From: Burkholderiaceae bacterium
GTDB lineage: Bacteria; Pseudomonadota; Gammaproteobacteria; Burkholderiales; Burkholderiaceae_A
Direction: 5' to 3'
Assembly: GCA_018882785.1 (NCBI GenBank)
Contig: VERI01000001.1
Span: forward strand, 124,001-188,000
Length of the DNA: 64,000 nt
The position numbers and the translations under genes are program-made. This document shows, in pieces, positions 1-64,000 of this stretch (positions within the stretch are counted from its first letter, which is position 1; the number at the start of each line of letters is the position of its first letter). The notes below the pieces were generated by a model that was not told the origin of the DNA, searched no databases, and was given only the letters and a program-made list of their open reading frames with translations.

Positions 1-864
1 GATAAGCGATCCAAGTTCTTGCACTACCGGGCGGAGATCGCAATTCTGAATAATCTGGAATTCGATCATGCCGATATCTTTCCGGATCTCGCCGCAATCG
101 AGACCCAGTTTCATCATTGGATCCGAACCCTGCCGGCAGAAGGCCGTCTTTTGGTCAATGTCCGCGAGCCTGCACTAGAACGCGTGTTACAGCGTGGGGC
201 GTGGACGGCAGTGGAGGCCTTGCACCATCAGGATGGCTGGTCGGTTATGCCCGTCACTTCCGCGGGTGAATGTGATGAATTTGCAATCCAATTCGCCGGA
301 CGTCAGGTGGGCCATGTGCGTTCACCATTGATGGGTGAGCACAATCGCAGCAATGTCTTGGCTGCGGTTGCTGCCGCAGCCGCCTATGGGGTGCAGGCGG
401 AGCAGGCATGTGATGCGATTGCGCGATTTCGGGGTGTTAAACGCCGGATGCAGCTCAGGGGTGAGGTGCGTGGCATTGCGGTGCTCGATGATTTCGCGCA
501 TCACCCGACGGCGATTGCCACAACATTGGCTGGGCTTCGCCAGCAGATGCGGCGAGCGCAATCCCAGGGCAGGCTACTGGCCGTGGTTGAGCCGCGTTCC
601 AACACCATGAAGCTTGGCGTGATGTCGGCGCGGCTTGCGCCGAGCCTAAACGATGCCGACCGGGTGTTTGCCTACTCTGGAGGAATCGACTGGGATCTTC
701 GGGCTGCCCTTGTGCCGCTGGGCCCCAAGGCGGACGTACACCAGGATCTTGATCGGCTGATTGGTGCTGTTGTTGGCGAGGCCCGTCCTGGAGACCGCAT
801 CTTAGTGATGAGCAACGGCGGATTTGGCGGCATTCACGAGCGCCTGCTCGCCGCACTGGCCTGA
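1..864 (+). CDS. mpl: UDP-N-acetylmuramate:L-alanyl-gamma-D-glutamyl-meso-diaminopimelate ligase, 3' part
   Basis: Muropeptide recycling enzyme that joins the tripeptide L-Ala-D-Glu-mDAP to UDP-MurNAc with ATP in the cytoplasm. The frame is open from base 1, so the N-terminal UDP-binding part lies outside the window; 287 residues remain. Visible Mur-ligase signatures are GEHNRSN in the central domain and DDFAHHPTAI and EPRSNTMKLG in the C-terminal domain; the latter two separate Mpl from MurC. The gene ends 19 bases before the RNB-AroE start, which suggests one transcript. MurC is the only real alternative and fits the C-terminal motifs less well. Confidence 0.93.
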   Translation, partial: DKRSKFLHYRAEIAILNNLEFDHADIFPDLAAIETQFHHWIRTLPAEGRLLVNVREPALERVLQRGAWTAVEALHHQDGWSVMPVTSAGECDEFAIQFAGRQVGHVRSPLMGEHNRSNVLAAVAAAAAYGVQAEQACDAIARFRGVKRRMQLRGEVRGIAVLDDFAHHPTAIATTLAGLRQQMRRAQSQGRLLAVVEPRSNTMKLGVMSARLAPSLNDADRVFAYSGGIDWDLRAALVPLGPKADVHQDLDRLIGAVVGEARPGDRILVMSNGGFGGIHERLLAALA

Positions 865-883
865 TCGCGCGAAGGCACCCTAC

Positions 884-3736
884 ATGTTTGTGCTTTTTGA
901 AGAGGATGGTGCGTTCAAGGTCGGCACGCTCTTTTCAGAGGCGGAGTCCAGCATCCAGGTCGAGATGGCCTCAGGAAAGCGGATCAAGATAAAACGTAAT
1001 GTGGTGCTGCTGATGTTTGATCGGCCAGCCCGCGATCAGCTGCTGCCCGCCGCCCAGGAGATTGCGGCGGGTCTGGACACGCAGTTTCTCTGGGAATGTG
1101 CGCCTGTCGAGGAGTTTGGTTTTCAAGAGTTCGCCCAAGAGGTGTTTTCCTCCTCGCCGAAAACTGAAGAACTGGCCGGGCTGCTGATCGCCTTGCATCA
1201 GTCACCGATGTATTTTTATCGTAAGGGCAGAGGCCGTTATCGAACTGCGCCAGAGGAGTCATTGAAGGCCGCCCTGGCGGGCGCCGAACGCAAGCGCCTC
1301 GCGGCCATCGCCCAGCAGCAGATGCACGATGCATTGCTTGCGGGTGAAGTCCCGGAGGAGATCGCTCTACGGGCCGTCGCGCTGCTGACCCGGCCCGACA
1401 AACAATCGGTCGCATATAAGGCGCTTGAGTCTGCCGCGCAGGAACTTCAGTTGGCGCCTGCGCGGCTACTGCTCTCGCGCGGCGCGATTCCCTCTGCCTA
1501 TGTGGTGCATCGTGCACGTTTCATGCAGCAGTGTTTCCCGATGGGACCCGAGGCGGGATTGCCGGATGACGAGATTGCAGCGGCAGTTGCGCAGGCGGAG
1601 CGACTGGGCCTGCCAAAGGCAGACCAGCCTGCCTATTCGATTGACGATACCAGCACGACCGAAATCGATGATGCGTTTTCCCTGACCGATCTGCCCGACG
1701 GTGGCTGGCGTGTCGGCATTCATATTGCCGCACCCGCTGCGGGCATTGAGCCCGCCAGTCTGTTGGGCAGGTCGGCGCGAGAGCGTGCGTCCACCGTGTA
1801 TTTCCCCGGTGACAAGATCACCATGCTGCCTGAGCCAGTGATTGCAGCGTATTCCTTGGATCAGGGCCAGTGGCGGCCAGCCTTGTCTCTGTATGTGGAT
1901 TTCAATGCCCAAGGCGAGCGGCGTTCAAGCCAGTCGCGGCTTGAACGGATTCAGATCATGGAAAACATTCGACTGGGCCCATGGGAGGAGGAGCTGGAAC
2001 GGCCCGATGAGCAGATCAGTTCCGATCGTCTGCCCTGGGCGGGGCTTCGTCCGCTCCTCATGATGGCCCGTCGTCTGCGTGCAGATCGTGAGCAGGTCCG
2101 CGGGCGTCCCGAGGCAACGGGCAGGACCGATTTTAATTTTTATGTGGATTGGAATACCAGCAATCCCGATGCCATGCGGTCTGGAGACGGACAGCCACGG
2201 ATTGTTGAGCGGCGAAGGGGATCGGCGGTTGATGTGCTTGTTTCTGAGTTCATGATTCTTGCCAACACGGTCTGGGGAGACGCATTGGCCCTGGCGCGAC
2301 TGCCGGGCGTGTATCGGGTGCAGACCTTGGGCCGCGTTCGCATGCAGACACAGCCCGGCCCCCATCAGGGACTGGGTGTCCAAAACTATGCATGGTCGAC
2401 ATCACCTTTAAGACGATTCAGCGACCTGCTCAATCAGTGGCAGATTCTGGCCGTCTTGGGCCATCGGCAGCCCTTATATCGGGGCAGTGAGGCCGAGTTA
2501 TTTTCATCCGTGACGCAGTTTGATACAGCCTATAACCAGTACGCTGACTTCCAAGACACAATCGAGCATTACTGGGCCCAGCGATGGATCGCCCTTCAGC
2601 ATGGCCTCGGAGATCGGGAGTCTTGGTCTGCTGTGGACGCGGGCATTCAGATTCGCGAGCGGGCTGTGGCCGTTCGGGGCGGCGGTTTCCGGCTACGCCG
2701 CGCGCCGCTATGGTGCCGATGCGCGGACGCCCCTGAGCTCACGCCAGGTGTGGAAGTCGAGTTGGATGTACTTGCCGCGGATGCCCTTGATCTTAGTCTT
2801 CAGGCAAGATTCGTTGCTGTAGTGTCAACCGCGTTGATTGCACAGGAGGAGCCCCCGATGCTGGCCAGGCACTACGCCGTGCTGGGAGACCCTATCAGCC
2901 ACAGCAGGTCTCCGTCCATTCATGCAAGGTTTGCCTCCCAGACAGCCGAGGATCTTGATTACATCGCGATTCGTGTCCCGGTACAGCAGCTTGCCGCCGA
3001 CATTGAGCGCCTGATGGCCTCGGGCTATGGTGGAGTGAATCTTACGATTCCATTAAAAGAGCATGCATTCGCCTTGGCTCAGGCCAGCGACTGGGAGATC
3101 TCATCGCGTGCGCTCGCGGCGGGCGCCGTGAACACATTGCGGTTTGAACCGGGTCAGGTTCTGGCGGATAACACGGATGGTGCTGGACTGGTGCGGGACT
3201 TAGAGCGACTGCTGGGCGCAGAGGGCGCCTTGGGCGATGCGCGTGTGCTGCTGCTTGGAGCGGGTGGCGCTGCCCAAGGTGTGTTGGGCCCGCTCCGGCA
3301 GGCCGGTGCGCGCGAGATCCTTTTGGTGAATCGAAGTTTTGACAAGGCGCAGGCAGTGGTCCAACGATGGGCAGAGCTCGACCTCACTTCCTCGCAATGG
3401 CTATCGGCAGCGCCTCTGGGATTGCTGGCCGAGCCGCCGGATCAGCACGGGCCAGACATTGTGATCAATGCCACGTCTGCAAGCCTGTCCTCGCAAGAGT
3501 TTCCGATCCATGACGGATATTTTCTGCGGGCGAAGGTTGCCATCGACATGATGTACGGTGCCCATCCCACGCTGTTTATGCAGCAGGCGCAGCGGGCGGG
3601 CGCGGCCCTGGTCGCGGACGGACTGGGCATGCTGGTAGAGCAGGCCGCCGAGGCTTTTTTCATTTGGCGGGGTGTTCGGCCTGAGACGGCTTCGGTCCTG
3701 GCCGAATTGCGTTTACAGTTAGCGGCAGTTTCATAG
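884..3736 (+). CDS. RNase II/RNB-family exoribonuclease fused in frame to shikimate dehydrogenase
   Basis: One uninterrupted 950-residue frame. Residues 1-658 are an RNB-family 3'-5' exoribonuclease of the betaproteobacterial type: catalytic motif SIDDTSTTEIDDA at 253-265 (Asp254, Asp262, Asp263, with Glu260 where E. coli RNase II has an Asp) and TSPLRRFSDLL near the RNB C-terminus. Residues 659-950 are a complete AroE. Relatives normally encode these as two adjacent genes. Here no stop separates them; the linker Ala-Gln-Glu-Glu-Pro-Pro is itself the translation of the aroE Shine-Dalgarno region. ATG 884 is preferred over in-frame codons inside mpl because GAAGG precedes it and family homology begins there. 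Lost stop codon, real fusion or sequence error all remain possible. Confidence 0.85.
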   Translation: MFVLFEEDGAFKVGTLFSEAESSIQVEMASGKRIKIKRNVVLLMFDRPARDQLLPAAQEIAAGLDTQFLWECAPVEEFGFQEFAQEVFSSSPKTEELAGLLIALHQSPMYFYRKGRGRYRTAPEESLKAALAGAERKRLAAIAQQQMHDALLAGEVPEEIALRAVALLTRPDKQSVAYKALESAAQELQLAPARLLLSRGAIPSAYVVHRARFMQQCFPMGPEAGLPDDEIAAAVAQAERLGLPKADQPAYSIDDTSTTEIDDAFSLTDLPDGGWRVGIHIAAPAAGIEPASLLGRSARERASTVYFPGDKITMLPEPVIAAYSLDQGQWRPALSLYVDFNAQGERRSSQSRLERIQIMENIRLGPWEEELERPDEQISSDRLPWAGLRPLLMMARRLRADREQVRGRPEATGRTDFNFYVDWNTSNPDAMRSGDGQPRIVERRRGSAVDVLVSEFMILANTVWGDALALARLPGVYRVQTLGRVRMQTQPGPHQGLGVQNYAWSTSPLRRFSDLLNQWQILAVLGHRQPLYRGSEAELFSSVTQFDTAYNQYADFQDTIEHYWAQRWIALQHGLGDRESWSAVDAGIQIRERAVAVRGGGFRLRRAPLWCRCADAPELTPGVEVELDVLAADALDLSLQARFVAVVSTALIAQEEPPMLARHYAVLGDPISHSRSPSIHARFASQTAEDLDYIAIRVPVQQLAADIERLMASGYGGVNLTIPLKEHAFALAQASDWEISSRALAAGAVNTLRFEPGQVLADNTDGAGLVRDLERLLGAEGALGDARVLLLGAGGAAQGVLGPLRQAGAREILLVNRSFDKAQAVVQRWAELDLTSSQWLSAAPLGLLAEPPDQHGPDIVINATSASLSSQEFPIHDGYFLRAKVAIDMMYGAHPTLFMQQAQRAGAALVADGLGMLVEQAAEAFFIWRGVRPETASVLAELRLQLAAVS
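2844..2849 (+). promoter_or_regulatory. Shine-Dalgarno of aroE inside the RNB-AroE frame
   Basis: AGGAGG, a perfect match to the anti-Shine-Dalgarno, eight bases before ATG 2858. It is translated as Gln-Glu-Glu in the fused frame. It is the main evidence that aroE was, and may still be, a separate cistron. Confidence 0.75.
2858..3736 (+). CDS. aroE: Shikimate dehydrogenase (NADP+), internal start within the fusion frame
   Basis: Reduces 3-dehydroshikimate to shikimate, the fourth step of chorismate synthesis. From this ATG the product has 292 residues, a normal AroE length. Visible features: shikimate-binding ISHSRSPS at 13-20, catalytic Lys67 in NLTIPLKEHA, Asp107 in DNTDG, NADP-binding GAGGAA at 134-139 and the following NRSF. 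AGGAGG lies eight bases upstream of the ATG, so independent initiation is very plausible even though the upstream RNB frame reads straight into it. The cell could therefore make free AroE, the fusion, or both. aroG, for the first step of the pathway, lies about 20 kb downstream. Confidence 0.88.
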   Translation: MLARHYAVLGDPISHSRSPSIHARFASQTAEDLDYIAIRVPVQQLAADIERLMASGYGGVNLTIPLKEHAFALAQASDWEISSRALAAGAVNTLRFEPGQVLADNTDGAGLVRDLERLLGAEGALGDARVLLLGAGGAAQGVLGPLRQAGAREILLVNRSFDKAQAVVQRWAELDLTSSQWLSAAPLGLLAEPPDQHGPDIVINATSASLSSQEFPIHDGYFLRAKVAIDMMYGAHPTLFMQQAQRAGAALVADGLGMLVEQAAEAFFIWRGVRPETASVLAELRLQLAAVS

Positions 3737-3783
3737 CCAGACCTTTCGGGGCTCAAGCGGAGTCTCGTTGGGGGCCCTCATTC

Positions 3784-5262
3784 ATGACCGAGACCGCAGA
3801 CCAGACCCCCTCCATTCGCGATCCCGAAGCGGCTCAGCTTGCACTTGCCGAGGTGCAGGAGATTCTTGCGCGGCAGCGGCTCGAAAGTGAACTCGTCCAC
3901 CGTGAACAACACGCAGTAGACGCGCAGCGGCAGGCGATCGTGGAGCAGCTGGTGCTCAAACAGCATCAGACCGCGCTTCAGGCCAGGCTCGATCAGCTGC
4001 ATCCGGCAGATATCGCGTACATCCTGGAGGCTCTGCCGCGTGAAGAGCGGCTGATCATCTGGGATCTGGTCCGTGCTGAACGGGACGGTGAGATTCTGGT
4101 GGAGGTCTCCGATGCGGTCCGAGAGACGCTTATCGCATCGATGGATCGTGAAGAGCTGGTGGCCGCGGCCGAGACGCTAGACACAGACGATCTTGCTGCG
4201 CTTGCTCCGGATCTGCCAGAGGAGGTGGTGGAGGAGGTCAGCGAGGGCCTCACCATTGAAGAGCGCGAGCAGTTACGCGCGGCGATGTCGTATCCAGAGG
4301 GCAGTGTGGGCGCCCGTATGGATTTCGAGATGGTGACCATTCGCGACGATGTGACCCTGGAAGTAGTGCTCCGTTATCTGCGCCGGTTTGATGAGCTGCC
4401 GAGTAATACAGATCAGGTGTTTGTGGTGGACCGTGAGGATCGACTGCAGGGTAGTCTTCCGATCGGCCGGCTGCTGGTGCATGAGCCCGAGACACTGGTG
4501 CGTGAGCTGATGTCGGTCGATGTGATGCGGCTTGAGCCGCTTGACGATGTCGGCGATGCTGCGCTTGCCTTTGAACGTTATGACCTGGTGTCAGCGCCGG
4601 TGGTCGATGGGCAGGGCAGAATCATTGGCCGGCTGACGGTTGACGAGGTCGTTGATGTCATCCGTGAAGAGAGCGAGCAGGATGTATTGGCCCAGGCGGG
4701 TCTGCGTGAAGAGGAAGATCTTTTTGCATCGGTATGGGAGTCGGCCAAGAACCGATGGCTTTGGCTTGCCTTAAACCTCTGCACCGCTTTTTTTGCCTCA
4801 CGTGTGATCGGTGCCTTCGAGGGTACGATCGAGCGGGTGGTCGCGCTGGCAGCATTGATGCCGATTGTGGCGGGTATTGCAGGTAATTCTGGCAATCAGA
4901 CGATGACGCTTTTCATTCGATCGATTGCCCTGGGCCAGGTGACGGCTAAAAATGCGCCACGGCTTTTTGCCAAAGAGCTGTCGATCGCGATTCTCAATGG
5001 CATGGTCTGGGGATCGATCGCAGGACTCTTTGCCTGGTGGCTTTACAGTGATACTGATCAGGGCGTTATCCTGGGCCTGACGATGATGCTGGCCATGCTG
5101 TTAAATCTCCTGATTGGGGCATTGATTGGGCTGCTGGTGCCATTTGTACTGGAGCGCATGGGCCGGGATCCGGCGATGGGATCCTCTGTTCTGCTGACAT
5201 TTAGTACCGACTCGATGGGGTTTTTTATTTTCCTCGGCCTGGCGACGTTGTTCTTTACCTGA
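3784..5262 (+). CDS. mgtE: Magnesium transporter MgtE
   Basis: Inner-membrane Mg2+ channel/transporter gated by its cytoplasmic domains. At 492 residues it shows the family order: a charged helical N-terminal extension, an MgtE_N domain (about 70-180), two CBS domains (about 185-310) and five membrane helices from about 325 to the end. The pore signatures GNSGNQT and TFSTDSMGFFIFLG are present, including the Asp that binds Mg2+ in the family. The 47 bases between aroE and mgtE contain no clear promoter or terminator, and there is no strong Shine-Dalgarno before ATG 3784. Confidence 0.93.
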   Translation: MTETADQTPSIRDPEAAQLALAEVQEILARQRLESELVHREQHAVDAQRQAIVEQLVLKQHQTALQARLDQLHPADIAYILEALPREERLIIWDLVRAERDGEILVEVSDAVRETLIASMDREELVAAAETLDTDDLAALAPDLPEEVVEEVSEGLTIEEREQLRAAMSYPEGSVGARMDFEMVTIRDDVTLEVVLRYLRRFDELPSNTDQVFVVDREDRLQGSLPIGRLLVHEPETLVRELMSVDVMRLEPLDDVGDAALAFERYDLVSAPVVDGQGRIIGRLTVDEVVDVIREESEQDVLAQAGLREEEDLFASVWESAKNRWLWLALNLCTAFFASRVIGAFEGTIERVVALAALMPIVAGIAGNSGNQTMTLFIRSIALGQVTAKNAPRLFAKELSIAILNGMVWGSIAGLFAWWLYSDTDQGVILGLTMMLAMLLNLLIGALIGLLVPFVLERMGRDPAMGSSVLLTFSTDSMGFFIFLGLATLFFT

Positions 5263-5328
5263 GATGGCTCGCGTATTGAGCCTGTGCTGGGCTAAGCTCG
5301 CGTTAATCAATTCTGATGGATCCTGCCG

Positions 5329-6603
5329 ATGACTGAGCTACTAACCGGTGTGACACTTTTCGCCGTCCTGGTGCTTGGCGTGATGGTGCTGTTGATCCTG
5401 CGGCGGAGTGCATCGGCCGATGATCCACGATGGCATGCGCTGGGCACTCGCATGGATGCGCTCAACAAAGAGATCCATGCACTACGGGAGGTCTCCAATG
5501 CCTTATCCGGGGTCCAGGAAAAGCGCCTTGAGTCACTCTCGACCCAGATTCAGCTCACGCTGGATTCTGTGAAAAAAGATATGGGTGATCGGCTGACCCA
5601 TATGGGCCAGACTGCTGAGCAGAGCGCAGAGCGGATACGAAATGTATTGAATGAACAGCTTGCTTCTATCCAGAAAGACAACGCTGAAAAACTCGAGCAG
5701 ATGCGCAAGACGGTGGATGAAAAACTCCACGCCACCTTAGAAGAGCGTCTGGGTCAATCGTTCAAGCTGGTCTCGGAGCGTCTTGAGCTGGTGCAGCGCG
5801 GTCTGGGTGAAATGCAGAGCCTGGCCTCCGGCGTGGGCGACTTAAAACGCGTGCTCACCAATGTGAAGACCCGCGGCACCTGGGGCGAGTTCCAGCTTGA
5901 GGCACTGATTGAGCAGATCTTTACCCGCGATCAGTATGAGAAAAACATGGCGACCCGGCCAGGTGCGGCCGAGCGAGTAGAGATTGCGATCCGCCTCCCC
6001 GGCCGCGCAGATGACCAGCCGGTCTGGCTGCCCATTGATGCGAAGTTTCCGATCGAGGATTATCAGCGGCTCTTAGATGCCCACGACCAGTCCGATAACA
6101 CCATGGTCGAAGAGGCGGCAAAGGCGCTGGAAGCGCGTATTCGTGGCGAGGCCAAAAAGATCAAGGACAAATACATTGAACCGCCACACACAACTGATTT
6201 TGCGGTGATGTACCTGCCCACCGAAGGGCTCTATGCCGAGGTGCTTCGACGTACCGGCCTAGCCGAGAGCCTTCAGCGTGATTACCGGGTGGTGGTGACT
6301 GGCCCCACCAATACCGCCGCGATGCTCAACAGTCTGCAGATGGGATTTCGTACCCTCGCCATCGAGAAACGTTCTTCAGAGGTCTGGGCATTGCTGGGAG
6401 GTGTGAAGACCGAGTTTGAAAAGTTTGGCGGTGTAATTGCTGAGACCGAAAAGAAACTACAGGAAGCTGCCAATAAATTTCAGACGGTGGGCGTGCGTAC
6501 CCGAGCCATTCAGCGCAAACTTCAGGATGTGCAGGCCTTACCCCTGGCAGACGCGGTGCCGGATCTGCTGGATGCAGAATCGGGTGAGTCCGAGACCGAG
6601 TGA
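5329..6603 (+). CDS. rmuC: DNA recombination protein RmuC
   Basis: RmuC-family protein, thought to limit inversions at short inverted repeats; its biochemical activity is not settled. The 424 residues begin with a membrane anchor (about 5-25), followed by a long coiled coil (about 35-165) and the RmuC domain, which resembles PD-(D/E)XK nucleases (PIDAKFP, Asp237-Lys239). The C-terminus is acidic. A 66-base gap separates it from mgtE, so it may have its own promoter. It converges with the GNAT gene across 48 bases, where I see only a weak short inverted repeat. Confidence 0.9.
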   Translation: MTELLTGVTLFAVLVLGVMVLLILRRSASADDPRWHALGTRMDALNKEIHALREVSNALSGVQEKRLESLSTQIQLTLDSVKKDMGDRLTHMGQTAEQSAERIRNVLNEQLASIQKDNAEKLEQMRKTVDEKLHATLEERLGQSFKLVSERLELVQRGLGEMQSLASGVGDLKRVLTNVKTRGTWGEFQLEALIEQIFTRDQYEKNMATRPGAAERVEIAIRLPGRADDQPVWLPIDAKFPIEDYQRLLDAHDQSDNTMVEEAAKALEARIRGEAKKIKDKYIEPPHTTDFAVMYLPTEGLYAEVLRRTGLAESLQRDYRVVVTGPTNTAAMLNSLQMGFRTLAIEKRSSEVWALLGGVKTEFEKFGGVIAETEKKLQEAANKFQTVGVRTRAIQRKLQDVQALPLADAVPDLLDAESGESETE

Positions 6604-6651
6604 CCTCTTACCGCTCCTCGCTGGTTCGCCGCTGACTGGCGGTTGACAGCG

Positions 6652-7071
6652 CTAGCGCGACCGTCGCATATGCCGGTGGGAAATTCCTGCATCATCAAAT
6701 TCCGGACCCTCGGCAACATACCCGTGCCGCGCATAAAAACCGAGCGCATGAAGCTGGGCATGCAGGTAGGTCTCATCGTGGCCGCGCTTTTCCGCGGCTG
6801 AGATCAGGGCGCGCAGAATCTCGCTGCCCAAGCCCTGGCCGCGAAAGTCCTTGAGCACGGCCATGCGGCCAATGCGACCATCGGGGCACAGGCGTCCGGT
6901 GGCCACCGGCCTGCCGTCGATCTCAATGACGGCGTGAACACAGTCTGCATCTAAGGGTTCGAGTTCCAATTCCACAGGCACGCCTTGCTCTTGCACGAAT
7001 ACCGTGAATCGGACCTGGGACGCCCGGGGGCCCAGGTCCTGCCAGTCGCCAATTGCCAGATGTTTATTCAT
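6652..7071 (-). CDS. GNAT family N-acetyltransferase
   Basis: Predicted 139-residue acetyl-CoA-dependent N-acetyltransferase; the substrate is unknown. The acetyl-CoA-binding motif A is clear (GRIGRMAVLKDFRGQGLGSE, about 66-85), with the Q/RxxGxG pyrophosphate loop as RGQGLG. The fold resembles the ElaA/YjcF subgroup, which ends in a motif like SHRHMRR. Its ATG overlaps the stop of the ROK kinase gene in an ATGA arrangement (7068-7071), so it is the last gene of the moaC-CaiB-ROK-GNAT run and is probably translationally coupled. Confidence 0.85.
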   Translation of the reverse strand: MNKHLAIGDWQDLGPRASQVRFTVFVQEQGVPVELELEPLDADCVHAVIEIDGRPVATGRLCPDGRIGRMAVLKDFRGQGLGSEILRALISAAEKRGHDETYLHAQLHALGFYARHGYVAEGPEFDDAGISHRHMRRSR

Positions 7072-7982
7072 AGCCAGGCCGCCCCACGGACACCCGAGGC
7101 ATCGCCGTGCATTGCGGGGCGCAGTCGTGTGATGGGCGGAATATCGGAAAAGGTCCAGCGCGCCCAGCGCTGTGGAATCTCCGAGTAGATGCTCTCGATG
7201 TTGGATAGCCCTCCGCCGAGAACAATCACTTCTGGGTCAATGATATTGATCACCATTGCGAGTGCGCGTGCGAGCCGGTCATGAAACCGCTCGATGATGA
7301 TCTCTGCGTCGGCATGTCCGGTTTTTGCCAGGCGCAGAATATCCTGCACGGATCCAGCCGACTGGGCGCTTCGCGCGTTGAATTCTCGTACCAGGGCGGG
7401 CCCGCTCAGAAAGGTCTCGATGCATCCCGGGCGGCTGCACCAGCAGCGCGTCTGATCGAATTCGTCTGGCCGCATCCAGGGCATGGGCACATGGCCCCAT
7501 TCGCCGGCAAGGCCGTTGGCGCCCACCACCAGCTGGCCGTCTATCAGGTGTGCGCCACCCACACCCGTGCCAAGAATCACCGCGAAGACAGAACGGAATC
7601 CCTTAGCTGCCCCATCGGCCGCCTCGGAGACAGCGAGGCAGTTCGCGTCGTTGGCGATTCGGACCGTCTGGCCCAGCAGGGTCTGCAGATCATCCTGAAG
7701 CGGCTGCCCATTCAACCAGATTGAGTTGGCATTGCGCACACGGCCGTCAGCAGGAGAAAGCGACCCTGGAATACCGATCCCGATCGAGCACTTCGCGGCT
7801 GCGTTGACCGCGCGTCGTGCTTCGATCACCAGGGCTTCGAGTGCGGAGAGAGTTGCTGAATAATCGTTGCGTGGAGAGGGGTTGCGTTTTTTCCAGACAA
7901 CACTGCCTGCGCCATCAAGCAATACGGCTTCGATCTTGGTGCCTCCCAGGTCAATACCCAGTCTAAGCAAGGAATGGTCCAC
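7068..7982 (-). CDS. ROK family sugar kinase, fructokinase-like
   Basis: ATP-dependent hexose kinase of the ROK family, 304 residues. The N-terminal phosphate loop LGIDLGGTKIEA (8-19), the catalytic Asp112 in IANDANCLA and the ROK zinc site (His164 in GEWGH; Cys180, Cys182, Cys187 in CWCSRPGCIETF) are all present. The CIETFxSG ending of the zinc loop is typical of proteobacterial fructokinase (Mak) and N-acetylglucosamine kinase; sequence alone does not decide the sugar. The start is GTG 7982 without an evident Shine-Dalgarno. It lies 23 bases after the CoA-transferase gene. Confidence 0.88.
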   Translation of the reverse strand: MDHSLLRLGIDLGGTKIEAVLLDGAGSVVWKKRNPSPRNDYSATLSALEALVIEARRAVNAAAKCSIGIGIPGSLSPADGRVRNANSIWLNGQPLQDDLQTLLGQTVRIANDANCLAVSEAADGAAKGFRSVFAVILGTGVGGAHLIDGQLVVGANGLAGEWGHVPMPWMRPDEFDQTRCWCSRPGCIETFLSGPALVREFNARSAQSAGSVQDILRLAKTGHADAEIIIERFHDRLARALAMVINIIDPEVIVLGGGLSNIESIYSEIPQRWARWTFSDIPPITRLRPAMHGDASGVRGAAWL

Positions 7983-8005
7983 GTTGATCCGGGGCTGATC
8001 CGGCG

Positions 8006-9190
8006 TCAGGCCTCTCGACCGAGCCAGTCACGGAGAATTTCGGCCCGATGCTCATCGCGCATCGGCGGTGTGATGCGGTATTGAACAGGTGTCTCAGACA
8101 GTCGAATGGGATTGGCGAGCACTCGGACGCTGCCTGATCCTGCGGCACGGTGAGGCATGCTGACCACCATCTCTCGGTGACGCACGTGCGGATCATCAAA
8201 TACCTGGGAGAGCGTGTTCACGGGGCCGCATGGCACGCTCACCCGCTCCAGCGCATGGATCCAATGATCCCGCGTCTGGCGCAGGAGTGCAGCATCAATT
8301 TTTGCAATGAGCGCATGGCGATGTTTGACCCGGGCGACATTGGTCGCAAATTCAGGATGATCTGCCAGCTCTGACAGTCCGATGACCTCGCAGAGTTTTC
8401 TGAACTGACCGTCATTGCCCACCGCGATGATGAGGGGATCGGTTGCGGTCGAAAAGACCTGATAGGGAACAATATTTGGATGACCATTACCAAAACGCTG
8501 CGGATTTTTATCTGAGGTGAGATAGTTTGTTGCTGCATTGATCAGCCAGGCAATCTGTGTGTCGAGCAGTGAGATATCAATATGCTGGCCGCAGCCGGTT
8601 TCATCTCGGTGCCGAAGTGCGGCCAGAATGCCGACACAGGCATACATGCCGGCCATGACATCGGCCACTGCGACCCCCACCTTCATTGGCTCACCATCAG
8701 GCGCACCCGTTAGGCTCATGATGCCGCCTATACCCTGGATCAAGAAGTCATAGCCAGCGCGGCTGGCATAAGGACCAGTCTGGCCAAACCCCGTAATTGA
8801 GCAGTAGATGAGACGGGGGAATCGATCTTTTAGCTGTGCATACGATAGCCCGTAGGCGGCAAGCCCACCGACTTTGTAATTTTCAATCAGTACATCTGCA
8901 TGCCCGAGAAGGCTGAAGATCAGGGCCTGGCCATCGGGCTTCGACAGATCGATTTCAATGGAGCGTTTATTGCGGTTGGCACACAGGTAATAAGCGCTCT
9001 CCGAGGTGGGCTGACCATCTTTGTCGGCCACAAAGGGCGGGCCCCATGTCCGGGTGTCATCGCCTTCGCCGGGTTTTTCTACCTTGACGACATCGGCGCC
9101 AAGATCACCAAGCGTTTGAGTAGCCGATGGGCCAGCGAGAATTCGGGTGAGATCAAGAACCCGCACCCCTTGCAGTGACATCGCGGTCAT
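8006..9190 (-). CDS. CaiB/BaiF family CoA-transferase (family III)
   Basis: Family III CoA-transferase of 394 residues that moves CoA between carboxylic acids; substrates cannot be read from the sequence. The N-terminal MSLQGVRVLDLTRILAGP block and the catalytic Asp148 in AGYDFLIQGIGG are visible, and the length is normal. ATG 9190 lies three bases after the moaC stop; an in-frame ATG at 9181 is also plausible because family homology begins there. Being tightly packed between moaC and a ROK kinase gives no coherent pathway, so co-transcription may be incidental. Confidence 0.9.
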   Translation of the reverse strand: MTAMSLQGVRVLDLTRILAGPSATQTLGDLGADVVKVEKPGEGDDTRTWGPPFVADKDGQPTSESAYYLCANRNKRSIEIDLSKPDGQALIFSLLGHADVLIENYKVGGLAAYGLSYAQLKDRFPRLIYCSITGFGQTGPYASRAGYDFLIQGIGGIMSLTGAPDGEPMKVGVAVADVMAGMYACVGILAALRHRDETGCGQHIDISLLDTQIAWLINAATNYLTSDKNPQRFGNGHPNIVPYQVFSTATDPLIIAVGNDGQFRKLCEVIGLSELADHPEFATNVARVKHRHALIAKIDAALLRQTRDHWIHALERVSVPCGPVNTLSQVFDDPHVRHREMVVSMPHRAAGSGSVRVLANPIRLSETPVQYRITPPMRDEHRAEILRDWLGREA

Positions 9191-9193
9191 GGC

Positions 9194-9703
9194 CTACCCG
9201 CGACGAAAGCTTCCACTTTTTCCACCGTGTTTTTCCAACAATTGGATGTCGGTCATGGTCATGGCGCGGTCGACGGCCTTGCACATGTCATAGATCGTCA
9301 GTAGGCCAATCTGTACTGCGGTGAGTGCTTCCATTTCGACTCCCGTCTTGCCAGTAACTTCGACGGTGGCGGTGCATTGCACTGCTGCCTGCGCCGATGC
9401 GCCACCCGATGCGTCGGGCTTAGCCAGGTCGATCAATTCGAAATCTACCGCCACCCGGGAGAGCATGAGTGGATGGCAAAGCGGAATGAGATCGGCAGTC
9501 TTCTTGGCAGCCTGGATCGCCGCGATGCGGGCAATGCCGATGACATCCCCTTTTTTGGCGTCTCCCTGACGAATCCGCCGAAGGGTCTCGGGCTGCATGA
9601 GAATTTTTCCACTGGCGATAGCGACCCGCTGGGAGTCGGGTTTTTCTCCGACATCCACCATGTGGGCCTGACCGGCGGAATCAAAATGAGTGAATTGGGT
9701 CAT
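9194..9703 (-). CDS. moaC: Cyclic pyranopterin monophosphate synthase MoaC
   Basis: Converts 3',8-cyclo-7,8-dihydro-GTP to cyclic pyranopterin monophosphate in molybdenum cofactor synthesis. From ATG 9703 it has 169 residues, the usual size. The signatures [19 protein letters not shown] and YDMCKAVDR are present. A longer frame starts at 9730, but that would run into bepA and adds nine residues before family homology begins. It is the first gene of a four-gene minus-strand run. No other Mo-cofactor gene lies in the window. Confidence 0.95.
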
Positions 9704-9722
9704 AAACCCTATGATAGAGCGT
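9704..9722. promoter_or_regulatory. Shared symmetrical -10 element between divergent moaC and bepA
   Basis: Only 19 bases separate the two ATGs. TATGAT at 9710-9715 precedes bepA ATG 9723 by seven bases. On the other strand TATCAT (9716-9711) precedes moaC ATG 9703 by seven bases. One symmetrical core (TATGATA) thus supplies a -10 hexamer to both genes. Neither ATG has a Shine-Dalgarno, and initiation about seven bases after each -10 would give leaderless mRNAs. No good -35 box is visible on either side. Confidence 0.5.
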
Positions 9723-11309
9723 ATGACCAAGTCAGGAGCCCTTGTCGCACGCCGGTTGTTGGCTGGCTGTCTTGTGCTGAGCCTGATGGCCGGGCCAGAC
9801 CATGCCTTTGCGCAGAGCCGTCCGCGGGGCGTGGATCACTTGCCTGCGTTGGGCGAGGCATCGGTCGATGAACTGAGTCCCGCTGCAGAGCAGCGTCTTG
9901 GCGATCAGATTTTCCAGGAGCTGCTGCGTATTGGTGCGGTTCACGACGATCCAGAGGCCACGGATTTCATTGCACGGCAGTCCGATCGACTACTCATCGC
10001 CTCGCGTCGGCTGGGCCACAGCAGTGAGGATCGGCCATTTCGTTTTTTTCTGGTTCGAGATGTAACCATCAATGCCTTTGCGATGCCGGGTGGATATATC
10101 GGTGTGCATACCGGTTTAATTACGGCTTCTGATCGTGAGGCGGAAGTGATGTCCGTTGTGGCCCACGAGATTGGCCACGTGACCCAGCGTCATATTGCCC
10201 GCATGTTCAGTCAGCAGCGCCAGGGGTCCGCAGTGATGGTAGCGGCAGCTGTACTTGCGGCCTTGGCGGTCCGCTCAAGTCCGGATGCGGCGATGGGGGT
10301 ATTGTCTCTGGGCCAGACAGTGGCACTGCGCGAGCAGCTTGCATTTTCTCGTGACGCCGAACGCGAGGCAGACCGAGTCGGACTCCAGATCCTTGCCGAA
10401 TCTGGGTTTGATCCAAAGGCGATGTCGTCGATGTTTGAGCGACTGATTCAGTCTGGCCGGCTCTACGACAATAATGCGCCGGCCTATCTGCGCACCCACC
10501 CCCTCACGACAGACCGAATCGCAGATATCCAGTCTCGACTGCAGAACGAGCCTGGGCTGGGTCTGGCGGCTGATCCGGAAAATAGCCTGGAGTTTGACTG
10601 GCTTCGAGCCAAGCTCACGGCCCTTGCGGATACCCGAGTCGATGGCCTGCGGGTGATTCGACAGCGCTTTTTAGCGCAATTGAAAGATCCGAAAATTTTT
10701 ACTGCCCAACGTCAGTCTGCGATTCATCATGGACTGGCCTGGACCGCTCTGCAGCAGCGTGAGTTTTCGACCGCGTTGGAGCATCAACGACAGGCTGCGC
10801 AGCTCATTCGTGGTCATCGCGCTGAATCGTCTGCAGCCGCCTTGCTGGACCATCTTCATCTGCAGATCCTGCTGGCATCTGCCGAGAATGCTGAACAGAA
10901 AAAGGAGCTCGATCGGTTCGCAGTTCAGGCCGTAGTCCGTCATCGCGATTCCCGGGCGGTGATCCGATCGGCCATTCTTGCGCGGCTCTCGGCAGATGGA
11001 GCCGCTGATGAGGTGGCTGCCCTCGCCAGGGCCGCTGCCCAGCAGTGGCCAGGCGACCCACAGATCTGGGCCTTACTGGCAAGGGCGGAGAGCGCCAGAG
11101 GCCGCCGAGCTGCCCAGCACGCCGCCTTGGCGGAGCGTTACGCCCTGGCCGGCGCGCTTGCGGCGGCCATTGAGCAGCTCACACTGGCCCGCAGTGCGGG
11201 AGATGCGGACTTTGTCACCTTATCGCGCATTGACGCCCGGCTGACATCGATGCGCGCATTGCTGCGTCGAGAGCAGATTGAACGGCAGCAGTCAGGCGGA
11301 AAAAATTAG
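9723..11309 (+). CDS. bepA: M48 family periplasmic metalloprotease, BepA/YfgC-like, with TPR-like C-terminus
   Basis: Zinc metalloprotease and chaperone for outer-membrane protein quality control (for example LptD assembly). From ATG 9723 it has 528 residues: signal peptide 1-30 ending AFAQ, M48 domain with HEIGH at 148-152 and the downstream DAEREAD that supplies the third zinc ligand, then a helical TPR-like half. The LAGC inside the signal peptide looks like a lipobox, but the hydrophobic core continues after it, so cleavage by signal peptidase I is more likely. ATG 9711 is an alternative start. It ends overlapping the waaF stop. Confidence 0.9.
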
Positions 11310-12397
11310 TCGCCCTGCCGCATCGGAAACAGGCGTATGACCGCGTCAGGTGCGATACCGGTAAGACAGGCGGTGGTTCCAAGCGGGCAGGTCCGAGAAA
11401 AGCAAGGACTGCAGGCAAGCTGCAGGCTGATGATCGTGGCTTTCGGAGAATGTGCAGGTGTATGGCCAGGGTCGGTGGATCCAAAAAGCGCGACCACCGG
11501 CACATCAAAGGCGGCTGCAGCATGCATGAGCCCCGAGTCGTTGCTGATCACCAGTGATGAGTGGGCGATCCATCCGAATGCCTGCAACAGACTGGTCTGG
11601 CCGGCAAGATTTTCAACACGATCGGATTCCTGGCCCGCATGATCGGCCCTGAGTAAAGACTGCGCCTGCGCAAGAATGGACTCCCCCAGCAGGCGCTCCT
11701 TGGGGCCGCCAAGAATCGTGACGACATGGCCAGGACCCTGTCGCACCCATGCTGCAGCAACCTGGGCGAAGTGCTCGGCCGGCCATTGCTTGGCAGGACC
11801 GTATTCAGCGCCGGGGCAGAGCACCAGTCGCGGACCTGCTGCGGCGGGTGTTGATACTGCCTTCGGCAGAACCATCTTCGGACGGTGAAGGCCCATTGCA
11901 TCGATTGCTTCAACGGCCTTCGGAGACTCCGCAAGCTGGAGGTAGTGGGCCAGCATCGACGGCCGGTGTGATCGGCTGCCCACGTCCGAACGGGGAGGGT
12001 GCGATGTCGTTACAGGCGGATGCCGCCGATCGTTAATCAACAGATAGCGTGACTCGCCAATCATGCCTCTGCGGATCGGGATTCTCGCCAGCCATGGAAT
12101 CAATGCAGACTTCAGCGAATTGGGCAGCACGATCGCGATGTCGTAACGGCTGCGCAGGCCAAGGGCAATCGATCGGCGTAGTCCCCATTGCAGTCTGCCA
12201 TGACTAAATGGCACCTCTTGGACTGCCCGGACCGATGGGCTGCATCGATAAACGGCAGCAACTGCGGGCACTGCGAGAACGTCGATTTCAGAATAGTGTG
12301 GATGCAGCTCTTCGATCAGCGGCAACGATAGCACCGCATCTCCGACCCACTGCGGGGCGACGATCAGGGCCGTGGGTTGTTTAGTGGCCGTGGACAA
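11306..12397 (-). CDS. waaF: ADP-heptose:LPS heptosyltransferase II, glycosyltransferase family 9
   Basis: Adds the second heptose to the lipopolysaccharide inner core. The GT9 signatures ALIVAPQWVGDAVLSLPLI at the N-terminus, CPGAEYGPAKQWP and ISNDSGLMHAAAAFDVP are clear. The start is uncertain. The first ATG in frame (12466) would overlap the zinc-finger gene by 86 bases, so I chose TTG 12397, which gives 363 residues, overlaps that gene by 17 bases and sits just before the family homology. No good Shine-Dalgarno supports either. The neighbouring zinc-finger gene and ilvE lie upstream on the same strand. Confidence 0.85.
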   Translation of the reverse strand: MSTATKQPTALIVAPQWVGDAVLSLPLIEELHPHYSEIDVLAVPAVAAVYRCSPSVRAVQEVPFSHGRLQWGLRRSIALGLRSRYDIAIVLPNSLKSALIPWLARIPIRRGMIGESRYLLINDRRHPPVTTSHPPRSDVGSRSHRPSMLAHYLQLAESPKAVEAIDAMGLHRPKMVLPKAVSTPAAAGPRLVLCPGAEYGPAKQWPAEHFAQVAAAWVRQGPGHVVTILGGPKERLLGESILAQAQSLLRADHAGQESDRVENLAGQTSLLQAFGWIAHSSLVISNDSGLMHAAAAFDVPVVALFGSTDPGHTPAHSPKATIISLQLACSPCFSRTCPLGTTACLTGIAPDAVIRLFPMRQGD

Positions 12398-12590
12398 CCG
12401 TGCCGGGCTCGAGCTGATACTCGGTGCCGCAGTAGGGACAGCGGGCTTTGCCCTCGTGTGTGACATCGAGAAATACTCGGGGATGATGATTCCACAACGG
12501 CATTTTTGGATTCGGACAAAAGGCAGGCAGATCGCCTGCCTTTAGCTGAACGACTGCGACGGAGCCTTGGGGATGAGAGTCTGATGGCAT
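12381..12590 (-). CDS. Zinc-finger domain protein (zf-CHCC, NDUFS6-like)
   Basis: Small 69-residue protein with a single zinc-binding domain: CPNPKMPLWNHHPRVFLDV followed by CPYCGTEY, giving one Cys, one His and a CxxC pair. Proteins of this family are widespread in betaproteobacteria next to ilvE and waaF; the domain is related to the mitochondrial complex I subunit NDUFS6, but a molecular role in bacteria is not established. ATG 12590 has a GAGAAG Shine-Dalgarno; an upstream TTG at 12608 is less likely. It lies 18 bases after ilvE. Confidence 0.88.
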   Translation of the reverse strand: MPSDSHPQGSVAVVQLKAGDLPAFCPNPKMPLWNHHPRVFLDVTHEGKARCPYCGTEYQLEPGTVVHGH

Positions 12591-12608
12591 AGCGCTTCTC
12601 GCCGACAA

Positions 12609-13529
12609 TTAAATTGGGTGGACCCAGTGGGCATAACGGGCCGCCTTTCCAGCGACTACATCAAAAAATACGTCCTGAAGCTGTTTGGTGATCGGCCCGC
12701 GCGATCCGTTGCCAATCGAACGGTCATCGAGCTCGCGGATCGGCGTAATTTCGGCTGCCGTACCGGTGAAAAACGCCTCGTCAGCACAATACATTTCATC
12801 GCGTGTGATTCGTTTCTCAATCACCTCAATGCCGAGATCACGGGCGATGGTCATGACGGCATCCCGGGTGATACCGTCTAGGCAAGAGGCAAGATCCGGC
12901 GTGTAGAGACGGCCTTGTTTGACGATAAAGACATTCTCGCCCGAGCCCTCGGAGACATAGCCTTCGGTGTCGAGCAGCAGGGCTTCATCGTAGCCATGGG
13001 CTCCGACCTCTTGATTGGCGAGGATCGAGTTAATGTAATAACCGCTTGCCTTGGCCCGCACCAGTGATACGTTGACGTGGTGGCGAGAGAACGACGAGGT
13101 TTTGACCCGGATGCCTTTGGTGATGCCTTCCTCGCCCAGATAGGCGCCCCAGGGCCAGGCCGATACCGAGACATGAATCTTGTTATCGCGGGCTGCGATG
13201 CCAAGTTTTTCTGAGCCGACCCAGATGATCGGTCGGATGTAACAAGATTCCAGCGCATTACGTTTCACAACTTCTTTCTGAACCTGCTCGAGCGTTGCAG
13301 CATCAAAGGGCACTTTCATTTGAAAGATCTTTGCAGAATTCATCAGCCGCTGGGTGTGCTCTTTGAGACGGAAAATTCCTGAGCCAGACGATGTCTTGTA
13401 GGCGCGCACGCCTTCAAAGACTGCCATTCCATAGTGAAGAGAGTGGGTGAGCACATGAATCTTGGCGTCTCGCCAGGGCACAAACTGCCCGTCCATCCAG
13501 ATCCAGCCATCACGATCGGCCATCGACAT
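12609..13529 (-). CDS. ilvE: Branched-chain amino acid aminotransferase
   Basis: PLP enzyme that makes valine, leucine and isoleucine from their 2-oxo acids with glutamate. It is a fold type IV aminotransferase of 306 residues. Lys160 in LVRAKASGYYINS is the PLP lysine, and GSGENVFIV and GITRDAVMTIA are family motifs. AGGGG lies shortly before ATG 13529. It is transcribed divergently from azlCD, a branched-chain amino acid exporter, so synthesis and export face each other across 66 bases that contain an inverted repeat. Confidence 0.95.
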   Translation of the reverse strand: MSMADRDGWIWMDGQFVPWRDAKIHVLTHSLHYGMAVFEGVRAYKTSSGSGIFRLKEHTQRLMNSAKIFQMKVPFDAATLEQVQKEVVKRNALESCYIRPIIWVGSEKLGIAARDNKIHVSVSAWPWGAYLGEEGITKGIRVKTSSFSRHHVNVSLVRAKASGYYINSILANQEVGAHGYDEALLLDTEGYVSEGSGENVFIVKQGRLYTPDLASCLDGITRDAVMTIARDLGIEVIEKRITRDEMYCADEAFFTGTAAEITPIRELDDRSIGNGSRGPITKQLQDVFFDVVAGKAARYAHWVHPI

Positions 13530-13554
13530 GTCTTGCCCCTGTCAGAAAAGTGTA

Positions 13555-13573
13555 GTCCGTCATTTTAACGGAC
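13555..13573. promoter_or_regulatory. Inverted repeat between ilvE and azlC
   Basis: GTCCGT-CATTTTA-ACGGAC is a perfect 6-bp inverted repeat with an AT-rich 7-base centre, in the middle of the divergent ilvE/azlC spacer. It could be an operator for a regulator of branched-chain amino acids, such as an Lrp/AsnC-type protein, or a short hairpin. No regulator gene is adjacent. Confidence 0.35.
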
Positions 13574-13582
13574 CTGCACCAC

Positions 13583-13588
13583 TACAAT
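13583..13588 (+). promoter_or_regulatory. -10 box of azlC, leaderless arrangement
   Basis: TACAAT lies seven bases before ATG 13596. There is no Shine-Dalgarno in the gap and no recognisable -35 at the right distance. Transcription would start at or next to the ATG. Confidence 0.45.
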
Positions 13589-13595
13589 CCACGCC

Positions 13596-14360
13596 ATGAC
13601 CGTGCGAAGACCGCTCCGATATTGGCTGACTGATCCCGCTGTGGTCATGGGATTTCGTGACATGGTCCCGGCCACGATTGCAATGGTGGCCTGGGGCATG
13701 GTGACCGGAGTGGCCATGGTGCAGTCAGGCCTGTCGACCTGGCAGGCCTTGGGCATGACACTCATGGTCTATGCAGGCAGCGCGCAGCTCACCAGTCTGC
13801 CCTTATTTGCTGCCGCGGCGCCACTGCCCATTATCTGGGCCAGTGCGTTGATTGTGAATCTTCGGTTTGTGCTCTATGGCGTGGCCGTGAGGCCTTTTTT
13901 TCGGCAGTTCTCCTGGCCGCGACGGCTGCTGTATGGGTTTGGCAATGTAGATGTGCTGACCGGTGACTTTCTGCGCCGATTTGATCCGGCCCGGCTCGAT
14001 CAGCCTGCCTTACTGACGGAGGACACAGGGGGATTTCTTCAGCGGGCGATTGCCTACTTTGAGGCGGCGGCGCTCACGATCTGGTCGGTCTGGACGGCCA
14101 GTTCGATTGCAGGAATTCTGCTGGCCCAGTGGATCCCTGCATCCTGGGGTTTGGATTTTGTGGGCACGCTGGCATTGATCGCTTTGCTCATGCCGATGAT
14201 GACCAGCCGGGCTGAGTTCATCTGTGTCGTTGTCGCCGGCATCACGGCGGTGCTGTGTGCATGGATGCCGCTGAAGCTCGGCATTCTGGTGGCCATGATT
14301 GCCGGCGTGGCAGCGGCGATGATGAAACCGTTGTCCGCGGAGGAGCAGGACAGTGAGTGA
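13596..14360 (+). CDS. azlC: AzlC family branched-chain amino acid exporter, large subunit
   Basis: Inner-membrane protein of 254 residues, the large subunit of the AzlCD (BrnFE-like) exporter for leucine, isoleucine and valine. It has several hydrophobic helices and the family block MVPATIAMVAWGMVTGVAM, followed by VYAGSAQLTSLPL. It is divergent from ilvE, which supports a role with branched-chain amino acids. The last eight bases overlap azlD. Confidence 0.9.
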   Translation: MTVRRPLRYWLTDPAVVMGFRDMVPATIAMVAWGMVTGVAMVQSGLSTWQALGMTLMVYAGSAQLTSLPLFAAAAPLPIIWASALIVNLRFVLYGVAVRPFFRQFSWPRRLLYGFGNVDVLTGDFLRRFDPARLDQPALLTEDTGGFLQRAIAYFEAAALTIWSVWTASSIAGILLAQWIPASWGLDFVGTLALIALLMPMMTSRAEFICVVVAGITAVLCAWMPLKLGILVAMIAGVAAAMMKPLSAEEQDSE

Positions 14361-14676
14361 TGCCATGATCTGGATTGGACTTGTTGGCATGATGGCCATG
14401 ACCCTGCTGACACGTTCTGGAATCGTCGTCTGGCCTGGCCCGATTCGCCTGCCGTTACGTCTTCAGCGGGCCCTGCGGTTTGCGCCGATGGCAGCGATTG
14501 CTGCCGTGATCGTGCCCAGCGTGGTGTGGACGCCAGAGGCCACGTTCGTAAGCCTTTCGGATCCCCGGCTCATTTCTGCATTGGCCTGTATCTTGGGCTG
14601 GTGGCACTCACGTCAAATGTCGGTCTGCCTCAGCGTGGGTATCGTGGTCTATGCCGTTGCAATGCTCATGCGGTAG
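14353..14676 (+). CDS. azlD: AzlD family branched-chain amino acid exporter, small subunit
   Basis: Small membrane protein of 107 residues with about four hydrophobic helices, partner of AzlC. The start is GTG 14353, preceded by AGGAGCAGG inside the azlC end; an ATG four codons later (14365) is an alternative. The eight-base overlap with azlC implies coupled translation and equal subunit supply. It converges with glnE across ten bases. Confidence 0.85.
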   Translation: MSDAMIWIGLVGMMAMTLLTRSGIVVWPGPIRLPLRLQRALRFAPMAAIAAVIVPSVVWTPEATFVSLSDPRLISALACILGWWHSRQMSVCLSVGIVVYAVAMLMR

Positions 14677-14686
14677 GCCGCAATCG

Positions 14687-17422
14687 TTAGGGCTTGCTGC
14701 CCGTGGCAGATGACGGATGCAGGTCTTGCAGGGGGCGGATGACCGTGGGCGCCTCCTGAAAGACCTCGTCCCAGAGTTGCGACACCGCAGCCCGTTGGCC
14801 ACGGAATTCCTCGGGATCAATACGCGCAGAGCTCGCACCGGCCAGCCGCTCGGCATGCTGCCGCTTTCGATAATCCCGATAGGCGTCACCGACCTGCTGG
14901 GCAAGCGATGTCTGTATCAGGCCGAGCTCTCCTGCGATGCGCAGCAGCGCAATATTGCCCAGGTTTCCGGTGAGCTGCGCGTGCGCATGGCTGTACCGGA
15001 GCACCAGTGTCTGAACGATGAACTCAATATCGACCATGCCACCACGATCATGTTTGATATCGAACTGGGTGGTGGCATTTGGATGTCCATCATGCATCTT
15101 CTGCCGCATGGCCAAGACCTCTTCGAGCAGTGGTCCTGTCGGCCGTTGCAGGCGTAACAGCCGCTGTCGTTCAGCCTCAAATGCCCGTCCAATCTCAGGA
15201 TCGCCTGCGCAAAAACGGGCGCGGGTCAGGGCCTGATGTTCCCATATCCAGGCATGCTGACTTTGATATTCAATGAATCCTTCCAGCGCGGTCACCAGCA
15301 GGCCCGCGTTGCCATTCGGGCGTAGCCGCAGGTCGATGTCAAACAATGAACCTGCTGCAGTTGCAGTCGACAGCCAGACGTTGACCCGCTGAGCATAGCG
15401 GGCATAGATCTCTCCTGCCGACTCATGCGGGTCATCGTAAAGAAAAATCAAATCAAGGTCTGATGCATAGCCCAGCTCTTTGCCACCGAGCCGGCCGTAG
15501 GCAATTACAGCGAACTTTGGCTGCTCGCGGTGGCGTTTGTTCAGCGTCGGCCAGACAGCCTCTAAGGTCACCTGCAGCACGCTATCGGCCATTGCCGATA
15601 ACTGGTCGGATAGTGTCTCGACGCTCCAGCGGCCATCAAGATCCTGAATCAAGAGTCTGAACATGGCAGCGTGATGCGTTTCGCGCAGCGCATCCATTTG
15701 CTGCTCAATATCTGGCACGCCGTTGTATACCCCCTCGGCTACCCGTGTGCGCAGTTCATGTAAAAAGGCGGCCTGATCCGGCGCCCCCTCGATGGCCCGC
15801 GCATCTAAGAGCTCATCCAGCACGATCGGGTGTTGACGCAGATACTCCGCCGCCCAGGCCGAGGCACTGACCAGCTGGGCGACTCTGAAGAATGCGCCTG
15901 GATATTCATCGAAGAGGGCCAGATAGGAAGACCGTCGGCCAATGGTATCGAGCAGCTGTTGCAGCCGTGTGAGTGTCTGATCCGGATTCGGAGTGTCGGC
16001 CGCAATCTGCGCGGCCTTTCCGCGCAGACGATCCAGGCGCGATTCGGTGGGCTTGCCCTCTGCAGGTTCTGACGTGCCGCCTGTCTCGGTAGAAAAGAGC
16101 CGCTCAAATGATTCGCGTACCCGGCCTTGGATCTGGTCCAGGGCGGTTAGAAATGATGCGGCCGATGTGTGCCCCATGACAGTGGCAAGGTGTTCAATCA
16201 CATCAAGTTTGCCTGGCATGACATGGGTCTGTGCGTCTTCAAGGTATTGCAGTCGGTGCTCAAGGCATCGCCAGAAACGGTAGGCATCCAGCAGCATCTC
16301 GACTTCTGACTGTTCAAGGCGATTGGATTGAACCAGATAGCGAAGGACCTCGCGCGTGCCGCGTGAGCGCAGTGGCTCCTCTTTGCCTCCTCGGATGAGC
16401 TGAAAGAGCTGTGCGATGAACTCAATTTCACGAATACCTCCTGGTCCGAGCTTTACATCGACCGGGGCATGTTCGCCCGCCATATGGGATTCCCGGCTCA
16501 ATTGCCGACGCTGCGCCTCCTCTCGGATCTGGCCGTGCAGCTCCCGCAGTGCCGCCATGACATTGAAATCAAGGTAGCGACGAAAGACAAATGGGCGGAC
16601 AACATCATGGAGTCCATCGATGGCATGACGAAAACCTTCCTCGGACTGCGCATGGGGGCCATTGACCACCCTGGCCTTGATCCACGCGTAACGTTCCCAC
16701 TCTCGGCCCTGAACGATGAAATACTGCTCCAGCATGCTCAGGCTAACGGCCAGTGGGCCCGCATCACCGTTTGGACGCAGCCGAAGATCGACGCGAAACA
16801 CAATTCCATCGGCGGTCATTTCTCCGAGCAGGGCGGCAATGCGCCGGCCTACTTTGATAAAGAATGTTGCGGCGTCGATGGATCGGCTATTGGGTGTGGA
16901 TGCATCGGTTTCACCATCTTCGGGATAGACATAGATCAGGTCCACATCCGAGGAGGCATTCAGTTCTCGGCCGCCGAGCTTTCCCATGCCGATGATCATC
17001 ATGTCTTGGGGCTGACCATTGGGATCGCGGGGGTTGCCATGTTGGGCGATGGCCGCAGTCATTGCGGTGGTGTAGGCCGCATGAATGGTCAGGTCGGCCA
17101 AGGCGGTAATGGACTCGAGGGTTTCGTCCAGATCGGCCCTGCCGGAGAGGTCCCTGGCCATGATGGCCATCAGGGCGCTGTTACGAAATTGTCGTAGCGC
17201 GCTGGCGATGTCATCTTGCGAGCGGGATGCCAGCTGGTCTTTCCAAAGTGCCTGTAGATGCGCGGCGAGTGATGCCGCACTGATGGGCGCCTCTGCGGCC
17301 AGAAGCTGTCCGCGGGAGATGAGTCCGGGTAGTGTGCGTCGGGCAAACGGGGAGAAGCGCCAGGCGGCCTCATAGCCTTGGGCCTGCGTTGGCATCGATT
17401 CAATCGGGAGTGCCAGTGTCAT
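14687..17422 (-). CDS. glnE: Bifunctional glutamine synthetase adenylyltransferase/adenylyl-removing enzyme
   Basis: Adenylylates and deadenylylates glutamine synthetase in response to PII, linking nitrogen status to glutamine synthesis. The 911 residues contain two nucleotidyltransferase domains: the N-terminal removase with GMGKLGGRELNASSDVDLI (145-163) and the C-terminal transferase with YGRLGGKELGYASDLDLIF (about 640-660), each with the paired aspartates. The length is close to the usual 920-950. The gene is divergent from yhdP; the 69 bases between them show no convincing promoter for glnE. Confidence 0.95.
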   Translation of the reverse strand: MTLALPIESMPTQAQGYEAAWRFSPFARRTLPGLISRGQLLAAEAPISAASLAAHLQALWKDQLASRSQDDIASALRQFRNSALMAIMARDLSGRADLDETLESITALADLTIHAAYTTAMTAAIAQHGNPRDPNGQPQDMMIIGMGKLGGRELNASSDVDLIYVYPEDGETDASTPNSRSIDAATFFIKVGRRIAALLGEMTADGIVFRVDLRLRPNGDAGPLAVSLSMLEQYFIVQGREWERYAWIKARVVNGPHAQSEEGFRHAIDGLHDVVRPFVFRRYLDFNVMAALRELHGQIREEAQRRQLSRESHMAGEHAPVDVKLGPGGIREIEFIAQLFQLIRGGKEEPLRSRGTREVLRYLVQSNRLEQSEVEMLLDAYRFWRCLEHRLQYLEDAQTHVMPGKLDVIEHLATVMGHTSAASFLTALDQIQGRVRESFERLFSTETGGTSEPAEGKPTESRLDRLRGKAAQIAADTPNPDQTLTRLQQLLDTIGRRSSYLALFDEYPGAFFRVAQLVSASAWAAEYLRQHPIVLDELLDARAIEGAPDQAAFLHELRTRVAEGVYNGVPDIEQQMDALRETHHAAMFRLLIQDLDGRWSVETLSDQLSAMADSVLQVTLEAVWPTLNKRHREQPKFAVIAYGRLGGKELGYASDLDLIFLYDDPHESAGEIYARYAQRVNVWLSTATAAGSLFDIDLRLRPNGNAGLLVTALEGFIEYQSQHAWIWEHQALTRARFCAGDPEIGRAFEAERQRLLRLQRPTGPLLEEVLAMRQKMHDGHPNATTQFDIKHDRGGMVDIEFIVQTLVLRYSHAHAQLTGNLGNIALLRIAGELGLIQTSLAQQVGDAYRDYRKRQHAERLAGASSARIDPEEFRGQRAAVSQLWDEVFQEAPTVIRPLQDLHPSSATGSKP

Positions 17423-17491
17423 TTTGAGAAAGTCCGTTCTGACGCATCGGGCGGGGTGAGAAGCGGGAGGTCCTGTGCAAGAATCCCGATC

Positions 17492-20400
17492 ATGCTAGCG
17501 CAAGCGCCGAGCCGCGTTCGACATTTTCTATGGCTTCTCCTTCAGGCGGCGGCCATCGTGGCGGCTTCAGCGGCCGCGCTGGCCGCACTCGCACTGCTGA
17601 TCTTGCATCTTTGGCTTTGGCCATCCATGTCGGCCCGTCAGGAGGTCTGGTTTTCTGATTTCCAGTCGCAGATGGCCGAGCGTGGTCTGTCCGTGAGTGT
17701 GCGATCGATGTCCGCCCAGTGGGAAACCTGGTTCCGTCCAAGCATTCGGATTGAGCGGCTCGAAATCGCCCGCTCAAATGGCGACCGTGTTCTGACAGTG
17801 GGCCAGATCAATGCGGTTCTTGGCCCGAGATCCATCGCATCAATCTGGCATTGGCAGCCGGTGTTCTCGGAGATCCGGGTGGAGGATCCACAGCTGTATG
17901 CCGAGCGAAGGGCAGATGGCGAGATTCTGGTTGCGGGTGTGCCGTTGTCGGGAGATCAGTCCGACCCGAAGACCATGGACTGGCTGCTGCGGCAGGGCCG
18001 ACTTCGCATTGATACGGGAGAGATCATCTGGCGGGATGCGGTTCGGAATCGGTCGGCGAGGCTGCGCGATCTCACGTTTGCGATGAATAACCTGGGACTC
18101 CATCATGCATGGGCGCTAAAGGCGACGCCGCCATCATCACTGGGTGAAGGCTTTGTGCTGCAGGGTGATTTTCGTCATGCCCTGGGTGGAGAGCCTGCAG
18201 ATCTTCGGCGCTGGGTGGGTGAGGCCTTTGTTCAGTTCGATCGGGTGAATCTTTCAGAGTTGTTTGAGTTTGTGCATCTTCCCGAGGGTGCGCCCCTAAA
18301 GGTGAATTCTGGCCAGGGCGCGATGCGCGCCTGGATCGATCTGAAGTCAGGCACGCTCCAAGATCTGACGGTAGATCTTGATCTTTCTCAGGCTTCGCTT
18401 CAGTGGGGCAAGCCGAAACGGCCCATGTTGTTAACGCGGCTGACCGGCCGCGTGCAGACCCGGCTGTCCGATCGTCACCAGCAGGTGAGTCTTACGAATG
18501 TGCATCTGGAATCCTCTCAGCTGAAGGCGCCCGCGAGAATTCCGGCGGCCGTCATGAGCGTTACCCATCACCCTGCGCCGGGGGGACTGTCGGCACAGGT
18601 CTCTGCAAAGGCGATTGATCTCGCATCTGCGATGTGGCTAACAGAGCACATTCCCTTGCCCAATGACTTTCGTGCCCAGCTTTCTGCGCTTGCGCCGGGC
18701 GGAAGCCTCAGTGATCTGAAGCTCTCCTGGGAGGAGGAGGGAGATACAGCCAAGGCTTTCGCGATTGAGTCGGGCTTCGAGGGTTTAACGCTTGCCCCTG
18801 GCGCGCAGCGACCAGGCTTCTCCGGATTGTCCGGCAGCATCAAGGCCAATGAGCGGGCTGGAGAGCTCACCCTGGCCAGTCGGTCGGGTGCGTTAAGCGT
18901 ACCCGGCCTATTTGAGTCGCCCACATTTTCATTTGAGCGGTTAGATGGACAGATCGCCTGGACAGCGCAGCATCTTTTGGCCGCGGGCCCCAAGGGGGAA
19001 TTGGCCACAACCGAAGTCGTGATTCGTCGACTTGCTGTGTCCAACCCTGATCTTGCACTTGAGCTGTCGGGCGCCTATCGCTGGCGCAGTGGCACCTTAG
19101 GAAATGTCGAGCTCAATGGAAAAGTTGCGCGGGCCGAATTCAAGCGAATCGCCCAGTATGTGCCGCTGGTGGCTGGCCGAGATACGCGCACTTGGTTAAA
19201 AGATAGCCTGGTGAGTGCAAAGTCGACATCTGCGACATTTGAACTCAAGGGTCCGTTGGAGCGGTTTCCATTTCGGGATCCCGCTGAAGGTAAATTTATT
19301 GTTCAGGCCGAGACAGACGGAGCGGTGATACGGCCGGCGCCGGGCTGGCCTTTAATCAGCAACATTCGCGCCCAGGTTATCTTTGATCGTCATCAGTTTC
19401 GCACGCTCGCCAAGGGAGCCCGGCTTAATGAGCTTGTCCTGTCGGATATTGATGCGCGTATTGATGATCTGGAGTCACAGCGTCCGGTGTTGGCCATTGA
19501 TGGTGCACTCTCCGGAGATTTTCAACGGATTATAGACACCGCAAATCAATCGCCAGTGCGTACCATGCTGCGCGACGCCACATCAGAAATGCGCGCCCGC
19601 GGACAGGCGAGTCTGAGTCTCGGCCTTCGGCTTGATCTCTCTTCTTCTGACCGCAGTCAGGTAACAGGCCGACTCATGACTTCACGCAGTCAGCTCCGAG
19701 TCTCGTCCGCGCTCCCCGAGATCTCAGTCTTATCTGCAGAACTGGGTTTTGATCAGGCAGGTATCACACAGATGGCATTGCAGGGTCAGGCGTTAGGCGG
19801 CCCGATTCGAATCAGCACCAAACATTCGGAACGCCAGGCGGGACCATCGTCCGGCATGCAGAGTCTTGTCGTCGAGGGCCAGGCAATGGGCCCTGCGCTT
19901 GAGCGATGGGCTGATGACGCCCTTGGGGCTTCATTGAAGAATGTGTTCTCAGGCAGCACCCGCTATACGGCGACCATTGATCTGCAAGAGCTTGCAGTGA
20001 AGACCGTTATTCGCAGTTCTTTGGAAGGTCTGGGCAGCGAGCTGCCGGGTTCTCTGCGCAAACGGCCGCAGGATGACTGGGCATTGCGGATCGACATCGT
20101 TCATCAGGAACCGAAACCCGGTGTGGCATCGACGTCAACCCAGACATGGACCATTCATTCTAATCAGCCGCGCTTAAATGCTCGGGCCATCAGAAGCATG
20201 AATGCACGCAAGGAAACGGTGATTGACGTGGATTCTCCGCAGCTGGCTGGGCAGTTCAGGTGGACACCTGCATCGGCCGCAGCCCGGGCAGCCAAGGGCA
20301 GCCGCTCTCAGGCACTGCTGCAGGCGCGCCTGACAAGACTCTGGCTTGACGCCCCGGCACCCGATGATGGGTCAGAGGTGGCCGAAACCTCTGATGCGAT

Positions 20401-21268
20401 TGCCCAGGATTGGCCAACTGTCGATTTCAGCGTAGATGATTTTCGTGTGGGGGAACGCGCATGGGGAAGACTCGACGTGCAGGCCACACCTGTGGCGACG
20501 ACACGCAGTTGGGAAATTCTTCGTTTTTCGATCGTGAATCCGGATGCGGAACTCTCCGGCCAAGGACAGTGGGCAATGCTGTCGCAGGGCCGCCAAAGAC
20601 GGTCGCGTACGTCGCTGAATCTCGAACTTAGAGTCCAGAATGGCGGCGCATTATTGGCCCGCTCCGGCTATCCGAAGGTCATCCGAGACACCAAAGGAAA
20701 GATCGAAGGCCGATTACATTGGGCGGGATCGCCTTTGGATTTTTCGGGCGCAGCGCTCAACGGCAGTCTGAGTCTGAACCTCGAGCAGGGCCAGTTCCTC
20801 AAGGCTGATCCTGGCCTGGCCCGACTGGTCAGCGTGCTGAATCTGCAGTCTCTACCCCGACGCATCAAACTCGATTTCCGCGATATTTTCTCCGAGGGAT
20901 TTACCTATGAGCGGATTCGCGGTGATTTACAGTTTCTTAATGGCCAGGCCAGCACGCAGAATCTGCGCATCATTGGCGTTCAGGCATCGGTGATGCTGGA
21001 GGGCGCAGCGGATATCCGGCGTGAGACGCAGGACCTGCGCGTGCTGGTGCTGCCGGAATTTAATGCGGGACTTGCATCGCTTGGCTATGCGGCCCTGGTC
21101 AATCCGGCGATTGGGCTCGGGGCATTCGTGGCGCAGTACATTCTGCGCAACCCAGTTCGTGAACTGCTCTCCTATGAGTACCGGATCACGGGCAGTTGGG
21201 TTGACCCTGTGGTGGACTCTGTGCCCCGGGAACTTCGCGCAGACCCGCCCGAGATGAAGTCGAGATGA
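17492..21268 (+). CDS. yhdP: YhdP family AsmA-like membrane protein
   Basis: Very large (1258 residues) envelope protein with an N-terminal membrane anchor (about 10-40) and a long periplasmic part of repeated beta-rich segments of the DUF3971/AsmA type. E. coli YhdP helps move phospholipid to the outer membrane together with TamB and YdbH. I chose ATG 17492 because the membrane anchor follows directly; an upstream in-frame ATG would overlap glnE. AAGAAT lies seven bases before this ATG and no Shine-Dalgarno is seen. Its TGA overlaps the next ATG, and the order yhdP-nitrilase-tldD is conserved in proteobacteria. Confidence 0.88.
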   Translation: MLAQAPSRVRHFLWLLLQAAAIVAASAAALAALALLILHLWLWPSMSARQEVWFSDFQSQMAERGLSVSVRSMSAQWETWFRPSIRIERLEIARSNGDRVLTVGQINAVLGPRSIASIWHWQPVFSEIRVEDPQLYAERRADGEILVAGVPLSGDQSDPKTMDWLLRQGRLRIDTGEIIWRDAVRNRSARLRDLTFAMNNLGLHHAWALKATPPSSLGEGFVLQGDFRHALGGEPADLRRWVGEAFVQFDRVNLSELFEFVHLPEGAPLKVNSGQGAMRAWIDLKSGTLQDLTVDLDLSQASLQWGKPKRPMLLTRLTGRVQTRLSDRHQQVSLTNVHLESSQLKAPARIPAAVMSVTHHPAPGGLSAQVSAKAIDLASAMWLTEHIPLPNDFRAQLSALAPGGSLSDLKLSWEEEGDTAKAFAIESGFEGLTLAPGAQRPGFSGLSGSIKANERAGELTLASRSGALSVPGLFESPTFSFERLDGQIAWTAQHLLAAGPKGELATTEVVIRRLAVSNPDLALELSGAYRWRSGTLGNVELNGKVARAEFKRIAQYVPLVAGRDTRTWLKDSLVSAKSTSATFELKGPLERFPFRDPAEGKFIVQAETDGAVIRPAPGWPLISNIRAQVIFDRHQFRTLAKGARLNELVLSDIDARIDDLESQRPVLAIDGALSGDFQRIIDTANQSPVRTMLRDATSEMRARGQASLSLGLRLDLSSSDRSQVTGRLMTSRSQLRVSSALPEISVLSAELGFDQAGITQMALQGQALGGPIRISTKHSERQAGPSSGMQSLVVEGQAMGPALERWADDALGASLKNVFSGSTRYTATIDLQELAVKTVIRSSLEGLGSELPGSLRKRPQDDWALRIDIVHQEPKPGVASTSTQTWTIHSNQPRLNARAIRSMNARKETVIDVDSPQLAGQFRWTPASAAARAAKGSRSQALLQARLTRLWLDAPAPDDGSEVAETSDAIAQDWPTVDFSVDDFRVGERAWGRLDVQATPVATTRSWEILRFSIVNPDAELSGQGQWAMLSQGRQRRSRTSLNLELRVQNGGALLARSGYPKVIRDTKGKIEGRLHWAGSPLDFSGAALNGSLSLNLEQGQFLKADPGLARLVSVLNLQSLPRRIKLDFRDIFSEGFTYERIRGDLQFLNGQASTQNLRIIGVQASVMLEGAADIRRETQDLRVLVLPEFNAGLASLGYAALVNPAIGLGAFVAQYILRNPVRELLSYEYRITGSWVDPVVDSVPRELRADPPEMKSR

Positions 21269-22068
21269 CACGCGTTGCTGCGATTCAGATGATCAGCACA
21301 CCACGTGTGGATGAAAATCTTGCGCGGATGCGATATTGGGTTGAACAGGCATCGGCGCGGGGCGCCAGGCTGGTGTTACTGCCGGAATACTTTTGTCTGA
21401 TGGGCGCTGAAACCGACAAGGTTCAGATCTCTGAGCCGCACGGGCCTGGCGCGGATGCACCGATTCAACAGGCACTGGCCGAGGCCGCACTGCAGTGCGG
21501 TGTGTGGCTGGTGGGGGGTACCGTGCCGCTACGGTCCGGAGTTCCGGGGCGCGTCCGCAATTCGGTGTTGGTCTATGGGCCCGATGGGCGGGAGCGCGCC
21601 CGCTACGACAAGATCCATCTTTTTGCATTCACCAAAGGCAGCGAGTCCTACGATGAATCGAGAACGATCGAGGCGGGCGAGACCCCCGTTGCGTGCGATA
21701 CCGTGGTGGGCCGCACGGGCCTATCGGTCTGCTATGACCTCCGGTTTCCTGAGCTCTATCGATCACTTGGCAGTCTTGATCTAATTGTGGTGCCTGCGGC
21801 ATTTACCGCTACCACGGGCCGTGCCCACTGGGAGCTCTTGCTTCGTGCTCGGGCAATCGAGAATCAGTGCTATCTCTTGGCCAGCGCCCAGGGCGGCCGG
21901 CATGAGACCGGACGCCATACCTGGGGCCACAGCATGCTGGTGGATCCCTGGGGAGAGGTGATGGACTGTCTGCCCGAAGGGGAAGGCCTTGTGGTGGGCG
22001 AGGTCGATCCGGCACGCCTGGCTGAGATTCGCCTAAACTTGCCAGCCTTGCGACACCGCGTCATGTGA
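21265..22068 (+). CDS. Carbon-nitrogen hydrolase, Nit1-like deaminated glutathione amidase
   Basis: Nitrilase-superfamily amidase of 267 residues with the full triad Glu41 (LLPEYF), Lys116 (YDKIHLF) and Cys156 (SVCYDLRFPELYR). Among the branches, RFPELYR and RAHWELLLRARAIENQCY match the Nit1/NitFhit group, which hydrolyses deaminated glutathione as metabolite repair; this assignment is by similarity. The start overlaps the yhdP stop in an ATGA arrangement, and the end overlaps a possible GTG start of tldD. Confidence 0.88.
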   Translation: MTRVAAIQMISTPRVDENLARMRYWVEQASARGARLVLLPEYFCLMGAETDKVQISEPHGPGADAPIQQALAEAALQCGVWLVGGTVPLRSGVPGRVRNSVLVYGPDGRERARYDKIHLFAFTKGSESYDESRTIEAGETPVACDTVVGRTGLSVCYDLRFPELYRSLGSLDLIVVPAAFTATTGRAHWELLLRARAIENQCYLLASAQGGRHETGRHTWGHSMLVDPWGEVMDCLPEGEGLVVGEVDPARLAEIRLNLPALRHRVM

Positions 22069-22094
22069 TCTTCCCGGATCCTTTTCTAATTCCC

Positions 22095-23564
22095 ATGAAA
22101 CCCGCCGACCTTGCGCTTTCCTCCCTGGCCACTGCACGTGATCTTTTATTGGAGCCCTATGGGCTGAATGAGCACCATCTCCATCGGGCGCTCTCCGACA
22201 TCTTCGCCCACCGGGTGGACTTTGCGGATCTGTATTTTCAATACACCCGATCCGAGGCATGGAGTCTGGATGAGGGCATTGTCAAAAGCGGTAGTTTTTC
22301 AATTGATCAGGGTGTCGGCGTCCGTGCAGTAAGTGGCGAAAAGACTGCCTTCGCATACTCGGACGTGCTGAGCCCGGAAGCCCTGCATGAGGCTGCCGTC
22401 ACTACGCGCGCGATCGCGCGCGCTGGCCGCTCCGCCAAGACCAAGCTGTCTCGATCACCGTCCTTGGCGGTGCCGCCGCGATGCCTCTACAGCGATGCGG
22501 ATCCTATTGCTGCGCTGACCGCACAGCAGAAGGTAGATCTGTTGGGCCGGGTGGAGTCGATGGCCCGGGGCCGCGATCCGCGCGTGATTCAGGTGATGGC
22601 ATCGTTAGCCGGCGAATACGATGTCATCATGGTCTTGCGCAGTGACGGACTGATGGCCGCAGATGTGCGTCCCCTGGTTCGGCTGTCGGTGACGGTCATC
22701 GTGGAGCATCAGGGCCGCAGGGAGCAGGGCAGCAGTGGCGGTGGTGGCCGTCAGGATCTTGGGATGTTTACGGACGCGATGATCGAACACTATGTCGATG
22801 ATGCGGTTCGCCAGGCAGTTGTGAATCTGGACGCCCGACCCGCACCTGCAGGAACCATGCCGGTGGTGCTGGGCCCAGGCTGGCCGGGCGTGCTGCTGCA
22901 CGAGGCAGTCGGACATGGACTGGAGGGAGACTTCAATCGTCGTGGCGCATCTGCATTCTCCGGCCGCATTGGCCAGCAGGTCGCAGCCAAAGGGGTCACC
23001 GTTGTGGATGACGGAACACTGAAAGATCGTCGCGGTTCACTCAATGTCGACGATGAGGGCCATGCCACACAATGCAATGTTTTGATTGAAGACGGGATCC
23101 TCCGGGGCTACATCCAGGATTCGTTGAATGCGCGGCTGATGAAGGTGCCAGCCACAGGAAATGGGCGTCGGGAGTCGTATGCCCATCTGCCCATGCCGCG
23201 GATGACCAACACCTACATGCTCGCGGGCAGGGAGGATCCGAAGGCCATTGTGGCCTCCTTGGATCGTGGCCTGTATGCCGTCAACTTCGGTGGTGGTCAG
23301 GTTGATATCACCAGCGGGAAGTTTGTATTTTCTGCCTCCGAGGCCTACTGGGTCGAGGGTGGAAAAATTCAGTACCCCGTCAAGGGTGCGACCATCATTG
23401 GCAATGGCCCGGATGCCCTTACCCGGGTAACGATGATTGGCAACGATCTCGAGCTGGACTCAGGTGTCGGCACCTGCGGCAAGGAGGGCCAGAGTGTTCC
23501 GGTTGGCGTTGGCCAGCCGACGCTGAGAATCGAGTCTCTGACCGTGGGGGGGACCGCCGGCTAA
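22095..23564 (+). CDS. tldD: Metalloprotease TldD
   Basis: One half of the TldD/TldE (PmbA) metalloprotease, which degrades unfolded peptides and matures microcin B17 and CcdA-type substrates. From ATG 22095 it has 489 residues. The zinc motif HEAVGH lies at 269-274, followed by GLEGDFNRR. GTG 22065 overlapping the previous stop would add ten residues and cannot be excluded. PmbA is not in the window. The TAA stop (23562-23564) forms part of the putative aroG -10 box. Confidence 0.93.
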   Translation: MKPADLALSSLATARDLLLEPYGLNEHHLHRALSDIFAHRVDFADLYFQYTRSEAWSLDEGIVKSGSFSIDQGVGVRAVSGEKTAFAYSDVLSPEALHEAAVTTRAIARAGRSAKTKLSRSPSLAVPPRCLYSDADPIAALTAQQKVDLLGRVESMARGRDPRVIQVMASLAGEYDVIMVLRSDGLMAADVRPLVRLSVTVIVEHQGRREQGSSGGGGRQDLGMFTDAMIEHYVDDAVRQAVVNLDARPAPAGTMPVVLGPGWPGVLLHEAVGHGLEGDFNRRGASAFSGRIGQQVAAKGVTVVDDGTLKDRRGSLNVDDEGHATQCNVLIEDGILRGYIQDSLNARLMKVPATGNGRRESYAHLPMPRMTNTYMLAGREDPKAIVASLDRGLYAVNFGGGQVDITSGKFVFSASEAYWVEGGKIQYPVKGATIIGNGPDALTRVTMIGNDLELDSGVGTCGKEGQSVPVGVGQPTLRIESLTVGGTAG

Positions 23565-23567
23565 AAT
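23562..23567 (+). promoter_or_regulatory. -10 box of aroG overlapping the tldD stop
   Basis: TAAAAT starts with the TAA stop of tldD and lies six bases before aroG ATG 23574. CTGACC at 23538-23543, 18 bases upstream, is a possible -35. There is no Shine-Dalgarno, so the mRNA could be leaderless. Confidence 0.45.
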
Positions 23568-23573
23568 AGGCGG

Positions 23574-24674
23574 ATGACTACTTCCTCTAATGCTGCGGCA
23601 ACGCCGCGCACCGATGACCTGCGGATTCGTGAGATTAAAGAGGTTTCACCTCCATCGCACCTGATCCGCGAGTTCCCAATCTCCCCGGCCGTCGCCCATC
23701 GGGTCAGTGAGACCCGCCAGGCGATCCATCGCATTCTTCACGAAATGGATGACCGTCTGCTGGTCATCATCGGCCCGTGTTCCATTCACGACACAAAGGC
23801 CGCCCTTGAGTATGCGGGACGGCTTCAGGAGCAGCGGCAGCGTTATGCCGCCGATCTCGAGATCGTGATGCGCGTTTATTTTGAAAAACCGCGGACGACA
23901 GTTGGCTGGAAGGGCCTGATCAATGACCCAAGGCTCGATGGCAGCTACGACATTAATCTTGGACTGCGCACCGCCCGCGAACTCTTATTGCGCATTAATG
24001 AACTTGGGCTCCCAGCGGGCACCGAGTTTCTCGATATGATCTCCCCGCAATACATCGCGGATCTCGTGTCTTGGGGGGCGATCGGGGCGCGCACTACCGA
24101 GTCTCAGGTGCATCGTGAGCTTGCCTCTGGGCTGTCGTGTCCCGTCGGATTCAAAAATGGTACCGATGGCAATCTGCGCATTGCGATAGATGCCATCAAG
24201 GCTGCCGCGCACTCGCATCATTTTCTGTCAGTGACCAAAGCCGGTCATTCCGCAATCGTGTCGACGGGCGGTAATGAGGACTGTCATGTCATTCTTCGTG
24301 GCGGTAAACAGCCGAACTTTGATGCGGCCAGTGTCGATGCTGCATGCAAGGAATCAGCCGCTGCGAATATGGCCTGTAGGCTGATGATCGATATGAGCCA
24401 TGCAAACAGCAACAAAAAACCCGAGAACCAGCTTGCGGTTACCGAGAACATTGCCCAGCAGCTCACTGGCGGTGAGCAGCGTGTGTTCGGGGTGATGGTG
24501 GAAAGCCATCTGGTGGGCGGCCGTCAGGACCTTGTGCCCGGCAAGCCACTGACCTATGGCCAGAGCATTACTGATGGATGCATCGACTGGGAGGGCAGCC
24601 TTCAGATTCTTGCAACGCTCTCGGCTGCTGTGCAGGCGCGGCGGCTAAAGCTCGCCGCCCCCAATCACAGCTGA
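23574..24674 (+). CDS. aroG: 3-deoxy-7-phosphoheptulonate synthase (DAHP synthase), class I
   Basis: Condenses phosphoenolpyruvate and erythrose 4-phosphate, the committed step of aromatic amino acid synthesis. The 366 residues match the AroG/AroF/AroH family: LLVIIGPCSIHD, MRVYFEKPRTTVGWKGL, GARTTESQVHRELASGLS and MIDMSHANSNK are all present. Which aromatic amino acid inhibits it cannot be told by eye. It converges with cobO across 14 bases that hold a short weak hairpin. Confidence 0.95.
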   Translation: MTTSSNAAATPRTDDLRIREIKEVSPPSHLIREFPISPAVAHRVSETRQAIHRILHEMDDRLLVIIGPCSIHDTKAALEYAGRLQEQRQRYAADLEIVMRVYFEKPRTTVGWKGLINDPRLDGSYDINLGLRTARELLLRINELGLPAGTEFLDMISPQYIADLVSWGAIGARTTESQVHRELASGLSCPVGFKNGTDGNLRIAIDAIKAAAHSHHFLSVTKAGHSAIVSTGGNEDCHVILRGGKQPNFDAASVDAACKESAAANMACRLMIDMSHANSNKKPENQLAVTENIAQQLTGGEQRVFGVMVESHLVGGRQDLVPGKPLTYGQSITDGCIDWEGSLQILATLSAAVQARRLKLAAPNHS

Positions 24675-24688
24675 CAACAACTGTTGTG

Positions 24689-25264
24689 TTAGGCCTTGGT
24701 CGGGCTCTGACGGTCCCGTTTCCACAGGACGTCTTCGCCTGCGCCTTGGCACTCTGGGCTTCGGTTGAGCCGTCGGGCGGCAACAAAGAGAAGATCCGAT
24801 AACCGATTCAGATACTGAATGACTTCATTGCGCACGGGGGATGCGTTGCGCAGATGCACGGCGTTGCGCTCCGCACGGCGGGCGACAGTGCGGGACACAT
24901 GGGCAAGGGCCGATGCCCTGCAGCCGCCTGGAAGAATGAACTCTGCCAGGCGTGGCAGCGATGCGTTCCAAGATTCCAGGGTCTGATCAAGTGCCACAAT
25001 GCGCGCATCCTGTAGCAGTTCAAATCCCGGAATCGACAGCTCACCGCCAACATCGAATAAATCATGCTGTACTTCGATCAATATCTGGCGAACCTCTTGG
25101 GGAAGCGGCTCGCAGAGCAGCAGCCCGATCGTGCTGTTAAGTTCATCGACATCGCCAATGGCATTGATGCGCGCGTGATCCTTAGAGATTCGCGTCCCAT
25201 CGCCCAAGCCGGTCGTGCCGTCATCGCCTGTGCGGGTCGTAATTGCGGAGAGTCGATTGGCCAT
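24689..25264 (-). CDS. cobO: PduO-type ATP:cob(I)alamin adenosyltransferase
   Basis: Transfers the adenosyl group of ATP to cob(I)alamin to make adenosylcobalamin. The 191 residues carry the PduO signatures TRTGDDGTTGLGDG, NAIGDVDELNSTIG, RTVARRAERNAVHL and YLNRLSDLLFVAARRLN. The name cobO is used loosely for this family in betaproteobacteria; the fold is PduO, not the CobA/BtuR type. It is divergent from glcD. The 85-base spacer is too short for a typical cobalamin riboswitch and shows none. Confidence 0.93.
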   Translation of the reverse strand: MANRLSAITTRTGDDGTTGLGDGTRISKDHARINAIGDVDELNSTIGLLLCEPLPQEVRQILIEVQHDLFDVGGELSIPGFELLQDARIVALDQTLESWNASLPRLAEFILPGGCRASALAHVSRTVARRAERNAVHLRNASPVRNEVIQYLNRLSDLLFVAARRLNRSPECQGAGEDVLWKRDRQSPTKA

Positions 25265-25318
25265 CGATGGGTATTGGTGCCAGGGTTGCTCTAGAATTGA
25301 AGCATTCTAACGAACATC

Positions 25319-25340
25319 AACTGCTGCCTTTTGCAGTTTT
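25319..25340 (+). promoter_or_regulatory. Hairpin with T-run in the glcD leader
   Basis: AACTGC, an 8-base loop and GCAGTT form a perfect 6-bp stem, and TTTT ends ten bases before the glcD ATG. It resembles a weak intrinsic terminator or a structure limiting ribosome access; no Shine-Dalgarno is visible between it and the ATG. Confidence 0.35.
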
Positions 25341-25349
25341 CCGAACAAA

Positions 25350-26873
25350 ATGAATGCCCCCAGAGAACTTCACCTCGGTGAACTTAGGTTTGCAGACTTT
25401 ACCCAGCCGATGCCGGCCTCCAAGCGGGCGGCGCTGATTCAGTCACTTCAGGACATCCTGCCAGCCCAGGATATCCTGACCACCGATGAGGCCTTGCGGC
25501 CCTACGAGTGCGATGGCCTTGCGGGCTATCGTCAGATGCCCTCGGTCGTTGTCTTGCCGACGCAGGAGTCTCAGGTGGTGGAGATTCTGAAGCTGGCCCA
25601 TCGTCTGGATGTGCCGGTGGTGGCCCGGGGGGCGGGTACGGGTTTATCGGGTGGCGCAACGCCGCATCGTGGCGGACTGATTTTGTCCTTGGCGCGTCTG
25701 AACACAATCGTGTCAATTGATCCGGTTGCGCGAACGGCTCGGGTACGGCCGGGGGTGCGAAATGCGGCGATTTCCGATGCCGCCGCTCCATATGGGCTTT
25801 ACTACGCCCCCGACCCATCCTCGCAGATCGCCTGCTCCATTGGCGGCAATGTTGCAGAGAACTCGGGCGGCGTGCACTGCCTGAAATATGGACTGACGGT
25901 CCACAACGTGCTGCGCATTCGTGGCGTCACCATCGAAGGCGAGATTGTTGAGTTTGGATCCGAGGCCCTGGATGCACCTGGCCTTGACCTACTGTCCTTG
26001 GTGATTGGCTCAGAGGGCATGCTCTCTGTCGTGACCGAAGTTACGGTGAAGCTGATTCCAAAACCACAGCTTGCCCGGGTCATCATGGCGTCCTTTGACA
26101 ATGTTGAAAAGTCAGGCCAGGCCGTTGCGAATTTGATTGCCGCGGGCATTATTCCGGCGGGTCTGGAAATGATGGATCAGAAGATGACGCGGGCCGTGGA
26201 GGAATTTGTTCACGCTGGCTACGACCTACAGGCGAAGGCAATTTTATTGTGTGAATCGGACGGCACTCCGGAGGAGGTAGAGGAGGAGATTGGCCGCATG
26301 AAGACCGTGCTCTCGGATAGTGGTGCCACAGATCTGAAGGTCTCCGAGACGGAGGAACAGCGTCTTCGTTTCTGGTCGGGCAGAAAAAATGCGTTTCCTG
26401 CGGCAGGCCGTGTGGCGGCGGATTACTACTGTATGGACGGCACGATTCCTCGGGCCAAGCTGGGTGAGATGCTCAATCGGATCGCCGAAATGGAGATCAA
26501 GTACGGCCTTGCCTGCATGAATGTTTTTCATGCGGGAGATGGCAACCTCCATCCTTTGATCCTTTTTGATGCCTCTAAGCCGGGTGAATTTCATCAGGCA
26601 GAACTCTTTGGCGCCGAAATTCTGGAGAGCTGCGTTGAATACGGTGGCACCGTTACGGGAGAGCACGGTGTGGGCCTCGAAAAAATTAACAGTATGTGTG
26701 TTCAGTTCTCACCCCAGGAGAGGATCGCGTTTTTTGCGGTGAAGCGCGGCTTTGATCCTGCTGGGCTATTGAATCCTGGCAAAGCAATTCCCACGCTTTC
26801 GCGATGTGCGGAATACGGCAAGATGCATGTGCATCGTGGCGCCTTGAAATTTCCTGAACTGCCGCGCTTCTAA
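25350..26873 (+). CDS. glcD: Glycolate oxidase subunit GlcD, FAD-linked oxidase
   Basis: FAD subunit of membrane-associated glycolate dehydrogenase (glycolate to glyoxylate). The 507 residues hold an FAD_binding_4 domain (VVARGAGTGLSGGATPHRGG, then DPSSQIACSIGGNVAENSGG) and the C-terminal FAD-linked oxidase domain with FHAGDGNLHPLILFD and GTVTGEHGVGLEK. D-lactate dehydrogenases share these motifs, but the following glcE and glcF settle the call. It overlaps glcE by one base (TAATG). No glcC-type regulator or malate synthase gene is adjacent. Confidence 0.94.
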   Translation: MNAPRELHLGELRFADFTQPMPASKRAALIQSLQDILPAQDILTTDEALRPYECDGLAGYRQMPSVVVLPTQESQVVEILKLAHRLDVPVVARGAGTGLSGGATPHRGGLILSLARLNTIVSIDPVARTARVRPGVRNAAISDAAAPYGLYYAPDPSSQIACSIGGNVAENSGGVHCLKYGLTVHNVLRIRGVTIEGEIVEFGSEALDAPGLDLLSLVIGSEGMLSVVTEVTVKLIPKPQLARVIMASFDNVEKSGQAVANLIAAGIIPAGLEMMDQKMTRAVEEFVHAGYDLQAKAILLCESDGTPEEVEEEIGRMKTVLSDSGATDLKVSETEEQRLRFWSGRKNAFPAAGRVAADYYCMDGTIPRAKLGEMLNRIAEMEIKYGLACMNVFHAGDGNLHPLILFDASKPGEFHQAELFGAEILESCVEYGGTVTGEHGVGLEKINSMCVQFSPQERIAFFAVKRGFDPAGLLNPGKAIPTLSRCAEYGKMHVHRGALKFPELPRF

Positions 26874-27994
26874 TGTCTCCACCCGTACCCTTCGATCCTG
26901 ACTGGATTCGGCAGTCTTCGGAGATGATCCTCGAGGCGGGCCGGGCCGGATGTGGCCTCAAGATCCGTGGCGAGGGTTCAAAAGATTTTTACGGATCCAT
27001 GACGAGCGCAGAGGCACGTGTGCTGACGACGCTTCCGCACGCAGGTGTTGTGGACTACGATCCTGCCGAGCTGGTGGTGGTAGCGCGTTGTGGCACACCG
27101 ATTCAGGAACTGGAATCGTTGTTGACGAAGTCGCGACAGATGCTGGCCTTTGATCCGCCGCGATTTGGCGGTCGGGGCACTGTTGGCGGAATGATCGCAA
27201 CGGGCCTCTCTGGCCCGCGGCGTATGTCGAGCGGTGCGGCGAAGGATTTCGTTCTCGGGATGACCGTTCTCGATGCCCAGGCCCAGGCCCTTCGATTTGG
27301 GGGGACCGTCATGAAAAATGTGGCGGGCTATGACATGTCTCGTCTGCACACCGGCGCGATGGGAGTGCTCGGACTGATTGTCGATGTATCCCTGAAGGTG
27401 CTGCCGATCCCGCCAGCAGACAGCACCTTGATATTTGAGGTCGGCCCGCAGGATGCGATCGACTGGGCCAATGCATGGGCGGGACAGCCGTTGCCACTTG
27501 CGGCGACCTGCTGGCAGGCAGGCCGGCTTCGGGTGCGGCTCTCGGGCGCAGCGGCAGCCGTGCGCTCGGCCCGCGAGAAGCTGGGAGGTGAGCTCATGCC
27601 GCAGGCACAGGCCGAGGCCTTCTGGCAGCGACTGCGTGACCAGCAGGATGAATTCTTCTCCGTAAGCAGTGCCGCCCCCGGGCTGCATCTCTGGCGGCTC
27701 TCGGTCCCGTCGACCACGCCACACCTGACCGAGATTAACGACGAGCAATGGCTGGAGTGGGGGGGCGCGTTGCGATGGATAAAGACCCAGGCCCCGGCTG
27801 CGCAGCTGCGTGCCTGGGCATCGCGTCATGGCGGTCATGCCACCCTGTTCCGGGCGGCCACTGACGACGCAAGACAGCAGGCCGACGTGTTTACCGAGCC
27901 AGCTGCGCCGCTGATGAAAATCCATCAGCGCTTAAAGCAAGAGCTTGATGGTCAGCGCATTTTTAATCCCGGCCGGATGTACGCCGGACTCTAA
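26873..27994 (+). CDS. glcE: Glycolate oxidase subunit GlcE
   Basis: Second FAD-binding subunit of glycolate oxidase, 373 residues. It carries a shortened FAD_binding_4 domain (FGGRGTVGGMIATGLSGPRR and GGTVMKNVAGYDMSRLHTG) and ends in RIFNPGRMYAGL, the usual GlcE terminus. The ATG overlaps the glcD stop by one base, so translation is coupled. It is followed by glcF after 12 bases. Confidence 0.93.
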   Translation: MSPPVPFDPDWIRQSSEMILEAGRAGCGLKIRGEGSKDFYGSMTSAEARVLTTLPHAGVVDYDPAELVVVARCGTPIQELESLLTKSRQMLAFDPPRFGGRGTVGGMIATGLSGPRRMSSGAAKDFVLGMTVLDAQAQALRFGGTVMKNVAGYDMSRLHTGAMGVLGLIVDVSLKVLPIPPADSTLIFEVGPQDAIDWANAWAGQPLPLAATCWQAGRLRVRLSGAAAAVRSAREKLGGELMPQAQAEAFWQRLRDQQDEFFSVSSAAPGLHLWRLSVPSTTPHLTEINDEQWLEWGGALRWIKTQAPAAQLRAWASRHGGHATLFRAATDDARQQADVFTEPAAPLMKIHQRLKQELDGQRIFNPGRMYAGL

Positions 27995-28006
27995 TCGACT
28001 CGTGCC

Positions 28007-29245
28007 ATGGAAACTACGCTTGCACCACGCTATGCCAATACGCCAGAGGGTTTGACTGCACAGGAGATTCTTCGTCGCTGCGTGCACTGCGGCTTTTGTA
28101 CGGCGACCTGCCCGACTTATCAGATCCTCGGGGATGAGCGTGATGGCCCGCGCGGACGGATCTATCTCATTAAACAGCTGGCCGAAGGGGTCGAGGTCAC
28201 GCGCGAGACACAGACCCATTTAGATCGTTGTCTGACGTGCCGCAATTGTGAGACCACATGCCCTTCGGGGGTTGAATACGGCAAGCTCGTGGATATTGGA
28301 CGAGAGTGGATCGAGGCACGCATTGCACGGCCTGCCGGCCAACGGTGGATACGACAGGCCCTAAAGGCGGGCCTGACATCGACCTGGTTTGGGCCGGCGA
28401 TGCGGCTTGGCCAGTTGGTTCGCGGGCTGCTTCCTGGCGTATTGCGGGCCAAGGTGCCCGCCTACCGTGCCCCCGGAGTGATTCCGGTGCGGGCCCATTC
28501 GCGTCGGGTGATATTGCTCAAGGGCTGTGTTCAGCCCGCAATGATTCCCGCAATTGATGCGGCCACACGCCGTGTATTGGATGCGCTTGAAATTGAATCG
28601 GTGGTTCATCCGGAATCAGGCTGCTGTGGAGCGATTCGGCACCATCTTGCAGATGCGGATGGCGGTTTAGTCGATGCCCGTCGAAACATCGATGCCTGGT
28701 GGCCGGATGTCATCGCAGGCCGGATAGAGGCCATTGTTGTAAATGCATCGGGCTGTGGCGTCATGATCAAAGACTATGGCCATCTCCTCGCGCACGATCC
28801 TGCGTATGCCGAGCGTGCCCAGCGCATCAGTGCACTCGCCAAAGATCCGATTGAACTGCTCGAGTCGCTTACGCCTGAATTGAAAGATCGAATCGGAGAG
28901 GCGGGCCGTGGTGAACGCGTCGCCTTCCATCCGCCATGTACGCTGCAGCACGGCCAAAAAATTAAGGGCGCGGTCGAGCGTTTGCTGACTGCCTTGGGGG
29001 CAACACTGGTGCCGGTTGCCGATAGTCATCTCTGCTGCGGTTCCGCGGGCACGTATTCGGTGCTCCAGCCCGCGTTGTCTGGCGAGCTCAAGCAGCGCAA
29101 ACTCTCCGCACTGTCACACCATCAGCCGGCGATGATTCTGTCGGCCAATATTGGCTGCATTACCCATCTGCAGTCGGGCACTGAGATTCCTGTTCGGCAT
29201 TGGCTGGAGTGGCTCGACGAGCGGCTGGGCGTTCGACAGGCCTAA
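28007..29245 (+). CDS. glcF: Glycolate oxidase iron-sulfur subunit GlcF
   Basis: Electron-transfer subunit of glycolate oxidase, 412 residues. It has two 4Fe-4S clusters (Cys25, 28, 31, 35 in CVHCGFCTATCP; Cys75, 78, 81, 85 in CLTCRNCETTCP) and two CCG motifs (SGCCGAI and CCGSAGT) that bind a further cluster in this family. It closes the glcDEF operon. Its stop lies inside an AGGCCT-8-AGGCCT inverted repeat (29238-29257) that may help end transcription. Confidence 0.94.
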   Translation: METTLAPRYANTPEGLTAQEILRRCVHCGFCTATCPTYQILGDERDGPRGRIYLIKQLAEGVEVTRETQTHLDRCLTCRNCETTCPSGVEYGKLVDIGREWIEARIARPAGQRWIRQALKAGLTSTWFGPAMRLGQLVRGLLPGVLRAKVPAYRAPGVIPVRAHSRRVILLKGCVQPAMIPAIDAATRRVLDALEIESVVHPESGCCGAIRHHLADADGGLVDARRNIDAWWPDVIAGRIEAIVVNASGCGVMIKDYGHLLAHDPAYAERAQRISALAKDPIELLESLTPELKDRIGEAGRGERVAFHPPCTLQHGQKIKGAVERLLTALGATLVPVADSHLCCGSAGTYSVLQPALSGELKQRKLSALSHHQPAMILSANIGCITHLQSGTEIPVRHWLEWLDERLGVRQA

Positions 29246-29265
29246 GCGTTCAGGCCTGCATGTGC

Positions 29266-30423
29266 TCAGGCCGGTGTGATGCTGCCAAGAATACGTGGGC
29301 CAATTGCGCCCGTTACGCTCGGGATACTGGCAGCATGGCCACTGAGGGCCTGATGGGCGAGCCAGGCAAACGCAGCTGCTTCAATGGCCTGGGGAGGCCA
29401 GCCAAGCGCTTCAGTTGATTCCACCGGCACGGGATGGCCCGTTGATTTATTGATCGATTGCGCGAGACTGTGCAGCAGGGCAGCGTTGCGGGCACCCCCG
29501 CCGCAGATCAGAACGCGGTCGCATCGTGGCCGCCCCGACTTTTTCGCCTGTGATTCAAGTCGCCCAATCTCATTGGCAATGCTGCTGGCGGTCAGTGCGA
29601 GCAGCGTCGCCTGGACATCGGCCGGGCCAATCGCTTTAAAGGCGGACTGGCAGAGAAATGTCTCGATCCACGCCGAATTAAAGAGGTCGCGGCCGGTACT
29701 TTTTGGTGGCGCATAGGAGAAAAACGGATCGCCAAGCATGGCGGCGAGCAGTCCCTTATGCAGCTGCCCCGACGCGGCCCAGCTGCCCGCGTGATCGAAA
29801 TCGACACCAAGATGGCGCTGCACCCATCCATCCATCAAGATGTTCCCTGGCCCGGTATCGTATCCAAGCACGGGCGCGCCCAGCCATGTGATGTTGGCGA
29901 TGCCGCCGATATTCACGATGGCGCGTTGTTCGACTGGATCGGAAAAAATCGCCTGATGAAATGCGGGCACCAACGGCGCCCCCTGCCCACCTGCGGCAAT
30001 GTCTCGGCTGCGAAAGTCAGAGACCACGGTAATGCCGGTGGCCTCGGCGATACGCGCAGGTGCGTTGAGTTGAATCGTATAGCCAAGCCGCGGCTGATGC
30101 CGCAGGGTCTGGCCGTGCACGCCAAGGGCGGTCAGGTCACTGCTGCGAAGATTCAGCGATGCCAACGCCTCGAGCACCGTCCGACCGACTGCATCGGCAT
30201 AGCTATTGGCAATCAGGGCACTGCGATGAAGTTCATCGTCGCTGCGCTGCTGAAGCTCCATCAGCGTCTCGCGCAGTGCGGCGTCAATTGGCCGCGAGAA
30301 GAACCCGCGGAGGCTCAGCTCGGGCTGGATCTGCCCCAGAGTGACGGTCTCACCGATTTCCAGAATGGCGACATCAACGGCATCCATGCTGGTGCCGGTC
30401 ATTACGCCTGCGATGCGTTTCAT
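29266..30423 (-). CDS. anmK: Anhydro-N-acetylmuramic acid kinase
   Basis: Phosphorylates and opens 1,6-anhydro-MurNAc from recycled peptidoglycan to MurNAc-6-phosphate. The 385 residues show the N-terminal GVMTGTSMDAVDVA, GVHGQTLRH, GGQGAPLVPAFH, NIGGIANITW and GYDTGPGN blocks of the family. It starts three bases after the M23 peptidase stop, so the two form a small peptidoglycan operon; mpl, also a recycling gene, is at the left end of the window. Confidence 0.95.
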   Translation of the reverse strand: MKRIAGVMTGTSMDAVDVAILEIGETVTLGQIQPELSLRGFFSRPIDAALRETLMELQQRSDDELHRSALIANSYADAVGRTVLEALASLNLRSSDLTALGVHGQTLRHQPRLGYTIQLNAPARIAEATGITVVSDFRSRDIAAGGQGAPLVPAFHQAIFSDPVEQRAIVNIGGIANITWLGAPVLGYDTGPGNILMDGWVQRHLGVDFDHAGSWAASGQLHKGLLAAMLGDPFFSYAPPKSTGRDLFNSAWIETFLCQSAFKAIGPADVQATLLALTASSIANEIGRLESQAKKSGRPRCDRVLICGGGARNAALLHSLAQSINKSTGHPVPVESTEALGWPPQAIEAAAFAWLAHQALSGHAASIPSVTGAIGPRILGSITPA

Positions 30424-30426
30424 GGC

Positions 30427-31740
30427 CTATTGGGCCCGGGCAGTGTTGACGTTATCGAGCAGAGAGAGCCTGCCGCGCAGATCGGTCGCGGCCACTTCAA
30501 AACGCTTCAGCACATTGCCGGTGAGACTGGGCACCTGCGGGTTCTCGGCGATGATGCGGCTGGGATCGACATGCCGGCCGTTGACGCGAAACTCGTAGTG
30601 CAAATGCGGACCGGTAGCCCATCCGGTGGTGCCGACATAGCCGATGACTTCTCCCATGGCGACATTTTTTCCACGGGCGAGTTTGGGGGCGTAGTCGCTC
30701 AGGTGTGCGTAGAGGGTGGAGTAACGCTCGTTGTGCTTAATCTCTACCGTATTGCCGTAGCCGGTGCTCCATCCTTTGGAGACGACCACACCATCGGCGA
30801 CGGTTCGAACCGGTGTGCCATGTGGCGCGGCATAGTCGACGCCACGATGGGCCCGCGGATCACCAAATAAAGGATGCAGGCGATAGGTGGTGAATCCAGA
30901 CGACATTCGGGTGTATCTCAGAGGTTCTGCAAGAAACCCACGTTTGACGGACCTGCCTTGGGCGTCGTAGTAGTTTCCTTTGCCGGTGTCGGGGTTCTCG
31001 AAATACAGGGCCTCGAAGGTCTTTTGCCCGGCCTCAAACCGCACGGCGAGTAGCTTGTAGGCGCCGATATCACGCCCACCGACCAGCTGATTTTCGTAAA
31101 TCACCCGGACAATATCCCCGGCGCTTACCTGGCGCCGAAAGTCGATATCGGACTCAAAGAGCGTGACCACCTGTTCTGTGATCGGCTCGGGCACAGCGGC
31201 CTCGTCCATGGCACCGAAAAAGGACCGTCCGACCTGGACCGACCGATGTTCGATGCGCATCTCGGAGCCGAGCCGGGCGGACCGCGTTGTGAACTGCCCC
31301 TCGCCCGTGCGCTCAACGATCCAGGCATCGAGCTTATTGAGCAACTGAAGGCGCAGAAGCCGTCCCTCCAGGTCGGTCCGGACCAAGGCCGTCTGGCCGA
31401 CATTACCGCGAAGGACAGCCGCCGTCCGAACATCCTTTCTCAGATATTGACGCGCGTCTCGGTCATCCACGCCGAGCCGCTCCAGCAGGCTGTCGACAGA
31501 GTCATTCTTTCTGACCTCGTCTTCTCGGGTGAGCTCAAGCCCGTGGGCGGCGAGTGCCTTAATCTGCTGGTCAAGTGCTTCGGGACGCAGTTCGACGGCG
31601 ACCTGATGATTCAGCACCCGCGATTCAGCCTCTGAAATTCCTGACAAACCAAAGGCCGTAATGGCCGCCATGGCAATGCCAAAGATGGCCGGGCCAAGCG
31701 TCCACAGGCGTTCGGGGTGACGAAAGGGAATGCGGAGCAT
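30427..31740 (-). CDS. M23 family metallopeptidase (peptidoglycan endopeptidase)
   Basis: LytM-type zinc endopeptidase of 437 residues, likely anchored in the inner membrane by a helix near residues 15-35 and acting in the periplasm on peptidoglycan cross-links. The middle part resembles the OapA/Csd3-type inhibitory domain. The M23 domain has HRGVDYAAPHGTPV and GPHLHYEFRVNG, which supply the zinc ligands, so it should be active, unlike EnvC or NlpD. ATG 31740 was chosen because the membrane anchor follows it. The TAGAAT of a divergent promoter lies ten bases upstream. Confidence 0.9.
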   Translation of the reverse strand: MLRIPFRHPERLWTLGPAIFGIAMAAITAFGLSGISEAESRVLNHQVAVELRPEALDQQIKALAAHGLELTREDEVRKNDSVDSLLERLGVDDRDARQYLRKDVRTAAVLRGNVGQTALVRTDLEGRLLRLQLLNKLDAWIVERTGEGQFTTRSARLGSEMRIEHRSVQVGRSFFGAMDEAAVPEPITEQVVTLFESDIDFRRQVSAGDIVRVIYENQLVGGRDIGAYKLLAVRFEAGQKTFEALYFENPDTGKGNYYDAQGRSVKRGFLAEPLRYTRMSSGFTTYRLHPLFGDPRAHRGVDYAAPHGTPVRTVADGVVVSKGWSTGYGNTVEIKHNERYSTLYAHLSDYAPKLARGKNVAMGEVIGYVGTTGWATGPHLHYEFRVNGRHVDPSRIIAENPQVPSLTGNVLKRFEVAATDLRGRLSLLDNVNTARAQ

Positions 31741-31746
31741 AAGGGC

Positions 31747-31756
31747 TAAAATTCTA
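31747..31756. promoter_or_regulatory. Overlapping -10 boxes of divergent tyrS and M23 peptidase
   Basis: Inside the near-palindrome GGGCTAAAATTCTAGCC, TAAAAT (31747-31752) reads towards tyrS and TAGAAT (31756-31751) towards the peptidase. This is the second case in the window where a symmetrical core offers a -10 to both strands. -35 boxes are not obvious. Confidence 0.4.
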
Positions 31757-31782
31757 GCCTTTTCCTCCTGGCGAGAACCCCT

Positions 31783-33045
31783 GTGAAATCCGCGATTCAT
31801 CCCTCTCCGACCAATGCGGCCGGAACAATGCCTGCGATGTCCCCGGGGGTTGCCCATGCCATGGAGACAGTGATGCGCGGCTGTGAGGAGCTGCTGGTGG
31901 CCAGCGAGTTTGCGGACAAACTTACGCGCAGCGAGCAGTCGGGCCGGCCGCTTCGGGTGAAGCTGGGGCTTGACCCGACCGCACCAGATCTACATCTCGG
32001 CCATACCGTTGTGCTCAATAAGCTACGACAGCTCCAGGATTTGGGCCACACCGTGATCTTTCTGATTGGCGACTTTACGGCGTTGATCGGCGATCCCACT
32101 GGCCGCAATGCCACTCGGCCGCCGTTGTCGCCCGAAGAGATTCGCGCCAACGCGGAAACCTATTTCAATCAGGCATCGATGGTGCTGGATGCCGATAAGA
32201 CCGAGATTCGATACAACTCTGAGTGGAACGATGCCCTCGGCGCCCGCGGCATGATTACCCTGGCGGCCCGCTACACAGTCGCGCGAATGCTTGAGCGGGA
32301 TGACTTCACCAAACGATATAAAAGCGGCACCCCGATATCAGTCCATGAGTTTCTCTATCCGCTCGTTCAGGGGTACGACTCGGTTGCGCTAAAAGCCGAC
32401 CTCGAGCTGGGGGGGACCGATCAGAAATTCAATCTCCTGGTGGGCCGGGAGCTGCAACGTGAAGAGGGCCAGGAGCCCCAATGCATTCTGACCATGCCGC
32501 TTCTTGTTGGGCTTGATGGCGTCGAGAAGATGAGCAAAAGCAAAGGTAACTATGTTGGTATTTTGGAAAAACCTTCAGACATCTTTGGCAAATTGATGTC
32601 TATTTCAGACGAGCTGATGTGGCGCTACCTGGAGCTGCTGTCGTTTCGCTCCCTGTCGGCGATCGCTGCGTTGAAGTCTGAAGTGGCGGGCGGTCGAAAT
32701 CCGCGCGATGTCAAAGTCGATCTCGCCTTAGAGATCGTAGAGCGGTTTCATAGCCGGACGGCAGCCCTCGGGGCACTGGAGGATTTCGAAGCTCGATTCA
32801 AACAGGGCGCGATCCCGGATGACATATCTGAGGTCGCCTTGGGAGGTGCGCCGTTGGGGATCGTCTCGGCGCTGAAGCAGTCGGGCCTGGCGCCGTCGTC
32901 CGCCGAGGCCATTCGGAATATTGAGCAGGGCGGCGTTCGCATCGATGGTGAGAAAGTCGTCGACCGCCAGCTTCAGCTCAATGCGGGCACTTATGTCCTG
33001 CAGATCGGCAAACGAAAATTCGCACGGGTCTGCATCTCAGCATGA
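31783..33045 (+). CDS. tyrS: Tyrosyl-tRNA synthetase
   Basis: Class I aminoacyl-tRNA synthetase that charges tRNA-Tyr. The 420 residues include the HLGH form of the HIGH motif at 71-74, KMSKS at 249-253 and a C-terminal S4 RNA-binding domain. The HLGH/KMSKS form places it in the TyrZ-like branch. The start is GTG 31783; ATGs at 31828, 31837 and 31861 are possible and would remove a poorly conserved N-terminus. It overlaps ctaA by four bases (ATGA). Confidence 0.95.
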
Positions 33046-34061
33046 GTCCGTTCATGTCAGGCCGTATGGATCGTCCGGTGTTCATCGCCGGTCTGATTGC
33101 CATTGTGGCGGTGTACTTTTTAATTCTTGTCGGGGGTACGGTGCGTGCGACCGGCGCCGGTATGGGCTGCCCGGACTGGCCGCTTTGCTTTGGCCAGTTG
33201 ATTCCGCCAACAGATGAGCAGCAACTGCCGCCGAATTGGCGCGAGATCTACGCTGACCGCGGCTACGATAAAGCACCTTTTGATCCGGTGAAGACCTGGA
33301 TCGAATACGTCAACCGGCTTGTGGGTGTGACCATCGGATTTCTGATTATTGGTTTTGTTGCCGTCAGCGCCCGATATCGTCGAGTGGATCCGCCAGTATT
33401 CTGGGTGGCGATTCTTGCCCTGGTATCGGTTGCGTTGAATGGCTGGCTAGGCTCGAAGGTGGTCGCCACAAATCTTAAGCCGGTGGTGATCTCATTGCAT
33501 ATGGCGGGCGCCTTTGCAGTGCAGATGGCGTTGATCTATGCGACAACGCGGGCGGCGCGGGACCGGCTGTCGATGCAGCTGGTGCGGGCCTCTGGCGTGG
33601 GGCTTCCCAGCTGGTTTCGTCCTCTGATTCTGATGACCCTGGCCGCACTGGTGATCCAGATTGTGCTGGGCCTGCAGATTCGTGAAAGCGTAGACCTCAT
33701 TAGCAGGAGCGCCACCGAGCTTGAGCGCAATCAGTGGATCGAACGGGTGCCTCAGATTTTCTACGTTCACCGCTCCTTTTCCTGGGTGATTCTGCTGCTT
33801 GCGGGCCTGCTGACCGTGCGGGTGTTGCGATCACCGCTTCGCCCAACGGTGGTCGGACGCGCCTCCATCGGACTCGTCGCCCTTGTGGTCTTTGAGATGT
33901 TGCTTGGCGGCGCTTTAAATCACCTTGGCTTTCCAGCGGTTGCCCAGCCGGTTCATCTTTTGACTGCCCACCTGATCTACGGTGTGCTCTGGTTTCAGTG
34001 GTGTCTGCTGTCGGTAAATTCTCAACCATCTTCTCAATTGAATAGGAAAGCTTATGTTTGA
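33042..34061 (+). CDS. ctaA: COX15/CtaA family heme A synthase
   Basis: Integral membrane enzyme that oxidises heme O to heme A for cytochrome oxidase. The 339 residues have about eight helices with the conserved histidines and the Cys pair in [12 protein letters not shown]. The first periplasmic loop ([20 protein letters not shown], then [16 protein letters not shown]) looks more like the Bacteroidetes-type enzyme, from memory of the family, than the COX15 of most Burkholderiales. It is also away from oxidase genes, wedged between tyrS (four-base overlap) and glyA (eight-base overlap). Horizontal origin is possible. Confidence 0.88.
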
Positions 34062-35298
34062 TCGCGCACTCCCGCTTGCCCAACATGATCCTGAGGTTGC
34101 TGCTGCGGTAGCGGCGGAGAACAAGCGTCAAGAGGATCATATTGAACTGATTGCATCCGAGAACTATGCAAGCCCTGCGGTGATGGCCGCCCAGGGCTCG
34201 CAGCTCACGAATAAATACGCCGAGGGCTATCCCGGAAAACGTTATTACGGCGGCTGCGAGCATGTGGATGTTGTCGAACAGCTGGCCATTGATCGCCTGA
34301 AGAAAATCTATGGCGCTGAAGCTGCGAACGTTCAGCCGCACTCTGGCGCACAGGCCAACCAGGCGGTGTTCTTTGCATTTCTGAAGCCGGGCGACACCAT
34401 CATGGGACTCTCGTTGGCCGAGGGTGGCCACCTGACGCATGGCATGCCATTGAATATGTCGGGCAAGTGGTTCAACGTCGTTCCCTATGGCCTAAACGCG
34501 AAAGAGGAAATTGATTACGACCAGATGGAGTCGCTTGCGCGCACCCATCGTCCCCGCCTGCTGATCGCGGGTGCATCGGCCTATGCGCTGAAGACGGACT
34601 GGGCCCGGTTTGGGCGGGTAGCCAAAGAAATCGGCGCCATCTTTATGGTCGACATGGCCCATTACTCGGGATTGATTGCGGGCGGGGTCTATCCCAACCC
34701 GGTGCCGCATGCAGATGTCGTGACCTCCACAACGCATAAGAGCCTGCGTGGCCCACGTGGTGGCATCATCCTGATGAAAGCCGAACACGAAAAGGCCATT
34801 AATAGTGCTGTCTTTCCGGGGCTGCAGGGTGGCCCGTTAATGCATGTGATCGCGGCCAAGGCGGTGGCCTTTGGTGAGGCGCTCAAGCCCGAGTTCAAGG
34901 CCTACTCGCAGCAGATTATCGATAACGCCCAGGCGCTCGCCCAGGCCCTGGTCGCCCGCGGACTGCGCATTGTCTCGGGCCGTACGGAGAGCCACGTCAT
35001 GCTGGTGGATCTGCGCGCCAAGCGCATTACCGGAAAGGCCGCCGAGGCTGCGCTGGGCGCCGCCCACATCACGGTGAATAAGAATGCGATCCCGAATGAC
35101 CCCGAGAAACCAATGGTGACCAGTGGGATCCGGCTTGGCACGCCGGCGTGCACGACGCGTGGGTTCGGCGTCGAGGAGATGCGTCTGGTGGGCGGCCTGA
35201 TTGCCGATGTCCTCGAGGCCCCTGAAGATGCCGCGATCATCGGCCGAGTCAGGTCGCAGGTGGAGGCGCTGACGGCACGGTTTCCCGTGTATCGGTAG
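34054..35298 (+). CDS. glyA: Serine hydroxymethyltransferase
   Basis: PLP enzyme that interconverts serine and glycine and supplies methylene-tetrahydrofolate. The 414 residues match the family throughout; Lys229 in [15 protein letters not shown] carries PLP, and [14 protein letters not shown] and GKRYYGGCE are diagnostic. An AGGAA Shine-Dalgarno precedes ATG 34054. The glyA-nrdR order that follows is typical of betaproteobacteria. Confidence 0.97.
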
Positions 35299-35315
35299 AC
35301 AGGAATCACAGCATC

Positions 35316-35801
35316 ATGCGCTGCCCTGCCTGCGCATCGGAGGACACCCAGGTTACCGAGACCCGGGTGTCCGAAGACGGTGTGGAGATTCGACGCCGTC
35401 GACGCTGTCTGGCCTGTGGCCGCAGATTCAAAACGGTTGAGCGTATCGAGCTATCGCTGCCGACGGTCGTAAAAAAGAATGGCGCGCGGCTTGAGTTTGA
35501 TGAGAAAAAATTGCGTGCGAGTTTTGCATTGGCGCTTCGCAAACGTCCGGTCTCAGCAGAAATTCTGGATGCTGCTGTTCGTCGAGTCGAGGAGCAGTTG
35601 GCCGCCAGCGGGGAGCGCGAGGTGGCATCCCAGCGTATCGGAGAGCTCGTGATGGCAGAACTCAAGAAACTCGATAAAGTGGCCTATGTCCGATTTGCTT
35701 CGGTCTATCGAAGTTTTCAGGATGTCGCCGAGTTTCAGGAGCTTGTTGCTGAGGTCAGTACCCGCGGCACATCTAAACGCGTGAACAAGAAAAAGAAATA
35801 A
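35316..35801 (+). CDS. nrdR: Transcriptional repressor NrdR
   Basis: Nucleotide-sensing repressor of ribonucleotide reductase genes. The 161 residues have a zinc ribbon (Cys3, Cys6, Cys31, Cys34) followed by an ATP-cone. The C-terminus is lysine-rich. It lies 17 bases after glyA and abuts ribD, whose ATG follows its stop directly. Its targets, nrd genes with NrdR boxes, are not in this window. Confidence 0.97.
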
Positions 35802-36923
35802 ATGTATACACCGCAGGATGAAGCCTTCATGCGTCAGGCGCTGGAACTTGCCGCCCTGGGTATGAACACCACGACACCCAATCCTCGGGTGGGCTGTGTC
35901 CTCGTGAAGGCCGCCGATGTGGTGGGCACTGGATGGCATCAGCGGGCGGGCGAACCGCATGCCGAGGTCTTGGCGATTGCCCAGGCGGGAACACATCGGG
36001 CGGCAGGGTCTACCGCCTACATCACGCTGGAGCCCTGCAGTCATTTTGGCCGCACGCCACCCTGTGCTGAGGCCTTGCGTGCTGCAGGCGTCGAGCGGGT
36101 CATCGTGGCCATGCAGGATCCAAACCCCCGGGTGTCGGGCCGTGGATTGCAGGCCCTTCGCGATGCGGGGATCGATGTGCGCTGCGGATTACTGGCCGAG
36201 GAGGCTGCCGATCTCAACCCTGGATTTATCAAGCGCATGAGTGCCGGTCTGCCGTGGGTCCGGGCCAAGACCGCGATGTCATTAGATGGCCGCACGGCGC
36301 TTGCCGATGGCACAAGCCAGTGGATCACCGATTTGCCTGCACGGGAAGACGGCCACGCCTGGCGAGCGCGGGCCTGCGCGATTCTCACCGGCATTGGCAC
36401 GGTGAGAAAAGATGATCCTGAGATGAATGTCCGTGCGGTGTCAACATCTCGGCAGCCCCTGCGCGTGATAGTCGACACACGTTTTGAAATTGATCCTGAG
36501 GCCCGCATTCTGTCTGGTGGTGGCGCTCTGATCGGGGTCTGTATTGATCTCGATCTTCCGGTCTATCGTGACAAGCGAGAGATGCTTCAGGACCGTGGCG
36601 TGGAGGTCATTCGCCTTCCGGCAGAGGCACCGGGTGCAAAGTTGGATCTGACTGCATTGATACAGGAGCTTGCCCGTCGAGAGTGCAACGAGATTCATGT
36701 GGAGGGGGGTGCCCAGCTGACGGGTGCGATGATGCGTCTTCAGTTGATTGATGAGTGGCTGATGTATGTGGCACCGCTGTTTATGGGTGATGGACTTCCG
36801 GTGGCGGCAGGCATCGGCCCATGGGCCAATCTGGATGAGCCCCCACGCTGGCGGTGGAAAGAGCGCACGTCGATCGGAGAGGCGCTTCGCCTTCGCCTGG
36901 TGAAAACGGCACCTCAGGACTAG
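35802..36923 (+). CDS. ribD: Bifunctional riboflavin biosynthesis deaminase/reductase RibD
   Basis: Performs the second and third steps of riboflavin synthesis: deamination of the GTP cyclohydrolase II product, then NADPH reduction of the ribose. The 373 residues hold a zinc deaminase domain (His53-Ala-Glu55, Cys79, Cys88 in LEPCSHFGRTPPC) and a C-terminal reductase domain (GGAQLTGAMM). It is the first gene of ribD-ribE-ribBA-ribH. No FMN riboswitch is possible in the zero-base gap to nrdR. Confidence 0.96.
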   Translation: MYTPQDEAFMRQALELAALGMNTTTPNPRVGCVLVKAADVVGTGWHQRAGEPHAEVLAIAQAGTHRAAGSTAYITLEPCSHFGRTPPCAEALRAAGVERVIVAMQDPNPRVSGRGLQALRDAGIDVRCGLLAEEAADLNPGFIKRMSAGLPWVRAKTAMSLDGRTALADGTSQWITDLPAREDGHAWRARACAILTGIGTVRKDDPEMNVRAVSTSRQPLRVIVDTRFEIDPEARILSGGGALIGVCIDLDLPVYRDKREMLQDRGVEVIRLPAEAPGAKLDLTALIQELARRECNEIHVEGGAQLTGAMMRLQLIDEWLMYVAPLFMGDGLPVAAGIGPWANLDEPPRWRWKERTSIGEALRLRLVKTAPQD

Positions 36924-36926
36924 ACT
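36921..36926 (+). promoter_or_regulatory. -10-like box before ribE overlapping the ribD stop
   Basis: TAGACT starts with the ribD TAG stop and lies six bases before ribE ATG 36933, with no Shine-Dalgarno between. It may give an internal leaderless transcript. The overlap with the stop codon means the TA could be coincidental. Confidence 0.3.
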
Positions 36927-36932
36927 GCAGCC

Positions 36933-37565
36933 ATGTTTACTGGAATTGTTCAGGCCATTGGTGAAATTACCGCGGTCGTTCCCGCACAGGTGGCCTGGGG
37001 TGGTGATGGAATCGGCCTTCGGATTACCGTCTCGTGTGGGCAGCTCGATGTCAGCGATGTGCGCATCGGTGATTCGATCGCGATCAACGGCGCCTGCATG
37101 ACCGTTGTTCACATGAGTGGAGACAGTTTTCAGGCCGATGTCTCGCGTGAGAGCCTGAATCGAACCGCAGGCTTGGATCATCCGGGCCCAGTTAATTTGG
37201 AAAAAGCGATGCGGGCCAGTGATCGTCTTGGCGGGCACTGGGTTAGTGGCCATGTGGATGGCACCGGCCGGGTGCGTGCAGTGACCCCGCAGGGAGAGTC
37301 ACACACGCTGGTGGTGACCCTGCCGACATCCATGGCTGCCTATGTCAGCGAAAAGGGATCGATTGCATGTGATGGTGTCAGCCTCACGGTAAACCGGGTG
37401 CTGGACCATTCCGATGGCTGCGATGTCAGCATCAATCTGATTCCGCATACCTGGCAGGCGACCGTGCTCCATCTGCGTCGGCCAGGAGATGCAGTCAATA
37501 TAGAGGTCGATCAGCTTGCCAAGCAGGTCGAGCGTATCCTTGCCCGAATTCATCAGACCCCATAG
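36933..37565 (+). CDS. ribE: Riboflavin synthase, alpha subunit
   Basis: Dismutates two molecules of 6,7-dimethyl-8-ribityllumazine to riboflavin. The 210 residues start with the diagnostic MFTGIVQAIGEI and contain two lumazine-binding barrel repeats (about 1-97 and 98-200). Called ribC in some nomenclatures. It sits nine bases after ribD and three before ribBA in the riboflavin operon. Confidence 0.96.
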   Translation: MFTGIVQAIGEITAVVPAQVAWGGDGIGLRITVSCGQLDVSDVRIGDSIAINGACMTVVHMSGDSFQADVSRESLNRTAGLDHPGPVNLEKAMRASDRLGGHWVSGHVDGTGRVRAVTPQGESHTLVVTLPTSMAAYVSEKGSIACDGVSLTVNRVLDHSDGCDVSINLIPHTWQATVLHLRRPGDAVNIEVDQLAKQVERILARIHQTP

Positions 37566-37568
37566 GAC

Positions 37569-38684
37569 ATGCCAAACTATTCTCTTGCAGACGCTGCCGA
37601 ATTGATTGCTGAGGTCCGGGCGGGCCGAATGGTGATCCTTGTCGATGATGAGGATCGCGAAAATGAAGGTGATCTGGTGATGGCTGCATCTTGCGTATCG
37701 CCCGATGCCATTAACTTTATGGCCAAGCATGGCCGTGGATTAATCTGCCTCACGCTCACTGAGGAACGCTGCCGGCAGTTGAATCTGCCGCTCATGGTCA
37801 GCGACAACCGTTCGTCGCATGGCACGGCGTTTACGGTGTCGATTGAAGCCGCCCACGGTGTGACTACAGGGATCAGCGCCGCGGATCGCGCGACCACTGT
37901 TGCGGCAGCAGTGGCGTCCGCTGCACGTCCGGAAGACCTTGTCCAGCCGGGGCATATCTTTCCGCTCATGGCCCAGTCGGGTGGTGTGCTGGCGCGGGCG
38001 GGACATACCGAGGCCGGCTGCGATCTCGCTGCGCTGGCGGGCCTTGAGCCTGCGGCGGTGATCTGTGAGATTCTCAAAGATGATGGCGAGATGGCCCGGC
38101 TTCCTGATCTAGTGGAATTCGCGCGGACGCATGGATTAAAAATTGGCACCATTGCCGATCTGATTAAGTATCGAAGTGCCCATGAGAGCCTTGTGATGCG
38201 GCTCTCTGAACGCGAAATACAGACTGCGCAGGGCCCTTTTCGGCTGGTGACGTATCGTGATCGTGCGGCCCGCCAGCCCCATCTGGCCCTTGTGTGGGGA
38301 TCGCCCCGGGCGGATCAAGAGTGCCTGGTCCGGGTGCATGAGCCTTTCACGGTCATTGATGCGCTCGAGACAGGCCGTACGTCACATAGCTGGAGCCTGC
38401 CGCAGGCCCTGCAGGAGGTCCGACGCCACGGCGTTGGCGTGGTCGTGCTGTTGAACTGCGCACCGTCGGCAGATACCTTGCTTGAAAAGACAATGGCCAT
38501 CGCATCGACGGTGTCACAACCAGGGGCCAGTGTTCAGCTGCGCAACTATGGGCTTGGGGCCGCGATTCTTCGAGATCTTGGTGTGGGAAAAATGCGTGTC
38601 TTGTCCCAGCCGAAAAAAATGCCCAGCATGATGGGGTTTGGTTTAGAAGTGACCGGATATCTTGGCGGAGAGGCCCATGAATGA
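37569..38684 (+). CDS. ribBA: 3,4-dihydroxy-2-butanone-4-phosphate synthase with degenerate GTP cyclohydrolase II domain
   Basis: Makes the four-carbon precursor of riboflavin from ribulose 5-phosphate. The N-terminal RibB domain is intact ([20 protein letters not shown]-like block as [13 protein letters not shown]). The C-terminal half is a RibA-like domain but lacks the zinc-binding cysteines and the RVHSEC-type motif: where these belong the sequence reads [15 protein letters not shown]. It is therefore unlikely to be a GTP cyclohydrolase II, and a separate ribA should exist elsewhere. Such hybrids are known in betaproteobacteria. The stop overlaps the ribH start region. Confidence 0.93.
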
Positions 38685-39153
38685 ACTGAAGATCGACCTG
38701 GAGGGCGAGGGCCTGCGGATTGCAATCGTGCAGGCACGATTTAATGCGTCCGTGGGCAGCGCGATGCGCGAGGCCTGTGTACAAGAGTTGTTGCGTCTCG
38801 GGGTAGATCAAAATGACATTCTGATCACCACGGTACCGGGCGCGCTCGAGGTGCCGCTGACCTTGTCTCAGCTCGCAGAGACAGGCCGCTTCGATGCCCT
38901 CATCGCGCTTGGCGCTGTGATTCGTGGGGAGACCTACCATTTTGAATTGGTCTCCAACGAGTCTGCTGCCGGCATCTCGCGCGTGGCGCTCGAGTTCCAT
39001 ATTCCAATTGCCAACGGCATTCTGACGACCGAGAACGAGGCGCAGGCGGCCGTGCGTGCGCCGATCAAAGGCAGTGACTGTGCGCAGGTGGCAGTCGAGA
39101 TGGCGAATTTATTATTTGCGATTGATGATCAACTGAGTGGCGATGACGAATAG
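38677..39153 (+). CDS. ribH: 6,7-dimethyl-8-ribityllumazine synthase
   Basis: Condenses the RibB and RibD products to lumazine, forming icosahedral or pentameric shells in the family. The 158 residues have the active-site blocks [15 protein letters not shown] and [17 protein letters not shown] 38677 lies inside the end of ribBA; a start five codons upstream is less likely. It overlaps nusB by 17 bases, the usual ribH-nusB arrangement. Confidence 0.96.
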
Positions 39154-39583
39154 CCGGCCGGATCCGACCTCTCGGGGTGCCCGGCGTGCATCCCGAAGCC
39201 TGACGGTCCAGGGCCTGTATCAATGGCTGGTCAGTGGCGAGGACGCCGGGGCAATCGATGCGTTTTTGCGGGAACAGCAGGCCTATGATCGATGCGATCA
39301 GGACTATTTTGATCGGCTGTTGCATGGCGCGATTCGTGAGAGTGCTTCGCTGAGAGGCCAGTTCTCTGCCCAGTGTGATCGGCCGATTGGCGAGCTATCT
39401 CCGGTTGAGCATGCGATCTTGCTGCTGGCAACTTATGAACTTTTGCACATGCCTGAGGTGCCGTATCGCGTCATCATCAACGAGGCCATTGAACTTGGAA
39501 AATCCTTTGGCGGAACTGATGGGCACAAATACATCAATGGGGTGCTCGATAAGCTAGCGGCCCAACTTCGTCCCCATGGCTAG
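39137..39583 (+). CDS. nusB: Transcription antitermination factor NusB
   Basis: With NusE/S10 and NusA it supports antitermination of rRNA operons. The 148 residues form the all-helical NusB fold with [16 protein letters not shown] at the N-terminus and [20 protein letters not shown] near the C-terminus. GTG 39137 or ATG 39143 may be used. It overlaps ribH by 17 bases and thiL by eight. Confidence 0.95.
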
Positions 39584-40604
39584 CCTGGGTGAATTTGAAT
39601 TTATTGATCAGTTCCTAAAGGCGCAGGCAGCGCGCGGCCAGCCGTTTTATCGGCATCCGCAGGCGCTGGGCATTGGTGATGATGCGGCGTTACTGCCGCC
39701 GCTTGCCGCCAATGAGCAGGTCGCGATGGCCAGCGATATGTTGATCGAAGGCCGACATTATCTTTCTCAGGTGGATCCGCGTGCCCTCGGCCATAAAGTG
39801 CTGGCCGTGAATCTCTCTGACATTGCAGCCATGGGGGCACGTCCGCTGGGCTTTACCCTATCGGCAGGCCTGCGCGATATTCGGCCCGACTGGATGGAAC
39901 GGTTTCTCGATGGCCTGCTGTCTTTGGCCCGAGACGCCGCATGCCCGCTCATTGGCGGGGATACAACCGCGGTGCCGGCGGATGCACCGGAAGTATTTTC
40001 TGTCGCCATACTGGGCGCGGTCCCGCTCGGAGAGGCGCTGCGACGCGATGGGCTGCAGCCGGAGGACGATCTCTGGATCTCCGGCCATCTCGGTGATGCT
40101 GCCTATGCTGTTTCGCGCAACGCGGAGGACCCCAAACTGAACTGGCCGCAGCCGCGCATCGAATTGGGAATGCGGCTGCGCGGCATTGCCTCGGCCGCCA
40201 TTGATATCTCTGATGGCCTACAGTCAGAGATCATGCATTTGTGTCAGGGCGCACGGAATCGTGATGTTGCTCCGAAGACCTTGAAGGCTGTATTGAATTG
40301 GGAGTCCTTACCGATGGGCCCGAGCGTGACGGCATCGATAGCGTCGACAGCGTTGTCGCAGGCAGATGCGATCTGTATCGCAATTACGGGTGGCGATGAA
40401 TATGAGCTGTTATTCGGCGCACCGCAGCGTGAACGCGCTGCGATTCGGTCAATCGGTGCGGCACTCGGGCTTGCCCTAACGCGAATCGGGCATGTCGAGT
40501 CGGGCCGTGATGGACCGCAGATTGACTGGGTTAACACGGCGGGGCAGCCGATACCCGCGCAATGGCAGCAAAGGATTTCAGGTGGCGGATTCCGGCACTT
40601 CTAA
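39576..40604 (+). CDS. thiL: Thiamine-monophosphate kinase
   Basis: Phosphorylates thiamine monophosphate to the active coenzyme thiamine diphosphate. The 342 residues belong to the PurM/ThiL ATP-binding fold: GIGDDAALL, NLSDIAAMGARPLG, LIGGDTTAVP and DISDGLQSE carry the metal- and ATP-binding aspartates. It overlaps nusB and also overlaps the start of pgpA by 23 bases. Confidence 0.94.
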   Translation: MASLGEFEFIDQFLKAQAARGQPFYRHPQALGIGDDAALLPPLAANEQVAMASDMLIEGRHYLSQVDPRALGHKVLAVNLSDIAAMGARPLGFTLSAGLRDIRPDWMERFLDGLLSLARDAACPLIGGDTTAVPADAPEVFSVAILGAVPLGEALRRDGLQPEDDLWISGHLGDAAYAVSRNAEDPKLNWPQPRIELGMRLRGIASAAIDISDGLQSEIMHLCQGARNRDVAPKTLKAVLNWESLPMGPSVTASIASTALSQADAICIAITGGDEYELLFGAPQRERAAIRSIGAALGLALTRIGHVESGRDGPQIDWVNTAGQPIPAQWQQRISGGGFRHF

Positions 40605-41196
40605 CCAGCCAGCCGCCCTGAGCGAGGCCACGGCCACGGCCACGGCCACGGCCACGGCCACGGCCCATGTGGGCCTACTGTCCCATCCTGCGCATCTCAT
40701 TTCATTTGGATTTGGCTGCGGACTCTTTCCGTATGCACCCGGCACGATTGCGACCTTGTGGGCCTGGGTGATTTTCTTGATGGTCGATCCGTTCATGACC
40801 GATTTTTCATGGGCGTTATGCATCGGCGGAGGCTGTGTTCTGGGCGCCTGGGCCTGCACGATTACTGGAAAAGCCTTGGGCCGTGTGGATGACGGGTCGA
40901 TGGTGTGGGATGAAATTATCGCCTTCTGGCTTGTGCTGTGGATTTTGCCGAAGGCGAGTGATCCCGCCGGCATTCACGCTATGGGTAACGTACCTGAATG
41001 GCTGATTGAGGCGGTGGGATTTGTCCTCTTTCGATGCTTTGACATTGTGAAGCCTGCTCCGATACGAACGATTGATCGTCTCAGTCGTGATGGCTGGGGT
41101 GTTATGTTGGACGATCTCGCGGCTGCAGCGTACACCTTGCTGACCTGTGCAGTGTTGTTGCGGCTCGCACACCTGGCCGAGGGATGGTGGTGGTGA
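40582..41196 (+). CDS. pgpA: Phosphatidylglycerophosphatase A
   Basis: Inner-membrane phosphatase that makes phosphatidylglycerol. The family blocks SFGFGCGLFPYAPGTIATL, DDGSMVWDEIIAFWL and FRCFDIVKPAPIR are all present. I chose GTG 40582, which follows AAGGA at a proper distance; the product has 204 residues. The N-terminus between residues 16 and 28 is an Ala-Thr repeat encoded by six GCCACG units, absent from normal PgpA. The last bases overlap pncC by 13. Confidence 0.92.
   Translation: MADSGTSNQPAALSEATATATATATATAHVGLLSHPAHLISFGFGCGLFPYAPGTIATLWAWVIFLMVDPFMTDFSWALCIGGGCVLGAWACTITGKALGRVDDGSMVWDEIIAFWLVLWILPKASDPAGIHAMGNVPEWLIEAVGFVLFRCFDIVKPAPIRTIDRLSRDGWGVMLDDLAAAAYTLLTCAVLLRLAHLAEGWWW
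40627..40665 (+). repeat. Hexanucleotide tandem repeat (GCCACG)6 in the pgpA 5' end
   Basis: Six perfect GCCACG units (40627-40662) plus GCC, encoding alternating Ala-Thr just before the first membrane block of PgpA. A hexamer keeps the frame when unit number changes, so slippage would alter N-terminal length rather than switch the gene off. Confidence 0.9.
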
Positions 41197-41744
41197 GCGG
41201 CGTTACTCCTGCTGCCCAGATAGACCGGCAGGCGCTGGTGCATGGGCTTGCGGTGGCATTTGGATTGTTGCGTCTAAAGGGCCGTCTGATGGTGGCGGAG
41301 TCCTGCACCGGCGGACTGGCCAGTCACTGGATTACAGCGATTGCAGGCTCGAGCCGCTGGTTTGACGGTGGCATCGTGAGCTATGCCAACGAGGTCAAAT
41401 CGGGGCTGCTGTCGGTAAAGGACTCGACGCTGCGACACGCGGGCGCCGTTAGCATCGAGACAGCGGTGGAGATGGCCGATGGCGTGCGTCGCCAGCACCG
41501 CCGGATTCTCGCCGGCCCGATCAAGCACGTGCCCGAGCATCTCTTCTCGTTTGCCATCACCGGTATCGCCGGCCCGCAGGGCGGACAGCCGGGCAAGCCC
41601 GTGGGCACGGTCTGCTTTGCCTGGGCGGGGCCCAGTGGGGTGGAAACCGAGCGCCGTTTCTTCACCGGGGACCGGGCTGCGGTTCAGCGCCAGGCCTGTG
41701 CCTGGGCGATCGCTGGACTGTTTGCCCGGCTCTGCAGGGTCTAG
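41184..41744 (+). CDS. pncC: Nicotinamide-nucleotide amidohydrolase PncC (CinA C-terminal domain family)
   Basis: Deamidates nicotinamide mononucleotide to nicotinate mononucleotide in NAD recycling. The 186 residues are a stand-alone CinA C-terminal domain: AESCTGGLASHWITAIAGSS, VSYANEVKSGLL and FAITGIAGPQGG are diagnostic. A stretch before the last motif (HRRILAGPIKHVPEHL) is longer than in the E. coli protein. ATG 41184 overlaps pgpA. A strong inverted repeat follows the stop. Confidence 0.92.
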   Translation: MVVVSGVTPAAQIDRQALVHGLAVAFGLLRLKGRLMVAESCTGGLASHWITAIAGSSRWFDGGIVSYANEVKSGLLSVKDSTLRHAGAVSIETAVEMADGVRRQHRRILAGPIKHVPEHLFSFAITGIAGPQGGQPGKPVGTVCFAWAGPSGVETERRFFTGDRAAVQRQACAWAIAGLFARLCRV

Positions 41745-41752
41745 GTCGTTCT

Positions 41753-41797
41753 GGGGATGGTCTCGGACGGGGCGCCTGCCTAGAATGAGACCACCCC
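41753..41797 (+). terminator. Inverted repeat downstream of pncC, adjacent to the recA -35
   Basis: GGGGATGGTCTC (41753-41764) pairs with GAGACCACCCC (41787-41797) to make a ten-pair stem with one internal mismatch or bulge and a 22-base loop. There is no clear T-run (CTTGT follows), so termination efficiency is unsure. It directly abuts the recA -35, so it may also insulate or influence the recA promoter. Confidence 0.4.
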
Positions 41798-41826
41798 TTG
41801 TAACCTGGTTTTATATACAGTAATAT
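41798..41826 (+). promoter_or_regulatory. recA promoter
   Basis: TTGTAA (-35, 41798-41803), a spacer of exactly 17 bases and TAATAT (-10, 41821-41826) form the best sigma-70 promoter in the window. The spacer contains the LexA box. The leader of about 50 bases holds GGGCG-ACT-CGCCC (41843-41855) and an AAGGA Shine-Dalgarno. Confidence 0.75.
41805..41820 (+). promoter_or_regulatory. LexA (SOS) box of recA
   Basis: CTGGTTTTATATACAG matches the CTGT-N8-ACAG consensus of gamma- and betaproteobacterial LexA with one mismatch in the left half. It fills the spacer between the -35 and -10, where bound LexA would block RNA polymerase. Confidence 0.75.
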
Positions 41827-41882
41827 TTTCCCATCACCCTTCGGGCGACTCGCCCCTACCACCACGCCAAAGGATCCATTCC

Positions 41883-42941
41883 ATGCAAGAAAAACAAGAC
41901 GCCAAAACCCGCGCTGAAAAGGCCAAGGCCCTTCAGGCCGCCCTGTCCCAGATCGAAAAACAATTCGGCAAGGGCTCCATCATGCGAATGGGCGAAAACG
42001 AGGTCGCCCCTGATATCCAGGTCGTGTCCACTGGATCGCTCGGACTTGATCTGGCGCTTGGGGTAGGCGGACTGCCTCGGGGCCGCATCGTCGAGATCTA
42101 CGGTCCTGAGTCGTCGGGCAAGACCACCCTGACCCTTCAGGTGATTGCAGAGATGCAAAAGATCGGCGGCACATGCGCCTTCGTCGATGCAGAGCATGCC
42201 CTCGATACGCAATACGCCCAAAAGCTTGGCGTTACCCTCTCTGAGTTACTCATCTCTCAGCCGGATACAGGCGAGCAGGCCCTAGAAATCGTCGATGCCC
42301 TGGTCAGGTCGGGCTCGGTTGATCTGATTGTGGTGGACTCGGTTGCCGCCCTCACGCCTAAGGCAGAGATCGAGGGAGAAATGGGCGATTCATTGCCGGG
42401 ACTGCAGGCCCGTCTAATGTCGCAGGCCCTGCGTAAGCTAACGGCCAATATCAATCGCACCAATACGCTGGTGATCTTCATCAACCAGATTCGTATGAAA
42501 ATCGGTGTCATGTTTGGCAACCCAGAGACCACCACGGGCGGCAATGCGCTTAAGTTTTATTCCTCCGTTCGGCTGGATATTCGCCGGGTCGGATCGATCA
42601 AAAAAGGTGACGAGGTCACTGGCTCCGAGACCAAGGTGAAAGTGGTCAAGAACAAAGTTGCGCCTCCCTTTAAAGCGGCCTGCTTCGATATTCTGTATGG
42701 CGAGGGAATCTCTCGCGAGGGCGAGATCATTGATCTTGGCTCAGACGCAGAGATCATCGAAAAGTCCGGCGCCTGGTATAGCTATAACGGAGAACGCATT
42801 GGCCAGGGCAAGGACAATGCCCGCGATTTCTTGCGTCAGAACTCGGAGATCGCCTTTGAGATCGAAAACAAACTCCGCGAGAAGTTCGGAGTCACGGCCC
42901 GTCCCGCAGGCGAGACGCAAGCTGTCGCAGAGCAAGACTGA
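41883..42941 (+). CDS. recA: Recombinase RecA
   Basis: DNA strand-exchange ATPase and co-protease for LexA. The 352 residues contain Walker A GPESSGKT at 74-81 and the usual RecA core and C-terminal domain. An AAGGA Shine-Dalgarno precedes ATG 41883. It is the first gene after an SOS-type promoter and is followed by recX. Confidence 0.99.
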
Positions 42942-42958
42942 ACCACTTTCTTCAGCCG

Positions 42959-42997
42959 CCCTTCGGGCGAGGGTGATGTCTGCCCTTGCCCGAAGGG
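42959..42997 (+). promoter_or_regulatory. Perfect inverted repeat enclosing the recX start
   Basis: CCCTTCGGGC (42959-42968) and GCCCGAAGGG (42988-42997) are a perfect 10-bp inverted repeat whose 19-base loop contains both candidate recX start codons (GTG 42973, ATG 42976). A shorter competing hairpin, CGCCC-TTC-GGGCG, overlaps the left arm. In E. coli a hairpin between recA and recX lowers recX expression; this could do the same at the level of translation. Confidence 0.55.
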
Positions 42998-43386
42998 AGC
43001 ACTCCCGTTACGAGCTCGAGCAGAGGTTTCTCAGCCGAGCCGAGAGCGAGCAGTCTCTGGCCGAGGTGCTCGATCTTTTAGAGCAGCAGGGACTGCTCTC
43101 CGATATTCGGTTTGCGGAGTCGCTGGCCCGGGTCCGAGGTGCTCGCCAGGGGCTGCGCCGAATCCGATATGAGCTTGCGCAAAAGGGCGTCTCGGAGACT
43201 GATGCCGCCTTGGCAATTGATCAATTGACCAAGACCGAATTTAAGCGCCTTGAAGACGTCTGGCGTAAACGATTTGGAGTCCCGCCCGAGAGCCTTGAGC
43301 AAAAGGCCCGCCAGCAACGCTTTTTGCAACAACGTGGCTTCGCACCCGAGATGATTCACCGTTTCCTGCGTGGCGTGACAGGCTAA
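42976..43386 (+). CDS. recX: Regulatory protein RecX
   Basis: Small inhibitor of RecA filaments and ATPase. From ATG 42976 it has 136 residues of the three-helix-repeat RecX family (ARREHSRYELEQRF, DIRFAESLARVRGARQGLRRI, RQQRFLQQRGF). The start is uncertain: GTG 42973 is adjacent, and conserved residues seem to extend a few codons upstream, but the frame there lacks a start until deep in recA. The gap to recA is 34 bases and lies in the stem-loop described separately. Confidence 0.88.
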   Translation: MSALARREHSRYELEQRFLSRAESEQSLAEVLDLLEQQGLLSDIRFAESLARVRGARQGLRRIRYELAQKGVSETDAALAIDQLTKTEFKRLEDVWRKRFGVPPESLEQKARQQRFLQQRGFAPEMIHRFLRGVTG

Positions 43387-43470
43387 CCGGAGCGGGCTGA
43401 GCCCCTGAGCTGACGCGGCTCACGCGGGGCCGCATGCTAAACTGGCCCTCAAAAAACGGGAGGCTGGTGC

Positions 43471-44637
43471 ATGAAAATTCACGAATATCAGGGCAAGGAA
43501 ATCTTGCGCAAGTACGGTGTTGCCGTGCCCCGCGGGACACCTTGTTTCTCTGTCGACGAGGCCGTGAAGGCCGCCCAGGCATTGGGCGGTTCGGTCTGGG
43601 TGGTCAAGGCGCAGATCCACGCCGGTGGCCGCGGCAAGGGGGGCGGTGTCAAGGTTGCCAAGTCCCTCGACGAGGTCAAGACCCACGCATCCAATATCCT
43701 GGGTATGCAGTTGGTCACCCATCAAACAGGGGCCTCTGGACAGAAGGTCCGTCGCCTGCTGATCGAAGAGGGTGCGGATATCAAAAAAGAACTCTATGTC
43801 GCGGTGGTGACCGATCGTGTCAGCCAGAAGGTCTGTGTCATGGGATCAAGCGAGGGCGGCATGGATATCGAAGAGGTCGCCGCCACGCATCCCGAGAAAA
43901 TTCATAAGGTCTTTGTGGATCCTCTGACTGGATTCACCGATGCTGATGCCGATGGACTCGCGGCAAAGATTGGGGTTCCATCAGGCTCGATCAGCCAGGC
44001 CCGCGCAGTGCTCAAGGGCCTGTATCAGGCATTCTGGGAGACCGATGCAGCTTTGGCGGAGATCAATCCCTTGATTCTTACCGGCGATGGCCGTGTGATT
44101 GCGCTTGATGCCAAGTGGAATTTCGATTCCAACGCACTGTTCCGGCATCCAGAGATCGTTGAGATGCGCGATCTGGACGAGGAAGACCCTGCAGAGATCG
44201 AGGCATCGAAATACGATCTTGCCTACATTCAGCTCGATGGCAATATCGGCTGTCTGGTCAATGGTGCTGGACTTGCGATGGCGACCATGGACACCATCAA
44301 ACTATATGGTGCCGAGCCAGCAAACTTTCTGGATGTAGGCGGTGGCGCCACCACCGAAAAAGTGACCGAGGCCTTCAAGATCATGCTCGGCAATCCAAAG
44401 GTCAAGGCGATTCTGGTCAACATCTTCGGTGGCATCATGCGCTGCGATGTGATTGCCGAGGGCGTGGTCGCCGCTTCACGTGCAGTTGGACTGAAGGTGC
44501 CGCTCGTGGTCCGCATGAAGGGCACCAACGAAGATCTTGGCAAGAAGATTCTTGCCGATTCTGGTCTGCCGATCATCACTGCCGACACGATGGCAGAGGC
44601 CGCACAGCGCGTGGTAGACGCGACTAAAAAAGCTTAA
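43471..44637 (+). CDS. sucC: Succinate-CoA ligase (ADP-forming), beta subunit
   Basis: TCA cycle enzyme subunit that binds ADP/ATP and succinate. The 388 residues begin [17 protein letters not shown] and carry the ATP-grasp domain with [14 protein letters not shown] and the conserved [21 protein letters not shown] lies seven bases before ATG 43471. It is followed by sucD after 19 bases; no sucAB or other TCA genes are adjacent. Confidence 0.98.
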
Positions 44638-44656
44638 GACCAGGGAGAGGTCAACC

Positions 44657-45538
44657 ATGTCGATTTTGATTAATAAGAACACCAAGGTGATCACCCAGGG
44701 GATCACGGGAAAGACGGGGCAGTTTCACACCCGTATGTGCCGCGAATATGCGAATGGCAAGAACTGTTTTGTTGCCGGCGTCAATCCCAAAAAGGCGGGC
44801 GAGGACTTCGAGGGCGTGCCCATTTATGCCTCTGTCAAAGATGCCAAGGCTGCTACCGGTGCAACCGTGTCAGTGATTTATGTGCCGCCTGCCGGGGCTG
44901 CCGATGCGATCTGGGAGGCCGTTCAGGCCGATCTGGATCTGGTGATCTGCATCACCGAAGGCATTCCTGTGCGCGACATGATGGTGGTGCGTAACAAGAT
45001 GAAGTCTCAGAACAAAAAGACGCTTCTGCTTGGGCCGAACTGTCCGGGCCTGATCACACCAGAGGAGATCAAGATCGGCATCATGCCGGGCCATATTCAT
45101 CGAAAAGGCCGCATTGGTATCGTTTCCCGATCGGGCACCCTGACCTATGAGGCCGTGGGGCAGGTCACTGAGCTTGGCCTGGGCCAATCGTCGGCCGTGG
45201 GCATCGGCGGTGATCCAATCAATGGGCTAAAGCATATTGATGTTCTCCAGTTGTTTAACGACGATCCGGACACTGATGCTGTGATCATGATTGGTGAGAT
45301 CGGTGGGCCCGATGAGGCCAATGCCGCACAGTGGGCGAAAGACAACATGAAAAAACCGATCGTGGGCTTTATTGCCGGTGTGACCGCCCCCCCGGGAAAG
45401 CGGATGGGCCATGCGGGTGCATTGATCTCGGGTGGCGCTGATACCGCCCAGGCCAAGCTGGACATCATGGAGGCCTGCGGCATCAAAACCACCAAGAATC
45501 CCTCAGAGATGGGGAAATTACTGAAGTCGGTGCTCTAG
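44657..45538 (+). CDS. sucD: Succinate-CoA ligase (ADP-forming), alpha subunit
   Basis: CoA-binding subunit of succinyl-CoA synthetase, 293 residues. His252 in MGHAGALISGG is the residue phosphorylated during catalysis; QGITGKTGQFHT is the CoA-binding block and GPNCPGLITP is also conserved. GGGAGAGG precedes the ATG. It is the end of the sucCD unit; a strong terminator-like hairpin follows. Confidence 0.98.
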   Translation: MSILINKNTKVITQGITGKTGQFHTRMCREYANGKNCFVAGVNPKKAGEDFEGVPIYASVKDAKAATGATVSVIYVPPAGAADAIWEAVQADLDLVICITEGIPVRDMMVVRNKMKSQNKKTLLLGPNCPGLITPEEIKIGIMPGHIHRKGRIGIVSRSGTLTYEAVGQVTELGLGQSSAVGIGGDPINGLKHIDVLQLFNDDPDTDAVIMIGEIGGPDEANAAQWAKDNMKKPIVGFIAGVTAPPGKRMGHAGALISGGADTAQAKLDIMEACGIKTTKNPSEMGKLLKSVL

Positions 45539-45581
45539 CCGGGGAACCATAATGGGCGACCCCGAGGGGGTGGCCTAATCG

Positions 45582-45619
45582 GGGCCGGAGCGCCGTGATC
45601 GGTGTGACCGGCCCTTTCT
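45582..45619 (+). terminator. Intrinsic terminator-like hairpin between sucD and terC
   Basis: GGGCCGG (45582-45588) pairs with CCGGCCC (45608-45614), an inner CGCCG/CGGTG stem extends the structure, and TTTCTT follows. It ends only 20 bases before the terC ATG, so besides ending sucCD transcripts it could attenuate terC. TerC-family genes elsewhere often follow a manganese-sensing yybP-ykoY riboswitch, but I cannot match its conserved core here. Confidence 0.6.
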
Positions 45620-45639
45620 TGTGTTGATAAGGATGACGG

Positions 45640-46341
45640 ATGGAATTCGGAAGCACCGCGTTTTGGATCGCCCTGCTACAGATCGTCTGGATCGATCTTT
45701 TGCTCTCCGGAGACAACGCGATTGTGATCGCGTTGGCCTGCCGCAATCTCCCCGAGAAGCAGCGTCGCCTGGGAATTTTCTGGGGTGTATTTGCAGCGGT
45801 CGCCTTACGGGTGGTGCTGACGGCATTCGCGGTGCAGCTGCTGGAGATTCCCTACCTGAAGACGTTTGGTGGACTGCTGTTGGTCTGGATTGGGGTGAAG
45901 CTGGTGATGCCTCAGGCCGAAGAGGATAGCCATGAAATTGAGGCCAAAGATAAGCTGCTGGCAGCCATTAAGACCATCGTCATCGCGGACTTTGCAATGT
46001 CTTTGGACAACGTGATTGCCGTTGCAGGCGCTGCAAAAGGCAGCCTTTTTCTGCTGATATTTGGACTGGCGTTGTCGATTCCTCTCGTGGTCTGGGGTTC
46101 AAAGATTGTGCTGGCGCTGATGAGCCGCTTTAGCTGGATTGTGGTGGCTGGGGGTGGGCTGCTGGGCTACCTGGCCGGTGAGATGGTTCAGACAGATCCA
46201 GGCTTTAAGGATCTGTGGACGGTGACCCTTCCCCTGCCGGCACATGCCCTGGCCTGGGCGGGTGTCGTGCTCGTTATCGCGCTCGGCAAATGGCTGACCT
46301 GGCGGGGCAGTAAGGCCGCGCCACCTGGCCCAGCGGCATAA
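45640..46341 (+). CDS. TerC family integral membrane protein
   Basis: Polytopic inner-membrane protein of 233 residues with about seven helices and paired acidic residues in helices (IVWIDLLLSGDNAIVIALA and IVIADFAMSLDNVIAVAGA). The TerC/Alx group exports manganese or loads it onto secreted enzymes in several bacteria; the exact substrate here is inferred. AAGGA lies six bases before ATG 45640. The recA-recX-sucCD-terC order is common in Burkholderiales. Confidence 0.92.
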   Translation: MEFGSTAFWIALLQIVWIDLLLSGDNAIVIALACRNLPEKQRRLGIFWGVFAAVALRVVLTAFAVQLLEIPYLKTFGGLLLVWIGVKLVMPQAEEDSHEIEAKDKLLAAIKTIVIADFAMSLDNVIAVAGAAKGSLFLLIFGLALSIPLVVWGSKIVLALMSRFSWIVVAGGGLLGYLAGEMVQTDPGFKDLWTVTLPLPAHALAWAGVVLVIALGKWLTWRGSKAAPPGPAA

Positions 46342-46398
46342 TCACATTATCGAACCGATGGGCCCGACGGGCCTGTCCACGCGCGTGAGGAGCATGTC

Positions 46399-46488
46399 AT
46401 GACCCCAGCAAAACATTCAAAAACAATTCTCAAGACGATGGCAGTCGTGGGGTTCGCTGCGTTAATCGTGGCGATGCTGATCCGTTAA
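46399..46488 (+). CDS. Putative 29-residue single-pass membrane protein
   Basis: A short frame with ATG 46399 preceded by GAGGAG at a six-base spacing, one of the best Shine-Dalgarno sequences in the window. The peptide has a basic N-terminus (Lys5, Lys8, Lys12) and a hydrophobic stretch MAVVGFAALIVAMLI at 14-28 ending in Arg, as expected for a small inner-membrane protein. It lies 57 bases after terC and ends three bases before the panC stop on the other strand. I recognise no family; a role with TerC is only suggested by position. Confidence 0.6.
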   Translation: MTPAKHSKTILKTMAVVGFAALIVAMLIR

Positions 46489-46491
46489 TCC

Positions 46492-48035
<1,544 letters not shown>

Positions 48036-48047
48036 GCCTGCATTGTC

Positions 48048-48551
48048 TCACCAGCGTGCGACCTGATCGAGTTCGGCCGCCGATTGCCGGGCAAGCCAGA
48101 GCCGTGCAGGTTCGAGTGTTGTCGCGATCGGATCCCCCAGCAAGGTCTCGGGATTCAGTTCGCACAGTGGCACGAGCACAAATGCCCGTTGATGAGCCCG
48201 GGGATGCGGAACGATGAGCTGCGACCCCACCATGCGTTCATCGCGATAGGCAATGAGATCCAGATCCAATGTCCGCGGGGCATGCCAGGCGCTGCGTGTG
48301 CGGCCGAATTCGGCCTCTACCTGCAGCAAGAGGTCGAGCAGTCGTGCGGCTGAAAGACCGGTGAGAATCTCAATAATGCCATTGCAATAGTCGGGCCCTG
48401 GCGCATCAACAGGAGTGGTGCGATAGAGGGTAGAGCATTTCTGCACTCGGATAGATGGATGTTCATCGAGTTGTCGAACGGCTGCCCTGCAGGTCTTTTC
48501 TGCGTCGCCGAGATTCGCCCCAAGCCCGACATAGGCAACCCCTTCGCTCAT
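48048..48551 (-). CDS. folK: 2-amino-4-hydroxy-6-hydroxymethyldihydropteridine pyrophosphokinase
   Basis: Transfers pyrophosphate from ATP to 6-hydroxymethyl-dihydropterin in folate synthesis. The 167 residues contain GLGANLGDAEKTCRAAV at the N-terminus and the diagnostic PRTLDLDLIAYRDERM. The ATG overlaps the pcnB stop by four bases. PcnB-FolK adjacency is conserved in many proteobacteria. Confidence 0.96.
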   Translation of the reverse strand: MSEGVAYVGLGANLGDAEKTCRAAVRQLDEHPSIRVQKCSTLYRTTPVDAPGPDYCNGIIEILTGLSAARLLDLLLQVEAEFGRTRSAWHAPRTLDLDLIAYRDERMVGSQLIVPHPRAHQRAFVLVPLCELNPETLLGDPIATTLEPARLWLARQSAAELDQVARW

Positions 48552-49966
48552 GCATCGGAACCCGAGGACGATGCGGGCCCGTCTGATGGCCCTGACGGTG
48601 TTGTCCCGTTCGGTTTGCGTCGGCGTCGACGTCGGCCCGCAGTGGGGCGGCTGCGATTGGCATTGGCCTGGGTGATCAGCGTATTGCGCGTGGCGCTATC
48701 CGCATCCAGGTAGTCTGTCCACCAGGTGGCCAGGGATGGGTCGCAGAGCCCAGATTCAGCCCTCAGGAGCATGAAGTCGTATGCCGCACGAAATCGGATG
48801 TGCTCCATGAGCCGAACCACACTGGCCGTCTGACGCTTTTCGAATCGCGGCTGCATGAGCCAGATTTCCCGCATATCGGAGACATACCGGCGCTGAATCG
48901 CCAGCGCATCAAGCTGGGTTTCAATCACTTCATCAATCGCTTCGTTGAGGGCTGGAATGAGATGCTCACCCTGGGCATGACGCTGCTGCCAACGCTCATT
49001 GACCAGATTCCATAGCAGCGCCGCAAAAAGAAATCCTGGCGATACCGGTTTTCGATCGTGAATCCTTGCATCTGTTGCCTTAAGTGCGCGGGAGACAAAA
49101 TCAAGGGCCCGGGGATCCCGGTGTTCGAAGACCAGGTCCAGCAGCGGCAGACATCCGTGATGCAGGCCCTCCGACCTGAGCTGGGATAGCCCCTCGAGCG
49201 AGTTACCGGAGTGCAGAAGCTTGAGCATTTCGTCAAACAGACGCGCGTTGGGGACATTTCGAATCAGGTCGGCCATCTCTCGAATCGGACGCCGTGTGGC
49301 CCGATCGATTTCAAATCCGAGTTTTGCCGCTAAACGAACAGCGCGCAGCATGCGGACGGGATCCTCGCGATAGCGATGCTCGGGATCACCGATCATTCTG
49401 AGCACCTTGGCCTTGATGTCTTTTACACCGTGGTGATAGTCGAGCACCTGATCACTCACCGGATCGTAGTAAAGCGCGTTGACAGTAAAGTCCCGGCGTG
49501 TCGCATCCTCATGCTGCTCACCAAAGACGTTATCGCGCAGTACCCGCCCATGCTCATCGAGCTCGATATCGTCGGACTGTAGTGCCCGGAACGTCGACAC
49601 CTCAATCGTCTCCGGGCCAAACATGACATGGACGAGCCGAAAGCGCCGGCCGATGATCCGTGCCCGACGAAAACTCTTCTGGACCTGCTCGGGCTCGGCA
49701 TTGGTGGCCACATCGAAATCCTTGGGCCGGATACCGAGCAGGAGATCGCGTACCGCACCCCCCACAACATACGCCTTAAAACCTGCCTTCTGTAGTTCTT
49801 CAACGGTCCGGGCGGCCGCATTCGAGAGAAGCCGGCGATCGATGCCGAGCCGGCTGCCTTTAAATATCTCCGGCTCGTGGGCCAACGACTTGGCCCGACG
49901 CATCGCCTTACTCGAGAGCCTGCCTGGTGCGAGGCGGGCAAGATTTTTAAATAATTTCCGAATCAT
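48548..49966 (-). CDS. pcnB: Poly(A) polymerase I
   Basis: Adds 3' poly(A) tails that promote RNA decay. The 472 residues show the class II nucleotidyltransferase head YVVGGAVRDLLLGIRPKDFDVAT with Asp83 and Asp85, the RNA-binding domains, and a basic Ser/Pro-rich C-terminal tail (GRRRRRRKPNG). An N-terminal extension of about 45 residues is normal for bacterial PAP I, and the Arg-rich tail separates it from CCA-adding enzymes. It follows the HAD gene after six bases. Confidence 0.94.
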   Translation of the reverse strand: MIRKLFKNLARLAPGRLSSKAMRRAKSLAHEPEIFKGSRLGIDRRLLSNAAARTVEELQKAGFKAYVVGGAVRDLLLGIRPKDFDVATNAEPEQVQKSFRRARIIGRRFRLVHVMFGPETIEVSTFRALQSDDIELDEHGRVLRDNVFGEQHEDATRRDFTVNALYYDPVSDQVLDYHHGVKDIKAKVLRMIGDPEHRYREDPVRMLRAVRLAAKLGFEIDRATRRPIREMADLIRNVPNARLFDEMLKLLHSGNSLEGLSQLRSEGLHHGCLPLLDLVFEHRDPRALDFVSRALKATDARIHDRKPVSPGFLFAALLWNLVNERWQQRHAQGEHLIPALNEAIDEVIETQLDALAIQRRYVSDMREIWLMQPRFEKRQTASVVRLMEHIRFRAAYDFMLLRAESGLCDPSLATWWTDYLDADSATRNTLITQANANRSRPTAGRRRRRRKPNGTTPSGPSDGPASSSGSDA

Positions 49967-49972
49967 CTTGGC

Positions 49973-50665
49973 CTAGTCGTCCGTACTGTTGCTGCGGTCG
50001 AATAGATCGAGAATTTCCCAGCCCTGTCCCTGGGCGTGGGCACGCAGGCGTTGGTCAGGGTTAACGGCCACAGGATGACGTACCCGGGCGAGCAGGGGTA
50101 GATCATTCATGGAGTCGCTGTAGAACCAGGAATCCGCAAAGTCCGATATGCCAAGGCCTTGCATGGCCAGCCACTGCTCCACGCGTGTAACCTTGCCCTC
50201 CCGAAAACTTGGCAGGCCGGAGGGCCGGCCCGTGAAATTTCCATCGGGAGCAATTTCGATTTCTGTTGCAATCAGATGCTCGACTCCGAACGCCCGTGCA
50301 ATTGGACCGGTAATGAATGAGTTGGTTGCAGTCACAATCGCACACAGTGCACCCTTACTCTGGTGTCGTTTTACTAACGACATTGCCTCTTCACGCACGG
50401 CAGGCTGAACGACCTCGCGCATGAAGTCCTCCCGCCATGTCAGTAACTGTTGCCGCGGGTGTTGTGCCAGAGGCGCAAGCTGAAATTCCAGGAATTCATA
50501 GATGTCGAGCGTGCCTGCACAGTATTGGGCATAAAAGTGGTCGTTACGTTGCGAATACCACTGTGCGTTGACCACCTTGCGGTCCACTAGAAATTGCGCC
50601 CATGAGACATCGCTGTCGATGGGCAGCAGGGTGTTATCCAGATCAAACAGGGCGAGTTGTTGCAT
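49973..50665 (-). CDS. HAD superfamily hydrolase, subfamily IB (SerB-like)
   Basis: Predicted phosphatase of 230 residues with the nucleophile motif FDLDNTLLP (Asp8, Asp10), the Thr-containing motif II (IVTATNSF) and motif IV SDSMNDLPLL. It resembles SerB- and histidinol-phosphatase-like HAD-IB proteins of betaproteobacteria; the substrate is unknown. Its first 23 bases overlap the end of hda, and pcnB follows closely. Confidence 0.88.
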   Translation of the reverse strand: MQQLALFDLDNTLLPIDSDVSWAQFLVDRKVVNAQWYSQRNDHFYAQYCAGTLDIYEFLEFQLAPLAQHPRQQLLTWREDFMREVVQPAVREEAMSLVKRHQSKGALCAIVTATNSFITGPIARAFGVEHLIATEIEIAPDGNFTGRPSGLPSFREGKVTRVEQWLAMQGLGISDFADSWFYSDSMNDLPLLARVRHPVAVNPDQRLRAHAQGQGWEILDLFDRSNSTDD

Positions 50666-51368
50666 GCAAAGAGTCCAGTAATTCCTTCAGGAGCGGGATT
50701 GTGGCCGCGCGCTGGCGGGAGAGCGTGAGTTCATTGAGCCCATCAATGATCTGCATCAGGCGGCCAAGATCCCGAGGCAGCCGGGTGAATAGATAATTAA
50801 TGATCTCCTCTGACAGCGGTAGGCCCAGACGCTGCGCCCGGTCCAGCAGGGCTGCTTTTTTTTCCGCGTCACTAAGTTCGTGCAATTCAAAAATTAGGCT
50901 CTGCCCCAGACGGGTTCGTAGGTCATCGCGTATCCCGAGGTGAAGCGGCGCGCGCGATGCGGTACTGACGATTCTGCCGCCAGACTCTCGGCCTGCATTG
51001 TAGAGTTGAAACAGCTGGTGGGCGGTCTGCGCGTCTGCCGTATCGATATTGTCGATCATCAGGCAGCGGGCGGTGGCGCCTTGCCGAAGCCGCTCTACGG
51101 CGTTTTCGATGTGCAGGGCAGGGGACTGCCCTGCGTGGCCAGCGCCAGCATCGATGTAGGACGCCTGATCCGGCCGGTCGTTGCTCCAGGCCTTGAGCCA
51201 AAAGGTCTTCCCACAGCCGGGTGCGCCCCATAGCGTGATGCTGGCGAAACCATGTGCCCCCCCGTCGATCAGGTCGGCCAGTGCATGGAGGGCAGCAGAG
51301 TTTCGGCCCGCCACGCCGTCTGCGAGGTGCGGAATCGGCGGCTCCAACAGATTCAACGGCAGCTGCAT
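50643..51368 (-). CDS. hda: DnaA regulatory inactivator Hda
   Basis: AAA+ protein that, bound to the sliding clamp, promotes hydrolysis of DnaA-ATP and limits re-initiation. From ATG 51368 the product starts [10 protein letters not shown], the clamp-binding motif, followed by Walker A GAPGCGKT at 48-55 and the DnaA-like domain III. A start three codons upstream is possible. It heads the minus-strand operon hda-HAD-pcnB-folK-dNK-panC and is divergent from purM. Confidence 0.92.
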
Positions 51369-51435
51369 CTTTTCCATTCAGCCAACCCGGGTCGGCAAGT
51401 TCAATAAAATGGGGATTTTAGGAACATTCCCCGCC

Positions 51436-52524
51436 ATGAGCTCAGACAAGTCCAGCAAGGCCCCCGTAATTCCCATGACCTACCGAGATGCGGGGGTGGA
51501 CATTGATGCCGGAGACGCCCTGGTCGATCGTATCAAGCCATTTGCCCGCAAGACGATGCGTCCGGAGGTTCTCGGGGGCATCGGTGGATTTGGCGCCTTA
51601 TTTGAGCTGCCCAAGAAATATCGTGACCCGGTGCTGGTCTCGGGCACCGATGGTGTTGGCACCAAGCTGAAGCTGGCCTTCTCGTTAGATCGCCACAACA
51701 CGGTCGGCATTGACCTGGTAGCGATGAGTGTCAACGATATTCTGGTTCAGGGGGCTGAACCTTTATTTTTTCTGGACTACTTCGCCTGTGGAAGGCTGTC
51801 GTTGGATACCGCCGCGAGCGTGATTGAGGGCATTGCGAAGGGCTGTGAGATTTCAGGCTGCGCATTGATTGGTGGGGAGACGGCTGAAATGCCCGGCATG
51901 TATCCCGATGGCGAATATGATCTCGCTGGATTTGCGGTGGGGGCGGTCGAGCGGGACCATATTCTCGACGGTAGCCGAGTATCAGAGGGCGATGTATTGC
52001 TGGGGCTGGCCTCCAGCGGATTCCATAGCAATGGATACTCGCTGGTAAGAAAAGTACTTGAATATGCCTGTGGCCGGCTGAGCCTATCTGCCTTAGACAG
52101 TGTGCGGATTGGCAATGGAGAGGAAATGCTGTCGTCTCTGGTCATGGCACCGACCCGCATTTATGTCAAACCGATGCTGTCTGCATTGTCGGCCCATCGG
52201 GATCAGATCAGGGCAATGGCCCACATTACCGGTGGCGGACTAACCGGCAACGTACCCCGTGTGCTGCCAGAGCATCTTACGGCCGTGCTCAGAGAGGACG
52301 CATGGAACATGCCTCTGGTCATGCGCTGGCTGCAGTCTCAGGGCAATATACCCCGGGACGAAATGCATCGGGTATTTAACTGCGGGATTGGTATGGTGAT
52401 CGTCGTAACGCCCGATCATGCAGAGGCGATTGCTGCACATCTGACACTCCAGGGTGAAACGGTCTATCGAATTGGCACGGTCCGGGCCCGTCAGGCAGGT
52501 GAGCCTCAGACGATTGTTCAGTAG
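51436..52524 (+). CDS. purM: Phosphoribosylformylglycinamidine cyclo-ligase (AIR synthase)
   Basis: Fifth step of purine synthesis; closes the imidazole ring with ATP. From ATG 51436 it has 362 residues with [45 protein letters not shown] and [18 protein letters not shown] 51409 would add nine residues and overlaps a TATA-like AATAAAAT stretch that could be part of its promoter. It is single on this strand and converges with the small gene at 52518 with seven bases of overlap. Confidence 0.97.
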
Positions 52525-52790
52525 TCAGTAGCGCTGAGTGTGGTGGTCATGTCGTTGTCGGCCGGGATGACGGGGTCCCGGGCGAGCGCAGGCCGGGCAG
52601 CCGGGCACATTGCGGCCTTGGCCCGCTGCAGGGCGGCAGGATCGCTTCCCCACCACCAGCTCAGGCAGGCCCGATCTTGAGAGGACAAGGCCTGTTGAAA
52701 TCCAGTCTCAAAATATGTGCGCGCCTGGTATTTTGAGGCCCCGAGTCCGATCAGGACCCCGGCCCCGAGAGCAATAAGCTGATTGCGCAT
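52518..52790 (-). CDS. Hypothetical small exported or membrane-anchored protein
   Basis: A 90-residue frame whose N-terminus has a hydrophobic segment ([12 protein letters not shown]) that could be a membrane anchor or uncleaved signal, followed by a Cys- and Trp-containing part ([10 protein letters not shown]) with a second Cys in AAMCPA. It begins nine bases after the miaA stop on the same strand, which supports its reality, and overlaps the purM stop. I do not recognise a family. Confidence 0.55.
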
Positions 52791-52799
52791 CCCGCAAGA

Positions 52800-53735
52800 C
52801 TAGTGCTCCGAGATGGTCTCGATGCACACATCGCGTGCAGTTTGCATGGATGTCTTTGGATCGATTCGGATCAGGTTTCCAAAACTCCGCAGCCAAGTGA
52901 TCTGGCGTTTGGCGAGCTGTCGAGTCGCCGCAATCGCACGTTCAACAAATGCGTCGTGATCAATGAGTCCGCCCAGGTGGTCCCAGGCTTGACGGTAGCC
53001 CACGCAGCGCATGCTGGGCAGACTGGGGTGCAGATCGCCCCGTTGCCGAAGTGATCGCACTTCCTCAAGAAATCCCTGTCGGAGCATCGCATGGAACCGC
53101 TCTGCGATTCTCTGGTGAAGCCAGGCGCGATCCTCGGGCTGGAGTGCGATCACGGTGAGGGGCTCGGCCATCGGCTGCCGCTGCTGCTGCGCGGTGCTCT
53201 CTGCAATTAGCGCGGACATGGTTCGGCCGGTAAATGCGTGCAGCTCCAACGCCCGAGAAATACGTTGTGCGTCGTTCGGATCCAGTCGCCCGGCAGTCTG
53301 TGGATCGAGACGGGCAAGTTCTTGGTGCAGCTGTGGCCAGCCGTCAGCCTGTGCACGTGAGCGGATGGCCTCACGGATCTCCGCGGGCGCGCTTGGGAGT
53401 GCATCCAGCCCATCTGCCAGTGCCTTGAAATAGAGCATAGTGCCGCCCGCAATCACAGGAACTTTTCCACGCGCGCGAATTTCTTGTGCTGCCTTGGTTG
53501 CGTCTGTGACGAATCGGGCGGCCGAGTAAGACTCGGCCGGATCGAGAATATCAATCAGATGGTGGGGCACCTCTGCCCGCTCCTGAAGACTCGGCTTAGC
53601 GGTGCCGATATCCATTGCTTGATAGATCTGTGCAGAGTCGAGGCTGATGATTTCAACATCCCGTCGCTGTGTGGCAAGCCACATCACCAGCGATGATTTT
53701 CCGCTGGCTGTTGGACCAAGAATGCACAGCATCAA
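52800..53735 (-). CDS. miaA: tRNA dimethylallyltransferase
   Basis: Adds the isopentenyl group to A37 of tRNAs that read UNN codons. The 311 residues have the P-loop GPTASGKS (7-14), DSAQIYQAMDIGTAKP (33-48) and the DDP-RISRALE and CVGYRQAW blocks. It overlaps mutL by four bases (ATGA); the mutL-miaA pair is widely conserved. Confidence 0.97.
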   Translation of the reverse strand: MMLCILGPTASGKSSLVMWLATQRRDVEIISLDSAQIYQAMDIGTAKPSLQERAEVPHHLIDILDPAESYSAARFVTDATKAAQEIRARGKVPVIAGGTMLYFKALADGLDALPSAPAEIREAIRSRAQADGWPQLHQELARLDPQTAGRLDPNDAQRISRALELHAFTGRTMSALIAESTAQQQRQPMAEPLTVIALQPEDRAWLHQRIAERFHAMLRQGFLEEVRSLRQRGDLHPSLPSMRCVGYRQAWDHLGGLIDHDAFVERAIAATRQLAKRQITWLRSFGNLIRIDPKTSMQTARDVCIETISEH

Positions 53736-55507
53736 CGGCCTCGCATGAATAGCTTATCGAGATCGGAGATTGAGAATTGAAGCCAGGTGGGACGGCCGTG
53801 GTTGCATTGGTCGGCCCGGTCGGTCTCCTCCATTTGACGCAGCAGTGCATTCATTTCGGCAAGCGTCAGGGTGCGATGCGCGCGCACTGCTGCATGGCAG
53901 GCCATTGTCGACAGCAATTCGTTACGCAGGGCTTCGGCATGATGTGCCTCGCCATGTTCTGCGAGCTCCCGGAGCGTATCGCGCAGGAGACTGCGCGGAT
54001 CTGCATCGCCAAGCAGCACGGGCAGGGCACGGATCGCGAGCTGCGTCTCTCCTAGCGCATCGACCTCAAATCCCAGTCGCTGCAGTGTGCGTACATGCGA
54101 TCGACAGGTCTCCATTTCCAGCGTGCTTGCATGCAATACGACCGGGGCGAGCAGATGTTGACTGGCGATCGGCTTATCTCCCTTTGCAATCTCGGCCTTC
54201 ATGGCCTCGTAGACGATACGCTCGTGGGCTGCGTGCATATCCACCAGGACCAGACCTGACTGGTTTTGCGCAAGAATGTAGATCCCATGAAGCTGCGCGA
54301 GCGCATAGCCAAGTGGATGCCCAATCTGTTGCGGCTCCTGAACCTCCTGGCGAGACGCCTGCCCCACTGAGTGAAAAAAATATGTGGGCCAGTTAGCCGA
54401 TGCACGGGTATTGGCTGGATTCAACTCCAGCGGCATGGGAGCCCAGGGGCCTGTTCCCGTTGATGAAACAGATGTCAGGGGCGGTACAGAGGCATTGCCG
54501 GACGGTCCTGATGTCTGCGCCCGTTCATGCAGGGGCTGCGCGAGGGCATCTCGGACCGCCCGCGATACCGCCTGATGCACTGCCTGGCCCTCTCTGAACC
54601 GTACCTCGCTTTTGGCCGGATGGACGTTGACATCCACCAGTTCAGGATCAATATCCACGGCGATCACAAATGCGGGCTGCCGATCCCCATGCAGTACGTC
54701 TTGGTAGCCGGATCGAACGGCATGCAGTAACACTCGGTCGCGAACGCTTCGGCCATTGACATAGAAAAATTGATCATCGGCCCGGGCCCGAGACTGCGTT
54801 GCCGGTGCGAGCCAGGCCCGTATTCGGAGCGGCCCCGCCTGGGCGTCGATGATCCGGAGATCCTGCTCGGGCACGTCAAGGCAGCTCGCAATTCGGTTCT
54901 GCGCTGTGCCAGGGGGATAACGAAGGCTGATCCGACCCTGGTGGCTCAGCATAAACTGTGTCTGCGGCCGTATCAGGGCCATTCGATGGAAAACATCTCT
55001 GCAGTGACTAAATTCGGTGGCACTGCTTTTCAGGAAACGTTTGCGGGCGGGGACCTGATCAAAGAGCCCTGCGACTTCGACAAGCGATCCGATGGGCCCA
55101 GAGGAAGGCCCGACAGTCCAGGGGCCGGAGTGGTTATCGATTCGACTTGCATGGGGGGCGTCGGCAGTTTTACTGCTAAGCGAGAACCTTGCAACAGAGG
55201 CGATCGCAGCGAGTGCCTCTCCGCGAAATCCATGGGTGAGGACCTGGCTGAGATCATCGAGGGTCTGAATCTTGCTTGTCGCGTGTCGTTGTACTGCCAG
55301 GGGAAGTTCTGCAGCGGCTATCCCACTGCCATCGTCGCGTACGCGAATTATTCTGATCCCACCTTCTTCAAGTTCGACGTGAATTACGCTTGCCTGCGCA
55401 TCAATCGCGTTTTCCATCAGTTCTTTGACCACAGAGGCTGGCCGTTCGACGACCTCGCCTGCCGCGATCTGGCTAATGAGTGCATCGGGAAGCGGTCGAA
55501 TATTCAT
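53732..55507 (-). CDS. mutL: DNA mismatch repair protein MutL
   Basis: GHL ATPase that links MutS mismatch recognition to strand removal. The N-terminal ATP site is intact (Glu32-Asn33 in ELMENAIDAQA, DDGSGI at 58-63, THGFRGEAL). The C-terminal domain has DMHAAHERIVYE at 423-434, which fits the DQHA(X)2E(X)4E endonuclease motif, so this MutL probably nicks DNA itself and needs no MutH. CAGAAT lies six bases before ATG 55507 without a Shine-Dalgarno. At 591 residues it is of normal length. Confidence 0.96.
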   Translation of the reverse strand: MNIRPLPDALISQIAAGEVVERPASVVKELMENAIDAQASVIHVELEEGGIRIIRVRDDGSGIAAAELPLAVQRHATSKIQTLDDLSQVLTHGFRGEALAAIASVARFSLSSKTADAPHASRIDNHSGPWTVGPSSGPIGSLVEVAGLFDQVPARKRFLKSSATEFSHCRDVFHRMALIRPQTQFMLSHQGRISLRYPPGTAQNRIASCLDVPEQDLRIIDAQAGPLRIRAWLAPATQSRARADDQFFYVNGRSVRDRVLLHAVRSGYQDVLHGDRQPAFVIAVDIDPELVDVNVHPAKSEVRFREGQAVHQAVSRAVRDALAQPLHERAQTSGPSGNASVPPLTSVSSTGTGPWAPMPLELNPANTRASANWPTYFFHSVGQASRQEVQEPQQIGHPLGYALAQLHGIYILAQNQSGLVLVDMHAAHERIVYEAMKAEIAKGDKPIASQHLLAPVVLHASTLEMETCRSHVRTLQRLGFEVDALGETQLAIRALPVLLGDADPRSLLRDTLRELAEHGEAHHAEALRNELLSTMACHAAVRAHRTLTLAEMNALLRQMEETDRADQCNHGRPTWLQFSISDLDKLFMRGR

Positions 55508-55528
55508 GGCCGAATTCTGGGCCTGAGG

Positions 55529-56800
55529 TTACATCATGCGGGATCGGGACAAGGGTGGATTGGCGCGAAAGTAACGTCTGATGCCGGCCATGAGTGCCTC
55601 GGCCATCTGTTCCTGATAGATTTCATCACGCAGTCGGGCCTCCTCATCCGGGTTGCTGATGAATGCGGTCTCCACCAGGATTGATGGAATCTCTGGTGCC
55701 TTTAGCACTGCGAATCCGGCCTGCTCGACCCGAGGTTTGTGCAGACCGTTGACCCCGCCGATCTCCTGCAGCACGGCACGGCCCAGTTTGAGTGAGTCTT
55801 TGATCTGTGCAGTGGTTGACATATCGAGCAGGGCCTCAGCCACGCTGGGGTCCTTGTGGCGGATATTTAGACCACCGATCAGGTCAGCGCTGTTTTCCCG
55901 ATTTGCCATCCATCGGGCTGCGCTGCTTGATGCGCCTTTGTCAGACAGTGCATAGACGGATGATCCACGGGCATTTGGCGAAATCCACGCATCCGCATGG
56001 ATCGACACAAACAGGTCGGCCTGTACCCGTCGCGCACGTCGGACGCGTAGGTGCAGAGGCACGAAGTAGTCTCCGTCTCGGGTCAGGTACGCACGCATGT
56101 TGGGCTCGTCATCGATATGACGTTTCAGGCGACGTGCGATGGAAAGCACTACATCTTTTTCAAATGTGCCCCGTTTGCCCACGGCGCCTGGGTCTTCACC
56201 GCCATGGCCCGGGTCCAGCGCAATCGTGACGAGTCGGCTGACGACGGGTGGCCGATCTTTCGGCGCCTGCCCGCGGGACTGCTGCGGGTCAGAGATATCG
56301 GGCGCCCGGGTGACCGACGGCGGCGTGTTTCGTCCCTGCTCGAGCGAGGCCAAGAAATTCATTAACGGGTCCTCGTCCACGAGCGGATAGAGATCGAGCA
56401 CAAGGCGTGACTGGTATTGGGCCACGGCGGGCAGACTAAAGACCTGGGGATTGATCTCTTGTTTTAACTCGAACACCACGCGCACCACCTTTGGCTGGTA
56501 TTGCGCAATCCGGACTGCCCGGATGTAGGGATCGTTGGCAGAAAGTCTCGCGGTGAGCTCACGAATGGCAGCGTTCAGACTAAGGCCTTCAAGATCGACA
56601 ACAAATCGCAGTGGATCCTTCAGCAGTTGGGTGTTGTAGCGCAGTCCCTCCGTGTCGTGTTCGATGGTGACCCGGGTGTAGGCCTGGGCTGGCCAGATTC
56701 GAGCGGCGATGACCTGCGCTGCTGCGCCACGCTGCGGAGCCAGGCCGATGAGCAGCGTGCTGCCATAGCCGATCAGAATCTGGCGACGCGTTCTGTCCAT
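55529..56800 (-). CDS. amiC: N-acetylmuramoyl-L-alanine amidase (AmiC type)
   Basis: Periplasmic zinc amidase that splits septal peptidoglycan during cell separation. The 423 residues comprise a twin-arginine-like signal (RTRRQILIG, cleavage near AAAQ), an AMIN domain for septal targeting (about 35-135), a Pro-rich linker and an Amidase_3 domain (DPGHGGEDPGAVG, SIHADAW and a late conserved Glu in LVETAFISNP). E. coli AmiC is a Tat substrate, which fits. Its start overlaps tsaE by 28 bases. Confidence 0.94.
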   Translation of the reverse strand: MDRTRRQILIGYGSTLLIGLAPQRGAAAQVIAARIWPAQAYTRVTIEHDTEGLRYNTQLLKDPLRFVVDLEGLSLNAAIRELTARLSANDPYIRAVRIAQYQPKVVRVVFELKQEINPQVFSLPAVAQYQSRLVLDLYPLVDEDPLMNFLASLEQGRNTPPSVTRAPDISDPQQSRGQAPKDRPPVVSRLVTIALDPGHGGEDPGAVGKRGTFEKDVVLSIARRLKRHIDDEPNMRAYLTRDGDYFVPLHLRVRRARRVQADLFVSIHADAWISPNARGSSVYALSDKGASSSAARWMANRENSADLIGGLNIRHKDPSVAEALLDMSTTAQIKDSLKLGRAVLQEIGGVNGLHKPRVEQAGFAVLKAPEIPSILVETAFISNPDEEARLRDEIYQEQMAEALMAGIRRYFRANPPLSRSRMM

Positions 56801-57336
56801 GCGGAAAGTTGTGGCGCGAGCGAGATGCCATTTGCGCGCTGATAAAAGGCAATCGTGATTCGTCGTGGTGCTTCGCCCGTGACCTCGGCAGCCCAGTCAA
56901 TCCAGACATCAATATCGGCGGGCGGAAGCCCTCGCGCCCGTTCGGGCCACTCGATCAGCAGGATGGCGGGTTCAGCCATGAGGTCGCGCAGCCCCCCGGC
57001 CTGCCAGGTCTCGGGCGATGACTGGCGATAGAAATCAAGATGGTGGATTGGAACTAAATGTCCGCCGATGGTGGTGTCGTAGGATTCCACAATGCTGAAG
57101 CTCGGGCTTTTGATTCGGCCAGTGATGCCGCAGGCACGGAGAAAGGCGCGCACCCAGGTGGTCTTGCCTGCGCCAAGGTTCCCGTGAAGCATGATGTGGC
57201 AGCCTGCTGCCTGCGGGCTGCCCTGCGCGAGCGCCTTCAGCACAGTCTCTGCGGTGATAGCCGCAGTCTCTTGAGATACGGATTCATCGGCCTGCTGAAA
57301 TTCACGACGCAGCAGCGGCCCGGCGTTTTGACTCAT
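56773..57336 (-). CDS. tsaE: tRNA threonylcarbamoyladenosine biosynthesis protein TsaE
   Basis: P-loop ATPase that works with TsaB and TsaD to make t6A37 in tRNA; TsaD is also encoded in this window. From ATG 57336 it has 187 residues, with Walker A GNLGAGKTTWVRA and the HLDFYRQ block. The C-terminal extension is longer than in E. coli. A start four codons upstream would collide with queG. It is divergent from queG, with only ten bases between the ATGs. Confidence 0.93.
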   Translation of the reverse strand: MSQNAGPLLRREFQQADESVSQETAAITAETVLKALAQGSPQAAGCHIMLHGNLGAGKTTWVRAFLRACGITGRIKSPSFSIVESYDTTIGGHLVPIHHLDFYRQSSPETWQAGGLRDLMAEPAILLIEWPERARGLPPADIDVWIDWAAEVTGEAPRRITIAFYQRANGISLAPQLSAWTERVARF

Positions 57337-57346
57337 ACTTTTGCGC

Positions 57347-58507
57347 ATGGTGCCTGATGCAGAACAGTTGATTCTAATCGCCCGCTCGATCGGTTTCGGG
57401 CGTGTTGGGGTCGTTGATCTCTCGGATCACGTATTAGACCGCCTCGCCCCTGCATTGGACCGTTATCGAGACTGGCTCGCTGCGGGCTATGGTGGTGAAA
57501 TGACCTATCTGCAGCGTCAGGTGTCACTGCGGGCGCAGCCCGCCGGGCTGATGATGCACCCGCCCAAGACACTGAGGGCGATTGTGGTCACGCTGGACTA
57601 CCTGAGTGCGCCTGCTGCGCAGTGGCGTCGTCAGCACGAGGAGGCTGTGCGTTCACCCGAGCGGGCCGTGGTGTCGGTCTACGCCAGGGGCCGTGATTAT
57701 CACAAGGTGATGCGGCAGCGGCTACTGCGTCTTTCGCGGGCGCTCGAGGATCGCTGGGGCCACGCTGGCCATCAATTCCGTGCCTGCGTCGACTCCGCCC
57801 CCGTGCTCGAGATTGAACTGGCCCGGCAGTGTGGCCTAGGCTGGCGCGGCAAGCACACACTGTTGCTGAATCGGGATCACGGATCGATGTTTTTTCTGGG
57901 GGTCTTGCTGACGGATATGCCGCTTGCGCCGCTGATGGCGCAGCCGGCACAGCACGAGTCGGATGCGGGCCACTGCGGCAGCTGCACCGAGTGCCTGCGG
58001 GCCTGCCCGACCCAGGCCTTCGTCGGCCCTTATCAGCTCGATGCCCGGCGGTGCATCTCGTATCTGACCATCGAACTGAAGGGAAGCATCCCCGAGGGCC
58101 TGCGTCCATTGATTGGTAACCGGATCTATGGATGTGATGACTGTCAGCAGGTCTGTCCTTGGAATCAGTATGCGCAGCAGGCAAGTCTGCCGGATTTCGA
58201 TGTGCGCCATGGCCTCGATGAGATCAGTCTGGTCGCGTTGTGGGGGTGGACGGAAGAAGAGTTTCAGCTCAGGCATCAGGGCAGTGCGATTCTTCGGATC
58301 GGCTATCAACGGTGGCTGCGTAACATCGCTGTGGCGATGGGCAATGCATTGCGTTCCCAGGCCCTGACGGCCGATGCACGCCGGTCTCTGGTGTCTGCCT
58401 TGGGGCAGCGGCTTGCCCAGGCGTCACCGATGGTCCGGGAGCACATTGACTGGGCTTTAGCCCAGGGTTTGGATAATGCCCACCCAGAGCGTGACGGTCA
58501 CCATTGA
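57347..58507 (+). CDS. queG: Epoxyqueuosine reductase
   Basis: Last step of queuosine synthesis in tRNA: cobalamin- and 4Fe-4S-dependent reduction of epoxyqueuosine. Counting from ATG 57347 (386 residues), Asp149 in ACVDSAPVLE is the catalytic acid, CGSCTECLRACP and CDDCQQVCPWN bind the two clusters, and LGWRGKHTLLL is conserved. TTG 57341 is an alternative start. CATACT sits seven bases before the ATG. The last 51 bases overlap the AEC transporter gene on the other strand. Confidence 0.94.
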   Translation: MVPDAEQLILIARSIGFGRVGVVDLSDHVLDRLAPALDRYRDWLAAGYGGEMTYLQRQVSLRAQPAGLMMHPPKTLRAIVVTLDYLSAPAAQWRRQHEEAVRSPERAVVSVYARGRDYHKVMRQRLLRLSRALEDRWGHAGHQFRACVDSAPVLEIELARQCGLGWRGKHTLLLNRDHGSMFFLGVLLTDMPLAPLMAQPAQHESDAGHCGSCTECLRACPTQAFVGPYQLDARRCISYLTIELKGSIPEGLRPLIGNRIYGCDDCQQVCPWNQYAQQASLPDFDVRHGLDEISLVALWGWTEEEFQLRHQGSAILRIGYQRWLRNIAVAMGNALRSQALTADARRSLVSALGQRLAQASPMVREHIDWALAQGLDNAHPERDGHH

Positions 58508-59368
58508 TGCGAGTGTTGAGATAGACACGAGGCTGGCCGTCAAGGGGCCGTTGCCACCCATGCGCACGGCCAGAATATAAGCGCTGCTGGCAGTCGGCAT
58601 CGCGGCAAAAAGAATTGCAATATCGCGCTGAATTCCTGACAGTCCCATGTATACGCAGATGGCCCAGACCATGAGCGGCATCATCATGAGTTTGATCGCA
58701 GAGACCGACAGGGCATGCCAGCGTGCGGTTGCGTGTTGAATGCCTGCAAAACTAAGTCCGGCACCGACACACATCAGCCCGAGCGCGATGGCTGCAGATG
58801 CGGCCCGGTCCAGTACGCCATAGATCAGGTCCGGGGGCATCAGGCCTAAAAGATTACAAATGATCCCTCCGATTGTGGCCAGCAGAAGCGGATTACGAAT
58901 CAATTCCTTGAGTAGCCGCACGGGATGCAGTGTGTTGGCCAGAAATGAAACCGCCAGGATATTGGCCAGTGGCACCGCAAAGCCGGTGATCACCGCCATC
59001 ATCGCCAGCCCCTCACTTCCCCAGGCGCGGGCAGCCACCGCGAAGGCCACATAGGTATTAAAGCGAAACGCGCATTGAATCCCCGAGGCCCAGTCGGTGC
59101 GGCCCATGCCGGGTATCCAGCGTGTGAATAGTCCCAGACCAGTTGCGCCGAGCATGCCGAATGCAGCCGCCTGCACCATCAGGGCCGTCTGTCCCGAGGC
59201 GAGTGTGGTGCGGGTAACGGCCGCAAAGAGCAGGGCAGGAAAGAGAACGAAATACACCAGGCGTTCTGCGCCCTCCCAAAAACTTCTGCCGATCCATCCG
59301 GAGTGCATGATGATTGCGCCTGCAACGATCATGGCGAAGTCGGGAAAAAGAAGTGAAAATCCGTTCAT
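58457..59368 (-). CDS. AEC (auxin efflux carrier) family transporter
   Basis: Inner-membrane transporter of 303 residues with about ten helices in two halves, of the AEC/BART group (malonate, malate or similar organic-anion carriers in bacteria); the substrate is not predictable. ATG 59368 is chosen because family homology starts there; an upstream TTG would run into xerD. Its ATG overlaps the xerD ATG head to head (CATG at 59366-59369), and its stop lies inside queG within the palindrome TGGGCTTTAGCCCA (58451-58464). Confidence 0.88.
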   Translation of the reverse strand: MNGFSLLFPDFAMIVAGAIIMHSGWIGRSFWEGAERLVYFVLFPALLFAAVTRTTLASGQTALMVQAAAFGMLGATGLGLFTRWIPGMGRTDWASGIQCAFRFNTYVAFAVAARAWGSEGLAMMAVITGFAVPLANILAVSFLANTLHPVRLLKELIRNPLLLATIGGIICNLLGLMPPDLIYGVLDRAASAAIALGLMCVGAGLSFAGIQHATARWHALSVSAIKLMMMPLMVWAICVYMGLSGIQRDIAILFAAMPTASSAYILAVRMGGNGPLTASLVSISTLASMVTVTLWVGIIQTLG

Positions 59369-60305
59369 GGTGACTGAGTTAAACACACAGTCTAACGGTC
59401 GGCTCAAAGCCGATGCCCAGGATTTGGCAGAGATCGATCGTTTCTGTGATGCGATGTGGCTTGAAGAGGGCCTAGCGAAAAATACGCTGGCGGCGTATCG
59501 GCAGGACCTGCTCGACCTGGCGCTATGGCTTGCAGGCGAGGGGTCTGCCAGCCTCCGGCAGGCCTCGCGGGAACAGATTAGCCGTTACTTCTCACAGCGA
59601 TTTGCCGCAATTCGCGCCAGCACCGCCAATCGTCGACTCTCCTCACTGCGGCGCTATTACGGATGGCTCATGCTCCATGGCTGGCGTGACGACGACCCAT
59701 GCCTGCTGTTGAAATCAGCGAAACGGCCAGCCCGATTTCCAAAAGCACCGGCGGAGTCCGATGTCGAGGCCTTGTTGGCAGCCCCCGATGGCTCATCAAG
59801 CCTGGGGATGCGCGATCGGGCAATGCTTGAGATGATGTACGCGGCAGGGCTACGCGTGAGTGAACTCATTGCCTTAAAGAGCATTGATGTCTCTCAGTCA
59901 GAAGGGGTGGTGCGTGTGATCGGCAAAGGGGATAAGGAGCGGCTTGTGCCCATCGGTGAAGAGGCCATGAACTCGCTCGTTGACTACATGCGGCAGTCGC
60001 GGCCGTTGTTGCTCTCCGGGCGCAGCGCGGATGCACTCTTTGTGACCGAGCGGGCACAGCCAATGACGCGGCAGCGCTTCTGGAAAATCATTAAGACACA
60101 CGCCGCGGCCGCTGGCATTCAAATCCCCGTGTCACCCCACAGCCTGCGGCATGCCTTTGCTACCCATTTGTTAAATCACGGCGCTGATCTGCGCGCTGTG
60201 CAGATGCTGCTGGGCCACGCAGACATCTCCACGACACAGGTCTACACCCATGTCGCCAACGATCGGCTGAAGTCCATCCATGCCAAGCACCATCCGCGGG
60301 CCTAG
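59367..60305 (+). CDS. xerD: Site-specific tyrosine recombinase XerD
   Basis: With XerC resolves chromosome dimers at dif. From ATG 59367 it has 312 residues with all catalytic residues: Arg163 (AGLRVSEL), Lys187 (GKGDKER), His258 and Arg261 (SPHSLRHAFATHLL), His284 (LLGHADISTT) and Tyr293 (QVYTHV). The N-terminal SAM-like DNA-binding domain is present. A long upstream extension in frame is antisense to the AEC gene and is not coding. GAAAAT lies six bases before the ATG. Confidence 0.95.
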   Translation: MVTELNTQSNGRLKADAQDLAEIDRFCDAMWLEEGLAKNTLAAYRQDLLDLALWLAGEGSASLRQASREQISRYFSQRFAAIRASTANRRLSSLRRYYGWLMLHGWRDDDPCLLLKSAKRPARFPKAPAESDVEALLAAPDGSSSLGMRDRAMLEMMYAAGLRVSELIALKSIDVSQSEGVVRVIGKGDKERLVPIGEEAMNSLVDYMRQSRPLLLSGRSADALFVTERAQPMTRQRFWKIIKTHAAAAGIQIPVSPHSLRHAFATHLLNHGADLRAVQMLLGHADISTTQVYTHVANDRLKSIHAKHHPRA

Positions 60306-60308
60306 AAT
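60303..60308 (+). promoter_or_regulatory. -10 box of plsY overlapping the xerD stop
   Basis: TAGAAT starts with the xerD TAG and lies six bases before plsY ATG 60315. ATGCCA at 60280-60285, with a 17-base spacer, is a possible -35. There is no Shine-Dalgarno. Confidence 0.4.
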
Positions 60309-60314
60309 CGGGGC

Positions 60315-60935
60315 ATGTCTCATACTGTTATTTTTGTATTGACCGCCTTGGCCGCCTATGGCCTTGGGTCGGTCTCCTTTGCGATCGTGGTAAGCCGATT
60401 GCGTGGGCTCGCGGATCCGCGCAGTTATGGTTCGCATAATCCGGGGGCCACCAATGTGTTGCGCAGTGGTGACAAGGTCGCAGCGGCCTTCACCCTGGCA
60501 GGCGATGCCTTCAAGGGTTTGGCCGCAGTGCTACTCGCGCAATGGCTATCTGCCGCGCTGCTTGACCCGTCGGCCCGCCTGAGCATGACCGTCATCGCCG
60601 GCATTGCCGTCTTTGTTGGCCACCTGTTCCCCGTGTTTTTCCGTTTCCAGGGTGGCAAGGGGGTCGCGACAGCCTTCGGCGTGCTGGTCGCTTTTGATCT
60701 CGGTCTCGGACTGATGGTGGGCGGCCTGTGGATTGCGGTCGCCAAGATCTTTCGGATTTCCTCGCTTGCGGCCCTCTCGGCCGCGATTGCAGCACCCTTG
60801 CTGACATTCTGGCGTCACGATGCAGGGCCGATGCTCATCGCGGTGGCGGTGATCTCGGTGTTGCTGATCATTCGTCATCGACGCAATATCGAACAGCTCC
60901 TCTCCGGCGAGGAGAAAGCATTTAAAAAACCTTAA
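60315..60935 (+). CDS. plsY: Acyl phosphate:glycerol-3-phosphate acyltransferase PlsY
   Basis: Inner-membrane enzyme that acylates glycerol 3-phosphate from acyl phosphate, the first step of phospholipid synthesis in most bacteria. The 206 residues have several helices and the family motifs [14 protein letters not shown] and [12 protein letters not shown]. It ends overlapping the tsaD stop on the other strand by four bases. Confidence 0.95.
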
Positions 60936-62020
60936 ACGAGTGGCAGCTCTGTCAGCGGCCAGCGTGGCCTTACGCTAAAGCCCGATGCCCTCGATGGCGG
61001 CTGGCCCGCCAGTACGCGAAGTGCTGCTGCCCAGGCGATCATGACGCCGTTATCGGTACACAAGTGCGGCGGAGCGAATAGCACCTGGCACTGGTCCTGC
61101 CTGCTGAACTCTGCGAATGCCTGCCGGAGCGCCTGATTGGCCCCAACCCCGCCCGCGATCACCAGCTGATGAATCTCGGTATCACGCATCGCTTTTCTGC
61201 ATTTGCCAGTGAGTACATCGACGATTGCTGCCTGGACGGCCGCTGCCATGTCGGCACGGGCTTGATCATCTAAGGCAAGAGATGATCGGAGCTTTTGCAC
61301 ATGGGTCAGCACGGCGGTCTTGAGGCCGGCAAAACTGAAATCAAGGGTGGGCCGTCGCATCAACGGCCGGGGGAGGTCGAATCGATCGGCTCGGCCGGAG
61401 GTTGACCAGCGGGCAATCTCGGGCCCTCCGGGGTAGCCCAGTCCCAGGAGCTGGGCTGATTTATCGAATGCCTCGCCGGCGGCGTCATCGATGGTCTCGC
61501 CCAGTAGGGCATATCGGCCAAGGCCATCCACCCGCATGATCTGGGTGTGTCCACCGCTGACCAATAAGGCAAGAAAAGGAAACTTGATATCCCCAGCCGC
61601 CGGATCTAATAAAGGGGACAGCAAATGGCCTTCCAGGTGATGCACACCGATCACAGGCTTATTGACCGCAGCGGCGAGCCCCTGGGCCAGACTCGCTCCG
61701 ACCAGCAATGCGCCGGCCAGCCCTGGCCCCTCGGTAAACGCGATCGCATCGAGTGCTGCCCAGTCCACGCCCGCCTCGCTCATTACCCGCTCGACAAGCC
61801 CAGCGAGCTTCTGGATGTGGTCTCGCGAGGCGAGCTCGGGCACCACGCCGCCGTAGGCTGCGTGCAAGGCCACCTGACTGTGGAGGGCCTGGGCCAGGAT
61901 CTCCCCGGTCGCCCGGGGACCGGCCTGGCCGCCGCCCGGGCCTGGCTGGGCACGAATCAGTGCCACCCCCGTCTCGTCACAGGAGGTCTCGATGCCCAAC
62001 ACGTGCACGACCGGGCTCAC
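60932..62020 (-). CDS. tsaD: tRNA threonylcarbamoyltransferase TsaD
   Basis: Transfers threonylcarbamoyl to A37 of tRNA with TsaB and TsaE. I use GTG 62020 (362 residues), preceded by AGGGGT; GTGs at 62008 and 62002 are alternatives. [14 protein letters not shown], the metal-binding HHLEGH (His128, His132) and the late DNGVMIAW are present. After the first motif there is a Gly/Pro-rich insertion ([10 protein letters not shown]) not typical of E. coli TsaD. A longer in-frame extension upstream is antisense to rpsU and is rejected. The divergent tsaD/rpsU pair is conserved in proteobacteria. Confidence 0.94.
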
Positions 62021-62049
62021 TTGCCAGAAACCCCTATGTCCGAGATACT
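62021..62049 (+). promoter_or_regulatory. rpsU-yqeY-dnaG promoter
   Basis: TTGCCA (62021-62026, five of six to the -35 consensus), a 17-base spacer and GATACT (62044-62049, four of six). It starts one base after the tsaD start codon and would give a leader of about 45 bases. Confidence 0.55.
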
Positions 62050-62060
62050 TATGGGTTTTC

Positions 62061-62086
62061 CGGGGCCAAGCCCCGCTAAATTTTTT
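62061..62086 (+). promoter_or_regulatory. Terminator-like hairpin in the rpsU leader
   Basis: CGGGGC-CAA-GCCCCG is a perfect 6-bp stem with a 3-base loop, followed by CTAAA and six T. It lies between the predicted promoter and the GGAAAG Shine-Dalgarno of rpsU, so it could attenuate the macromolecular-synthesis operon. The five bases between stem and T-run make it weaker than a classical terminator. Confidence 0.45.
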
Positions 62087-62101
62087 GGAAAGACGTCCAC
62101 G

Positions 62102-62314
62102 ATGCCGGTTGTTCGAGTCAAAGAAAACGAGCCCTTTGAGGCTGCCCTTCGCCGCTTTAAGCGCACCATCGAAAAGATCGGTCTGCTCACCGAGCTGCGC
62201 GCCCGAGAGTTCTATGAAAAACCCACGGCGGAGCGCAAGCGGAAAAAAGCGGCTGCGGTGAAGCGCCACTATAAGCGCGTTCGCAGCATGATGTTGCCCA
62301 AGCGCAAATATTAA
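62102..62314 (+). CDS. rpsU: 30S ribosomal protein S21
   Basis: Small basic ribosomal protein, 70 residues, starting [20 protein letters not shown] and ending in a Lys/Arg-rich tail (MMLPKRKY), the normal S21 form. It is the first gene of rpsU-yqeY-dnaG, the macromolecular-synthesis operon arrangement. Its TAA stop is followed immediately by the TTG start of yqeY. Confidence 0.98.
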
Positions 62315-62761
62315 TTGTCCGTTAAGGCCCGTCTTCAGGAAGACATCAAGGCCGCGATGCGGGCCAAAGCGCCCGAGCGGCTCTCCACGCTGCGGCTTGT
62401 CGCTGCGGCGATTAAGCAAAAAGAAGTCGACGAGCGTATCGAGCTCGATGATGCTGCGGTCCTCTCCGTTCTGGAGAAGATGATCAAGCAGCGAAAAGAT
62501 TCCATTACACAGTTCGCCGCGGGCAATCGTCAGGATCTGGTGGCCAAGGAACAGTCCGAACTCGATATTCTTCAGGCCTACATGCCCGCGCAGATGTCCC
62601 CCGCGGAGGTTGATGCCGCGATCACCGCAGCAATTACCGCCTCTGGTGCAGTGGGCCCGCAGGCCATGGGCAAGGTAATGGCGGTACTCAAACCGCAGCT
62701 TGCGGGGAAAGCCGATATGGGCCTGGTATCGCAGCGGTTAAAAGCCTTGCTATCGCGCTAG
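62315..62761 (+). CDS. yqeY: GatB/YqeY domain protein
   Basis: A 148-residue helical protein related to the tRNA-binding tail of GatB; its function in bacteria is not established. It starts with TTG directly after the rpsU stop. Family blocks are [21 protein letters not shown] near the N-terminus and [19 protein letters not shown] near the end. The rpsU-yqeY-dnaG order is widespread in betaproteobacteria. Confidence 0.95.
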
Positions 62762-62834
62762 TCACCACACGTTCTCGGCGTGCGTCCTGGCTGGGGCGTT
62801 CGCCACCGCGGGGCCATCGGCCTGTGTCGGGCGA

Positions 62835-62840
62835 TACACT
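62835..62840 (+). promoter_or_regulatory. -10-like box of dnaG
   Basis: TACACT lies six bases before dnaG ATG 62847; there is no Shine-Dalgarno in between and no clear -35. The 85-base yqeY-dnaG gap is otherwise GC-rich and featureless. Confidence 0.4.
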
Positions 62841-62846
62841 AGTCGC

Positions 62847-64000
62847 ATGATTCCCCAGCAATTCATTGACGACTTATTGCGTCGTGTCGACGTTGTCGAG
62901 ATTGTTGGCCAGCATGTTCAGCTGAAAAAAGCCGGAGTGAACTATTCGGGCTTATGTCCATTTCACACCGAAAAGTCGCCGTCCTTCACGGTCAGTCCTA
63001 CGAAACAGTTTTATCACTGCTTTGGCTGTGGTGCCCATGGCACTGCCTTGGGTTTCCTGATTGAACACCTGGGCATGCCCTTCCCGCAGGCCGTAGAGGA
63101 ACTCGCCCGTCGCGTTGGTCTTGAGGTTCCCCGACAGGCGCCGCCGGGCGATCCCCAGGCGCGCAAGCGCGAGACAGATCAGCGTGCCCGGCTCAAGGAC
63201 TATCTTCTCGAGGCAGCGAAGTTTTATCAGCGCCGATTAAAAGACGCACCGCATGCCATTGACTATCTCAAAGGCCGTGGACTATCCGGCGAGATTGCTG
63301 CCCGCTATCACCTGGGTTACGCGCCGGATGCATGGCAGTCGCTGCAATCTGTTTTCTCGGATTATCAGAATCGAGATCTGGTCGATGCAGGACTGGTCAT
63401 CGAGGGTGAGGCGGATAAGCGTTACGATCGCTTTCGCGATCGGATCATGTTCCCGATACTGAGCGGCCGCGGTGAAGTGCTGGGCTTCGGTGCGCGCACG
63501 CTTGGCAACGATGAGCCGAAATACCTGAACTCACCAGAGACACCCGTTTTTTCGAAGGGCTTTGAGTTGTATGGCGTCTTCGAGGCCCGCCCGGCCATTC
63601 GAGAGGCCCGTCAGGTCTGGGTGGTCGAGGGTTACATGGATGTGGTTGCCCTTGCCCAGCACGGACTCGGCCATGCAGTGGCGACTCTTGGTACAGCGAC
63701 TACGGCACAGCACATACAACAATTACTCCGTCTGAGTGATCGCGTGGTCTTTATGTTTGATGGCGATGCCGCTGGCCAGCGGGCTGCTGCTCGGGCGCTC
63801 GAGACTGCGCTGCCATTTGCATCAGAGCAGAATCGAATCGATTTTGCGTTTCTGCCGCAAGAACATGATCCAGACAGTTTTGTGCGTGCCCATGGCGCAG
63901 AGGCGTTGCGCTCTTGGGCATCGAATGCCAAGCCGTTATCGGCCTGGCTGCTTGAGCTTGCGGGCGCAGGCCAGTCTCTGGAAATCGCGGAAGGCCGAGC
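62847..64000 (+). CDS. dnaG: DNA primase, 5' part
   Basis: Makes RNA primers for replication. The frame is open to the window edge (384 complete codons). Visible are the CHC2 zinc finger (Cys37, His40, Cys58, Cys61 in GLCPFHTEKSP and YHCFGCGAHG), the RNA-polymerase domain and the Toprim motifs VVEGYMDVVAL and FMFDGDAAGQRAA. The DnaB-binding C-terminus lies beyond the window, where rpoD usually follows. Confidence 0.97.
   Translation, partial: MIPQQFIDDLLRRVDVVEIVGQHVQLKKAGVNYSGLCPFHTEKSPSFTVSPTKQFYHCFGCGAHGTALGFLIEHLGMPFPQAVEELARRVGLEVPRQAPPGDPQARKRETDQRARLKDYLLEAAKFYQRRLKDAPHAIDYLKGRGLSGEIAARYHLGYAPDAWQSLQSVFSDYQNRDLVDAGLVIEGEADKRYDRFRDRIMFPILSGRGEVLGFGARTLGNDEPKYLNSPETPVFSKGFELYGVFEARPAIREARQVWVVEGYMDVVALAQHGLGHAVATLGTATTAQHIQQLLRLSDRVVFMFDGDAAGQRAAARALETALPFASEQNRIDFAFLPQEHDPDSFVRAHGAEALRSWASNAKPLSAWLLELAGAGQSLEIAEGR

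Follow-up and report, generated by a model that had tools for sequence, protein, structure and literature searches.

The first codons of recX in this Burkholderiaceae genome also encode a strong RNA stem-loop. The stem lies inside the recX coding region; its pairing is conserved independently of codon choice and exceeds what the RecX protein motif accounts for. We propose, with a probability of about 0.5, that it serves as a protective mRNA-decay boundary within the recX open reading frame (ORF), favouring recA over recX. No description of the hairpin element was found in the openly accessible literature, a weak form of evidence given the thin coverage of subscription papers.

Both genes lie on the forward strand of the window, the whole 64,000-nucleotide stretch of DNA that was analysed. 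recA (41883–42941, 352 amino acids; Pfam RecA, E = 5.8e-143, and RecA_C) ends in a TGA at 42939–42941. The gene downstream of it matches the three-helix RecX domains (Pfam RecX_HTH1, RecX_HTH2 and RecX_HTH3; NCBIfam recX), and the full ORF that we propose runs from a CTG at 42922 to a TAA at 43384–43386, its first 20 nt shared with the recA tail. Farther downstream, the ORFs read as sucC and sucD. Upstream of recA, a LexA-box-like sequence, CTGGTTTTATATACAG, occupies 41805–41820; because relatives carry the canonical form CTGTTTTTATATACAG, recA is probably under SOS control, with a one-base variant of the box in this genome. The recA leader also contains CCCTTCGGGCGA at 41837–41848, an exact copy of the opening 12 nt of the recX stem's left arm; pairing of the recX arm with this leader copy was rejected as a candidate, the copy being present in this genome only and in none of the relatives. 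Fusion of RecA to RecX by frameshifting was rejected likewise, as an in-frame stop separates the two genes in one congener (L013). Elsewhere in the window, a perfect GGCCAC tandem repeat of 6.7 units (40626–40665), which encodes an Ala-Thr run (ATATATATAT), sits near the start of a PgpA-like forward-strand ORF (40492–41196) and is possibly a length-variable site or a sign that the ORF start is predicted overlong.

The preliminary description had placed perfect 10-bp arms, CCCTTCGGGC (42959–42968) and GCCCGAAGGG (42988–42997), 19 nt apart at the recA–recX junction. The coordinates and the arms proved correct, but the stem is longer than the repeat: folding gives 17 bp, counting G-U pairs, between a left arm at 42959–42975 and a right arm at 42981–42997, closed by the 5-nt loop ATGTC (42976–42980). 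The left arm encodes LRAR(V) and the right arm (S)ALARR. The stem-loop folds at −32.8 kcal/mol, which is z = −7.4 relative to dinucleotide-shuffled sequences, and is the sole hairpin above threshold when the 64-kb window is scanned with a simple stem score. The bases that follow it, AGCACTCCCGTTACG, form no U-tract. A search of 41500–43600 with Rfam covariance models returned no match at E ≤ 1, so assignment to a known Rfam family was rejected. A dispersed repeat was also rejected as an origin, since the genome contains 16 copies of CCCTTCGGGC yet the hairpin does not recur. A covariance model of the element matched only recX, the reverse strand of recX and, weakly, one coding region in a relative that is pyruvate-kinase-like as judged by eye from its translation.

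The location of the stem relative to the recX start determines how it could act. It had been suggested that both possible recX starts lie in the loop, where the stem would hide them. The ATG at 42976 is indeed in the loop and the GTG at 42973 belongs to the stem; RecX homology, however, begins upstream of both. The recX frame stays open upstream of the loop, and the NCBIfam recX cut-off of 129 bits is passed only when the upstream codons are included (136 bits with them, 126.3 without), which places the start of RecX homology before the loop ATG and GTG. The alignment to the solved structure of Escherichia coli RecX (3c1d) likewise begins at query residue 7, ahead of the loop methionine. The SLRARA segment (its SLRAR encoded by the left arm) is conserved across 122 genomes from the order, in which canonical starts fall mostly 14–24 codons ahead of a conserved glutamate. 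Codon −7, which corresponds to the loop position, encodes a helix residue (L, I, V or M in most cases), and a start codon of any kind stands there in only 30 of the 122. Three of the six genus genomes (L012, L013 and L014) have no ATG, GTG or TTG at the loop positions, the loop ATG being ATC in each. Codons −19 to −14 show 74% amino-acid conservation, against 77% for the stem codons and 53% for the next 30 codons, and 39% synonymous differences at unchanged residues, a combination indicating that they are translated; the upstream peptide EPLSS..LRAR is conserved. From these alignments, recX almost certainly starts upstream of the stem, so that the hairpin lies within its ORF.

The start codon itself is most likely non-AUG, here the CTG at 42922, about 37 nt before the stem, although the exact codon is inferred. 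Four relatives (L011, L013, L020 and L025) have no ATG, GTG or TTG anywhere in the upstream recX frame. All four carry a CTG between codons −20 and −25, which in L020 and L025 overlaps the recA stop as CTGA. CTG thus appears to be the recX start in L013, L020 and L025. Because CTG is used frequently, finding one at this place is by itself moderate evidence for a start. Upstream of 42922 lies a weak purine stretch, GGCGAG(A) (42910–42915), a putative Shine–Dalgarno sequence read by eye from the sequence, which is GAGG in L010 and L011. According to the account of Hecht et al. 2017 given in PMC12350097, CTG ranks among the stronger non-AUG starts measured in E. coli.

The protein sequence confounds any test of the stem, since the reverse complement of ALARRE codons can read SLRARA, and a partial palindrome can therefore arise without selection on the RNA. 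For this reason we used a codon-preserving randomization in which synonymous codons were re-drawn from each genome's own recA and recX usage. Against this null the pairing is extreme in all six genus members (mean z = −4.36; P from 0 of 1,000 to 0.014), with z of about −4 to −5.5 in five of them. In the sister genus, seven of ten genomes reach P ≤ 0.05, and the mean z over 99 other genomes is −0.80. The stem window has the lowest z of the 83–90 windows along recA–recX in eight of the nine genomes tested. A register-specific test, which asks only for the recX stem's own pairing, places every genus member above z = +3 and the sister genus at an average of +1.35; 90 other genomes of the order that encode the same motif have a mean z of −0.28.

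Conservation of pairing with covariation in relatives, the check on which the idea of a functional stem had been staked, was found in the genus alignment. Pairing is kept in 93.5% of cells, and both partners vary in 4 of the 18 pairs; covariation scores 0.330, compared with 0.143 for shuffled alignments and at most 0.081 when the register is slid. These figures rest on six genus genomes with the region, mostly drafts, whose relatedness means that the covariation counts are not independent and represent few independent events. The clearest case is pair 12–30, which joins the third base of an Ala codon to that of a Leu codon, two sites on which the protein places almost no constraint: it takes the forms GC, GU, AU, CG and UA, so that all four Watson–Crick pairs are seen, and it is Watson–Crick in 8 of 10 sister-genus genomes. 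In L014 the pairs are kept through amino-acid changes, the left arm passing from GCG (Ala) to GTT (Val) and the right arm from GCC (Ala) to ACC (Thr). Codon choice follows the same pattern. Arg 19 is a rare AGR codon in all six genus genomes but in only 2 of 100 genomes elsewhere, and among the 16 genomes of the genus and its sister genus Arg 11 is AGR in 12, against 1 of 92 elsewhere; AGG makes up 4.1% of Arg codons in the window, and these AGR codons sit exactly where the stem needs an A. A ramp of rare codons was rejected as sufficient by itself because it leaves the covariation between wobble positions without explanation. On the mRNA strand the genus wobbles comprise ten G-U and no A-C (six distinct cases), against a background of 152:99, or about 60:40; this asymmetry modestly favours a structure in RNA over one in DNA.

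Two explanations would account for the pairing without a functional RNA. The stem could be a by-product of the near-palindromic helix-1 motif of RecX, which is conserved across the order and has complementary potential in exactly the register of the stem. The codon-preserving nulls reject this, as does the near-zero score of the motif-bearing genomes in the register in which every genus member exceeds +3; we rejected the motif as sole cause and regard a pure by-product as extremely improbable. The motif does explain why a stem could evolve at this site. Alternatively, template switching could correct a quasi-palindrome to a perfect one and so generate covariation without function. Such a process would yield paired changes, including amino-acid changes of the kind seen in L014. 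Yet the same quasi-palindrome is present across the order in imperfect form, and the genus stem retains G-U wobbles rather than exact matches, which makes a mutational origin improbable.

With the covariance model, the element is recovered from each of the six genus genomes that have the region, and five genomes of the sister genus give weak matches; among 300 genomes of the order, matches at E ≤ 1e-4 occur only in the genus. The stem is absent from several of the ten sister-genus genomes with the region and from most of the order, so recX generally does not need it. A subset of L138–L147, from a distant family (f33, genus g35), carries a weaker stem in the same recX register, with z up to 3.1, which possibly originated independently. 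The distance from the recA stop to the stem ranges from about 16 to over 160 nt.

Stem-loops that protect upstream messages are familiar from operon decay, malE–malF being the classical intergenic case. In the mechanism we favour, recA and recX would share one transcript, on which they overlap or abut, and translation of recX would begin just 5′ of the stem at a weak start other than AUG (CTG 42922 here, CTG or TTG in relatives). Poor translation of recX would allow the stem to fold as RNA; once the recX end is cut, the folded stem would stop 3′-to-5′ exonucleases, and the intact recA message would outlast the recX part. The hairpin may additionally slow ribosomes entering recX. The outcome would be much RecA and little of its antagonist RecX.

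A decay boundary is favoured because the stem shares its anatomy with the protective stems of E. coli and because RecX is needed far below RecA. Of 26 such E. coli stems, 17 fall within the ORF of the downstream gene, at a mean distance of 107 ± 56 nt from its start, and they lack a U-tract and show extra conservation at wobble positions (Dar and Sorek 2018, PMC5927463). The recX stem resembles them in its strength, well beyond the background of the window, in the missing U-tract, in its place in the 5′ part of the downstream coding sequence (about 37–75 nt into recX, within the first ~25 codons, and spanned by RecX homology), in the conservation of structure at wobble positions in related genomes, and in that the upstream gene, recA, is the one needed in larger amount. 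It differs from them in showing true covariation; moreover, recA is absent from that paper (PMC5927463), whereas the present stem is at recA–recX.

The absence of a U-tract and the variable spacing from the recA stop also mean that the stem fits neither an intrinsic terminator nor reinitiation with a fixed geometry. The main rival to a decay boundary, which we consider possible but rather unlikely, is that the stem acts chiefly to limit recX translation: a barrier lying about 37 nt past a weak start would slow early elongation or reinitiation from recA and leave mRNA decay unaffected. Weak non-AUG starts occur throughout the family, and in several genomes about 16–19 nt separate the recA stop from the stem, so that the stem begins where the front of a terminating ribosome would be. 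That spacing is not conserved, however (about 73 nt in L013, 48 nt in L014 and more than 160 nt in L022, where the inner stem persists), the ribosome-binding site lies too far upstream for the stem to cover it, and elongating ribosomes usually unwind such stems. The earlier model, in which recX starts at the loop ATG or GTG and the stem hides the start, draws on the GTG and ATG at the top of the stem in this genome and on a GTG nearby in L010 and L011; with the loop start not conserved, with homology and conserved codons extending upstream, and with most of the first helix deleted by initiation at the ATG, it is highly unlikely. The preliminary description also raised the possibility that the structure ends most recA transcripts. 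A terminator or attenuator would be consistent with a strong G+C-rich stem directly after recA and with the partly transcriptional limitation of recX in E. coli (PMC9252578), but the missing U-tract speaks against an intrinsic terminator, the stem is not among the listed terminator-like sites, and we judge this reading very unlikely, although Rho-dependent action is conceivable.

Other recA–recX junctions offer partial parallels to the proposed decay boundary. In E. coli the level of RecX is some 500 times lower than that of RecA (PMC9252578), and recX is kept far below RecA both transcriptionally and translationally, as Pages et al. 2003 are summarized in PMC9252578. Here too recX is downstream of recA; unlike the E. 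coli junction, this one has no intrinsic terminator, and its structure is within recX codons rather than between the genes. In mycobacteria, the 5′ part of recX overlaps the 3′ end of recA by 32–35 bp, and Mycobacterium tuberculosis additionally has a promoter inside recA (PMC3062782). The overlap proposed here, about 20 bp, is similar in kind, but no coding hairpin is described in that account (PMC3062782) and the start here is apparently CTG.

We suggest tentatively, as a wider reading that may well not hold, that a lineage-specific cis-acting RNA element and obligate non-AUG (CTG or TTG) initiation of recX together set the RecA:RecX ratio in this genus, possibly responding to recA ribosome traffic during SOS, as an RNA-level replacement of the E. 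coli recA–recX arrangement. Annotation pipelines that accept only ATG, GTG and TTG would then misplace the recX start in the genus. If the proposal is true, a second lineage would have met the RecA:RecX ratio problem through a hairpin hidden in coding sequence, and its covariation at four-fold-degenerate sites would make it a well-supported comparative case of dual protein and RNA coding in a bacterial operon.
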